Positions 1 to 64,000 of a stretch of 64,000 nt of DNA are shown here, piece after piece. The stretch comes from Tamarix chinensis. Its lineage: Eukaryota; Streptophyta; Magnoliopsida; Caryophyllales; Tamaricaceae. The notes under the pieces were generated by a model, which was not told where the DNA came from, searched no databases, and saw only the letters and a list, made by a program, of their open reading frames with translations. How positions within the stretch are numbered: position 1 is the stretch's first letter; the number at the start of each line of letters is the position of its first letter. Both the position numbers and the translations under genes were made by a program. The stretch is from positions 98,472,132-98,536,131 of the forward strand of contig CM060174.1 in NCBI GenBank assembly GCA_030549775.1, written 5' to 3'.

Positions 1-540
1 ATCACGGCTATAATACAAGCCGGTAATGTATAGCACAACCTAAATTATTGTTTGAAGTAGTTGTTATTGTAGAATGTTATTATTATATTTAAAATATAAA
101 TTTATTTAAAGTAATATATATATATATATAATTAAAAAAATAACGGTTAAAAAATTACAATTTAAAAACAAATTTTTGTGTAAACACGTACTAAAATGTC
201 ATAAGCAAGTTGAACCTATGATATTGGCCATGCCGTATCGCTTCTCGCAACTTTGATCTGGTGGCTTGCCGACTTGAGTTAAACTAGCGAACTTTTCTTT
301 TTGTTTTTTCAGTAGAAGTTGAACTCCAATCAACCATGGTACAACATTATGACAGTGATTTCTTTTTTTCTTTTTTTTTTTCTCCTGTGAACTCGGTTCT
401 GTTCTACAGTGTCTCCAAATGGAAGACGCATGTGGGACTTGTACAGTTGCCTGATTTAAATTTGTATTTGGACGCTATGGTTCAGCCTGAGCTTTTTATG
501 GAGGATGGACGGTTAAACTCAACCAACTAGCAATTTCAAC
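1..540. other. Non-coding, AT-rich left edge
   Basis: No gene can be supported here. There is a short TA run near 113-130 and a T/C-rich run near 360-382. The short open frame at 336-530 begins beside the T-rich run and has no recognisable domain, so I do not treat it as a gene. Confidence 0.5.
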
Positions 541-743
541 TTAATCTAGTGGCAAGGTCGTGATCATGAGGAAGCCACCCAGCAGAGCAGTTCTTCTCAC
601 TTTGCTTTTCTCACTGATGTTACGCCCCACTTCAGTAGACAACCTTGATCTTCGGGCATCGTCCTCCATTCCCTGTCGTCGGAGTTCCTTGATTGTCGAT
701 CGCATCACTCTGCGTTGCTGTAGTTGATGCCGAAATGCTACAA
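541..743 (-). pseudogene. Exon-like open frame, possible last exon or gene fragment, unknown product
   Basis: This minus-strand frame ends at a stop codon at 541-543. It encodes a basic stretch of about 65 residues (RHQLQQRR..., STIKELRRQG, LSTEVGRNISEKSK) followed by a short hydrophobic tail ending in TLPLD. Its base composition is clearly more GC-rich than the AT-rich flanks. It is preceded on the minus strand by TTTGTAG, a plausible splice acceptor. Together these suggest a real terminal exon rather than chance. I do not recognise the family. No convincing upstream exon appears between 760 and the OST1 stop at 2575, so it may be a fragment left by rearrangement, or a gene whose other exons I failed to see. 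Start and strand rest on the reading frame and acceptor only. Confidence 0.3.
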
Positions 744-753
744 ATTTTAGCAT

Positions 754-2574
754 CCATAAAAATGTGTTAGGATATAAGGGAACGCACCTTTAATTATAGG
801 GGATAACAGTGAAGTTCTTTCACCGATATCTCAACGGCGGTTCAGTGGAGATGATCACATGGGGAAGGAGTCATGGGCACGCACGGCATGGGAGGGTTGT
901 TCGTATAATACGATGAACCGATTCCGAGACCGTTAGAATTGAAATTCTAATTAGCATCGATAGAGGTCATCATAATCAAATCCTAAGATCTTATAAATTA
1001 TATAAAAATATGACATAGACACTTATATGCAACAAAATCTCATAATTAAAATTGAAAAATGCCAAAAAAAAAATCATTATTAAACTCTCATTTGATCATT
1101 AATTAAATTGTAGTAAGTATCAATCAACACAAATTTTCAAATACATGCATATAAAATTTATTTTTATATGGACTATGCATACAATAAAGCTAACAATACC
1201 AGAGAAAAAAAAGGATAATTATGAACTAAAAGAAATAAGTAAATAAATGACATCAAAATTTTAATATATTTGTATTACTCTATACAAAGAGTTTGGATTT
1301 TTTGTAATTATTTTACTTTCCAACAATTGATTTTGCTAATATCTCGCTCGTATTTTATTCCCAATTGTTGGTACTTAATATATAGCATGTCTAAAATAAT
1401 ATGAATATATGATTAAGGTTCAAAAATTAAAAAAGAAATATAGTAAGAATAAAAGAAAACAATATTTGTTTAAAGTATATATATATATATATATAATTGA
1501 TATGTACAATCATAAGATTCTATTAATCCTACACAAAAATGTACGATACTGCTAGAATTCTATTACTTTAAAATTATACCTAGGACTATAAATCATTTAG
1601 TGAATTGTGGATATTAGGAGTTTAGTCGCTATAACCAATCAGATATCCAAGTGAATCTTATCCCAAATAATCAATCTGATCTTATCCCAATAAAAATTAA
1701 CATTTTTATAAAAACATTATCCTTGATTTGTTTAAGAGTTCACATGGTGCAGCATGGGAAAAGAATCAAAGAGCATGATCTGATTCAGACCTCCCCGATT
1801 GTCTTTTGACTTTTGCGGTGAAGAGGGGGGGGGCTTCTAAAAAAACCCACTCAAATCTTAATTCTCCATCAACACTGTGTCACTGTGTCAGTCATGTGCC
1901 ATGTGAATTGCTTCTTCTAATTACTTTATGGATGAATGATATATACGACTACTATCTTACAACAACTCTTGTTGTCCCATTTTTGCCGGTACGCATGAAT
2001 GAACAAACATATCGCACCGAGGGGGGGGGGTAAGGAAGGCATTGTTTAGAGAGAATGTTTCGAGTCTCAAGACACAACTTTCCGAGTTATTTACGGACCA
2101 AATAAATTGCAACAGAGAACGGTTTTTCCGAACGGTGCCGAAGAATCTCTTCTTCCCAACTTGGAAATGGGATGAGACATGCATGTCATGAAAACGAAAT
2201 TTGAAATGAGGCGGCTGTTGTTGATATAGAGTTGATTGAGCAACCCAGTGAAACAGCAATTGGTAATCAATGGATTTCGGACAGCGAAGCAGCAGCTGCG
2301 GTCCATCCGGTATCGTGTACAGACCTCGTTGGATATATCTGACGTACGTGAAGATAAGAGACTGTTCAATCAAAAGCTAAATTGGAGAGAACCACTACTA
2401 ATCCACCAGTTGATAAAAGCAAACTATAACACAATCTCCTAGGATGTGAATCGACCATCGATAGCCTCCCTACCACAACAAAAATCTCAATTCCATGATC
2501 ACAAACAGCACTACATTGGCCCCAAAATACCCAAAAAAAAAAAAAAAGGCTCAATAGCATCTTTTGATTATCTC
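754..2574. other. Intergenic region including the OST1 3' flank
   Basis: AT-rich intergenic DNA with a TA microsatellite near 1477-1494 and homopolymeric G runs at 1827-1834 and 2022-2030. The part adjoining 2575 must hold the 3' UTR of OST1. Overlapping open frames at 1957-2442 on both strands show no conserved domain and are most simply UTR or chance frames. No other gene is visible. Confidence 0.5.
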
Positions 2575-5500
2575 CTATATCTCATCGACGTACTCAAGAA
2601 GATTATCAACCTCTTGCCTCAAAACCTTTATTTTCTGCTGAGTAGAAGCAACTCTGTTCTCAATTTCTCGTCCGCTTAGCTTCTTCTCGTAGCAGTCAAC
2701 CACAGTTGTGTGTTTTGTCATCAGCTTTTCTTGCAACTCTTTTTCCCTAGCAACTAGCTCTTCTACCTACAAACAAGCAGGTTTTTATTTATTTATTTTT
2801 ACCTCTCAGCAATTCATTCTAAGAAATACAGACTTCTTTTTCTATTTTTTTTTTTTTAAACCACAAGTGTCTCGGCAGATAGCAAACTCCAGAACGAAAA
2901 GTGTGAGATATTAAGAGACAGTAGCAGTTAGAACCTTGGGCCAAATATGAGCAGCTTGAGGTGAAGACTGCAAGAATGTCAGCAACGGCTTCATTTCTTT
3001 CGATAGCTCTTTCAGCAAATTATCGGCTGATTTTCTAGCAGCTTTACAGGCTTGTACGTTTCCACTTCTAGAAAGTTCCCGTAACGAGGCTTCAAGTTTC
3101 TCGTGAACAGATAAATATCTGTCCACGATATTTTGAAGCTGCTGGACCGTTGCTTGAACCTGATTTTCACATAAATTTAATCGTTAGACGAATACTCTGT
3201 TTTAATACTCCGATATTAGACCGTAGGGGTAAGAGAACCTCCTACTAACCTCATCCCACTGCAGTTTCGCCAGATAAGAGGCGGAGGTCTTTGATATGGT
3301 AATGTCGGCATGCATGTAGACGATGCAAGCAACAAAGAGGAAGAAAAATCCAGAGATTAGCATCATCGGTTCCCTGAGCAGAGACAAATTGCTGAACTTG
3401 TAGTACACCTGGAGAGCAAGAAAATGTAATGCATAACAGAGATGCGAGACTTCTAAATGAGAACATAGAAACAAAGACTCAGTAGGACCGACTGCTTTCG
3501 TCTGAACTGACGATTTACAAACTGGACTGGAAGAAGACATAACTAGCATGCCCTAGAGCAACATATACATATGTTAACAGTAAAAGTTACTACCGACCAC
3601 CACATTTCACTCAAGAATACTACACCTTTATCTACTCGTTTACCCCCCCCCCCACCCCCCAAAACCTTGTCAAGTTTCAAATGCTGAAATTTTTGTACTA
3701 TGCCCGTAGTACATGTAACGCAGGGGCACAGGTTCTTGACACAGTTTCAATCTATAAAGGAATTAAAACGATAATTATCCCCAGAGAGGAGGTAAATCCT
3801 CCAACTAGAACCATAAGAAGCCAGCTTATCACCTGAAAATGCTGATTGTGTTCTGGGACGACATTAGTCTTCTGTAACACTATAACAGGTCTACCACTGA
3901 TATCCAAGTGAGAAATCTTTCTCTGCATCAAACAAAATCACATCATAAATATGTTACGAGTAGTATCACTTTCAGGAGGACAGCAGATTAACTTGGCATG
4001 AATCTTGAGGATCAGAAAAAGCAAAGGAATTCCCAATAATAATGAGTTATATTTAACCTCTTCTGCCTGTTCCACAGAAAATGGTACAGAAACAGATATA
4101 TCTGTTGACCCCTCGGGCAAAACAACCTGCAAGAGACAATCAAGACTGGTAAAACAGACGCTGAAAATCTCACGCTCCTAACATTTTGACATATAACCAG
4201 AGCAGCACATATACAAGAAACTAAAAAAGCAATCAGGCACATAAGAACAATGATTGTTTTTATTTATTCTAAAATGTTTCAGCAGGTGTTCAAGAACATT
4301 TAACCGTAGCATTTTAAACTAATTTTAGTTTGTAGCCTAAACATACAACTCTGGCTGAAGGGAGGCTGCAAACTTATTTGTGCCAAGAACAATCATGGGA
4401 CTGACCAAACCAGAGAGCACATATTTTTTTCCTGGATAAAAACAGCAGCTGGTATATAAAGGCCTGTATCAAAATAGAAGGGAAAAATGACAATCTAAGC
4501 ACGGTAAACATGCAAATGCAGCTTGTTTCGTAGCATGACCCAGTGGACTGCATAGCACTTCTGCTCCCGGTAATCTTTCAAGGAACAGGCATTGAGAAAG
4601 GATTCCCTTGTGAAATAAGGTTAGGCCGTTACAATAATACTTGAGTTTGGGGGTGATCAATTTACTGAGAAACTTCAAAGATCACAAATCTCATGGTTAG
4701 GGAATAGACGACTTTCTTTCAAAAATATGAACAGCATCAGCCATATCAAATTCCATTCAAATTAATCCATCCTATTATCATCAGTCATTAGCTCACTTTC
4801 ATGTGAAGATGCCCATAAGGATTCCTCGTGTACTTGTGCAAGAACAACACCTACCCCCCGGCAGGCTGGCTGAAATTACAGGAGGTACTTCTTATACTCC
4901 CATTAAACATAATAATCAAGAATGAAAATTTATAATCTCCCCATCTGTAGTAATAGTATAGATTGAGTCCGAGTTACTGCACTTTCAACCAACAGGAACA
5001 GGAACATAATGATACAAAATAATCAAAAAACCCTTTACCTTCATAGTGAGCTCATCAACCACCAACTCTTTCATAGGGCTTCCAAAAGAAATGTTGAGGT
5101 AACGTTTCCCTTCGGACTGAAACAAATAGTCATTGAGAGGCAAACCATATCCAATGGTAAAGAATGTCTTCCAGCCACCAAACAAGGGATATCTCGGTTC
5201 AATTTGCAGTTCAGTCTGAATTATATAGATGGATCATACGAAAACCAAGAGATGGCTTATTTCAGATTATTTGTTGGAGAATATGAAATGTAGATTATAA
5301 CATAAAATATAGATCAGAAGCTTTTGGATAAGTTAGTTTATTGACACCGACACCAGCATTGAGAAATAAAAAGAATTACCCTTTTGGAATCACTCCACAA
5401 ATTGGATGTAGAGATGTTGCCGATTTCATCCCTATAGTATACAGAATATGCCCTGGGAGGTAGTTTGCAAGTAAGTCTGCTAAATGCAGCCGCACCTCTT

Positions 5501-7894
5501 GCTCGTGGATTAACCTGATAATCAAGCCTGAATTGACCATTAATGCGGGGAGAAAATTCAGTTCGGAATTATTAGAGCAATTATATGACCTATATACTTA
5601 AAACAGAACAAATGATAATAAGATAGAGATCAAATGGCAACCTAGAAAATTCTCCCTTTAGATGTGCTCCCCCATGGACAATATTGTAGTGCTCAGTAAT
5701 CTGCACATTACCCCAGTGAGAGATTTCAATCTCACGCACCAACTTTTCTGCAACAGCAAACGGTTGATTGTCTTCAAAATGGAAAACTACAGGCGAATAC
5801 TCAAAAGGAGGTTGGTCTCTGTATGGGCCATATTTGATTTCAGAGCCATGCACTTTAGTGTTATCTAGTTTTGTGTAGGACTCAATCTTTGCATCAGGAA
5901 GTTTCACAGTCAGTGTCTGTGCCTTAACAGCATAACAAGAGAGATAATATCCAGTATCCTGAAACAAAACCAACTGGTAATCATCCTGCGTAATTTTCTC
6001 TGGAAATGGTTTGAGTACATGCGTCAAAACTGCCAATACTTCCAGATTCAAGCTTTCCCCCTTTGCCAGCTTCTTGAGTAGAGTTATAGAATAATACATC
6101 AAAGCCGGGGGCATTCCTTCCGGTTGGACAGATTGAACAGGGAGACTAACACCAGGACCTTTAGTCTTTCCTTTTCCTTCAATCTGTACTGCTGATATGT
6201 ACGCCAAATGTTTGGCCTGGTGATCAGGGAAGGCCAACAAAAAGTCTGAAACAGGACCATTTCCCTCATTTTCCACCTAGATTACACAGGAGTAAAAAGA
6301 TAAGAAACATTACATGAAACATAGTATCATTATTTTTTCGTAATTAATATAGTAATATTTATCCACAGTTGGTTGTATGTTGTTTAAGAGTTGCAAATTC
6401 TAAATGGTATGTGACAAGTAACAAAATCAAAGCATTTCCACAAAAACATTGTATACAAAGATTGTGCATGTTTTTTTTTTCTTTTTGGTAATCAGTGTAA
6501 ACAATACATAGTTTTCAATTTAAATTCACTATTTAAATTTGTGAATACATTTATCCTTACATGAACAGTAAATTTACTATATTTAAATTCCTCACATTAT
6601 AAACTACGATAATCTCATTCCAAGCATCGCACAAACGCTAAACTAGTTAAGGCTTAAAACTTCAGTAACCAAGAAAAACAATTAACTAAATTCAAAGCAA
6701 ATTTTGGAAAATGGCAATGAGTATTGAAAGTTGAAACAGGCGGACTCAATCCAGGACTATTCTAAGATATATGCGGAATGCTTCATTAACAAAGCAAACC
6801 AATTAACTACACTCAAAGCAAAGGTTTATGGCACAGGAAATGATTGCCAGCCAGTAACTTAGAGAAAAGATGAGCACTAATGCAGCAACCACATCCACCC
6901 TATGGCCAATATGACTTAAGTTGAAAGACTCTGCATGCGGAATACACACACGTGATAATATTGCTCCAAATTCCTATAGAGCAATCCATAAGAATGTGAC
7001 CAACATAATCATGCAGTCTAATAATCGAACATATTCTTGGGCAAGACTGAATCAAACTAATGAAAAAACTCTTTCAGAATCATTCATAACCATGAGGGAG
7101 AGAGGGAAAAACTTGTATATAAAAACAAGAGAAGAAAGTCATACCTTAAGAGTTGAGGTGATGCGCACAACTTGAGAAGTCAGATCGATCTGCCCAAATT
7201 ATCACGTTAAACACTATACAGCTCGGAAATACAACATCCGTAACAGATTCAGGATATCACTTGCACCGGTTCACTCTAACGTCATGCATTTAATCATGCT
7301 AGCGAGAAGTTCATAAATAAATAAAATCATAATAATAAAAAATTTCCTTGAAGCACCTCAAACTCAGACTGCAGCAACTTCATCAAAAATGGAAAAGAAT
7401 AACATAGAACGTAAGCAAGCAGTCGGTGCCAAACCAAATAAGAATCACGGATACAAATTCATTTGCGTAAAGCCTCAAGAAGTCCTCACTGTTCGTTAAA
7501 CCCTTGATATTTCAGGACTGATAGAGAAAGGTTCACGCGTTAACAAAAATACAGCAGCTGCTCTCAAGTTCAAAATCAATCAAAACATACAATCATCACT
7601 GATTTCTGTCTCAAAGTCGAAATTGCTGAAAAGGTGGCATTCAAATCAATCATTTAAAATTAGGTTACCTAAACGCATAAACGGAAGATACGATAACATT
7701 CCCACAACTTGGAATGATACCAAAACGAACAGATAGTTATGGAATCACCGGATTAAAGATGATGAGAATAGACAAAGCCTGAGACGTACCCGGCGCTCCG
7801 CCTTAGAAATTACTAGATCCCCAATCACGGGGGAGGCGAGAAGAGCATATGCAATGAGAAACAGCTTTAGATCTAAACCACGATTGAAACACAT
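2575..7894 (-). CDS. OST1: Ribophorin I, oligosaccharyltransferase subunit OST1 (complete, 10 exons)
   Basis: Subunit 1 of the ER oligosaccharyltransferase, the complex that transfers the preassembled glycan from dolichol diphosphate to Asn in nascent proteins. Minus-strand exons are 7790-7894, 7145-7189, 5642-6276, 5380-5527, 5039-5215, 4058-4126, 3833-3922, 3250-3408, 2935-3159 and 2575-2766. All introns are GT-AG, and the joined frame gives 614 codons plus a TAG stop, matching the usual plant length. Exon 1 encodes a signal peptide (hydrophobic residues about 11-25), then DLVISKAERR and, from exon 2, IDLTSQVVRITSTLK, the typical mature N-terminus. Exon 3 holds HGGAHLKGEFSR, exon 4 SVYYRDEIGNIS and exon 5 LFGGWKTFFTIGYGLPL, all hallmark luminal blocks. 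Exon 8 holds the single membrane span (about residues 437-456). The charged C-terminal tail is coiled-coil-like. No frameshift or stop is seen. It is the only intact host gene in the window, and a Helitron ends 240 bp upstream. Confidence 0.96.
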
Positions 7895-8134
7895 TTCGAG
7901 TATCCGACAATATGTCTAAACTCACACACAGTTCTCGGAGCTCTTAAAACCTCCGATGATTTTCAAGATTGGAGCGACCAGACAGGCGGACTCAAGACGA
8001 AAGCAGAGAAGATGGGTTCTAAAAATTTGTCTCAATATTTATGATGTCACTATTTACATGTACGATAGCAATTGATTTAAGATATCAATAGCCCATATAA
8101 AATAAATAAATTGTACCTGTTTTTAAAAAGTTAA
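7895..8134 (-). promoter_or_regulatory. OST1 5' UTR and truncated proximal promoter
   Basis: The 240 bases between the OST1 start codon and the Helitron 3' end. On the minus strand there is a TGGGCT element near 8089-8095, like the site II boxes of plant housekeeping promoters. A weak TATA-like CATAAATATTGAG lies near 8038-8050. A GC-richer leader follows from about 8015. Everything further upstream has been replaced by the Helitron, so the gene keeps only a short ancestral promoter. The exact transcription start is inferred, not seen. Confidence 0.4.
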
Positions 8135-8165
8135 CTAGATTTGCACCTGTATGATTCACCATGTG
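8135..8165 (-). repeat. Helitron 3' terminus with hairpin
   Basis: On the minus strand CACATG and CAGGTG form a six-base stem with one mismatch and a ten-base loop (8144-8165). CAAATCTAG then ends the element at 8135, and the next host base is T. A hairpin about ten bases before CTRR is the rolling-circle stop signal known from Helitrons. Confidence 0.65.
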
Positions 8166-8379
8166 TTTATTTGTATGAATATTTATATTTAATATTAATT
8201 AAAAAACCTTTTTGAATGAATAATAATTATTTAAGTTAGTAATAATGAGATAATATCTGTAAATAAATTGAAATAAAATATAGATATTAAAAAATATCTT
8301 TTTAAATACATTTCATGATTATATCAAATCAAATACATTTCATGATTATATCTTTTCAAATATTTTTTTAAATATAACA

Positions 8380-10715
8380 TTCGTGGTTGAATTACTTTTA
8401 GCAATATCATTGTCACATATAAAAATTTTCAAACTTGTACGATTTATCACTTGAGATATAGCAACATAAAATTAGCCATGACTAAATACATATTTTTCAA
8501 GAAAATACCAACATTATGAAGTAATTATCCTTGGCTTTTGTTGATTGTCATTGCATATAATACAGTCAATAGAAATTATCTTCGACTAAACTTGAAAGGC
8601 AGCATTAGATTGTATGGTCTCAATGATATTCTTAATATCAATACTCGTTCAAACAATACTCGTTCACTAGAATTATTTCCTCCTAAGATCTTTGCTTCCA
8701 AGACATGAGCTCCAAGCCTTGTAATCACCATTCTAGTACAATTGCATAACCTAATTAAATGATCGATATTCCTTAATAACATAACAGGTGTACCAATCTT
8801 TAAATTCAACACATGATCGGGAACACCCGAACACTTTAGACCATTTAAAAATTCTGGAGTGTGTAGGTCTTGCAACAAATCGTTATTTGAATCAGATCTG
8901 CATGTTGTATTTGAACTCAAATATGTTTTCTCTTCAATAGAGTTAATTGACAATATATATTCATTGATAGACTCTACAATATCGAGAGTTGGTGCTAGGA
9001 TGGATCCTCCATCAAAATAAGTATCATCAATGATATTGCTAGTGAATCCTGGATAAGTGTTTTCCACAATAGCTGTAATTGGATCATTTGAATATGTTAT
9101 TAATAGATCATTTGAAAATTCGATAGTTGCATGACCATCATTAGGAGCTCCAATTATTCCATCTCAAATGCATGCAATCCAATCAAATAATTGTTGAAAC
9201 TCGGTACATTCATCGACTAAGCTAAGATTTTGCAACCTCGTATTATTTATCAATCGTAAAACCTTACAATCTCGCCATAAGTATTAAGAGTTGATAGTTG
9301 CATGAAAAATGTTTTGTCGAGTACCCTTTGGAATCGCATGTAATATTTGCCTAAAATCATTGCCAAGAACAACCGTCTTACCTCCAAATGGCTTGTCAAT
9401 ACTAAACCGATTGTTGAAGTGTAAAATATCTCTCATGGTTTTATCCAAAGCTTTAAAGCAATATCTATGCATCAATAGAGCTTTGTCCTATATTACAAGT
9501 TTACATATTATAATCAAATCTACAAGTGGACTACCTTGTTTGATATTGCATGTTGAATCTTCATTTAGATTTATAGGAATTTTGAACCGAGAATGAGTTA
9601 TTCTTCCTCCTAGTGATAAAAGAGAAGTTATTCCATTTGATGTGACATTTAACACAATATCTCCTTCACATCTAATGGCGGTTGATAATTTCCTCCATAT
9701 AAACGTTTTACCTGTACCTCCATACCCATACACAAAAAACAATCCACCTATATCTGACCTTGTTGCCTCAATTATGGTGTCGAATACATATCGTTGTTCG
9801 GAGTTCATTATAGATAGATTGTTATTGAGTTCTTGAGACAAGGCTGATTGATCATAACTCATTTCCTCCCGTATCGATGCATATCCAATCGCTAGAAAAA
9901 AAATATGATGGTGAGAATGGTATTGTCTCAAACTCTCTTAAGGTTCTTCCACAGTTTTGTAACAACTTTTTGACTTCTACCAAGCCATAATTTTGTATCT
10001 CATCATCTTCCAAATGAAGTTATGAAAATGAATTCAATAAGTTTGAATATATAATATAAAAAATATAAATAAGGTAAGTTACCATTGTGTTGTAATAATA
10101 AACATTATCTATATAAAATGTCATCAGTCGTGTAAACCCAATAATGATTCCAAATAACTTTTGGTCGGATGAGCGATTCAGATGTTAATAATGTGGCAAA
10201 TAGTTTTCTTAAGGAAGATGTTGAAGCCCAATGACTTGCCTCAAGAATACCATCAATGTATTATTTATCATCATTTAACAAACCTAGGGCATCGCAAGCA
10301 TCACGATATGATGAATGTTGCTCTCCGTTAATACATCTTATGTCTTCATAACTTGTAGGACCACAGCCAATATTAAGAAGATATCTTAAATAGTAGAGTT
10401 CACCGCTGCCAAGAGGGACTTTGCTGATTTGGAAGATGAAAGCCTAACCATTCAACTGAAGGATCTCTGAATTGGATATCATATTTGAATAAAATCTATG
10501 ATGCTTCACATGATGATATATATCTGCAATCATAGTACATTTAAACTTCATCTTCCTTTTTTGCTATTTCATCATTTGTTGTACTTTCCTAAAAAGAGGA
10601 GGTAACACGGTCATGTCCTTTGTTAACGTATTTAAATAAATACTTGATAGAGTGAGATTATTTATACCACTTAACATTCAAATGTGCATCATACTTCAAC
10701 AACAAATAATGATTG
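8380..10715 (-). pseudogene. Helitron Rep/helicase, C-terminal part (Rep end and PIF1-like helicase)
   Basis: This half continues the frame interrupted by LTR A: directly beyond the duplication it reads HYLLLKYDAHLN, then KYLFKYVNKGHDRV. Further on is YYDCRYISSCEA (about 10500-10540), the region of the Rep tyrosines. The SF1 helicase follows: Walker A GYGGTGKTFIWR (in the open frame 9488-9931), then TVVLGNDFRQILHAIPKG (9284-9475), LKIGTPVMLLRNID (8576-9067), and a degraded TINKSQG end near 8540. The Walker B region, normally DEAPM in this family, reads VI-stop-DKALLMH, so a nonsense codon and a Glu to Lys change sit there. Several other stops and frame breaks occur. It would have unwound DNA during rolling-circle transposition; this copy cannot be functional. 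Confidence 0.85.
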
Positions 10716-11039
10716 TGTAATCCCCCAAAATTTTAGAAAACCAATAATTTAATAAATAGTTTTTATTTAAAATAAATTAGCTTTTAAAATTATCTAATTT
10801 AATTAATTTATGGATTTTTGAGTATATAAATTTGGATGGGAATATTTAGTAAATTTAAAAGAGATATTTTGTTATTTTATCATGATATTTTTATTTAAAT
10901 AATTTTTCAAACTAATATTTTACTAACCTTATCCTTTTTAAATTAATATATTAGATTATAATGAATTAAATTATTAAATTAAATAATTTATCAATAATAT
11001 TATATTTTATAATTTTATAAATTAATTTATTTTATTTTC

Positions 11040-12200
11040 CCTATTTTCTCATTTTCCTTTTTGCCCTTTTTCCCTTTTTCCTCTTTCTTCTTTTTCTTCC
11101 CCCGGGCCGCCGCACCCAGGCCAGCCCTTCTCAACCCCCCCCGGTGCAGTGGGCCTCGGCCCACCTCTCCCTCTCTTCCTCCATCTCTCGCACAAGCTTG
11201 ACTCGGTTGGCTCCCCCTTTTTTTTCTTTTCCCCCTGGACCGGCCGACCTGCCTTCTTTCCCTTCCCCCGACCAACCGCCATAACCTTCCTTTCTTCTTT
11301 CTTCTTCTCCCAAGGCGTCGACAGCAGCCCAACCACCTGCAGCCACCGCCCGACCACCTGCGACTGCCGCCGCCTGCCACCGCACCTGGCCCCTGCTACT
11401 CCCTCTCTCTACCCCGTCCTCTTCTCCCCTATTTCGAGCCAAGCTACCCCTGCACCCTATCCATGTCTGCAATTCTCTCCTCCCCGTCGCCACCCTCTCC
11501 CTGCCACCCTATGCACTGCCATCAACCCCCTTACCCTTCCTCTTCTTTTTCTTCTCCCCTTCGTCCATTTTTCTGCCCCATTTTCGAGCCATCTTCCTTC
11601 CCCCGAGCTCCATCTTCTCTCCTTCCTTCTTCCCCATTTTTTTTCCTGTTTTCTCTCCACGCCGCTGCCAACCGCCGTTCCAGCCACCGCACCCAACCCC
11701 TGCGCCGCCTCCTACCACCACCCCCTACTGCCCTACACCCCCACGCCGCCCCTTTGAGCCCTACACTTCCTCCCTTCTCCACCCCTTCTTTTTTCTTCCC
11801 ATTTTCCCCCTTATCGCCAAGCCACCTACAACCGCCACGTTCGCTGCCGTCCGGCCACCTCTTCCGCCACCCAACCCACCGTTCGACACCCTGCAACCCC
11901 CTCTACCCCCGCCATTCATTAGTTGGCCGAAAACAGCCCCCTTAACCCTCCATTTTTCCCTCCTCTTTTCCTTCCTTCTCAGCCTCGCCCAGCTTGACAA
12001 CCATCTTTGTCGCCTCGCCGCCGCCCTATGCCGCCGTGAAACCACCCTTAGCCACCACCTACACCCCCTCTTCACTCCTGCATCCTTACCTTGCCTCCAA
12101 TCCTCCCCCACCTACCTTATTTTCTAGCCTAAAGACCCTAACCCGAAAATAACAAATCTTGCCTCCTTTACCCCCCCTCTTCGAGACTCCCCTTTTTATT
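11040..12200 (+). other. C-rich, GC-rich island in LTR A
   Basis: A strongly pyrimidine-biased stretch (CCT, CCC, TTC and GCC runs) in otherwise AT-rich DNA. It has long open frames on both strands, the longest 11149-11757. These encode only low-complexity Pro, Ser and Leu. The corresponding frame in copy B (34242-34859) shares only short blocks, as expected of a skewed non-coding region. It may be the LTR regulatory or leader segment. I see no gene. Confidence 0.6.
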
Positions 12201-12689
12201 TGGCATGCAGCTCATGCTGCATGAGCTGCTGCATGATTTAGTATTTTAATGCAAAATTCTTAAGGTATAATAGTATTTTAAGTTAACTGTTTTATTAATT
12301 GAATTTTATAAAGTTTTATGCTTGGATTCTTATTTCTAACATAATAATGATGGATATTATTTTTAGGTGTTGAGTTGCTAACTAAAGCTTGAATCTTTAA
12401 CTGGGATACCGGTAAGATTTGATAATTTGCGGGATTAAGGTAATCGTTAAACCTCCCTTAAATGTATGGAAACGTATGCTAGCAAATTAGGAATTTTATT
12501 ATGATTTTATGCATGTTATGTGATGCCTAGCATGATATATAGATGGTTGTTATATTGTTTGATGAGAAAAAGGGAAAAGCATGATAGCATTTGTGTCATG
12601 TGTAGGTATGATAATTAAGGAAGGAGTTGATTATTGATGAAAATATTAAATGCTTGTCTATGATGTATTATGTTGCTAATGCATGCGTA

Positions 12690-13815
12690 TTATTATTGTC
12701 TAAGGGTATTGTGGTAATTATATAAGTTAGGGGTATGATTGTAATTTTATGAGAAAAGAAAAAGATGATAAATTTTCAAGTAAAGGGGCATTATGGTAAT
12801 TTTGGAGGAAGAGAGGCAAAATTGTAATTTCATACGTAAGTGGCAATATGGTAATTTTATAAGTAAATAACAGTATAGTAATTTTACAAGTGAATGGCGA
12901 AATGGTAATTACATAAGTAAGGGGTATTATGGTAATTTTGGAAGTAAAAGAGTAATATGGTAATTCGGAAAAGAAGGGCAAAATGGTAATTTTGTAAGGG
13001 AAGATAAAGATGGTAATTTTGGATGTAAAAGGGTAAACTAGTAATTTGTAAAGTAAAAAGGAGGGTTATGGTAATTTTAAAAGTAAAAGGGTATTGTGGT
13101 AATTTTGTAAATAAAAGGGTATTATGGTAATTTGGGAGTAAGGGGTAACCTGGTAATTATGATAAGACGAAAGATAATTTAGTAATTAAATTATGATTAT
13201 AGAAGGGTAATTGGATAAGTGTGAATGTATGGTACTAGAGAAGGGTAATTAGGTAAATTAACTAACTAAAGGGCATTACGGTAATTTTAAATAATGGAGA
13301 AGGGTAATATAGTAATTATAAGAATGGAGAAGGGTAAATTAACAATCGTAACTATGAATAAGGTTAAAAGGGTATTTATAATAATTGGAAAAAGATAAAA
13401 TGGCAATTATAATAATTGAGGTGTAAAATGGTAATAAAGGAGAAGGGCAATTTGGTAATATATCCAACAAAAGGGTGCAATATGGTAATTTAACCAACTA
13501 AAGGGTAAGTTAGTAATTATGTAACCTACTAAAGGGGCAAATTAGTAATCATGATAGCGATAATGGGTAATTTATCCAACTCAAGGGCAAGTTGTTGATT
13601 GTAATAAAAGAAAAGGGCAAATTGGTAACCAAACCAACCAAATGGGAGATATGTTAAGTGTAGCAATTATGAGGGGTGAATGGTGACCTAAAAGTGTAGG
13701 AGGTAAATTGATAACCTAAATTGGATAAGGGGTAATTTGGTAATTATGCAACCTAAAGGGCAATAGGGTAATTTGTTAATAAGGAGTGGATGACTTGGCA
13801 ATTACATAAGTAAAG
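12690..13815 (+). repeat. Degenerate GGTAATTTT minisatellite in LTR A
   Basis: Dozens of imperfect tandem units, roughly 25-32 bases long, built on ATGGTAATTTTGTAAGTAAA and AAAGGGGTAATATGG. Unit length and sequence drift strongly. The same array occurs at the matching place in LTR B (35650-37229, continued at 42236-42345), so it belongs to the LTR family. Confidence 0.8.
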
Positions 13816-14458
13816 GGGTAAATAAGTGATTTGTACCTAACTTGTTGTTATGATTGTGGAACTTTATAATATGATTTAAATAATGTTGATTAGCCAAGTA
13901 AGAGTATTTGATAATTAGCATGGCCTTAATGGTTTCTCTATGATAGCTTGGATAATCATTTGAATAAGAAACGACTAATGATATCTGAACAATAGAAAGT
14001 GAATAAGTATCTGATTATTGTGCTCTTTCGTGATCACCTTTAATTAATACACTAATACTTAAGTGAAAGACCTCGAGATCGGGAATGGTGACTCTTTAGG
14101 GGTCGCTACCCTAAAGACGTGGTTTAGTCCACGATTATTCTGGTATTTGCTGGTGTGCCTTTGTGCCCCAGCCAGGCCCTACATCTTACTCTTTCTAGCT
14201 CTACGGACCTAGTTAGGGGTATGCATACTTATGGATTAGGTGTCCTTGTCGGTAGGGTACTAAGTTAGCTTTATGCACCAGTACGACCAAGGTACCTTTG
14301 CGTCCTTGGGTTCGTGGTTGATGGGTACTGAGTAGCTTGTATGCACCGGTACGACCAATGTACCTTTGTGTCCCGGGTTCTTGATCTCCCATTCGAGGAA
14401 ACAAATGGATTTGTTGTGCTGATTAATGAAAGGAAAGACACTAAATATAAAAGTGGAA

Positions 14459-14602
14459 TATTGATGAGCCGGGCCCAGTTGACTTATGATATTGAGTACC
14501 GATCCACCGGATATAATAGTGGCTCAGGAGCGTTTTGCCCTGGATGACGATTATACGTATTCCGATCCACCGGCTAAAATAGTGGGGGTCCCGAGCTCAA
14601 TA
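14459..14602 (+). repeat. Stem module in LTR A with two CCACCGGnTAtAATAGTGG units
   Basis: Two copies of the 19-base quasi-palindrome (within 14501-14522 and 14564-14585) are separated by CTCAGG-AGCGTTTTGC-CCTGG, itself a potential small hairpin. They are bracketed by partly complementary arms: TATTGA with GAGCC at 14459-14470, and GAGCTCAATA at 14593-14602. The arms pair less well here than in elements C, D and E. Confidence 0.6.
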
Positions 14603-14847
14603 AAACCAGTTATGTATGTGAATAAAATTATAGGAAAATACTAATCACTTATAGTGGAACAATGGCTTAAGGCCTGATTGTTTTGAGTTTGCATTATGAC
14701 ATGGCTTAAGACCATAAGTACCGATTGTTCGTAATGATATATTGATATGCTATGTGAATGTTAATTATGTGAATGTTATATATGTATGTAGCTTGTTTTA
14801 TGTGTTGCATTGCGGGCCTGCTTTTAAGTGGGACTTTAAAGGATTAC

Positions 14848-14865
14848 TTAGTACCGTAGTACTGA
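14848..14865 (+). repeat. Conserved 3' hairpin of LTR A
   Basis: TTAGTAC-CGTA-GTACTGA: seven pairs with one T.G pair that is G.U-compatible in sense RNA. It lies 420 bases before the LTR 3' end. Counterparts with different but still complementary arms occur in elements B, C, D and E. Confidence 0.65.
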
Positions 14866-15285
14866 AGGGTTCTATTCATGGGGCCCCTGCCTATTCAATG
14901 GGCAGTGTCCCTTGCAGGTCTTTTCAGGTGCTACTCAAGTAGGAAACGTGAAAGAGAGTAAGGTCTCATCCGAAACTACTAGGGTTTTTCTCTCTCTCTT
15001 TGAAATTTCTGGTTTTAAATGTGTATGTTGATACTGTAACCACCATTGGTGGATTTTATTCTTGTAAACATTTGATACGCTACTCTGATTTAAGTAGGTT
15101 GAATTTCTTGCACATGTATTTCATTTTCCTTAGCATTAGCACTTAGTACTGGAATGATATGAGTGAACTGGTCTGGTACTAAGTGTGGTGGTGATGCTCC
15201 CAAAATTCACGGTTTATTAATTTGCTTCCGCTAATTCCATTTTAATTAATGAAATTTTTCAGTAGTGAATTTTGGGGGTGTTACA

Positions 15286-16978
15286 TATTGTGAGGAACAA
15301 TAAAGCTACTATCAAGAGGAACTCTATTCTTCTCCACTATTCTCCCGTTATCTCGTCTTCTATACACAGGATATCCATCATCATTAATAGTTGTTGATTC
15401 AACAAAAATTTTAGAAAAATGCTTCATACAATGACCACCAGACATGTAAAGGGAGGTCTTCGCAGCAACACCACAAGGCCCATGTACCATATAATCTTGA
15501 ATTGCTGTATAATAAGCAGGATTGATGTTTTTTATCTCAAATTTTAGCTGAAATAATTTTGTCTTATATCGTTTTTAGTTGGATACTTATCTTTTACTAT
15601 AAGAAATAACAATATATTTGCATGTGGCAACCCACGCTTCTAGAACTCAATAGTGGATATAATTGCCAATGAAATAACATAACGGTTTACAATTTATGAA
15701 AGTATGCGTATATGGAAAATATAATTTATATATAAACTATTCAATCTTACTTGATTTCACCATTCCAGATATCTGGTTGTTGCGAAGATCTTAAATTAGA
15801 TAATCCAACTTCATTTTAAAAACACGACAAACAATATATGGATGATCATTAGCTTTAAGGCCTCTCTTTTCAAGAAAACAAAGAATTTCTAGCCATTTTA
15901 GATTGCAAGTAAATGTAATAAAAAGGTCAGGATAACAAACACGTCTATAAATTGTCATGGCATCTTGATAGTTCTAAATCATATATCTAACACCACTGAT
16001 GAATGGCGACGGTAATATAACTCGTTTTCCTTGAGTTGATGGATTAGTCTCACCCCTTATAATTGCATCTGATAGCCACCTATATAATTCACACTGCAAA
16101 TGTTTTTTTATGTAACTTAATGTAAGTCAATCTTGAAGACTCAACCATAGTATATGCGTCAACAATAAGTTGTTGAAGTAGTCTCATAGAAGACAATATA
16201 CTTGAAAACTCTAAATTCCTTTCATGCAAATGATATGAAAAATAATCCATTAAGCTGACATACTTCCAGCCACCTTGCTTCATTCTCACATTCAACTTTA
16301 ATAGAATGTCTTCTCTATATCCATCTTCACCATAAGGAAATAATATAGTATATTGTAATGCAAGATATGAAGCATGGAGTTGGTTAATGCATTTCAGCAT
16401 TCTTATTTTAGTTTCAACCAAGATATCCCTATCACCTAATGATGCGTCAAAGTCAGCAACAATTAATCCAGCAATTTCTAAAGATGTAGGAATATTATAT
16501 CTTCTTCCATCTCCAGTCCTTCTACCAATCAACTTCAACCTTATATCTGAACAACTATCTTTCTCAATTTTTTCTCTGACCATTCTAAATGATTTAACCA
16601 ACACAGTATTTGCATCAAGCATCATCTTCAGATCATGAACGATAGATGTACGAAGGTTGTTCAATGTTTTAGTTTCCCTCTAACCAGTCAAGTTGCAATA
16701 AATAATTAAAAGCATATACTTGAAAAATTATAAAATGACTCCATATTTATCAAATCTTGTTATATAACTCACCTAATAGAATGAAATATATTTTCAACTT
16801 CATTATCAGTATTATAAATGTAGATTTGTAAAAATTTAGGAACTAAACCTTCAAGTGGAAATAGACTTCCCATAAGATGATAATTTTGACCATGTAGTCT
16901 AAATATTGGAGGAGATCTTTCATTGTTCAAACTACTATCAAGTTTTTTATGCAGGAGGAAACACTCAATAATTGGCAT
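15286..16978 (-). pseudogene. Helitron Rep/helicase, N-terminal part (Helitron-like N domain and Rep)
   Basis: The minus-strand frame begins upstream of PPIFRLHGQNYHLMGSLFP (16769-16978), a hallmark of plant Helitron proteins. It continues in 16089-16664 with RRYNIPTSLEIAGLIVADFD, LQYTILFPYGEDGY and DYFSYHLHER. It then reaches the Rep nuclease region: RGLPHANILLFL at about 15597-15636, where autonomous copies have His-Ala-His. It runs through GPCGVAAKTSLYMSGGHC and YPVYRRRDNGR (15281-15490) to the LTR A border. Stops break the frame, for example TAG in TIEF-stop-KRG just before the HUH region. The HUH nuclease would nick and join DNA at the Helitron ends; this copy has lost a catalytic His. 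The gene resumes at 10715 beyond LTR A. Confidence 0.85.
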
Positions 16979-17224
16979 TCATCATTATAGAACTAATTAT
17001 TCTACATTTACAAAGGATCTCCCACAAAACTGAAGACCAACGGATAGTTACATTGCTAGTAATAGATGAAACATACCATACAAGATGCTAAGCATGTATG
17101 TGCATGTGCACAACATGCATGAAGTGCATGGTTACGTGCATGGGGAGAATATGTGCAGCTTGGACATGAATAATTATTGATTGAGATAATTAATTAATTA
17201 AGTAGTAGGGTTTGATATTAGCTA
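16979..17224. other. Helitron internal spacer with RY-rich stretch
   Basis: At 17090-17160 there is a run of alternating purine-pyrimidine words (GCATG, TGCATG, CATGCA). No gene is visible. Confidence 0.4.
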
Positions 17225-17293
17225 GAGCATAAAGTTAGCATATAGTAGCATAAAGTTAGCATATAGTAGCATAAAGTTAGCATAAAGTAGCAT
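17225..17293 (+). repeat. Short tandem repeat, unit about 21 bases
   Basis: TAGCATAAAGTTAGCATA units repeat about three times with small changes. It lies between the Helitron Rep/helicase start and the spacer, with no associated gene. Confidence 0.7.
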
Positions 17294-19100
17294 AATATCT
17301 TTTAACTTGGAATCTTTTAAATTATGATTTTTAGCTAAGTGGTAGATTGGCTATATAGAGCCATTGAAGTCATGATTAGATGTAGCTAATGATCAAGTAT
17401 TGAAGTTGAATGCAATTTGAATTTTATGTGAGTTCAAGTTAAGTTAATCGAATATGTGTGAATATTTAATGTTGAAACCCTTAATCTCTTTGTCTGTGTG
17501 AATTAGAGATTAAATTATATTCTTTCTACTCTGCATAACCTACATTTTCTAGCCATCACCATCATCCAAACATCACCCAAAATCAAAGCCTAATTGAAAC
17601 CCTAAACATATTCTATCATTCGAAACCCTAACCCTAAAATTCGAATCAAAACCTAACTCTAACCCCAATTTCGAAGCTAGAACCCTAACCCTAACTCTAA
17701 GCCACGAAAGCATCTTGCATTAAACCCTAACCTTTAAATCATTATCATCACCAACACATCATTATCGAATCAATATCATAATTATCTCATCACATTCAAG
17801 CCATCATCATCATTCATACATCACCACCGAATCATCATCATCATATTTGATTCATAACCATCATTATTCCATCCTATTCGAACACCTTCAATCTTCATTC
17901 ACCATCACTAAACCTTCATATTAATAACCAAACCCAATTCAAGCCAACCCAATTCAAGCCTTAATCTCACATAATTGAGAATTCCATCCTCCCACACACA
18001 ATAGTTTTCCTCCCATTGAAGTGAAACAAAACATGTTATTGTATGAACGAATATTATGGAAAAAGTGTTTGCTTCTGTCATTACGTAAATATAATAGGTC
18101 ATGCAATACTTTAGGAGGATTTTCTTATTGCTGGTAGTTGAATTTTTCCTTGCATGCAACATAATGAATATTTTGGATTTCGAGATGATCAAATTTTACA
18201 CATTCTTTCCTTATACCAGAATAACGAATTACAAAATTCACATGTATATAGTACATCTCCAATATCAAAATAATCTACACATATCATAAAATTACTATTA
18301 GACATTTGAAACAAATATTATTATAGATTTCTATGAACGAATAAATTTTTCGATAAATACTGAAGAGTATTTGATTGTTGTGTTCTATGTAATCATCTAT
18401 AAAGACATAAAATATCATACATAGAAAAAAAATAATGTCATTATCCTATTATATTTACTATATTACCGGTAAATTTCATGTACATTAATCGATGTACACC
18501 TGATAATAGTGTTCCTCTATTGTCTTCTTTTTTATTATCCGTTTACACATAAATTATGATAGATACATAATTAACATATGAAACCTAAGGAAAATAGTTA
18601 TAATAAAAAGTAATGATATTTACTATGTACAAACCTTGAGAAATTTTAATGCTATCCTTCATCAAATTCTAATCGTTTCCCTATGATATGGGTGCCAAGT
18701 TTCTTCTTATAACTGATAGAAATATTGTCTAATTTTGATGATTTTAATAAATTTTCAATACCACTTTGGTTTGATCCATTGGATGTTCATAATATATTCG
18801 TGTCAGTATTTGAACTCCCAATACTTGAGAACAATTTCATTCAATCATCTAAACACTTTAGTTTATAAATAGAGCTCAGAGGAGTCTAACCTATGAAAAC
18901 AGAAGAAATAAATAGTGAATATAATTCAATACTTGAAACATTATTTTAACATAGACTTATAAAAACGTGACAAACTTATTACCATTTGTAATGTCAGTAA
19001 GAGGAGATAACACTTCCTCGGACTAAGAAGGGTCGAACACACGTTTAGTATATGTATCTTGATGTAGAATTAATTTTTTACCAATCATATTTAAATTACC
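17294..19100. other. Helitron internal spacer with telomere-like and ATC-rich runs
   Basis: CCCTAACCCTAA-like words cluster at 17580-17740, and (ATC/CAT)n-like runs lie at 17740-17900. Such telomere-like words are common near plant transcription starts. The short open frames here lack conserved features. No gene is supported. Confidence 0.4.
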
Positions 19101-20350
19101 TACATAAAAATAACAGAATATTAATTTTTAGTCTTGTGAAAAAATTTCAAATAAAAATGTGAGTGGAGAAGTGAAGAAAGTTTTAATACAAAACAAAATA
19201 TTATAAAAGTCAATAGAATGTTATACTTAATAACATGTAATAACTTAATTTGATACATTAACAACAATTAAAAATTAATAATATTTTGAGGGTTGTGGAT
19301 AGTATTAATTAAAAAGTTACCTAGAAATTTTAATTTAATTAGAAGGAAAAAAATATATTTCATAATTAATGTCTACAATTATAAAAGTTAAATGTCTATT
19401 AATAATAAATGTATGTTAAAACAATTACATATCTCAGCAAAATTATTACATTAAATATATGTTCCTAATATTTTGTAACTCTTTAATAAAAATGGTACTA
19501 ATTTTTCTTGCATATAATATAAAAAAAATCATATTTATATTACCTACACAAAAGAAAAAAATAATTAATAATTTATAGGATTGTGAAAAAATTAAAATTT
19601 TTGTACACTCAATTTCATAGCAATCATACACTTCCAAATGTTATAGTTATTAAAATTTAATAAATAAATTATATAATTTAATAAATTAATTAATATGATA
19701 AGGGTTGTGGATATTATTAATTTCAATGTTAACTAATAAGTAGAAAAGAGTAGGATTGAAGACATGATTAATGTCAACAAATTATATATGTTAATAGTTT
19801 GTTAATAATAAATTTAAGTTAGCAATTTTATATATCTCACTAAACTTATTACATAAAATATATGTTCCTAATATTTTCTAACTATTTAAAAAAATTGTAA
19901 AAATTTTGGTTGCACATAAATAATTTTTCTTTCAATCATAAGTAGGAATTGTATATTTTTAAATCATTGGATGACATTCTTAATTGCAAATCAAAAAACA
20001 ATTTTATTTCATAAAAATATATTCTGTATAAAATAAAAATAAAAAAATATTTAAATTACCTACATAAAAAAGGTTCGTATTAAAAAAATCATGTTGAATC
20101 AATTTATTCAAAATTGTACCAATTTTACTTCCATGAATAATTATTTTTTAAAATTATTAGTAGCAAGTATATATTTATTTAAATCATTAGTTGACATTCT
20201 TACATTCAAATAAAAAAATAACTTTTATTTAATTTTATTTAATACAAATAAAATATGTATAAAAATAATTTTAAAAATCATATTAAAATTACATAGACAC
20301 AAAAAGGTTCATATTCAAACATTTAATTCAAAATTTTACTAATTTTTCTA

Positions 20351-20393
<43 letters not shown>

Positions 20394-21500
20394 GTTATAA
20401 ATAGGAAGTGTAGATTCCTTTAAATCATTGCATGTCATTCTTAATTTCAAATAAAAATGTATATTTCTTTTAATGATAACGTTGTTTATATTATAAATAT
20501 AATAATAAAATCATATTTATATTACATAAGCCAATAAAAGGTTTAATAATTTTTAGTATTGTAAAAAAAATTAAAATGTTTCTACACTCAATTTCACAGC
20601 AATCATACATTTCCAAATAATTGAATAACAAATAAAAATTTGGGTGGAAAAATGGAGAAAGTTTTAATACAAAAAAAAATTTATAACATAAAAAGTTCTT
20701 ATAATTATTAAAATTTAATCCACAAATTGGATTGAATACATTAATAAAATTAAATGGTATTGATAGGATTAATTTAAAAGTTACCTAATATAATTAATTT
20801 AATTAGAAAAAATATTTGAATTAAAGGCATAACTAATTTTCTCCTAAAGTTAACTACAATATTTGATTTAAGTAGAAATAAAAGGTTAAGAAAATAATTA
20901 GTGTCAATAAACATATTACAAAAAATATATATTCCTAAAATTTTCTAACTCTTAAACAAAAATTGTATCAATTTTAGTTGCATATAAATAATTATTATTT
21001 GAATTATATGTAGGAAGTATATATTTGTTTAAATCATTAGATGACATTTTTAATTTCAAATGAAAAAAATGTATATTTTAACAAAAAATTATATTTAAAT
21101 TACTTACACAAATTCATATTCAAACAATTTATTAAAAATTGTACCAATTTTCCTTGCATATATAATTTTTTTTATTTTAAATTATAAGTTGGAAGTATAG
21201 ATTTCTTTAAATCATTAGATTAAATTATTAATTCTTAATTTCAAATAAAAATATATATTTTATTTAACAATAATATAATTCATATAAATATAAAAAATGA
21301 TATCTTATATTGCCCACGCAAAAAAAGATTAATCAGTTTTAGTATTGTGAAAAATCAAAATTTTTATACACTCAATTTCATAGCAATTATAAATTTCCAA
21401 ATAATTGAATTACAAATAAAATTTTGAGTGGAAAAATGAAGAAAGTTTTAATATAAAACAAAATATTATAACATCTAAATAATTATTATAATTATTAAGG
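19101..21500. repeat. Degenerate block repeats in the Helitron interior
   Basis: Two sentences recur. One is GTGGAnAAnTGnAGAAAG followed by TTTTAATACAAAA, near 19150, 20645 and 21430. The other is CACTCAATTTCATAGCAAT, near 19600, 20585 and 21375. The last two copies of each lie about 785-795 bases apart. This suggests old tandem or segmental duplication of a non-coding block. A TA microsatellite at 20353-20390 lies inside. No open frame of interest is seen. Confidence 0.6.
20353..20390. repeat. TA microsatellite
   Basis: An uninterrupted run of alternating T and A, about 19 repeats. Confidence 0.95.
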
Positions 21501-21702
21501 CTGTATATATAAATTGGATAAATTAATAAAATTAAGCAATATGTTAAGGGTTGTGGATAGTATTAATTTAAAAGTTAACTAACATAAGAAATTGAATAAG
21601 TTTAAATTTATTAATTTAAATTTAATGTCAACAAATTATATATGTTATAATTATCGTATTAAGCTACATCTCTCACTTCCATCTTCCATCTTTCATCTTC
21701 GA

Positions 21703-21740
21703 CCATTATAAATATCTCTCTCAAATTTTCACTCACCGCC
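21703..21740 (+). promoter_or_regulatory. Candidate plus-strand core promoter
   Basis: TTATAAATATCTCTCTC is a good plant TATA box followed by a CT-rich stretch, with CT-rich leader-like sequence to about 21980. It is opposite in orientation to the Helitron genes. No long open frame follows directly; the nearest exon-like frame is at 25435. It may be a relic of a captured host gene. Confidence 0.3.
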
Positions 21741-22499
21741 TCGATTTATTTTTATAAAGTAACTAATACTGTGCATTTTGATAATCAATCGGTTCATTCT
21801 CTATTGAATCATAACCGTCTGTTGCAAATTTACAATCAATCTTGGTCGTTTCCCTGTGACCCACCATTCTTCAAATAATAAATGAGGTAGGGTTTCTAGG
21901 GTATTCTACAACCATACCTACGCCACTCTTTCCTCTCTCCTCTATAATCTTTCCTCTCTCCTTTGTACTCTATCATTTCTGGCATATTGAATTTGCTCGA
22001 TAATCTTTCTGTTGCACAAAGAAAGTTATTTTTAAAACTTTAGCTACCGTTAGGATTTTGTACTTTCATTTCCCTTCCTTCTAAAAAAATTTCCAAATGA
22101 ACTCATTTTTGAAAGTTCAAATACGTAATTTTTGTGTTTGATAAAAAAAACGTATCAAAAGTCTGATACTTTTTATCTTTCTATTAGTTTTACTATATAC
22201 ACATAACAATGTTTCATCAGTGTAAGCCATTTTTTGGTTGTTTTGTTTGTTTGTTAATGTTATGAAATTTTGCGTACAAGTTTCAAAATTTTCTTTTTTT
22301 CTTATAAGAACTACTTCTTAAATTATTCTTATAGGTTTTTACTCCTGTCGAGGTTTTATTTCGTGATTTACTGGTTACAAAATACTCATATGATTGTCTT
22401 GTGGTGTTGTATCTTTTGATTTTGAAAATGAAAACACACTGTAGAGAAAAGTATGTATCTTAGGTAGTTTGTTCTCTTTCACCATGTTTTTGAAATTTA

Positions 22500-23145
22500 T
22501 TTGTATGTTGCAAAGTAGATTAGTCGAAAATTCATATCATATTTTATGCTCGCTACCCTCTATCTCATATATGTGTATATCTTTCAGATCTATTGATTTG
22601 GAAAGCGAATAGATAGATCTAATGTAAATTTGGGTAATGTTGACCTAATTTCTACCATTGTTCAGATCTGAAAAGATATCCTGTCGATAATAATTTTTTC
22701 TTATTTTTTATTTTTTTAGTAGGATTTATTATTATTATTATTTTCAGATATAGGTATTCGTTACCCTCTATTATTGCTTTTGAAAAAAGTTTTGAGTTGT
22801 ATTTCTGGGAAAAGTTTTTACGTTTGAAAATACAGGCAAGTCTGGGTATCTGTTTTAGATTTGAGAAAATCTTTCAGATTTATTGCTTTAGAAAGCGAAT
22901 AGACAGATCTAACATAAATTTAGGTAACGTTGACCAAATTTCTACTCTTTTTCAGATATGAAAAGTTTTTCGATAGATAATGAATTTTGATTATCATATG
23001 GTTTTTGCTTTCTGTATGATGTGTTATTTTATTCAAATCTGGGTATTTGGTACCCTCTATTATTGCTTTAAGAAAAAGTTTTGAGTTGTATTTGTGGGAA
23101 AAAAATTTACATTTAAGAAAATGGGCAAATCTAGGTATTTTTACC
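22500..23145 (+). repeat. Tandem duplication with a period of about 289 bases
   Basis: GGAAAGCGAATAGATAGATC followed by AATTTGGGTAA-GTTGACC occurs at about 22597-22650 and, with small changes, about 22889-22940. ACCCTCTATTATTGCTTT occurs at about 22763 and about 23052. Weaker echoes of the AGATCT...AATTTGGTAA phrase occur near 23380 and 23757. The texture is T-rich and intron-like. Confidence 0.65.
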
Positions 23146-25434
23146 CACATTTATCATCTTTTTTAAGATCATTAGATTTGTTGCTTTCATTAAAAGTTTT
23201 CAGTTGTATTTATCGAAAAAAAGTTTATATAAAAAAGAATTAGACAGATTAGTTTACATGTTAAAAAAATAGATAAATATGGGCATTCAACACATTTTTA
23301 AGGCTTTTTTTTAAAGAACTATTATTTACGAACCCATCTAGTTCTCTGCTTGAAATTTTTTGTTTGGTGGAAAAAAAACACATAAATCTAGGAGAAATTT
23401 GGTAATGTATCAACAATATGATATATTTGTCTCATCTTTTTGATTTGTTGCTTTCAATTAACTGTGAAAGCAAACAAATACATAAAAGTTATATATCTCA
23501 AAGTTTTTGCATATTTTATGTATTTTCATGTCTGATATTATGGAATAGATTTGTTTTACATGTCAAAATTTGTTGTTGTGATACTCTTATATATATCTGA
23601 ATCTCTCTTAGAATATCTGTTCCTTTCAAATCTTATTGAAAGTCAACTAAAAAAAAGTGAGATATATGGGTCTTTGAAATCTTTTTCTATTTCTTTCATA
23701 TCATGTTAAATCTCATGTGTTTCTCTACTTAAGATCTTTTTTTTTTGGGAAGCTAACACACAGATCTTGAAGGAAATTGGGTAACATAGGTACCATATCA
23801 TCTGTTGGTCTGTGGTATTCGATAGGTTTTTTCTGTACACAAAAAGATTATCTACTTTTTATTGTTTTATCTGTTAATTTCAGTATATCGCTGAGTAAAA
23901 AGTGAGATAATAAAAAGTCAACACTAATATGTTATTTTGTTCTATCTGATTTCATAATCATTTTAAGATTTATATTATGTAATTATGTATTGTGTAATAT
24001 ACTTTATAGGTCAATTCTTTCATATATGTAATATTTTGCACAATATATGTATGTGTGACTTGGCCATGAAACCATGTTTTCATATTAAAAAATATATATA
24101 TATATATATTATGCTTCTATGTATTTTTACATGTGTTGCTATCAATGCCTATTCAAAAGTTAGCAATCATTGAATAGATTTTTAGTTATTCGATTTATTA
24201 TAGTGTAGTGTCATATAATATAATTTTTAGTTTTATCATAAATATATTTTCATTATTGGTTTAGCATAATTAAGAATTACTTCAACTTAATTTATCGTTT
24301 AACACATATGATTTAGCTATATATGTTGATATTATTATTTCATGTTTATTCAGGTAAGTTGATACATAGCTTATTATTTGCATTTCAACATTATTCTAGT
24401 AGGTGGTTTTCTTACTTGACACTACTTAATGAATAATGACTTTTTTGGTTTATAAAATTGATATAATTGATTTAGTAGTTAATTGTATTTTTTTTATATA
24501 GGTACATCAATTTATTCGTAACTTGATAACAGTAAAGCTATAGTGGAATTCTTTCTAACATACAGATTGTTTGATCTTACTTGTTATTTTGTGTATTACA
24601 TGTTTAAATGTAATATGTTATATTAGTCATGTCTTTATCATAGCTAATGCTACCCTTGGTTGCACATGATGATAATTTACTATAATACTGCTATCATAAA
24701 GGTAGATCAATTGGATATAAATATCATCATTTGTGAAAACTTTTTAATAAAGTTAGTTAAGTACCAGTTGATTTGTCGTGTCTTGATCTTTTTCCTCTAA
24801 TTGTCATTGATGTTATTAACATCTTTATATTATGCTCCTATATACGAACTTTTCTCCATCTGCAAGATGCGAACTCATGTTAGATAAGTGAAATAAATAG
24901 TAATATGAGAAGAATATAATTTAATTGTAAATATAAAATCTAAAATAAATGATAAAGTGACACTTACTATAGATATTGTATGTCAGATGAATGTGTTAGA
25001 GATTCTATTGTGCTACATAATTTTGTTGCTCTTGTAGCTAGTGTCAAATGTAAGTTGTTGCCTCTTTATAACCATTGAAAAATTTTGAATTGAACTTCAG
25101 GAGTGAAATTTTGGCAAACCTTCACATTTGAAAATGTTTATATTTGTAGATAGTAATTATGCCAAGCCATATACAAATTATATTAATTTTTCTGATTAAA
25201 TATTTCTAGGTTAATATATTATTATTCTTGGCTATTAAATTAAATGATCTCCATATTCCATCAATAATGGCCATAATGAATGGGCAATGATGAAAAACAT
25301 GGTATACAATTTAGCAAGAGTCATCATACACATGTATTTTTTTTTATGTAGTGTTAAATTTTTATTTCATTTAATGTTTCTAAAAAGCATAGTATAAACT
25401 ATAATTTGTTGTTTTCAATTGTTTTGAGCCCCAG
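23146..25434. other. T-rich Helitron interior without recognisable genes
   Basis: An AT-rich, intron-like region. Isolated frames such as 23418-23600 and 23985-24173 have no conserved features. A short TA run lies near 24090-24108. I see no RNA gene. Confidence 0.4.
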
Positions 25435-25545
25435 ACTTATTCATCAATAACAATTGAGGATGAGCAAATAATTGAGATTGATTATAAATTGTCTTATGGC
25501 CTATTTGAAAGTGAAGTAGGGGATCTTTCTTTTATGACTAACTAA
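25435..25545 (+). pseudogene. Candidate terminal exon of unknown origin
   Basis: After GAGCCCCAG, a good acceptor, an open frame of 36 codons runs to TAA at 25543-25545. It is acidic (TIEDEQIIEIDYKLSYG, FESEVGD) and has a more coding-like codon pattern than its surroundings. It is on the strand opposite to the Helitron genes, downstream of the candidate promoter at 21703. It could be part of a captured host gene or chance; I do not recognise it. Confidence 0.2.
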
Positions 25546-26219
25546 TAATAATGAGGCAATGATGATTTATGGGTGACAATTTATAATGGATTATTTTAAA
25601 TTGATTATTAAACAAAAATGATGGTTGTTCATTTTTTATCCCTTTAGAGAGTAGATAAGTGTTAAAAAAACCTTTTTAAAGGAAATAATCAGTTTAAAAA
25701 TACCATTTATAAATTAATTGTATGAGAGTAGTTTGCCTATGATGATTGGTTGGTAAATAATATGCATCCTGAGCCTCAACAATATTAAAGAAGTATTCTT
25801 TAATGTTAACTAAATATCACATCAGTTACTAAGTATGTTAATTTTTATCTAAAAATTAGACAACTTATCATAATGTTCCATTTCTCATCCTTATTTAATT
25901 GTTTTTAAGGTGCCCATTGTTTTGTCTGCCTTGGATAATCATTTTAAACAATTAGAAAAAGGGTCATTACATACGGTGGTAATGTCTCCTACATATATAA
26001 AAGCTGAGATGATAATAGATTGTTACATTAATGACTATCCCAATAAATAAAACTATTACATTACTTAATGTAATCAATAATACTAACATAACAACTGCCT
26101 AGTTTTTAAAACCAAATATTAGTTTATTGTCACGAATAGAAAATATTAAATATCAACGCTAATTTAGAAAGAAGAAGACAATAAACAATTAATTAATAAC
26201 TAATGGAATCCTACACTTT

Positions 26220-28464
26220 TTATAATTTCACATTGACTCTTGATCTCTTCTTCTTAGTTGTTGTGGTTGAATGATCCCCATTGATAGACCTTTTCCCAAA
26301 CCCATTGTCTATACTCTCTAAATGACTTGTTGAAATATAACTTAGTGTGTGTACTTCATCAGTTTGTGATTCCTCCTTTTCAGATATAAAAAATTAGACA
26401 TTTTTAGAACATAAATAAATCAAGTAATTCATAGATCATATATCTTTTTTGTTATGAATCGTATCTGCTCCTCAACTGCCTTATCTAGTTTGGATAGTAT
26501 GTTTGAGTCTTGACATATTAAACAATCATTACACAATCTGATTTAAAATAATTGATTATACAATGAATAATTTGTTTAAAAAGATTATAAGTTAATGATG
26601 AATATAAACCTAACAGTTAAAGTAACTTGGTCCATAATATTTGCAAATCAAACATTTATCCATACTTAGTTTAATAAATGAATATGCCCCCATTTGATAT
26701 TTCCTCACTTGGACCAAAAAAATAGCTTTTAGATTAATCAGTTTTTCAAAATCTTTTGGTAGGTGGGAAAATTCGACCTCTTCCTGTGTATTTCAAAATT
26801 GAAAAAATAAGCCATGTAAATAGTAAATGAATTACGTCAAACATATTAAATATAGAAGAACCTTTAAATTCAGCTCTCTTAGCTCCTGTGTTGATCTTCC
26901 AATAAATTGTGTACATTATCTATCACATAGAAGTAGTGGGATGTTGCCTATTCCATCAATAACTCTAATTTGCAACTTATACCTCAAACTGCCTTTTTCA
27001 ATTTTTTTACACTTTCCATGGTAGAATCTTTGTTGAACTACATTCAGTTTCTTCAGACATGTCTTGCAGGCTACATAAAATCATTCACCAACTATTTCTA
27101 TACCTGCAACCCTAACATTGATCCAAAAATTTCCCACCTAAAAGAAACTAGATTAATAATGATGTAAATTAAACAACACAAATTTATTTAATTAAATTAA
27201 GTGTGCCTCATTCTCTTGAAGTTGCTCAACACTTTTTAAAATTGATTTTCCACTTGCAAGCTCTTCAATAGTTGTTTGTGATGATGATTGTTGCCGATGA
27301 TTGAAAATTGTGATTTGTGAATATTCTACTTCAGGTAAACTATGAATAGAACTTGTTATAAATTAAGAACTTATGTATTTGATAATATACTAAATTAATG
27401 AAATGATATTAACCTATTCAACTATATACCTTTTTAGGAAGTCTTTAATCTCCTCCATAGTAGCGTCAATAATTAATTTAGTCATAGTCCAAGGTTTCGA
27501 TGTTAATGGTCTGTAATTAGGAATGTTGTAACTATAAAAATGTTATATAAGTTTATGATACAAATATAAGGTAATAATTACCATTAAATTTGCTAATTTG
27601 AAAGAATTGTAGAATAATGATAAGTTGGTTTGAATTTGTATGTCCAGTATATTCACTAAGTTCCATCGCATAGTTCCCCCATTATGTGCATTCTACTCTC
27701 TCTTGCCTATTAAAATGTAATAATTAATGTGTGTTGTGATAAATAATGGTAGTATATAACTACAGATATTATATTATTGTGCACTATCTAACATGTCATC
27801 CTCCATAACAAAATCGATGTATTTTGTGACTTGTCTAAACACTTCCTTCTCTTTCAATGAATATAATAAGGAAACTCTTCTAATAATATCTGCAATATAA
27901 TTGTTAGAATGTTTATATAAAATAAAAAAATGTGTTTATAATTAATATTTAAGTAACTGGTACATGTCAGATATGTTTGTTCCATCAATGCTAATTCTGT
28001 AAATGGTGTGAACTTGATTAGTTGTGTTGGAAGCAGTTCTATAATTGTTGATAAATTGCATTGTGTGAAATTGTTGAAGCAATAAATGTGGTAGTTTTCA
28101 TTTTCATTTGGTTGTCATCAACTATAAAATTCTTCACATGGTATAGTTGACCTTTAATAAGTTTTGCTTTATACTGTTGAATCTAAGATTTTTTTATTGA
28201 TGCATTCACTCTAGTATCTTGTTATATTTAAACATTGTAAATTGTATATAACTAATACAAAGTTGTAGGAATAAACATATTAACTTGTTTGTGAACTTAC
28301 TTCGAAGTCATAAAATATGCATTCTAAGTTGTATGATTCATTTTTGTTGCCATATGAAGGCTTGTCATAAAGCCTTATCAGTCTTAGCTTTAAATACCAA
28401 TTGCTTTTTTAAGGATTTATTTTGCTTAGAACTATGAACATTGTCATCTTCCACCTATTGGATC
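26220..28464 (-). pseudogene. RPA70-like single-strand DNA-binding protein of the Helitron, decayed
   Basis: Successive minus-strand exons match plant Helitron RPA1-like proteins. Exon 28301-28464 holds LKLRLIRLYDKPSYGNKNES and ends at a GTAAGT donor. Next come LIKGQLYHVKNFIVDDNQ (about 28080-28170), VFRQVTKYIDFVMEDD (about 27795-27845), and the OB-fold box stop-WGNYAMELSEY (about 27640-27700), where TAA replaces the usual Leu of TLWG. Then come TKLIIDATMEEIKDFLKR (about 27430-27485), the linker TIEELASGKSILKSVEQLQE (about 27195-27275), and a zinc-ribbon OB fold with ACKTCLKK and RFYHGKCKK (about 27010-27080). In the latter the third zinc Cys appears as His. It continues with LVQVRKYQMGAYSF and ends GFGKRSINGD...TKKKRSR (26220-26330). 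Stops and frameshifts show decay. It would bind single-stranded DNA during rolling-circle transposition. Confidence 0.8.
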
Positions 28465-28860
28465 TGCAAAACAAGTTATTTGCACAAATATACAATGAAA
28501 TAAGTTATTAGTAAAAATTTCAGTATTTGCCATATTTCCTCAGTTATTTGCAAATATAACCATTATAAGAAAATATACAATCAGATTTTAATGAAATTGG
28601 GATATTAAGTACCTCAAATTTGTGTTAATATGTAATAAATTACTACATTAACGATGGTGAAAGTATCCACATTTCATCAAAACTGCCATTTTTTTAAATT
28701 TCCTTATTAATATATCCAAATTCAATGATAAATAGCAAAAAGTTCACTATGTATATAAACATGAATTTAAAGGAAGGTGTACCTTAAACTTATGGAATGA
28801 TACTCGTTCAAAATGAAGAAAACAAAGAGTCAGATGCAAAGAGTTATATCAATCACAGTT

Positions 28861-28871
28861 GTATTTATAGA
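28861..28871 (-). promoter_or_regulatory. TATA box of the Helitron RPA-like gene
   Basis: On the minus strand TCTATAAATACAAC is a near-consensus plant TATA box. It is followed within 90 bases by a splice donor (AAG then GTACAC near 28790), implying a 5' UTR intron before the coding exon at 28447. Confidence 0.5.
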
Positions 28872-29072
28872 CGAATGACGTTTGGTAACCTACACAGATT
28901 GATGATGCGGCACATATCGAATGGTTAGAATTAGGAACAATCTCAATTTGCCATGTGGCATAATTGGATTGAGCAAATAATAAGTTCTACATTTGAGGTG
29001 GAAAAGTAAGCCAATTATATAATGACACTAACAGCTAGCATTTTGAGCAGAAAAATAATATTGCATGTATTC

Positions 29073-29092
29073 TTCTTTTATATATAGTAAGA
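29073..29092 (-). repeat. Helitron 5' terminus
   Basis: On the minus strand, after host A (29093), the element starts TCTTACTATATATAAAAG, very like the TCTMTACTATATWAAAAG ends of known plant Helitrons. Confidence 0.75.
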
Positions 29093-29216
29093 TAAGATAA
29101 AAAAATTATAATTTTATCCAAAAAAATTAAAATAAATATAATTTTATCAAAAAATTAAAACTAACCATGATTTCTTAATAAATATTTTGGTGAAAATGAT
29201 ATAGTGGTCAATTGTA
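29093..29216 (+). repeat. Host repeat copy 1, left of the Harbinger element
   Basis: The 124 bases between the Helitron and the Harbinger element. The part from about 29138 aligns with 47816-47890 (TTTTATCAAAAAA, then ACTAACnnTGATTTCTT, then GTGAAAATGA). Its continuation lies on the far side of the Harbinger element at 44562. Confidence 0.6.
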
Positions 29217-29864
29217 GGCTATTTGGATGAAGGTTAATAAAGGTTAATTGAGGCTAATGAAGATTAAATTTTACATTAATCTTGTTCGGCAACTTTTTTT
29301 TGGATTTAACCTAAATTATATTAGATTAAATATTAATTTCATTTAACCTTAATTTACCTCAAAATTTTTAACCTCCAAATTGAAGGTTAATGAATGTTAA
29401 GGTTAAACTTTAAAAGGCATTTTGTCCTGTCAGACCATATCACCCTTATCTTCGTAATATATAACCCATTCTCTACTTCAACTATCCAGCTTCTACATGC
29501 AGACCATTGAACTTCTGCATCACTTTTCTTGTTCATCAAAGTTTGGCAGCTACTACTGTGCTTTGTTGTTGGTTCGACTAGGAGTTGTTGTAATAAATAG
29601 GTAAACCTTTGTCTAGTTTATCGGTCCTTCTTGTTAACTTTGTTCCGTGCAATAATTATATATCAGATAGCTAGTAATTACAGTACCGTCGTACTCCTTG
29701 TTCGACTAGGAGTTGTTCTCTGAATATTCGAATTGTAGCTTATTTTGTCCATGGGTTTATCTATTAGAATAGTAGAATATTACCCCTCATGCGTATTTTG
29801 ACTATTAGAATAGTTGAATATTTAACTATTAGAACTGTAGCTTATTTTGTCCCCTTATGTTTTG

Positions 29865-29903
29865 TGTGTGGGTTGTATGTGTGGGGGTGTATGTGTGTGT
29901 GTA
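29865..29903 (+). repeat. GT-rich tract in the Harbinger 5' region
   Basis: An imperfect (TGTG)n run. No gene lies in 29217-30392; this is the 5' non-coding part of the transposon. Confidence 0.7.
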
Positions 29904-30392
29904 GAAAGGCATTCTAGCTTATTAGCACCAAATTAGCTTCTACTATAGAATATTTAACTGTTGAACAAAAAGTAGTTTATTTCTGACTTCTACTATGCTT
30001 TGATTTTTGTGTATTTTCTAGCTGCCCCTTGGTAGTTTATTGCTATAGATTGATCTTTATACATGTATTAAAAATATATATTGATTTGCAAAATACTTAT
30101 TGATAAGGGAATTCTTGACATCTTCTTCAGAGTAAGATTAACATATTGATATTTCATTATTCTTTGAAATTCCCCACCTTGATCCCATGATTCCTTTCAA
30201 TTATGGGAATAATTATACTAGCTAAGTATGCACTTACCTTATAATTTAAATTCAATAAGGTTTTACTTTACTCCAAAAGAGCTCCCTCGCCAATTTTACT
30301 TATCTACAAAAGATAATATCTTGTTGAATTTAAAATATATTAGTGAGCCGCTAAATATAATTATGATATTTGTTGTGTTATTATGTGTATAG

Positions 30393-31745
30393 ATGGACCA
30401 TGAAGATTTTCTCGATTTGTACTATAAACATGGAGCAACAATTATATGTCAGAATTTTATGATGATGCAATATCAATATTTGAAAGAAAATAATATAATA
30501 ATTTATGGGGATGATGATGAGGATGAAATTTGTACGGAATCTAGAGAAGTAAGAATTTTGATATGAGAGGTGATGACAAATAGAATGATATGTAGACAAT
30601 TGACTAGTATGGGCCCCGAAGCATTTTTTTAAATTCTGTGGATTACTAGCAAATCATGGTGGTTTGAGAACAACTAAATAGGTTAACATTGAGGAACAAG
30701 TGGATATGTTCTTATACATGTTGGGACACTCCACAACAAATCGAGAAATGTAGAGATTCTTTAGAAGATCCAGGAAATTTATTAGTCATTATTTCCACGA
30801 TGTCTTAAGATATGTGATATAATTAGAAGACATGTTCATAATACAACTAGATGGATTAGATATATCGATAGAGATAGTCAACAATACCAAGTTCTATACT
30901 TATTTTGAGGTGAAAAAGATAGGTATTTTTTCCCCTTAAGTTAGTAAATCATGTACTATGTTGAACAAGAAAAAATAAATTACAGGATTGTGTTGGAGCA
31001 ATTGATAGAACCCATATTCGAGTAAAAGTTCATGTTTCAGATGAACCTAGATATTAGGGCAAAAAAGAGTATCCTACTAAAAATATGTTAGCAACCTGTA
31101 CCTTTGATTTAAAATTCACCTATGTTTTAGGTAGTTGGGAAGGAACAACATCGAATTATCGAGTATTAAAGAATGCATTACGACAATCGTTCCCACATAA
31201 AATTCCACAAGGTAATTTTGTTAAAGAATTTAATCAAATAAAATTAGCTTATTTTTTCAAACTATCTAATGGTGTGAAATTTTCATATGAAAATTTAACC
31301 TTGATGATGTTGGTTTCCCCATAAGGAGTGGACTCATTCCACCTTATGGAGGAGAGTGGCACCAATTAAAAGAGTACTAAGATAATCCTCCTACAACTCT
31401 TCGCAAACTATTCAATCTTCGTCATTCTTCCTTGATAAATGCAACTGAAAGAGATTTTGGCATTGTGAAGAAGAGATTTCCTATTATGTCAAGTATGAAT
31501 GAACCAAATTATGGAGTTCAGACCTAGACAAAGATTATCTTAGATTGTTTTATCTTGCATAACTATTTAATAAGTGTAGATCCGGACGGGGATATAATTT
31601 GGGAGGTTGATGAAGAACTTGCACATGACAATAGTGAAGAGCAAGGAAATAGGTCTGATGAAATTAACAAAGATGGAGATGCCACGAGAGGAGAGTTTAT
31701 AATAAATTTAATTGCATTCGCTATGTGGAGAAGTTATCACACATA
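30393..31745 (+). pseudogene. PIF/Harbinger transposase (DDE nuclease), broken
   Basis: The frame starts at ATG 30393 (MDHEDFLDLYYKHG) and continues through several stops: TSMGPEAFFKFCGLLANHGG, EEQVDMFLYMLGHSTTNRE and FFRRSRKFISHYFHDVLR. The catalytic core follows: VGAIDRTHIRVKV (first Asp, codon 31004-31006), then GSWEGTTSNYRVLK, then NATERDFGIVKKRFPIM (Glu, codon 31447-31449). In this family the middle block is usually GTASDSRVL, so the second catalytic Asp is Asn here (codon 31154-31156). The end, VDPDGDIIWEVDEELAHD, closes at 31744-31746. The protein would cut and join the transposon ends. Stops, frame changes and the Asp to Asn change make it inactive. Confidence 0.9.
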
Positions 31746-31984
31746 GGCTTTATATTAATTGTTTTATGTTGAATATCTTATTCAATTATGGACTATTATG
31801 TTTAAGCTTTTTGTTTGGTTTGGGACTCGTAGTAACGTTAAGTTTCTAAGTAAGAATTTTCAATTATTGTATTCATTATCAAGAATGATAATTGTTATTT
31901 GTATCATTATTTGATTTTTTTTTTGTTTTTTTGATATACATGTTTTGTACATATTTTAACATTTATATATTTTAGATTTCAAGC

Positions 31985-32762
31985 ATGCCTCCAAATAAAC
32001 TTCACATTTCAGAGAATGATAATAGCAGGATTGACAAAGGTACAACTATATGGACATGTGAGATTGACGAATTCCTCATTGATGCTTTCTTGCATAAAAT
32101 ACATATAGGAAATTGTCCAAGTGGTAATTTCACATCTACTGCTTTTGGTGCTATTTTGAAAGAGTTGGTAGAAAATTTTCCTCAATACTCATGGAATAAG
32201 GAAAATGTTTGCAATAGAATGAAGTATCTAAAGGGTAAGTTCACACCAGCCTATGATGTTTTTAGACATGTACCTAAGAGTGGTTGGGGATACAATGAAA
32301 CTACTATGAAATGGGAAGTTGAGGATGATGTATGGGATAAGTTCATCGAGCTTTGTATTAAATTCTATCTACTATATTGGTTGCAATGTTTCAATTTTTT
32401 TTGGTCCATTTGGTTATTTTGTTGAATATTAGTCAAAAAAAATATTTTGTCTATAGGCTCATCCCGAGGCTGCTAAGTGGAGAAAAAAGTACAATCCTTT
32501 TTATTCAAAAATGGAGGAGCTCTATGCAAAATATAGGGAAATCAAAGATAATGCTAAAACAGCGGCCAAAGTTAAGGTGAGGAGATGGTCTGTTGCAGAA
32601 CATCATTTAGGTGTGGGAAGCTCAAGAGGATTGATTAATGACATAGATCAGATGGTTTCTCAAATTGAAGCTGAAATTGAAGGATTAAATTCATTTGGTG
32701 TCGACAACAACTCTCAGCCTACTCCCGAATATGTAAATTTAGATGTAGATAACATTACTTAA
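31985..32762 (+). pseudogene. Harbinger Myb/SANT-like DNA-binding protein
   Basis: The first exon from ATG 31985 encodes TTIWTCEIDEFLIDAFLHKI and FPQYSWNKENVCNRMKYLKG, then WKVEDDVWDKFIE-type sequence, typical of the Myb/SANT-like protein that partners Harbinger transposases. The second exon begins after CTATAG at 32457 with AHPEAAKWRKKYNPFYSKME and ends at TAA 32760-32762. In the family FIE joins directly to AHPEAAK, but the base after GAG is C rather than G, so the GT donor seems lost and the exons may no longer splice. The protein would bind subterminal transposon DNA and bring in the transposase. Confidence 0.75.
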
Positions 32763-33621
32763 AGCAATATAAATGTTTTAGCGAGCAAAAGAAACAAGAG
32801 TAAGATAAAGTTTGACTCGTATTCATTCCTTGAGAAATGATATGAGGTATTATATATTAGTATTGAGAAGTTTGGTAATCAAATTGCAAAATCCAGAAAA
32901 AATAATCTTCCAATTCCTCATTCAGATGTTTACCAGCTACTTAAAGATATCAAATTTGAATAACGTCATTTTGATACAGCTTATATCTATCTTACAAGGA
33001 ATCTGGTAGATTTGGGGGCTCTTCTTAGAGTGTCGATGGAAGGTTGTAAGTGTATGTTGTGGAGGTATCTGATGGATGCAAAGTATGTTGATTCAGAAGA
33101 TGTTATGCTAATTTCGGATGATGGATATCCAATATGTCATCAAACTTTTAGACAGTTGAAATTTTCTATTGAACTTATGAATTGTGTGGAACCAGAATCT
33201 CCGTTCATTTTGTTAAACTTGTGTTTTGTTGGATGATTAGCAATTAATGAGTAAGATGAAAGAAATCTTTGAAATGTTTTGTCACTACCAATAATAGCTA
33301 ATAATTATTCTGCTTCATTTGATAGTGAAAAAGGTCAAGTGGAATTCGCTTGGTGGTTCAATTATGTTGAATTAGCTTTTCTTACCTTCAACATTGAGGA
33401 AGCTAGAAGATAGAAGTACAATAGAAGGAAAATGTATCCTTAATTTGAGTATGCAGCAACTAATTTCTACGCTGGTGGAAAAGGTCAATATCAGTAAGCT
33501 GACCAGTTGTGTTTGCCTGGTAATATTTGTTGGTCTTGTAACCTCAGCCAAAAATGTGTTTACGTTTTATTTTTCTTCCCTGTTTTCTACAGTCAGGTGC
33601 TTGTTTTTTGTTGTCTGTTAC
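32763..33621 (+). other. Unassigned frames in the Harbinger 3' part
   Basis: The frame 33012-33236 (EGCKCMLWRYLMDAKYVDSE, VMLISDDGYPICHQTFRQL) and, in another frame, VEFAWWFNYVELAFLTFN near 33340-33395 look like decayed protein-coding sequence by composition. I do not recognise them and they are not part of the usual Harbinger gene set. They may be a captured host fragment or remains of another element. Confidence 0.3.
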
Positions 33622-33949
33622 TGTAATCCCCCAAAATTTTAGAAAACCAATAATTTATTAAATAGCTTTTATTTGAAATAAATTAGCTTTTAAAATTATT
33701 TAATTTAATTAATTTATGGATTTTTGATATATAAATTTGGACGGGAATATTTAGTAAATTAAAATAGATATTTTGTTATTTTATAATGCTATTTTTATTT
33801 AAATAATTTTTCAAATTAATATTTTACTAACTTTATCCTTTTTAAACTAATATATTAGATTATAATGAATTAAATTATTAAATTAAATAATTTATCAAGA
33901 ATATTACATTTTATGATTTTATAAATTAATTTATTTTATTTCCCCTATT

Positions 33950-35080
33950 TTCTCATTTTCCTTTTCCTTTTTCTTTTCCTTCTCCTTTTTTCTTTTTTCT
34001 TCTCTTTTCTTTTTTCTCCTCCTTGGGCCGCCAGCACCGGCCTGCTTCCCCCCCTGCGCGCTGGGCCACAGGCCCTTTCCCCCTTCTCATCCTGGCACAC
34101 TCGCCTAGCACAGCCCAAACGTCCCTCTTTTTTTTCCCAGACTAGACCGGCTAGCTCCCCTTTTTTCCTGCGTCGATCCAGCCGCTTGCACCTCCCCTCC
34201 CTTTCTTTCTTCTTCCACGTCCGACCAACACCTCCTCTGCCATGGTCGAGCACGCCAGCCACCTACAACTGCCGCCACCTGCAACCACCACCTACCTCCC
34301 TGCTACTCCTCCTCTCTCCCCCGTCATTTTATTTCCTATTTCGAGCCAAACTAGCTCCTGGACCACAGCTCGTATGCCCTCTCCCTTTCCTTCTTCTTCC
34401 CTCCCTTTCCCCTACCAACCGACAGCCCTGCCATCTGCGTCCTCTCGCCGGCCAGCCACCTGCCCCCTCTCTTCTCCCTCTTCTTTTTCTTCATCTCTCC
34501 AGCCTCCTTTCTCCCCCATTTTTTATCCCTCTTCTCCTTTCCCCGAGCCTCTTCTCTCCTTTCTCCTCCCTCCCATTTTCCCCCTAGTTCTTGCTCGCCG
34601 CCGCCAACCGCCGCTCCAACCACCGTCCCAATCCCCTACGCCGCCTTCTGCCATCACCTCCTACTACCCTGCACCATCACCCCACCCCCTCGAGCCCCTG
34701 CACTTCCTCCCTTCTCCCCCTCTTCTTTTCCTCCCCACTTTTCTCCCTTATCACCAAGCCACCTGCAACCGTCCCGTTCGCCGCCTTCAGGCCACTTCTG
34801 CCGCCACCCAAACCACCATTCGACACCCTGCAACCCCCTCTACCACCACCATGCCTTAGTTGGTTGAAAACAGCCCTTGCACCCCTCCATTTTTCCCTCC
34901 TCTTTTCCTTCCTTCTCAGCCTCTCCACCTCGACCCACCTCGGCAGCCATCTTCGCTGCCCTGTTGCAGCAGCCCTATGCCGCCGGGAAACCATCCTTAG
35001 CCACTACCTACACCCCCTCTTCACTCCTGCACCATTCCCCTGCCTTGAAACCTCCCCCATCTACCTCCTTTTCTAGCCTA
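33950..35080 (+). other. C-rich, GC-rich island in LTR B
   Basis: The counterpart of 11040-12200 in LTR A, with the same pyrimidine bias and low-complexity frames on both strands. No gene is supported. Confidence 0.6.
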
Positions 35081-35649
35081 AAGTCACTAAACCGAGCCAT
35101 CTCTCGTCTCTTCTATCTCACCCCTTTCGACCCTTTTATTCACCCTTATTTTGCATGTGGCACACGTTGTTCATGCAGCGTGAGCTCCTACTTGATTTTG
35201 GAATTTATTATCTAAATTTTGAGGTATATTAATAATTAATTAAAGTGTATTATTATTAAATAAATTTGTTTTTATAAAGTTTTATCCTTTAATTTCTTAC
35301 TTCTAACCTAATAGTTATTGATATTATTTTTAGGTGTTGAGTTGCTAATTAATCTTTGAATCTTTAACTGGGATACCAGTAAGGTTCGATTTTTGTGGGA
35401 TTAAGGTAATCGTTAATCCTCACTTAAATACGTGGAAAAACGTATGCTAGCACATTAGGGATTTTAGTATGATTTTATGCATGTTTTGGGTGCCTAGCAT
35501 GATATATAGATGGTTGTTTATATTGATTGATAAAAAAGAAAAGTATGATAGCCTTTGTGCCATGTGTAGGTATGATAATTAAGGAAGGAGTTTGATTATT
35601 GATGCAAATGTTAAATGCTTGTCTATGATGTATTATGTTGCTAATGCAT

Positions 35650-37229
35650 GGATAATATTATTGTCTAAGGGTATTTTAGTAATATGCTTATGTAAGTATG
35701 TGATCTAATATATGTAGTTGCTAATGAGTATTATGTTGAATAATGACAAGTTGGTGGAGTTAAATGATAAGAATGAAGTACTAATATTAGTATTTTATGT
35801 AGTGGTGGCAAATTCATAAAAGTGGTGTAATAAAGGGGTTAAGTGGAAATTTTATAAGTGAAAAGGGTAAATTGGAAATTTTGTAGTAAAGGGGCATTTT
35901 GGTAATTTTAAAAGAAAGGGGTAAAACGGTGATTTTATAAGCAAAAGGGGTATTTTGGTAATTTCAAAAGAAAGGGGTGAAATGATAGTTTTATAAGTAA
36001 AATGATAAAATTGTCAGTTGTGAGAAAGAATGGTATTATGGTAATTTTTGAGGCAAAGGAACAATATGGTAAATTTATGATTAAATGACAAAATGATAAT
36101 TTTATAAGTAAAGGGGTATTACGGTAATTTTTGGAGAAAAGGGTAAGTGGTAATTTTTGGAGTCAAAAGGCAATATAGTAATTTTATAAGTAAGTGGTAA
36201 GAATGGTAATTTTGGAAGTAGGGGTAAAATAGTAATTTTGGATGAAGGAGGGCATTAGGGTAATTTTTCAAGTAAAGGGGCATTATGGTAATTTTGGAGG
36301 TAGAGGGGCAAAATAGTAATTTCATAAGTAAATGGTAATATGGCAATTTTATGAGTGAATGGCGAAATGGTAACTTTATAAGGGGTATTATGGTAATTTT
36401 GGAGTAAATGGGCAATATGGTAATTTTGGAAAAGAAGGGCAAAATGGTAATTTCGTAAGGAAAGATAAAAATGGTAATTTTGGATGTAAAAGGGGTAAAA
36501 TAGTAATTTGTAAAGTAAAAGGGGTGTTATGGTAATTTTATAAGTAAAAGGGTATTGTGGTAATTTTGTAAATAAAAGGATATTATAGTAATTTGGGAGT
36601 AAGGGGTAGAAGAGTAATTTTGTAAATAAAAGGATATTATGGTAAACTTGGGAGTAAGGGGTAACTTGGTAATTATGATAACGACGAAGGATAATTTGGT
36701 AATTAAATTATGATTATAGAAGGGCAATTGGATAACTATGATACTAGAGAAGGGTAATTTGGTAAATTAACCAATAAAAGGGCATCATGGTAATTTTAAT
36801 AATGGAGAAGAGCAATATAGTAATTATAAGAATGGAGAAGGGTAAATTAATAATTATAAATATGGAGAATGGTAAATTGGTAATTATAATTATGAAGGAG
36901 GGTAAATTAATAATTGTAATTATGAAGAAGGATAATTTGGGATTTATAATAAATGAAAAGGGAAAAATGGCAATTACAATAATTGAGAGGGGTAAAATGG
37001 TAATTATGATAAAGGAGAAGGGCAATCTGGTAATTTATCCAACAAAAGGGTAAATTGGTAATTATTTAACCAACTAAAGGGGTAAAATAGTAATCATGAT
37101 AATGAAGGAGGGTAATTTAGTAATTATAACAAAGGGGAAAGGCAATTTGGTAATCTAACCAACCAAAAAGGGAATTATGTTAAGGATAACAATTATGAAG
37201 GGTGAATTGTGATCTAGAAAGCGTAGAAG
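35650..37229 (+). repeat. GGTAATTTT minisatellite in LTR B
   Basis: Many drifting units around ATGGTAATTTTGTAAGTAAA and GGAGAAGGGTAAATT. The array is interrupted by element C at 37235 and resumes at 42236-42345. Open frames on both strands here (for example 36744-37053) come from the repeat and are not genes. Confidence 0.8.
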
Positions 37230-38099
37230 ATAACTGTAATACCCCGTATTTTTAAAAATCCAGATTTATTAAGTTTAATGATTTTATTAGCGTAATTTGA
37301 GGTCAACAATTAATTATTTTAATTTCGATTCTTTTTATAGATTTATCGACGATTTCGAACCCCTAATTGAATGTAATTAATCATTGTCGTTGCGAACCAT
37401 TCTAGACAAATTCGTTCACGACAATGATTTTATTATATTCTTATGGATTTGATTCTCGGTTAAAAATATGTATTTTCGTTGTTTCTCATACTGTTATTTG
37501 TATTTTTAATATTTTAGATTTTTTTTCGATTATAACTTCGTCATGTGTTAACGGTGTATTTTGAGGTTATATTTCGTTGACAAAATATATTATTTAAATT
37601 ATAGAATTTCATTTTAAATAGTTAAATTTATTTTAATAATTTTATCCGTAGAAAATATTTCCGACTTTAAATTTATTCGTTTCGGTAATCGTTAATATTT
37701 TCGGAAAGTTTAAATTAAAAAGATTTCGGAGTTTATTTATGAAATTCTTTCTGGAATTAATTCCCTTTCGTTTTATGCTTTTTGGTTTACGGAAAACCGA
37801 TTTCGGAAATTATTTAAATTAGTCTTGGTTTATTCGAATTTGACTTAAATATTTTAGTATATGTTTTTAAATCATTTTTCGGGGTCTTATAATGTACTTT
37901 CGTAAATAATATAAATTTTTATGTTCGTTGGTTAATCCTTTCGAAAATGTTTCTGAAATTCTGTATATAGTTTTATTTATTTATTTTAAGTGTTCGGATC
38001 GTTTCGAAATAATTTTTATTTAATAAATTTTAGATAAAATCTTCCAATATTAATTTTTAAGTTTTTAATATTTTATTTGATACTTGTTTTCGTAAAAAA

Positions 38100-38470
38100 A
38101 AAAAAACCAACCGGCCCAACCGAACCCCCCCCTCTTCTTTTTCTTTCTCTCTTCCCCACCCCGACCCCTCTCCTGTGCGCCCCTGTTCTGCACCCGAAGC
38201 CCTAGCCGACCTCCCTTACCTCCTCCCTTACCCCTCCTTGCTTCGCCCCGCCGGCCAAGCTTCGACCACCATCGACCCGCACAGGCTGACCGCCGCAGCA
38301 GCAACAACTAAAGCCGCGCGACAGCAGCCAACCCAGCAGAGCAACAGCGGGCGGCGACAGCAGCAGCAGCAGGCCACGCAGCTCGCGCCACCGCCCGGCC
38401 ACCGTCGACACCTCCCGACCACCGGCGAGCCATCCCTATTCCCTGACAAAGCTTCTCTGGCATTTTCTTG
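38100..38470 (+). other. GC-rich island in LTR C
   Basis: C-rich with GCAGCAACAGC-like runs. Open frames on both strands (such as 38175-38471) are low-complexity and show no family features. No gene is supported. Confidence 0.5.
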
Positions 38471-40878
38471 ACCCGATTGTGTTGATTTCATTTGGTATAA
38501 ATTTCCGAAAAACCCTAACCCTTGATTTGATTAATTGAGTGTGATTAGCTTATAAAAAGCTAAATTGATTGTTTGTTTATGTATGTATATGCTGTAAGAT
38601 TGATTTGGATAGGTTAATTGTGTGGTTGTGTTGAGATTTTGGAAAAATTGGATTTTTAGCCGGGTTATGCCCAAATTTTTCGGATCCGCTCGTTTTTGCG
38701 ATTTCGGACAAATTGATTATACAATATGTTTTAAAATGTATCCAATTTCATTTTGGAACTGTCAATTTGAGAAATTTATGCAGGTCTTATCGGAATTTGA
38801 TTCCTAGGTCAAATTTCGGGTATAATGAAATTGGGTCATATAATTGAGCTATTCCACTCAATTGATTTTATAATATTGTTTAAAATGTATTTAATTTTAT
38901 ATTAGAAGTGTTGATTTGGGAAAATTGTGCGTAATTGACCGGAATTGGATTTTTAGGTCAAAATTCCCGCGGATTTAAATTGGTTTGGGTAATCGGGTTA
39001 TTTTATTCAATTAACTATATAAATTACATTCGAATATGTTTAATTACATTTCCGGACCGTCAATTTATATGTTTTGCCAAGAATTGATCGGATTTACGTT
39101 CCGGGCCCAGAAACCCTAATTGGGCTAAATTGTGTATTTCTTTTACTAGTTTTGAGCAATTGATTATTTGATATGTTATAAAATGTGTTTAATTGCATTT
39201 CTAAACATTCAATTTGATTAAATTTATAGAATTTTAACGAGTTGTGTTTTCGGGCCTAAAACCCTAAATTTCAAGTTATATTGTTGTTTTTCTAAAATTG
39301 AATGCATAGAAATAGTTGAAATGGTATTAATTTCTTTCTAATACCTTTAATTTGAACTAATTAAATGGAATTACTTGAGTTTGTGTTATGGGCTTTGAAA
39401 CCCTAATTTTCGGGGATGATTTTATAAAATTGATTTTTGCTATGTGTATTTTATCTAATCGAATTCTATCTTTGGGTTTTAAATCATTTAAATTCTGTTT
39501 TAACCTAATCGGGTTGGATTTGGTTCTATGTAAATGGTTAGATTACCTATTTAGTTGTAAAACCTAATAAATAAGTTATTTTCGATAAATTAACTTATGA
39601 TCGATTATTCCTTCTCGGGCTTTCCAAATTAAGTTGAAATGTCCCGAGTGATATTTATATTAATCCGTTTTGATTTAGTTTTAACCTTAAATCTTAATAA
39701 AGCTATGCTTTTAATTTCTAAGTTTTGGACACGTTTTCTAAGAGAAATCATTTGTGTCGTTTGTGTGTATTTAATTAGAGTATGTGAATTATTGATTGAT
39801 AGGATAGTTTCTAATTTAGTTTTGATTTCTATCGGGTCTAGGAAAGCTTTCTCGTGGACCCACGAACTAGGGATCCCTCTCCCTCTCATTTCGCTTAGCT
39901 AGCTTCGGATCCAGGTAAGTCTCTACTTACCTCTACTTGTGGGTGTTTAGTAAGGACGAAGCTAATGGCCTTGTGCTATGTGGGACATGGATGTGTTGAA
40001 TGTTGTGTATGCCATGCTATGCCATGTATTATATGATTTGTGTATAACTTGCCTTATGTGTAGCGCAGCTTGGAGATTGAGGTATGTTGTATGTGCTCCC
40101 ATGATATGAGCATGACATGTATATGTATGATGTTTATGATGTATTATATTATGGCCCTCTAGGACATGCATATTAGGATAAATGGTAATATGAGTTGGGA
40201 ACCATCATGGGAGTCTTGAAGTTTGTATGATGGTATTAATGTTCTAGGGCGGCACTAGTGGTTCGCATGGTGGTATTAATGTTTGTATGATGGTATTAGG
40301 GTCTACATGGTGGAATTAGGGTTTTGCATGGGAGTTAACGATTGTAGGGGATTTAGGGTTGTATGAAAAGTTTGAGAGGTTGTGTGGGATGTGTAACGTT
40401 TGCGTGGGAGCAAAATTTACGTATGATAGGTTGATTGGGATGTAAGGAAGGTAATGCAAGTATGATTTGGGTGTTTAACAGTTTTGGACGGAGAGTAGTA
40501 TGTGGAGTATCATAAGGGTATGGAGGAGACAGAATTAGGGTTTGGAGTGATTAACTCTGGGTCGTTGTGATTAAGTAGGGTTGGAGTAGCTAATTGTAAT
40601 TTGTCGAGGATAATTAAGGTTTGGGATGGCTAAGTATGGTTGTTATGGTAAAATAGGGTTAAGAGTGGTTAACCACGGTTTGGTGTGGACAATTAGGGTT
40701 GGTTATGGTTGCTTAGAGTTGTTTGGTGTTATCATGTGTATTTATTGACTAAAGTGTAGTTATGAATGTGGGATTTTATTTGTTGTGATGTGTACAGTAT
40801 AAAGAGAATGATTTATGCATGTCAAGGGAGATGTGTGATTTAATAAGACATTGATAAGACATCACGTAAAGCGAAAGA

Positions 40879-41478
40879 TGTCGAGCCGAGCCTGTGATCC
40901 GGTCCACCGGCTATAATAGTGGATCAGAGGCATTTTGCCCTGTGCGTTTATTTTCCGATCCACCGGCTATAATAGTGGGGGATCTCGTGCTCGACAAACC
41001 AAACGTATAAGTTAATCCATGGGAAAGATACTAAGTACTTAAAGCGAAACACCATGTGAGTCGGGGCTGTGATCCGGTCCACCGGCTATAATAGTGGATC
41101 AGAGGTGTTTTGCCCTGTGCGTTTATTTTCTGGTCCACCGGCTATAATAGTGGATCAGAGGCGTTCTGCCCTGTGCGTATATCTTCCGGTCCACCGGCTA
41201 TAATAGTGGGGCTCCCGCGCTCACATGGACTAATAAAGAATGCGTTGAATGAATCTGAATGAAGTAATCCACAGGAAAAATACTAAGTACTTACAACGAA
41301 ACACTATGTAAGTCGGGGCTGTGATCCGGTCCACCGGCTATAATAGTGGATCAGAGGCGTTTTGCCCTGTGCGTTTATTTTCCGATCCACCGGCTATAAT
41401 AGTGGATCAGAGGCGTTCTGCCCTGTGCGTTTACTTTCCGGTCCACCGGCTATAATAGTGGGGCTCCAGTACTTACAT
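40879..41478 (+). repeat. Three stem modules of LTR C with CCACCGGCTATAATAGTGG arrays
   Basis: Module 1: arms TGTCGAGC (40879-40886) and GCTCGACA (40989-40996). Module 2: CCATGTGAG (41052-41060) and CTCACATGG (41220-41228). Module 3: ATGTAAG (41306-41312) and CTTACAT (41472-41478). Each arm pair is fully complementary although the three pairs differ. Between the arms are two or three copies of the 19-base unit CCACCGGCTATAATAGTGG, separated by CAGAGGCGTTTTGCCCTG, which can itself fold. Each module follows a leader like ACTAAGTACTTAAAGCGAAA. Confidence 0.85.
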
Positions 41479-41794
41479 GGATTATTAAAGAATATGTGTG
41501 GAATGAATATACTATTAATGAGAATAAAGAATAAGTCTAATTGGACTATGACCAGCTTCTACTATATGTATTACCACATGCTGTTTATGTGCATAATGAG
41601 TCACTTATTATTTCGGTTATACCACGCTTATATGTTAAATGGGATGTTGCATATGTTTTATATGTTACTATGCGTGTATGGCAAGATTCATGCTGTGGGT
41701 TGTGAGTATGTATGATATTGTATTAACGTATTGTACTATAATTTAATATGCACTTGATGATACCTCTCCTACAAGGTAGGTTAGCGAGACTTAC

Positions 41795-41815
41795 TCAGTA
41801 TTGGACCCATACTGA
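41795..41815 (+). repeat. Conserved 3' hairpin of LTR C
   Basis: TCAGTAT-TGGACCC-ATACTGA: seven perfect pairs. Compared with LTR B, a C-G pair has become T-A on both sides of the stem. Confidence 0.8.
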
Positions 41816-42978
41816 TACTACACTGGTTGAATGAGTCCTGTGATGATTCACCGATGGTGGGGAGCAGACCTTTGATGCAGGTTGATCGGTTACTGTTTTG
41901 GGGTGGAAGGCTTGACTTGAGTGAGTAGGCGATCCGGATAATTATCCTTCGGGATTTGTTAGTTTACTTGTATTCATCCATTGGAAGTTGCAAGTATTGC
42001 ATTTAAATTTCCAAGGATTTTGTAATTGACTTTTAATTTCTCGTAACGCTGTTATGCTTTAAAATTCGAATTTATTTGTTTGACAGGTTTTAGCCTTGCA
42101 TCTAACATGAGATAGATGGTTGACATTTATCTTGTGTTAGATGTGGCGGTAACATTTCCCAAATTCGCTCCTAGCTTCCGCTTTAATCTTTCAAAAAAAA
42201 ATTTCAGGAGTGAAATTTGGGGGTGTTACAATAACTTTGTAACCTAAACCGAGGAAGGGGTAATTTAGTAATTATGTGACAAGGAGGGTAATGGAGTAAA
42301 TTGTCAAGTAAGGAAGGAATACTTAGCAATTATATGAGTAATTTGTACCTAACATGTCGTTGTGATTGTGGAACATTATAATATGATTCAAATAATGCGG
42401 ATTAGCCAAGTAAGAGTATTTGATAATTAGTATGGCCTTAATGGTTTCTCTGTGATAGCTTGGATAACCGTCTGAATAAGAAACGACTAATGATATCGGA
42501 ACGATTGAAAGTGGATAAGTATATGATTATTGTGCCTTTTGTGATCACTTTAATTAAGACACTAATACTTAAAGTGAAAGACCTCGAGATCAACAATGGT
42601 GGCTCTTTAGGGGTCGCTATCCTAAAGACGTGGTTTAGTCCACGATTATTTTGGTATTTGCTAGTGTGCCTTTGTGCCCCAGCCAGGCCCTATATCTTAC
42701 TCTATCTAGCTCTACGGACCTAGTTAGGGGGTATGCATACTTATGGATTAGGTGTCCTTGTTGATAGGATACTGAGTAGCTTTATGCACCAGTACAACCA
42801 AGGTACCTTTGCATTCCTGGGTTCGTGGTTGAAGGGTACTGAGTAACTTATATGCATTGGTACGACCGGTGTACCTTTGTGTCCTGGGTTCTTGATCTCC
42901 CGTCCGAGGAAAATAAATACAATTGTTGTGCTGATTAAAGAAAGGGAAAACACTAATTACAAAAGTGAAAGATTAAAG

Positions 42979-43456
42979 AGCCAGGTCCAGTTGACTTATG
43001 ATATTGAGTACCGATCCACCGGTTATAATAGTGGCCCAGGAGCATGTTGCCCTGGCAAGTGATTATGAGTATCGATCCACCGGATATAATAGTGGCCCAG
43101 GAGCGTGTTGCCCTGGCAAGTGATTATGAGTACCGATCCACCGGATATAATAGTGGCCTAAGAACGTGTTGCCCTAGATGATGATATATATATTCCGGTC
43201 CACCGGCAAAAACAGTGGGGGTCCCGAGCTCAATAAAACCAGTTATGTATGTGAATAAAGTTATGGAAAAATACTAATCACTTATAGTGGAACACCATGT
43301 GAGTCGGGGCCAAACCGGTCCACTAGCGAATAATAGTGGCCAGGAGCATCTTGCCCTGGAGACCGATCCACCGGCATATAATAGTGGTTAGGTGTGTTAT
43401 GCCCTATAAATGACCGATCCACCGGCTATAATAATGGGGTTCTCACACTCACATGG
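42979..43456 (+). repeat. Two stem modules of LTR B
   Basis: Module 1 (42979-43232) has four CCACCGG-like units with CCCAGG...CCCTGG spacers and weak outer arms (GAGCC and GAGCTC). Module 2 has arms CCATGTGAG (43295-43303) and CTCACATGG (43448-43456) around three units. Unit sequences are more variable than in C. Confidence 0.7.
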
Positions 43457-43639
43457 ATATAAAATATGAGATTGATTGAATGATGATGGAATAATGGCTT
43501 AAGGCCCGAATGTATCGATCGTGAATTATAACTTGTTATATGTGTGATTGTTATGTATGCACCTCTGATTTCATATGCATATAGCTTGCATTATGTGTTG
43601 CATTGTGGGCCTGTTTTTAAGTGTGGTATAAAGGGTTAC

Positions 43640-43657
43640 TCAGTACCGTAGTACTGA
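43640..43657 (+). repeat. Conserved 3' hairpin of LTR B
   Basis: TCAGTAC-CGTA-GTACTGA: seven perfect pairs with a four-base loop, 422 bases before the LTR 3' end. Confidence 0.8.
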
Positions 43658-44561
43658 AGGGATTCCCTTTGTAGGGCCCCTTCCTTTTCAATGGGCAGTG
43701 CCCTTACAGGTCTTTTCAGGTGCTACTCAAGTAGGCTACGGAAAAGAGAGTAAGGAATTATCCGGTACCGTTAGGGCTATTCTCTTTCTCTTTTAAATTC
43801 TTGGTTTTAATGCTAATGTTTTTAAAGTCACCATCATTGGTAGATGTTATTCTTGTAAATGATTTGATACGCTACTCTGATTTAAGTATGTTGAATTTCT
43901 TGCAAATTGTATTTCATTTTCCTTTAGCATTAGCACTTAGTATTGGAACGGTATGAGTGAACCGGTCTGGTACTAAGTGTGGCGGTAATATCCCCAATAT
44001 TCACAATTTTATAACTTGCTTCCGCTAACTCATTCAAATAAAACAAAATTTTTCATTAGTGAATTTTGGGGGTGTTACAGTTACTACTCAAGATGCTTTA
44101 TAATTTATATTGTTGGCAGCATTTTTATAATCTTTGAACTACCTAATGTATGCCACTCTCTTTTATGGCTTTGTTGTTGGAAGCTAACATAATAGGAAAA
44201 TAGAAAACAAATTATTAAATCATGCATGAGTTTTCATCATTTATGCTAGCAAAAGAAATAAAAAAACAAATGGTTAAAACAAAAAACAAATGCATGGGTT
44301 ATGATCATTTATGCAGGCAAAAGAAACAAAAAGGACAAAATAATGCTTATTAATAATTAAAGGGCATAAATGTGTACTAATATATTTTATAGCCTAGGTT
44401 AACCTCAATCCAAACAACGTTAGACATATTCACCTAGGTTAACCCAATAATCAGCCAACCAAAATTTTTTAATATTCACCTCAATTCACCTAACCTAGGT
44501 TAATTTATATAATTTAATATTTATTAACCTAACCTCATTTAACCTCCATCCAAACATGATA

Positions 44562-44895
44562 TTAGTGTTTATATGATCTACCCAAGTATTTCACATCCAT
44601 AAAAGTGATTACGTATATATGCATTATTAATGATTCTTATTTTGAACTGATTTTGAACCTCATTTGCGTTGGTGATTATTTTTATCTACATCAGCGATTA
44701 TGTAATATCTATTTAGGTTTCCAAAATCCATGTTATAAAAAAAATTCATTAATTCACCATTATGCCACATTTTTTTTTTATAATTATCCAAATCACACTG
44801 GTGTATCTTATGCACTCATAGGTGTAATTAGGATCATACACCCGAGTGTTTCTTATAAGTTCCAACAATCTATTATTATATCATGGTTAAATTAA
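44562..44895 (+). repeat. Host repeat copy 1, right of the Harbinger element
   Basis: It aligns with 47895-48215: shared phrases include GTTGGTGATTAT, then ATTTAGGTTT, then TTCACCA, ATnCCACATTTTTTTT and ATCTTATGCACT. With 29093-29216 it forms the split target of the Harbinger element. Confidence 0.65.
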
Positions 44896-46080
44896 GTGGC
44901 CTTAGAGCTTTGTTTTAATTATAATTAATTTTTTTAATATAATAATAAAAAATACCTTCATATGTAATGTTCCACTTCCATATCATGGAAGGTGAATATA
45001 AGGTGAACGAGATTAAATGTTGCAGCTGATAGAACATTGTGTAATAATGGACCGATTAATGTAGAAATACAAATAAAATATTACATACAGAGAAAAGTAA
45101 TTAAAGTACATAGAATGATAATTAGGGTATTCTAATGGAGATTCTACAATTTGAAAAATGACAATCATTCAAAATATCATAGAATAACATAATAATCCCA
45201 TCTTAATGTGGCCTCTTATGTTCATGAGGTAGCAACGTAATTCTTCTGGTTAGCAACATTTGGAAAATGAACAACTAAAATTAAGAATGGTGATGTTAAA
45301 AAAAAAAAGTTCTAGCTTAATTAGATTATTATTAGGAAATATAAAGGTGTGCATTGGAAAACCATTTCATAGTTTGCCTACTGCAAAAACGCATATTGTC
45401 AAGTGATAAATAACATTGATAACCTTCCTTCATGGCAAATCAGTTCAACCTCTTTCAATAAATGTTTCGATCAAGGTCATAGTGAAGTGTGGATACTAGG
45501 GTCGTTAGAAAGTATACAATACCAAGATTTAGTGATCCTTCTACAATCTTTAGCATCAAATGTGTCTTGCATGATGCAAAGGTGGGGCTTTTTTAACCAT
45601 TCTCATACTCTTTGATCATATATGTCATCATATAGCTTAATAATTACTTGATCAAAAATTGTTTTTCCCTTTTTAGTGCAATCAAATCTATCTTCATATC
45701 TAAGACACAGGACTAATCAAAAATTATAGAGACACATTAAATAAGGGGTTGGTTTATGTAATCACTAATTTTCTAGTTGAGCCATTCACCTCAAAGAGTT
45801 TGAAAACAACTAGAAATCCTTTTATGAATTAATTTCATTGAGAAAACAACATTTTCAAATATGGTTGATGAGGAATTGTGCGAGAGATGTTTTGGTTTAA
45901 TCCATTTTCATAGTTGAATAGTGGTCACTATTTAGTTGGTAATTACTTAATTAGTAAGGTCAGACAAGTTTTAGATGTGGTTGCAAATAGTCATATTTTT
46001 CCTTTTTCTATTTGAGTGCATTGTTCATTTATAAATAACGATAGTGTTCATTTGTTTTTAAAATTTTACGAATTATATGT
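44896..46080. other. AT-rich region before the second Helitron fragment
   Basis: The 70-codon frame at 45403-45615 has a fairly coding-like composition (SWQISSTSFNKCFDQGHSE) but no family I recognise. It could be an upstream exon of the Helitron fragment that follows. Nothing else is supported. Confidence 0.3.
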
Positions 46081-46139
46081 GTATTTATGTCCCTTTATAT
46101 GCCATCAGGAAGGAATTCTCACCAATATAGGATGCTAGG

Positions 46140-46751
46140 GGAAAAGGAATAATTATGACCTTGGATATTGTCTTAGCAGACACAAAAGTAGATATATTTT
46201 ACCAAATTTTTCTGTAATTTATTGGGAGGATTAAGATTGTCTTTTAAATTGGTTGGGTTAATATTTACTGTACTTTGTAGTAAGAGAAATAACATGTACT
46301 TTTTGGGCTAAGTTTTTGGACAAATTGATGGGATATCTTCAAAGTAAGAGTTGAAGATCATAGTGATTGTGGTCTTGCAATTATGTGTTGCAAGAGATTT
46401 GTTTAGTAAGAGTTAAAATTTAAAATGTATAGTAATTGTTCTTTTTATACAGATAAAGATTAGCAAATGGAATCTTTTTTATTGTGTGCATCCATAAGAA
46501 AGATATGTTTGAACACAACATTCAATGAGACAAAGCTAATAATTTATGAAGATATAGAAGAGATCAATTCGTTCCGTAAGAGGTTAAATAATGAGTTCGT
46601 CGTTTGTTTCTTGACATTTAATTGTTTGCATTTCAAGTTGCTGATGACTCTCTCTTTTCACAGTCGTGTTGTAGCTTCTAATGAGTCAAGTAATTTAATT
46701 GGCTATATTTATTCATCAAATTTCTATAATGTATATAAAGAGACATATTAA
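46140..46751 (+). pseudogene. RPA-like OB-fold fragment of a second Helitron
   Basis: Plus-strand pieces match the Helitron RPA family: GIIMTLDIVLADTKVDI (about 46146-46200), TFWAKFLDKLMGYLQS (about 46297-46345, the TLWGKFA box of the OB fold), and CLNTTFNETKLIIYEDIEEI with NSFRKRL (46510-46590). Frame changes and stops separate them. It resembles, but is more decayed than, the minus-strand copy at 26220-28464. A few hundred bases further a helicase C-terminus follows on the same strand. Confidence 0.55.
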
Positions 46752-46779
46752 AAATGAGTGGGATGCAATTACTCAATTA

Positions 46780-47000
46780 TAGGTGAGTTATTCTATATGG
46801 AACAATTTCTCTATTCACGTATTTCACCAATGCTAACGGTACATTATCTATGCTATAGCTGAGGTTTATTTGGGTTATTACTAAAATTGCAGCAATTGAA
46901 ATAGTGGGGATTTCACATATAATGCTTGTACATAATGTTTGATTACGATGAATGCCAAATATAAGTGTGCTTGCAAACCCAAGGTGATGTATCATTTTTG
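46780..47000. other. No gene seen between the RPA-like and helicase fragments
   Basis: The minus-strand frame 46777-46995 has no conserved features. The plus strand should hold the rest of the RPA or helicase if the fragments belong together, but nothing is recognisable. Confidence 0.3.
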
Positions 47001-47009
47001 TTATTTATG

Positions 47010-47320
47010 AATGCCATGTTTTAGAAGGGAAATTCCTTGATGTCAACCATGTTAGAACAATATTGTTGATACCAAGAATGACAATAACCTCATATGATTA
47101 AGATTACCTTTCAAATTCAACTGACAATAGTTTCTGCTCATTATCTCATATGTAATGACCATTAATAAGAGTTAATGTCAATCAGTATAAAATGTTAGCC
47201 TCATTATGAAGAAACCTATATTCATTCACGGTTAACTCTACATTGTTATATTGTGTTATACATCCCAATGGTTTGAAAATTTGGATTTGTGATGATGATG
47301 CCACGGAGAGATTCTTAACC
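47010..47320 (+). pseudogene. Helitron helicase C-terminus fragment
   Basis: The plus strand reads CHVLEGKFLDVNHV, then LLIPRMTITSYD, LPFKFN (frame change), MTINKS and NGLKIWICDDDA. This is the order of the last helicase motifs in Helitron proteins (VLIPRM, LPFKFxRRQFP, TINKSQGQ, KGLKILIYDD). At least two frame changes and several stops occur. It shows a second, mostly deleted Helitron in the opposite orientation to the large one. Confidence 0.6.
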
Positions 47321-47815
47321 AACAATGTTGTATATTAGTAATTTTTGCAAAATATATATTGTAATTCTCATTTTCCCATTTTTTTCATTTTGCTTCAAGA
47401 ATTTTTTCGATTAAATTATTATCGTAATCATTTTTCCCATTAATTATTCTACATACATAAGAAATATACCTTGCATATATTTTTTTCCCGAATAAACTGT
47501 CTTTTTGTTCCATTTTTCCATTTATTTAAATAATATTTATTTCTTTGTTTACATTCAATAAGTAATACTCCTCGTAAAATATCAACTTAACTCATCCTAA
47601 ATATTCTACTCTAAAAGAAACTCCTACGTATACTACTTCATTTATAAAATTTAAATTACATGGAGTGTTCATGTAAACACCTATATGCATCTAGTACATT
47701 CAATACTTTGATGCTGTATTACTTTATGCTATTTCACTTTATATTACACCGAGCCTTATTTTACTTTTATCTACATGAACCCAATCTTCATCATTTATTT
47801 GGTGTAAGTTACTAG

Positions 47816-48215
47816 TTTTATCAAAAAAAAAACAAATAAAACTAACTGTGATTTCTTTATAAATCTTTTAGTGAAAATGACATAGCAATTGATTAGTTCA
47901 TATATGATACACCTGAGGATACCCCATTCATAAAATTGATTATGTATTACATGCATCGTTAATGTTTATCTTTTTCTAGACCAATTTTTAACCTCAACTA
48001 AACGAGTGATTATTCTTATTTGTGTTGGTGATTATGTACTCCGTATTTAGGTTTAAAAACTCTTAATTATAAATGAATTTTTCATTCATTCACCAATATT
48101 CCACATTTTTTTTCATAAGTATCCTGAGCGCATTTTAGCATCTTATGCACTTTAGGGTACAATAAATTGTATCTTATAATTTTCTATAATCAATTGTTAT
48201 ATCTTAAACTCATGA
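47816..48215 (+). repeat. Host repeat copy 2 (Harbinger-free)
   Basis: The paralogue of 29138-29216 joined to 44562-44895, without the Harbinger element. Around the empty site it reads GCAATTGATTAGTTCATATATGAT, interrupted in copy 1 after CAATT. Just left of it a CTAG at 47812-47815 is followed by T and could be the 3' end of the second Helitron, but no hairpin supports that. Confidence 0.6.
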
Positions 48216-49003
48216 GCAAGTAGTTTAGTACTTTTAGTGTACAAAATTTGGCATAACCATCATGCATATAAGACATAATCACTATGGATATAGTACATAC
48301 ATAATCACCATAGACATAAGACATAATCATCATTTATTATGTGTTGTCCACTTTTTCTATTATGCATGTTGTATTTTCTTAGCATAATATTCACATTAAG
48401 TAGCATAATCAACATAAAAATAAGATATAAATATCATTAAAATAAGACATAATTATCATATTTCACTTTGTGTGTTAAGCTAGATATAATAATACTTATA
48501 ATTTTCCATGCTTGATTACAATGCAAACCTTTCAACTAGAAAATGTGATTGATTTATATTACTTTTCATGGTTTATAATTCTTACAAAGTATAACTTTTC
48601 AACTAATAAACATGTATTCATCAGATAAATTATGTCTTTATATAGTGAAAAGAAACCATATAATAAATGTGCATGTGATTATATATTGTACTAACCTGGT
48701 TATTATCATAAATCATAAAGTATTGTTATAATAATGATAATTATTATTATTATATATTGGTATTATACTTATAGTTATATTTTGAAAATAATAGTGATAA
48801 TAATAATAGTACAACATTAAAATAATTTTATTATTAATAATAATGATAAAGTTGGTGATTAACAAAAAACTTGTGATTATCAATCACAAAATAATGATTA
48901 TCTTAAGTTTAGTTGGAAAGTATAATATTAAATAGTGGTGACTATCTCTTATGACAATAGTGATCATCTTATGTTATATTTTTGTTCGTAATTTTAATTA
49001 TTA

Positions 49004-49055
<52 letters not shown>

Positions 49056-49510
49056 TAGATATATTTATATTAATTTCTTGCATATAAAAACATAATGATG
49101 ATTATTTATATTTGGCGTCACTTGAACCGGTGATTATTAGCACATTTTCATACAAAATCAATTCATTAAGTAGCTACAAAATACTTCATTATTGGCATTT
49201 AACTTTGTTCTTTGTAGAAAAAATTCAAAGGGTTCTTCATCTACTATTCGGTCAATTAAAGGCGGTTAGTGCTTGTGAAAATACATTTGATATTGTCGAT
49301 GGGCTTCACTATCAACTCATTTTCATTAATTATGCAGTTCAATTTGAAATTTAGTAGTTTTAATTGATTATAGAATTTTTGTTTATGGAGTGAGTTTGGG
49401 GATATATGATAATCTATAGAGTGAGGAAAGATAAAATATGCATATTAAATAGAAAGAAGGAAAATTAATTTTGTAATAAATAATAATTATAAATACTAGT
49501 ATTTTACTTA
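48216..49510. other. AT-rich repeats without genes
   Basis: It contains repeated ACATAATCACCAT-like phrases (48240-48470) and ATA/AAT-rich stretches. The frame 49112-49354 shows no known features. Confidence 0.4.
49009..49055. repeat. AAT microsatellite
   Basis: About 15 uninterrupted TAA/AAT triplets. Confidence 0.95.
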
Positions 49511-50059
49511 TAGGGTGCACCTAATAAGGTATTTTTAGGTTCACCATATAATTTATCGCCACCTTTTCTATGGTGAATTTTAAACTAATAATTGTATTTT
49601 GTATTATCCTTGGTATAATATAGGTATTATGTGTCATGTAGGCACTACAAAATTTGTTTAATATGATAAGTGATCCATCACAAATCAGCTATGTCACTGA
49701 CTTGTGTATTTCCCTTCATAAAGTATTAGGTAAAAATAGTACGACCATAGTTTGGTGCACTTATTTGTATTTTTCGTACAATTATAGTATATTTTTGTTT
49801 CATATAAATATACTAAAATTAAATTATAAGTGCAATAAATCATAAATTATGGCATACTTTTATTATATTTTTATTGTACATTTACATAATTTGTCATCTA
49901 GTACGATTATGATATAATTTTAACATGTATAGTAAAAATATATTAAAATTACATCATGATTTATTGTTTAGTACATTTATAATGAAACTTTAATATGTAC
50001 AATAAAAATACTCTAAAAGTATGTTATAAATATACTAGATGTACAATTAGGTGCACCTA
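49511..50059. mobile_element. Candidate MITE of about 550 bp
   Basis: The left end TAGGGTGCACCTAAT (49511-49525) matches the reverse complement of the right end ATTAGGTGCACCTA (50046-50059) with one extra G. TA at both borders could be the target duplication. The interior is AT-rich and non-coding. The core AGGTGCACCT is palindromic by itself, which weakens the inverted-repeat argument. Confidence 0.35.
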
Positions 50060-50913
50060 TTTCGTCTAACAATCTCTTATTCCACTCCCTTTGCATTTCT
50101 GTGCCAAGTTATGCCAATGCTATATTGTTGTTAACCTAATCGAGTTGTATTGTTCAAGAATGCTATATTTTCTTTGAGTTTCAAATCCCTCATTATTAAA
50201 TATTTTTTGAGTAATTTATTACTAAGACCATGATTCTTTTCAAAACTTGATGATTTTACATTAAAACTTAGTTCTATTGGCTCCATTTATATACATGTCA
50301 TGGATTCATTTGATCAATACCTTATTTTTTAGGCATTCCCCCACCATAGATTTATTCTTTGATAGTAGGTATTTTACCCCTAGTCCCCCTCACTTTCTTC
50401 GACAAACACGTTATCTTCCATGATACTATTGCTTCGCCTTGGGTAGAGGTGGTAAAAAGTTATTCTAAAAATGATCCTAGAGTAGAGGTCTAGGAGAGGT
50501 TTAAATTAGAGGATGGGTTTCGCGAAAGAGAAGAATGAGAGGTAATAATGGTGAGTTTTTGGTTAAGGGGAGCTTAGTTTCTACCTTCTTCATTCTTTGT
50601 TCCGTTTTGTTTTCATCTGTAAACCGAGAACGAAGCAAGGGTGGTAGAATTATTCCTTTTGGTGAGTTTTTTCAAAGGGAGAGTGTGATGGAGGATTGCA
50701 AATAATAATGGTACTTGTGGTTCGGTGGAGATAAAGGGAGTGTAGATGGAAATTTTGATTTTGTAGAAAGATCTAGAAGATAAAAATAAATAAATTATTT
50801 ATGATGAATAATATTTTATTTGAATTTGAATGAGGGAAAACTATGGTGAGAATGATAAAAATTGATGATGATCAACATTGAAGTGTTCAATACACAAATA
50901 GATAATGTTGCGT
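50060..50913. other. No gene seen
   Basis: Low-complexity intergenic DNA without recognisable coding or RNA features on either strand. It may include the decayed 3' part of the copia element seen at 62976, but I could not verify this. Confidence 0.35.
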
Positions 50914-51149
50914 TATAACACTCTGAATTGATATGACCATGTGGGGGTTACCTTGAAGAGATATTAGATTGTTCGAATGACCCCATAGATCAACACTAGT
51001 CATTTTAGTTCTCTTTATTCTCACTCATGCACTTTTCAAAAAAAAATTAAAACTTCTCAGTAGGGTCACTCATCCTAAAACAAAATACAAGGCAAGTACA
51101 CTTAATTGTGAAGTTATTAGGATAGAATCCCCTAAAGGATGGGATAACA
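50914..51149 (-). mobile_element. 5S-rRNA-like LTR, Cassandra type (236 bp)
   Basis: On the minus strand it starts TGTTATCCCATCCTTTAGGG and ends GAGTGTTATA. Inside (about 51051-51131) is a degenerate 5S rRNA-like segment: an ATTAAGTGTACTTG box A (51093-51106) and a TTAGGATGAGTGACCCTAC box C (about 51059-51078), in 5S order and spacing. This is the hallmark of Cassandra TRIM LTRs, and the length fits. Only one LTR is seen, no primer-binding site follows, and no clean target duplication is visible, so it is probably an old solo LTR. True 5S rRNA is excluded by the many changes. Confidence 0.5.
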
Positions 51150-51177
51150 TGTTAGTATAAGTAGTCATATCAATCCC

Positions 51178-52355
51178 TATAACACTCAACTCATAGACGA
51201 GTCAATCGATTTTGCGCAACTAGTCAGTGGGTTTAAGCAAAGAGCAAGACCAAGGTCCATTCAAGCCTACTAGTCGATGTGTTGGGTCGACTAGTAGATT
51301 GCATAGTTTTAAAAATCGGATTGATAATCGAATCGGTATCATAACTGGTTAACTGATTTAGTGGTCTGACTAGTGGTTTGGACTGGTCAGACTAGTGGTG
51401 CATATTAAGTCAAAAATGTGAAATATAAAAAAAAAATAAACTACACATGAATTTGACCAACTCTTAACTAGCTTTTTAACCAGTTCGGCCGGCCAGTTTT
51501 TTAACTGGTTCACCAATTTTTACTAATCCGATCGGTTTTTACTGGTTCTAAAATTCTAAGAACCGGTACATGAAATCTAGCCGGTGATTCAAATGATTAG
51601 CCGATTAACCGGTACCTGAGAACTAGTCTGGTTTTTAATACTATGGTTGATTATTCTAGGAACCAATTGATCGGTGAGACCAAACTAGTCGATCGGTTTG
51701 CCCTCCATTTGCACAAAATGGAAATTTCCCATGTAGTTTAGCTTACAATTCACTATCATACTAAATTGAAACATGGTCTAATATCTCATAACACTTGTCT
51801 AGCTTACAATAGTTGTATATTTCACCATTAATCATTACAACCTTATCTTTCCTCAAAAATTCATGATTTTCTCTCAAGATGCAAAGTCTAACCATTTAGT
51901 ACCATTTCTGAAAAGCAATATACTCATAACATCATATAACATCAAACTTTAAGGGTTCCATAACATGTAAGCTTAATCACGAGACATTTCATAAGTAAGA
52001 ATGACTTACTTGATGCATACAAAACTTTCCTCAAATAAGAAAACTCAACCTATGAATTTCTCAACTTTCAAAACCTTAAAAACAACAAGTTTAACTCAGA
52101 AATAATTGAATAAATTTTCCAAATCTAAACTTGAAATAGAAAGAAAAAAACAAACATACCACACCCAATGGAAAAAAATAGATGATGATTTTGCTGAACC
52201 ACTCAATTTTTTTTATAAATCTAACTCTTTATTGCTTAACAATTAAAATAATATGGGGATAAAGAAAAGATCATAAGGGCAAAAGAATTTGAATGCAATG
52301 CTTGAAGTGGAGAGGGAGAAGGCGAATGCTAGAAAGCTAAAGCATTTCGGTGGCT
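51178..52355. other. Element F, left part
   Basis: Non-coding. It has many CTAGTCGA and ACTGGTT-type words at 51190-51720 (ACTAGTCGATG, GGTCGACTAG, TTAACTGGTTC), a low-order repeat also echoed at 61560-61700. No gene is visible. Confidence 0.45.
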
Positions 52356-52868
52356 GAAAGTGTAACACCCCCAAATTTACTACTGAAAAATTTCGTTTAA
52401 ATCAACAGGTTTAGCGGAAGCGAGAGTGTTAAATCCATAAACCTGGGAGTGTTACTGCCACACTTGGCACCGAACCGGTTCACTCCTACCGTTCCGATGC
52501 TAAGTGCTAAGGCTAAACCAGGAAATCGTAAATAAGTATTATCAAAACGTGAGCGCATCGTCATCATAAAGCATCCATGAGAACAAGATGTCAACCATCG
52601 TCAGAATATCATTAGGATTACAACTTAAAAGTTCCACTTCCAAAATGAGAAAACAACATAGTATAATACGAAAACTAAGATAGATGGAAGCGAGGATCGT
52701 AAAAGAGTCTGACCCACTCGCTTTCGGCCCCAACCAGTATGGGCTCAACACTCGGCCCCACCCGATGCCTCGTAGGTGTCGTAGGCATCGAAAACAAGAT
52801 CTCCTACCTACACAAGGTCAGAAGGGCTCTCTACTCGTGGGAATGAGCAGCACCCATGAAACGGGTGA

Positions 52869-52887
52869 TCAGTACGCTTCGTACTGA
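52869..52887 (-). repeat. Conserved 3' hairpin of LTR D
   Basis: TCAGTACG-3 nt loop-CGTACTGA: eight perfect pairs, one longer than in LTR B, with a three-base loop. Confidence 0.8.
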
Positions 52888-53054
52888 GTAAGGTAACAGA
52901 CGAGCTAAGGCCAGCACATAGGACATATAGTACAAGTTCAGCACATAGACAACATACAACAACATGCAGGAAAGGGGTGGATGTTTCCTCGGTACTTTGT
53001 CCTTTTATTCTCATTAATGATAATAAGTCCATTCCACACATTTCTTCAATAACA

Positions 53055-53455
53055 CATGTGAGCGCGGGAGCCCCACTATTATAGCCGGTGGACCGGTAGA
53101 TATCGCACAGGGCAGAACGCCTCTGATCCACTATTATAGCCGGTGGACCGAAAATAAACGCACAGGGCAAAACGTCTCTGATCCACTATTATAGCTGGTG
53201 GACCGGATCGCAGCCCCGACTCACATGGTGTTTCGCTTTAAGTACTTAGTATCTTTCCTATGGGTTAACTTATTCGTTTGGTTTGTCGAGCGCGAGATCC
53301 CCCACTATTATAGCCGGTGGACCGGAAGATATCGCACAGGGCAGAACGCCTCTGATCCACTATTATAGCCGATGGACCGGAAATAAACGCACAGGGCAAA
53401 ACGCCTCTGATCCACTATTATAGCCGGTGGACCGGATCACAGGCTCGGCTCGACA
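53055..53455 (-). repeat. Two stem modules of LTR D
   Basis: The first module has arms CATGTGAG (53055-53062) and CTCACATG (53220-53227). The second has TGTCGAGC (53284-53291) and GCTCGACA (53448-53455). Each contains three 19-base units, read here as CCACTATTATAGCCGGTGG, with CAGGGCAnAACGCCTCTG spacers. Confidence 0.85.
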
Positions 53456-55644
53456 TCTTTCGCTTTACGTGATTAATGTCTTATCAGTGTCTTATTAAAT
53501 CACACATCACCCTTGACATGCATGCGGTTGATACTCTACCTCTTTCCCCTCCAGAGGGACCGTCCCATATTTTGAGACTCGTACCTCTTCTCACACCGAC
53601 ATCCATCCCCCGTAGGCTTAGGCATAGTGGTATATAATAAGGTACAATCTCCAAAGAAGACAGGCCACCCCAAAACATATGATATCGACTCCGTATGTCC
53701 TCATCCCTCTAGGGTCCCTCCTCGGATACCCAAATCGGACCTATGTGGCCCGACTCTTTCTTACTTACCCAAACGTTACTTTATTCTCTATCTCGCACCT
53801 CATTCTTTATTAGGAAATTCTCCAATGTATTTCTTTATCTCCCAAGTTCACATGCGACCCACAAAACCCTAGTTGTCCACTCAAACCCTAATCGACCATG
53901 CCAACCCTAGTTGGCTGCACCAAACCCTAACACTTTACTTCTTCAACAAGTAACCTCCCTCTCTCACCCCAAGATCTCTTCTTTCATCTAGAAACCCTCA
54001 ATCATCCTTTATATAAGTGTGTTTTCACCTTCAACCCTACACTCCATCCCTCCTTGATCATTTTTACCCTTATACCCTTCAAATTGCTCATTTCCTCCCC
54101 AAAACCCTAATTGGTTCCTTAGACACCCTTACATCGACCCACGTGAAATTTTACACCCAAGTCTCCAATGGACCTATAACTTTGACATTATCTTATTTAC
54201 TTCTTAAACCAACTCTCCTCACGTAAGATTCATTCCCATGCATAATTTTAACACTCCATGCAGACCTCCAACACCCACTTACACACAAAACCCTAATAAG
54301 GTCTCTTAGGCACTAACTTACGTACTATTTTTCACGATAATTCTCCAATCCTTCCAAGACTCTCCCAAATTCTTACTTACAACCCGATTCAGCTTTTCCC
54401 ACGTAAGATTCACGCCCATGCAAGGTCTAGTTCCCTCATGCAACTTCCCAACAACCACTTTCCCGTTGTTATTCTATTATCCTTTCATGCTACTCAAAAC
54501 CCTAGCATGCATGTCCTAGAGGGCCATAACAAGTCACATCGTCAACATCCACATCAAACATGGAATAGGTCATACACGTATAATATAAGGCACACACGAC
54601 ATACCTCATGATCCATGATGCGCTACACAAAACAGGTTACTCATGACACATGCATAATACACATCAACATGGCATACTCATCATTCATCAACACATTATA
54701 TTACACATATCACAAGGCCATAGCTTCGTCCTTACCTAGGTAGGCACCTGGCTCGGAGCACGCTCCTCTAGCTCCTTAGGGCTCGGATCCGGGTCACCTA
54801 TGAAAAGGGGAAAAAGCTAAGTATTAGTTTCCCTTATAAAAACTATTAACCCTTATTCTAGTCTAAGGTTAGGGTTCTTATCCTTAGTAGGGGCGTTGTA
54901 CAAAACTAGGGTTTTTGCTCTAATTTATTATGCTAAGTATTACTCATTGATATATCTTTAGTTTCAAAGCTCATTGTTACAATTATATCATTAGACCCGT
55001 TAGTTCCATCTTATAACATTAGTGTTTGCTAGACGTAGTAAAATAGTGATAATAATGGTATTAGTAAACTACTAATAGAGATACTTATGGTGGTGTTAGC
55101 ATTAAAATATTAATACAATGGTTGTAATATCAATAAGTTAACACTCCTAGAGGTAGTAATGATAAAAGTCATGTTTTGAATAAATAATGTAAGGGCTCCC
55201 ATATTTTGTCTCCCTCATAGAATTAGCATATGGGTAATGTCAATAATAGAAATGACACTAATGTTAAAGGTATTAGATATGGTCCAACAATATTACATAG
55301 TTACAACAATTCACATAAGGTTGGGTTAAATAGTAAGAATACTAATAGTGGTAGTAATCTTAGCGATAGTATTAATAAAATAATAGCACCAACACTAAAG
55401 GTTAAGTATGTTGAAAGTTAGGGTTTTGGGAGATATTATGGCTTGTAAGAAAATAACACCTTTAGGATACAGAAATTAATAATGGTAATAATAATAAAAG
55501 TAATAATAGTAATAGTATTAGAAATGTTAATAATGAATGTAATGGCACTAACCCTAAGTTAAGCATAATAGGGGTTAGGGTTAGAAGGGGTGATAGTATG
55601 ATGACATTAAGGATAATAACAGAAATGGTATTAGTTAATAAGCT

Positions 55645-55654
55645 AATAATAATA

Positions 55655-55700
<46 letters not shown>
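55645..55700. repeat. AAT-rich microsatellite in LTR D
   Basis: Interrupted TAA/AAT triplets, with further triplet-rich sequence from about 55470. Confidence 0.8.
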
Positions 55701-55789
55701 GGGTAATAATACTAATATTAGTTATAAACTACTATAGGGGCATAAGAAAAGGGTTTTAGGGTTCAGCTGAGTGGAAGACCACCTGAGGA

Positions 55790-57060
55790 CGGTGGTGGTC
55801 CGGCGGCGGCGCGAGGCGGCGGCGGCGATGGAGGAGGAGAAGAGAGGAAAAAATGGAGGAGGTGGTTAGATGGGAGGAGGAAAAAGGAAGTTAAAGTGTG
55901 GGGGAGGAGACATCAGGGAGAGGGGAGTGGAATGAGGGTGGTGGCGTGAGCAGGGCGGCGGCGCGCGGTGGTGGACGCGGTGGCCGAAGGAGGAGGAAGG
56001 TGGTGGAAAATGGTGGAGGCCAGTGGAGAAGGAAGCAGGGGGTAAGGAGGGTATGGGCAGGTAGGGGAGGACCTGCAGGTTACTTGGGAAGGTGGAAGGA
56101 GGGTGGAACACGGCGGAGGTGGCGGCTACGGGCGGCGTAAGGGGCGGCGGAGACTGGAAGAGGGATTTTCCAGCAGGGAACTTCGCGCGTCTATGGAGGC
56201 ACGTGCAGGGTAGGGTGGAGGGCGGCGATGGTTTGGTTTTGTCGAGGAAGGTGCAGGGGTGTTTTTGGTGGCCAGCGGTGGCGGCGACGATCACCGGCGG
56301 CGGCGGAAGCTTCGTCTGATTTTCAGGCGATAGAGAGGCAGAGTTTCGGGATAATTTTTGCAGCACAGGTTATGGCTGTCGAAGGGGGGTATTTATAGGC
56401 AATTGGGGGGAGAAAATGACGAAGGAGGAGAGGACACGCCAGGTCACGGCAGTACGCCGTCCGGCGGAGATCGGCAGGCCTACAGATTCTCTGTCAGCAG
56501 GTTCTGGCTCGGTTTGGACGAGAAAGGAAAGGGGGCAGGGCCTGGGCGGTGCAGGATGGTAGGTTGGGACAAATCGGGAAAGAAAGGGACGGGAATGGCA
56601 GAGGGAGGACGGCCAGACGACAGGGCTGTCAGGGGCGGCAGCCTGCGAGTCGCAGGCCTGCGCGAGGAAGAAGACGACGGGCGTGGGCGAACCGGCGGTC
56701 CAGGGAGAGAAAAGAAAAAGGGGGAAAGCCGGCCGGTCGGCAACGGTTATAAGGTTCATAACCTCGACGCGTCGTTTCATTAATTATACGATCGAAACGC
56801 GTCGTCGTGACGTGGGCTGGCAACGGTTATAAGGTTTGTTGATCGTAACGCGGCGCTTCGGAGGGTTGACGGGCAAAACGCCATGTTACACGCAAGCATC
56901 GGCCAGCGAACGACGCTGGGCCGCGGGGGAGGGAGAAAGGAAAGGAGAAAAGGGCTGGACCGCGGGGAGAGGCCCAACCGACGGGGAAAAAGGAAAAAAA
57001 GAAAAAGGAAGAAAAGAAAGGAAAATGAGGAAAAAGAAAAGAGAAAATGTTTTATTTAGG
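55790..57060 (-). other. GC-rich island of LTR D
   Basis: G-rich on the plus strand (C-rich in element sense) with many CGGCGG words. Frames such as 55866-56366, 56358-56783 and 56370-56780 overlap on both strands and are low-complexity; no gene is supported. A 14-base phrase, GGCAACGGTTATAA, occurs twice (about 56739 and 56819). Confidence 0.55.
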
Positions 57061-57364
57061 ATTTTGGATTTTGCATAAATTATTTAGAATATTTTTGGGG
57101 CTGTCTAGAATATTAAATATTTATAAAATATTAAATAAATTTCCTTTTTACTTAGTTAGACTATTTTAGACAAATTTCCTTAACCTCCATACTAATTAGG
57201 AAAATACCCAAATTTTCATCCAATTAAATTCTTTATTATTCCCTCTTAATTTTCCTTAATTTATCCCCTACATTTTAAGTAATTAAATTTATATGTTTAA
57301 TTTCCTACTAATTCCTTATTTGGCCAAAATTTCGAAATTTGGGATTTTGGGGTATTTCAGAAAG

Positions 57365-57776
57365 AAAGGTGACTAAGAGGAGCGAGTAAGGCTATTTATA
57401 GCTAACAAATCGATACAAATCACAAGTGTAGTTGGGAATGGATCAAAAATCCTAATTCTTACCGTTCAATTTTGAGTTTGAATGAAAAGATTTTATCCAA
57501 GATATGCTGACCTATCCTCTACTCAAATGGTGAATCTAGAGAAGTATAAGTAGATTGGTCCAGAAATGCAAAACACAAGAGGGAAAATAGAAGATTATTG
57601 TCGAATGAATCTCCCAGCGAAGTAGAATTTAGTCTAAAATCAAAGCAATTATTCTAGAAGTGTGGAAAGGAGAGAGGTGGAAGAAGACAAAGCTGAGTTC
57701 ATCTCCCTCCCCCCCTCAATTGTCCTAATGGTTGGTAAGAAGGTATCTAGCAGATTCCATAATACCCAAGGAGGTT
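57365..57776. other. Element F, middle part between D and E
   Basis: A non-coding piece of F left between the two nested LTRs. No features are seen apart from an A/G-rich stretch near 57660-57700. Confidence 0.4.
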
Positions 57777-58234
57777 TAATCTATAACACCCTGATTTTTA
57801 CTAATGAAAATTTTCATTTTACAATGGAAGCGTATAAGTAAAATATTAGGGGTTACCACTATAATTGACATAAGTTTAGTTTTCCCAACCATCCTTACAT
57901 CAATCGTAAGGCTAAAATCATTCATAGTAAAACAAGGAAAGTAGAAATGGAAGAAACATTTATAATACAATATGGATTTGGATATTAACTCTGAGTTACA
58001 ATAAATAAAATACAAAGTAAGAATATCATGGATCTAGAGTTCAAAAAGGCATCCAGGTAAATACATCAAATGGATATCATTAATCTTCACCCAACACCCA
58101 ATACAGATAAAGATCACTCATCCCCACATAGTTCATCATAAGTAGTATAGTCATCTAGAGGATCTTTCGAGAGCTGCACACACGAATCGGTATCTTTTAC
58201 TCCTGGGAATTAGCAACAACCATAAAAAGGACGG

Positions 58235-58253
58235 TCGGTATGCTATGTACCAA
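58235..58253 (-). repeat. Conserved 3' hairpin of LTR E
   Basis: In element sense TTGGTA-CATAGCA-TACCGA: six pairs, one of them T.G (G.U in RNA). On the opposite strand that pair would be a C.A mismatch. Confidence 0.6.
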
Positions 58254-58408
58254 GAAAGGGAGCAATACTAACGAATCAAGGATACAAATAACATATGCAT
58301 TCTTAATAGATGATAAGTACATATTCAAACCAATGATACATCTCATAAGGTAAACACTAATCCAAGCCTCTTTATTAAATATAACCATTTTCATTCTTTT
58401 ATATGCAT

Positions 58409-58796
58409 TGAGTTCAGGAACCCCCACCATTATTAAACCAGTGGAACGGTCTAAATCAGATTCTTAGGGACAACACACTTGAGCTACTATTATTATCTGG
58501 TAGAACGGATATGAAAATATCACCTTCTCGGGGCAAAACGCTCCCAAACCACTATTATCTCTAGTGGAACGAATATAAAAACAACACCATGATCCTAACT
58601 CACGTACTCTTCCACTTTAAATCATTAGTGTATTATTCATAGGTTATACTGTTATATTTTCATTCATGATGAGTAGGGTCCCCACTATTCTTAATCCAGT
58701 GGAATGGATTAAAATACCTTCTCAAAGCAAAACGGTCCCGAGCCACTATTATCTCCAGTGGAATGAATATATAAAACAACACCTTCGTCCTACTCA
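58409..58796 (-). repeat. Two diverged stem modules of LTR E
   Basis: Module 1 arms: TGAGTTCAGG (58409-58418) and CCTAACTCA (58594-58602), nine pairs with one bulged base. Module 2 arms: TGAGTAGG (58670-58677) and CCTACTCA (58789-58796), eight pairs. The inner units read CCACTATTATCTCCAGTGG, so both their sequence and the arm sequences differ from A-D while pairing is kept. Confidence 0.75.
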
Positions 58797-61243
58797 CATG
58801 CTCTTTAGCTTTAAATGATTGGTATATTATTCATGATTGATTCACAGGCATTAAACACATTGAGGCATATAAGCATATAAGGTAAGTCAAGATCCTTAAT
58901 CTCTTTAAACCCTAGTTTCACACTCCTAGCATCATTCTCTCATACTGATCATTCAACCATAAATTATAATATATCATTCTCAAATATCATCTTGATTATC
59001 ATACTCACAATTCATGGTCTAACTCCCACATCATACACATACAATAATAATCTTATCCCAAAGTGCTACTCACATAATTATCGAAATCCTAATTTCACAA
59101 GTAGTCTTAATTCTTCCCATAAGACTCTTATGATTCCCAAATTCAATATGCATTCTTATAATGCCAATATTAGAAACATATATATAATTGTGGATTAACT
59201 CTAGGGTTTTACACATGGGATAATAAGATTATCATTTCATGTCATTATGCCCTAATTAGACCATTATCTTATTTTGAAGAACCTAAGACAAGCAATAATC
59301 CTTCCAAAATATTTCTTAAGATATCATTATCATATTTTGATCCACCAAACACATTACCATACCAAAGTCTCCTTATTAATCCATAACGACCAAAATGCCC
59401 TTAAGTATAACCAATATCCTTTATTTTATAAAATCATGTACCTTTCACAACCATTATTTTTCCAAATCCACCATTTAAATTTATTCCTCATAAATATTCT
59501 TATTCCCATATATCATATCTTATTTAGCCTATATTTTATACCATACAATATATTTCCCACAAATACATCATGAATATATCAAAACCATATCCATACCTCT
59601 TGCCCATTCTTACTTTCTTTCAAAACATATATTCTATATAATCACAATATAACATCAATAACATACATTAAATCATATAGCAACAATATCATGGAAATTC
59701 ACATAACCATATAAGAAAATAACACAAAAATCCTAAAACATCGATTAGTATCCTTACCAACTAGGACACCGAACTCTAAGCACATAAATCCTAGACCTCC
59801 TCCTTTGAGATCACCGGAATATCACCTATGAAAAATAACATAATACATGATTAGGTTTGAAGAGTATAACCAAGGAAAAAGTTAAGGTAAAAAAGGGTAA
59901 AAATGAAAATAACCAGAGTCAAATGGAAGCTTGAGTTGTGTAGATGTGTGGTGGAATGTAGGGTGGAGATATCGTAAAATTTTAATAGTGCTTTGATAAG
60001 GTTTGGGGGTGAAAAAGAGGGTGCATAACCGAAATGGGGAGTTACACGGGCGTGCTGCAGCTAGTGCGCCCCCAAGTCGTGAGTTGGAAGCGTGCACGAC
60101 CAGGCTATATGAAGAGGCACGCTCGTGTTCAATCTCTAGCAGAACAGACTTAATGTGAAGAGATACACAAGGGCATATAACAGGCTATGAGATGGTTGTG
60201 AGAAAGATGCACGAGGAGGCTATGCTAGATTGCATGGGTGTGCGATAGTAAAAATTAGTGTTGCACGACTGTGCTTGCGGCTATGCACAGGTCACGTGTC
60301 TTATAAAAATGAAATGAACGCAAGGGAAAGAGAGAGAAAAATGGCAGCAAGGGAAGGATGGGGTGACCTTAATGGTCGGTCTACCAATCGATGGACGGTG
60401 TGTGGCAGAACACAGTGGTGATGGTGGTGAAAATGGTGTTTTAATCATGCAAAATAGGGCATGACCGCATGGGAAAAAGAAAATAAGAAGAAGAAGAAAT
60501 GAAAGGGAGCTTGGGTATGCTATTTTGGATGGAGTGTGGGTAAGAAATGACACAAATAAAAGATTAAGGAAGGAGAGTGAAGTAGTGCATGTGTGTAAGG
60601 GAAGTGCGAATGGTGACAAAAAATGTAGAGGGAGGTTTGCAAACGGGGAAGAAAAATATAGAGGGGGTTTAGGTTGAGCATGAGGGATAACAAGGAGGTG
60701 ATGGTTGTGTGTTTTAGGATGAAGTTACAGAGGGTGTAGCAAGAGATGATGATGGTGTGTGTGAACATGTTGCGTGAAAATGAAAAATGGCAGGGGATGT
60801 GTGTGCGTGCAAGTTTGGCAGCTTGAGAAGAAGAAAAGGGTGAGGGATGGTGAATGATGTTGGCTGCAAAGGTGTGATGGGAGATGGTTTGATAATGCAA
60901 GTTACAAGTTGCAAGTTGAGAAAGTCAAGTTTTACAGCACAAGTGACAGGAGAAAGGAGAAGAAAAAGAAAAGGAGAAAGAAAAAGAAAAAAGGGAATTT
61001 TTTAGATTAGCTTTAGATAATTTTAGATTAGCTAAAATAGGTAGGATTAGTGATAAATTTTAGCGAAATCAATATCGAGTTACAAAATATGGTTTATTCG
61101 GGTCAAATGTTCGGATTTAGTTAAGATTTTGGGATTAAGACATTTGGTTAAGGTTAAAATAATATTTTCTCAAGATTAGAATTAAATTAAGGTATTAATG
61201 ATACAACATTAGGCTAAGCAAAATTTTGGGGTATTACATAATC

Positions 61244-62970
61244 AATAGTAAGAAAGAGGCTTTGATCGTATCCCCTACATGTTAATCCAAGCCAAGTGTG
61301 AAAGAAGGAAATTTAGATCAATTATGCCAAAATAATGAATCTTCCTTGATAGCATCTAATTACTGAATAGTTTGTGTTAAACCAAGTGAATTTTACTTTG
61401 AAGTTTAGATCAATCTTAGGTAGTATTTCGGGCCTAATTCATCATGAGAAAGGCTAAGAATCTTTTGGGAAAATTTTGTAATGTGCTATCAAGGTTCCAT
61501 TTTAGTGTAAGAAATTTTCTCAAAAATTTGAGTTTCATAAATAGACTTAGTTTGACAAACCATTTGGTTTTTTTTGGCTAACCAGTCATTCGATCGGATC
61601 GTCAACCATTCGATTAGTTTGGTTAAGTAAAAACTAGTAAGTTGAAATGACAAACCAGTCGATTAGTTCATGGAGCAAGTCGATCAGTCCACCTAAAAAC
61701 TTGCTTAATTTAGTTTTCCAAATTCATTTCAAATCCAACTTTATCTCAAACCCAATCATAGTTCCAAATTAAAATCAAACACCAACAAATGGCATAATTT
61801 CCCATTCTAACATTTACAAAAAGGTGAGTTATTACATGGAACCACAGGGAAATCGCCTAATAAATCATAATAAAACACCATTAGGATTAGACTATATACT
61901 TAAGGAAATCTAAGAGTGAAAGAAGGTAGAAAAAGAAAAACAAACCATAGGGAAAACTTGTGTAACCAAAGAGATAAGAGACGATAAAGTTCTATTGAGC
62001 CAAGAGGGTGGTAGCAATGGCACAAGATTTCATTTTTATGGGGCAATCAACGACCAAAGGAGCCAAAAAATGGAGAGAATTAAAGGTGGGCTATGCTAAA
62101 GGAGGTAGGTGGGAATCGGTAATTTTGGCTAAAGTAAGGTAGTGTGGCATTTGGTTGGAATTGCTAAAAGGTGGTGGGGGATGTTCGGTTGATGTTGTCA
62201 AAATGAAGGGTTTGCGCCTGTGGAAGCTGCCAAAGATGGAGGGGGTGCATCGGTGGAAACTCCCACGGCCTAGGAGGAAAGGAAAAGTAAACAGGTTGTG
62301 GTGTGTTTGGCCAAAGGAGGAGTTTGTGGTACGGTAGATTTAGCCGATGGTTATGGGGGGTCTCGAGGCAAGTTGACACAGGTGGTGGAGGTGCCCCGAT
62401 GGGGGTTTTTGAAGTTGTTTTTGTGACGACAAAGAGGAGGTGAAGGAGGAATACGATTATGCTATTGTTGCAAAAAAAAATAAAAGGGAGAGAATAGAGG
62501 GTGGTCAGGGCATTTATTGTTGGGTTTATATATACATACATGTGCACAAATATGGGGGTTGCGTTCGACCAAAAAAATTCAATGTGGACCGTTAAGATGA
62601 GGAGCGGAGTTGATGGGGGTAGAGGGTAAGCTTGGAAGGGGAGTCATGCACATAAGGGGAATGGAAAATAAGGGGGAAAATACGTGGGAAAGGAGAAGTA
62701 AAAGAAAAGGGGGAAAGGGAGATGGTGTGGGTTTAGGTTTAGGTTAAAAATAATTGAGGTTAGAGTATTAGGATAAATTAATTAAATGATCATTGGGTAT
62801 TAGGTTTAGATTAGGAAAGATATTAATGACCAAAAATAAAAATTAGGGTTAGGTTAAGATTTATGATTAAGGAGTTAGGCTAAGATAGAAAAATAAATTT
62901 TTCGAGTTGAGAAATAGATTATGATATTAATTACGAGGGATTAGAGTTAGCTAAAATTTAGGGTATTACA
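61244..62970. other. Element F, right part
   Basis: Non-coding; G-rich at 62040-62720. The frames 62155-62337 and 62164-62547 overlap on opposite strands and look like by-products of the G-rich part. GTTAGG/TTAGGTT words occur at 62730-62890. Confidence 0.45.
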
Positions 62971-64000
62971 CTCTTAGATATGGTACTTTAGGGCCAAGTA
63001 TTTTTCCATTATTTTTCCGATGATGAAATGGGTATTTATCCACATTAAGTGACCAAATTACCATCAATGTACTTAATGGATGTGCTTTAATACCTTGTCT
63101 GAATAATTCATCTAATAGGCAAATATCCCATCTTTGATTTGATCAAATTGGTGTTGGAGACAATACTTGGTGGTTTTCAAGTATTTCATTTCAAATTCTC
63201 TCATCATGCAATTAGTCATCTGCCAGATCACATCAATAGTCCTAATAATATTTAATCACAAAACCCAACTCAGTCCTCTTAATAAAAAATCATGGACTAA
63301 TGGGATAATTTACATATCCTTCTCTTATCAAGTAATCACTTAGGTAATTATACCACATTCGCTTATAAGTCCATACAGAGGTTTTTGTAGCTTTATTGAG
63401 TACATATGATGAGGTTTTGATTTAGATCGCTCGGGCATGTTTAATCCCTATAATATTTTCATATAGATGTCGATTCCCAATGACCTATATGCAGTGACCA
63501 CATCCATGATGTGCATTTGCACTCTTTCTGACACTACCAAACTAACTAGAGACCTTAGGGTTATTACATCCATCATGGGGGAATAGGTTTATGTAAATTC
63601 AATTCTTGGCTTTTGGGTAAAGCCTTGGGCCACCAATATAGATTTATATTTTACAACCTCGTTACACTTTTACGCACAAACACCCACTTCTAGCCGAATG
63701 ATTTGATACATACAAGTGTTGGACTAATAGATTCAAACATTCCTCATTTGTTTAGTGAGTCTGAGTCCAGCTCTACTAGTATGGCATCTTTCTAGTTATC
63801 ATAATCATTCCTTTGTCAACATTCCTCAATTTAATGAGGTTTATTGTCATTTTCATGTATAATGTCGATGGTGACGTTATATATAAAAATATCATTGATG
63901 ACGATTTCAGCTCTACACCACCCACTTTCGATGGTAGCATCGACCAACACCATAAAATATCGAAATGGTCTACATGGTGGTGTTATTAGCCCACATATGT
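62971..64000 (-). pseudogene. Ty1-copia retrotransposon pol fragment (integrase remnant and reverse transcriptase)
   Basis: On the minus strand, from the right edge inward, it reads GPFRYFMVLVDA (integrase core), an apparent internal deletion, KDAILVELDS, KWVFVRK, EVVKYKSILVAQGFTQKP, TYSPMMDVITLRSLVSLVV, MDVVTAY, GLNMPERSKSK, MYSIKLQKPLYGL (about 63370-63415), MWYNYLSDYLIREGYVN (about 63300-63362), MREFEMKYL and GPKVPYLR (about 62971-63000). This is the order of plant Ty1-copia polyproteins. Stops and frame changes are frequent, and the YVDD catalytic box is unrecognisable. The frame is cut at 62970 by element F. The 5' part lies beyond the window. It is an old, inactive copy. Confidence 0.88.

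Follow-up and report, generated by a model that had tools for sequence, protein, structure and literature searches.

Multi-hairpin modules in long LTRs of Tamarix chinensis, perhaps an RNA element under selection for its fold

The window, that is, the whole 64-kb stretch that was analysed, is plant DNA of 33% GC that contains a ribophorin I-like exon and a set of LTRs of ~3.5-5.5 kb (Table 1). A search with the exon gave 129 matches, the best of the 120 listed being ~73% identical over most of the query. Three modules lie at 40879-41480 within the solo LTR C. As read directly from the sequence, each consists of a long complementary arm pair that encloses two or three exact copies of the alpha unit CCACCGGCTATAATAGTGG, with small hairpins between the copies. 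A sequence-only reading of this DNA had reported the three modules with their complementary arms and two or three copies of a 19-base unit in each. Both observations hold, the unit being exact in eight of eight places, and the arms are longer than had been described, continuing into an inner 4-bp helix with a one-base 3' bulge. Modules were present in every LTR of this kind that was found in the window, five in all (A, C, D, E, and F).

Table 1. Positions of the exon, the LTRs, and the modules and their parts in the window
Feature	Positions	Strand	Description
Ribophorin I-like exon	5590-6276	-	
LTR A, apparently solo	10716-15285	+	flanks GATTG/TATTG, imperfect duplication
LTR C, solo	37235-42230	+	TGTAATACCCC...GGGGTGTTACA; insertion into LTR D, flanked by the 5-base target duplication ATAAC; carries C1-C3
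LTR D, solo	33622-44079	+	interrupted by LTR C; target duplication GTTAC/GTTAC
LTR F, solo	57782-61238	-	target duplication GATTA/GATTA
Module A1 (type I), LTR A	14462-14602	+	TGAGC.CGGG / CCCG.a.GCTCA
Module C1 (type I), LTR C	40879-40996	+	2 alpha units, 1 beta hairpin; 12/12 arm pairs complementary
C1 arms	40879-40890 / 40984-40996	+	TGTCGAGC-CGAG / CTCG-t-GCTCGACA; read directly
Alpha unit CCACCGGCTATAATAGTGG, first of 8 exact	40904-40922	+	other starts 40960, 41079, 41135, 41191, 41331, 41387, 41443
First beta hairpin CAGAGGCATTTTGCCCTG	40925-40942	+	between alpha units
Lead-in ACTAAGTACTTAAAGCGAAACA	41030-41051	+	directly 5' of the C2 5' arm; similar ahead of several other modules
Module C2 (type II), LTR C	41052-41228	+	3 alpha units, 2 beta hairpins
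C2 arms	41052-41065 / 41214-41228	+	CCATGTGAG-T-CGGG / CCCG-c-G-CTCACATGG; read directly
Module C3 (type II), LTR C	41304-41480	+	tandem duplicate of C2, period 252; 3 alpha units
C3 arms	41304-41317 / 41466-41480	+	CTATGTAAG-T-CGGG / CCAG-t-A-CTTACATGG; read directly
Module D1 (type I), LTR D	42974-43235	+	4 alpha units; degraded arms; 46/300 random stretches pair equally well
Module D2 (type II), LTR D	43295-43456	+	CCATGTGAG.T / A.CTCACATGG
Module E1 (type I), LTR E	53284-53455	-	TGTCGAGC.CGAG / CTCG.c.GCTCGACA
Module E2 (type II), LTR E	53055-53228	-	CCATGTGAG.T.CGGG / CCCG.c.G.CTCACATG
Module F1, LTR F	58665-58800	-	CATG.TGAGTAGG / CCTACTCA.tCATG; other sequence, same plan; no bulge after inner helix
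Module F2, LTR F	58409-58602	-	TGAGTT.AGGA / TCCT.g.AACTCA; 49/300 random stretches pair equally well

The modules share a typical order of lead-in, 5' arm, two to eight alpha units (usually three), and 3' arm, with the alpha units joined by linkers that each start with a small hairpin (beta). Lead-ins like ACTAAGTACTTAAAGCGAAAGA were matched seven times in the window with three or fewer mismatches, against 0.02 expected. Among 28 hand-aligned modules, the arms formed 8 to 10 outer and 4 inner pairs, with a single-base 3' bulge between the two sets; the bulge, whose base was C, T, or A, was found in 27 of the 28, with F1 as the exception. Two module types recur in the order I then II, and LTR C carries one type I module followed by a duplicated type II. 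Type I arms are exemplified by TGTTGAGC.CGGA / TCCG.t.GCTCAACA, with inner helix variants that include CGGG/CCCG, CGGA/TCCG, CGAG/CTCG, CGAA/TTCG, and CAGA/TCTG, and type II arms by CCATGTGAG.T.CGGG / CCCG.c.A.CTCACATGG. Modules are placed two to three in a row, ~0.6-1.4 kb upstream of the LTR 3' end, and may lie upstream of the promoter.

Alpha units are kept in sequence, while beta hairpins are kept mainly in shape and are freer in sequence. In the alpha units, CCAC/GTGG was Watson-Crick in 385 of 412 cells (12 G.U, 5 A.C), and the palindrome CCGGTCCACCGG within them was exact in 27 of 103 and had one mismatch or none in at least 58. This palindrome, which resembles the repeated motifs of Sireviruses, overlaps the alpha unit at 40899-40910 and the matching part of the other units. 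The unit's centre, CTATAATAG, had been taken for a palindrome; it proved to be a dyad around a single A that cannot close as an RNA hairpin, and better symmetry is found in CCAC...GTGG and CCGG-TCCA-CCGG within the unit. The proposal that the separators can fold was borne out by 59 distinct stretches taken as linkers, a few of them wrongly, with a summed z of -8.6 in sense and -9.9 in antisense. The own halves of the beta hairpins (for example, AGGGTA-tgt-TACCCT, TAGGACA-tga-TGTCCTA, and CCAGG-agcgtgttgc-CCTGG) beat all but 11 of 20,000 re-pairings.

Comparison of LTR families C/E, A/D, and F revealed that what still aligns between them is chiefly the module block. At the LTR 3' end, ~150 bases are common to A, D, and E; C has ~30-70 of these, and none were reported for F. 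A primer site, TGGTATCAGAGC, followed three bases past the LTR in 2 of 21 other family C copies (L021, L013/L019). In the other 19 of the 21 copies with ends seen, no primer site follows the LTR, which makes it probable that many of them are dead solo LTRs. A reading of GTGGATCAGAGGCG as a tRNA-Met primer site was rejected, as other families differ (GTGGCCCAGGAGCG, GTGGTTAGGTG). The open frames of L021 and L035-L054 were checked for the superfamily, and no coding region was tied to module-bearing elements. Scans of viral contigs gave six single matches, which were taken as chance, and two further scans gave none and none.

Other folded or repeated features were seen in the same LTRs. A second hairpin lies ~73-108 bases before the LTR 3' end, at 42099-42112 with 42130-42143 in LTR C and at 43934-43947 with 43966-43979 in LTR D, and its arms vary by family (CATCTAACATGAGA/TCTTGTGTTAGATG in C, CACTTAGTATTGGA/TCTGGTACTAAGTG in D). 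Of 18 LTR-end-like sites, 14 had this hairpin as their top-scoring pairing, and windows over it had a sense z of -3.3 to -4.4 in C, E, and F but not in A and D. LTRs C, D, and E each carry a short hairpin, TTACTCAGTA...TACTGA, whose loop differs among them, ~440-530 bases upstream of their 3' ends (41791-41815, 43636-43657, and 52869-52891 on the minus strand). LTRs A and D also hold a larger module without alpha units (14071-14398 and 42582-42909), closed by CCTCG.AGATC / GATCT...CGAGG, in which AGATCGG/TTGATCT in A against AGATCAA/TTGATCT in D gives G.U against A-U. Imperfect tandem arrays of 27-30 bases, AAGGGTAATATGGTAATTT-like, occupy 12702-13158 in LTR A and 35833-37154 in LTR D.

The modules are abundant in the genome, which was sampled from a 1.32-Gb assembly of 28 contigs using 20 fixed-grid stretches of 10 kb on two chromosomes. 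Module arrays were present in 10 of the 20 stretches (L035, L039, L041, L043, L046, L048, L051, L052, L053, and L054). Genome-wide, exact arm patterns identified 6413 type I modules and, with an orientation anchor, 7521 type II modules. Among the places listed, same-strand modules were often 5.0-7.4 kb apart and sometimes three in a row (C1:4197307, 4203769, 4210230), a spacing that suggests elements with a short internal part and three-LTR arrays.

Comparison of family C copies showed how paired changes in the arms are kept. From module C2 to module C3, a G-C pair had been described as replaced by A-T on both sides, and this was confirmed, together with a change from T.G to T-A next to it. 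The C-G to T.G change described for a neighbouring pair is rare, the T.G being shared with one other copy only. The third-module arms read CCATGTAAG / CTTACATGG in 19 of the 21 other family C copies, 16 of which form all 14 pairs, and the 5' arm CTATGTAAG, as in the window, occurred in one; the second modules of the family C copies have CCATGTGAG / CTCACATGG. Since the double change is kept in 19 other copies, it is a fixed property of the third module and not decay of the window copy. The inner CCAG of C3 was found in the window copy alone (0 among the 21 others). In the type I modules of family C from outside the window (n = 20), 238 of 240 cells were Watson-Crick, and one copy had both sides of one pair changed.

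Across families, arms and linker hairpins change in sequence and mostly stay complementary. When the arms of the 10 window modules were re-paired at random, the summed duplex energy was -195.8 (sd, 11.8), compared with -237.1 for the modules' own arms, and 17 of 100,000 permutations were as good; the antisense test was equally strong (5 of 100,000). Composition-matched random stretches (300 per module) were paired for 28 modules, 10 from the window and 18 from elsewhere. For 17 of these, fewer than 1% of the stretches paired as well, C1 stood at 3 of 300, and for 5, more than 10% did (F2, L035-I, L052-I, D1, and L054-I). In hand-aligned type I arms, 161 of 180 pairs were formed against a shuffled mean of 146.4, with 18 double changes against 6.75, neither of which was reached in 5000 shuffles, and in type II arms 168 of 182 pairs were formed against 164.2 (50 of 5000), with 6 double changes against 1.77 (11 of 5000); this alignment was made to the proposed stem and leans towards it. 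Most of the double changes were transitions. The hand-aligned count of 28 modules omits F2, both L048 clusters, the L041 pieces past the first module, and a truncated L052 module at 1122. On MAFFT alignments, 86.6% of cells were paired in type I (10 sequences), with 10 double-change cells against 3.6 in shuffles (0 of 500), and 89.0% in type II (13 sequences), with 7 against 2.5 (1 of 500). Sliding the partner by one to three columns on these alignments lowered pairing from 87-89% to 16-54%. The shuffle tests treat copies as unrelated, and because few active elements gave rise to the copies, independence is overstated in all of these counts. Arms that differ and yet match suggest that a folded RNA copy, and not a DNA motif alone, was kept by selection.

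To separate RNA from DNA, mismatched states of the stem are informative, since sense RNA accepts U.G as a pair but not C.A. In palindromic arms, deamination is expected to give U.G as often as C.A, so that an excess of U.G favours selection on the sense RNA. Genome-wide, U.G exceeded C.A at both pairs counted. At the type I pair, in anchored orientation, there were 5269 U-A, 346 C-G, 776 U.G, and 22 C.A. At the type II pair there were 6931 U-A, 421 U.G, and 169 C.A with the anchor, and ~1104 C-G in a count that lacked the orientation anchor and allowed a slightly narrower spacing than was used for the rest. A reversed-pattern control gave zero in all eight pair counts. The odds ratio was ~107 for type I, with type II giving a value of the same order, although the copies are non-independent and the size of the excess is therefore not readable as a probability; the 776 U.G copies may come mainly from one or a few subfamilies. 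Among the places listed, four type II modules in the rare C.A state were clustered at C5:29.13-29.55 Mb, perhaps through local duplication. In the sequenced arms, a small hand-aligned sample had 22 G.U against 13 A.C (P = 0.18, not significant), and the MAFFT alignments had 21 against 20. RNA is favoured over cruciform DNA by the U.G/C.A asymmetry, and not by the sequenced arms or by folding energies.

The folding energies were modest. The 600 bases at 40879-41478 had a minimum free energy z of -2.20 on the plus strand and -2.60 on the minus strand, so that the check proposed in the sequence-only reading found them modestly unusual and the strands alike. Whole modules (n = 28) had a mean z of -1.87 in sense and -1.74 in antisense, only modestly beyond shuffles. 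Because sense and antisense energies are alike, they do not discriminate between the strands. In 150-base windows, covering the second half of D and the last 3 kb of E, the module zone had no clear extra stability over the rest of the LTR; the mean sense z in the module zone and elsewhere was -0.40 and -0.45 in C, -0.54 and -0.64 in D, -0.66 and -0.31 in E, -0.66 and -0.58 in F, and -0.44 and -0.40 in A. No Rfam match was obtained at the gathering threshold in the 64 kb, or at E values up to 1 in 40800-42230, and a hammerhead, 5S, or other known RNA family was rejected, there being no Rfam match to threshold in the window. The idea that selection or templating maintains a branched structure drew partial support from cross-family covariation and the two genome-wide pair tables, while energies did not divide cruciform from RNA.

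Collectively, we judge the chances to be slightly better than even that the modules form a multi-hairpin RNA element in the sense LTR transcript, with selection on the fold, perhaps for export or packaging. Each module would be one domain of structured RNA. A closing stem of ~12-17 bp with a one-base 3' bulge would enclose usually three alpha units, each a CCGGTCCACCGG-like palindrome plus ATAATAGTGG that is conserved in sequence, linked through two beta hairpins of conserved shape. Selection would have acted on the sense RNA, and the alpha repeats may offer a multivalent landing site for a protein, positioned by the stems. The most likely use would be as a cis-acting signal of the genomic RNA, either for nuclear export of unspliced RNA or for packaging, as the position and repetition of the modules and the example of animal transport elements suggest. 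A bolder version, in which the modules would be an undescribed multi-hairpin RNA family with thousands of copies in several LTR families of one plant, acting as the elements' own export or packaging signal while their arms drift via U.G and the fold and alpha units persist, seems to us possible but doubtful.

The main rival is a palindromic DNA enhancer array of the kind proposed for the LTR repeats of Sireviruses. The alpha unit would be a dyad bound by a host transcription factor and multiplied for greater promoter strength, with the arms and hairpins as by-products or a cruciform. The enhancer is the main rival because alpha contains CCGGTCCACCGG, close to the repeated motifs of Sireviruses; palindromes with a CGG-CCG core such as CGGTCGACCG appear in the relevant passages on these motifs (PMC2829016). 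Conservation of the alpha sequence, including the exact and near-exact copies of the palindrome, is as expected of a binding site. An enhancer nevertheless leaves unexplained why outer arms vary between families and remain complementary, why beta hairpins are kept in shape, and why U.G prevails over C.A, and we regard it as unlikely. Clearly less probable is templated repair, in which template switching during reverse transcription or DNA repair re-perfects the inverted repeats and the fold itself is unused. Such repair yields paired changes in one step and agrees with own arms that match well on both strands and with an antisense stability equal to that in sense. It should, however, have erased the one-base 3' bulge that persists in nearly all hand-aligned modules, and it predicts no preponderance of U.G, a state held by 776 of the 6413 type I modules and by 421 of the 7521 type II modules counted with the anchor.

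Decay at methylated sites on both sides of a stem was the caution attached to the original observation. In this explanation, shared ancestry together with C-to-T changes on both strands of old methylated copies would mimic compensation. The double changes in hand-aligned arms are mostly transitions, and copies without a primer site after the LTR are the rule in family C, as this explanation would have it. It fits poorly with a compensated C3 pair that is fixed in the family, most of those third modules having every pair formed, and with U.G and C.A counts (776 against 22 and 421 against 169) that contradict the equality expected in palindromic arms; we consider it highly improbable. A host-side role, in which folded transcripts feed the production of small RNAs that silence the elements, could coexist with a selected RNA fold and has been proposed for maize Sireviruses, where passages of one study describe an excess of small RNAs over palindrome-rich LTR regions with predicted structure (PMC10760457). 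Small RNAs may build up here too, by analogy with those maize palindromes. Such a role does not account for an element that maintains its fold as its sequence changes, and the same passages describe maize Ty3 elements as without an obvious peak of such structure (PMC10760457); as the explanation of the modules it is very unlikely. Insertion of a small inverted-repeat transposon was rejected, as it predicts conserved arms and a free interior and the reverse was seen.

Palindromic LTR repeats are already known from Sireviruses, and the new part here is the enclosing, covarying stem. Sirevirus LTRs are described, in the passages concerned, as carrying palindromic motifs with predicted hairpins, most of which have a CGG-CCG core, in many copies that number from 8 to 32 per element (PMC2829016; for maize, PMC10760457 and PMC5311732). 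The present palindrome likewise has a CGG-CCG core, and the eight alpha units of LTR C agree with the copy number of at least eight. In Sireviruses the single motif is the palindrome, whereas here a long covarying stem closes each module around a group of units, whose linker hairpins are conserved mainly in shape. The Sire consensus for the LTR 5' end is given in one such passage as TGTTRRN(3)TAA (PMC3601003); the LTRs here start TGTAATACCC instead, with TGTAATACCCC in C and F and TGTAATCCCCC in A and D. According to the section on their placement (PMC2829016), most Sirevirus motifs are concentrated within the LTR's upper half, at 200-400 bp from the start, whereas the modules begin ~3.6 kb into the 5.0-kb LTR C, in its last third. 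Both the LTR start and the repeat position are off, so the elements fall outside the Sireviruses on these two tests.

Other elements offer partial likenesses. LARDs have very long LTRs and many solo copies, and their folds are located in the central domain. Long LTRs are common to LARDs and the present elements, whereas the folds here lie inside the LTR and not in a central domain. LARDs (Sukkula) and other non-autonomous elements are described in the part consulted of one study as having conserved RNA folds without coding capacity (PMC7215508). In animals, the IAP RTE and the musD MTE are cis-acting RNA folds that export unspliced RNA, with assayed function, as summarised in passages of a 2025 review (PMC12786077). 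Compared by description, the modules would resemble these transport elements as a cis-acting fold, for which export is a candidate role. In retrozymes and Cassandra-type plant LTRs, a functional RNA is placed inside the LTR. The modules would be alike in this placement, while differing in that the window contains no hammerhead or 5S Rfam match.

A literature search returned no recognised description of these modules among the matches listed, with subscription journals mostly outside its scope. For plant LTR elements, the corresponding passages of the 2025 review report no direct study of RNA export so far (PMC12786077). With its thousands of variants found in nature, a covarying RNA domain would be a testable candidate for an RNA export signal, and the modules would help to separate the DNA binding site from the RNA fold for palindromic LTR repeats.
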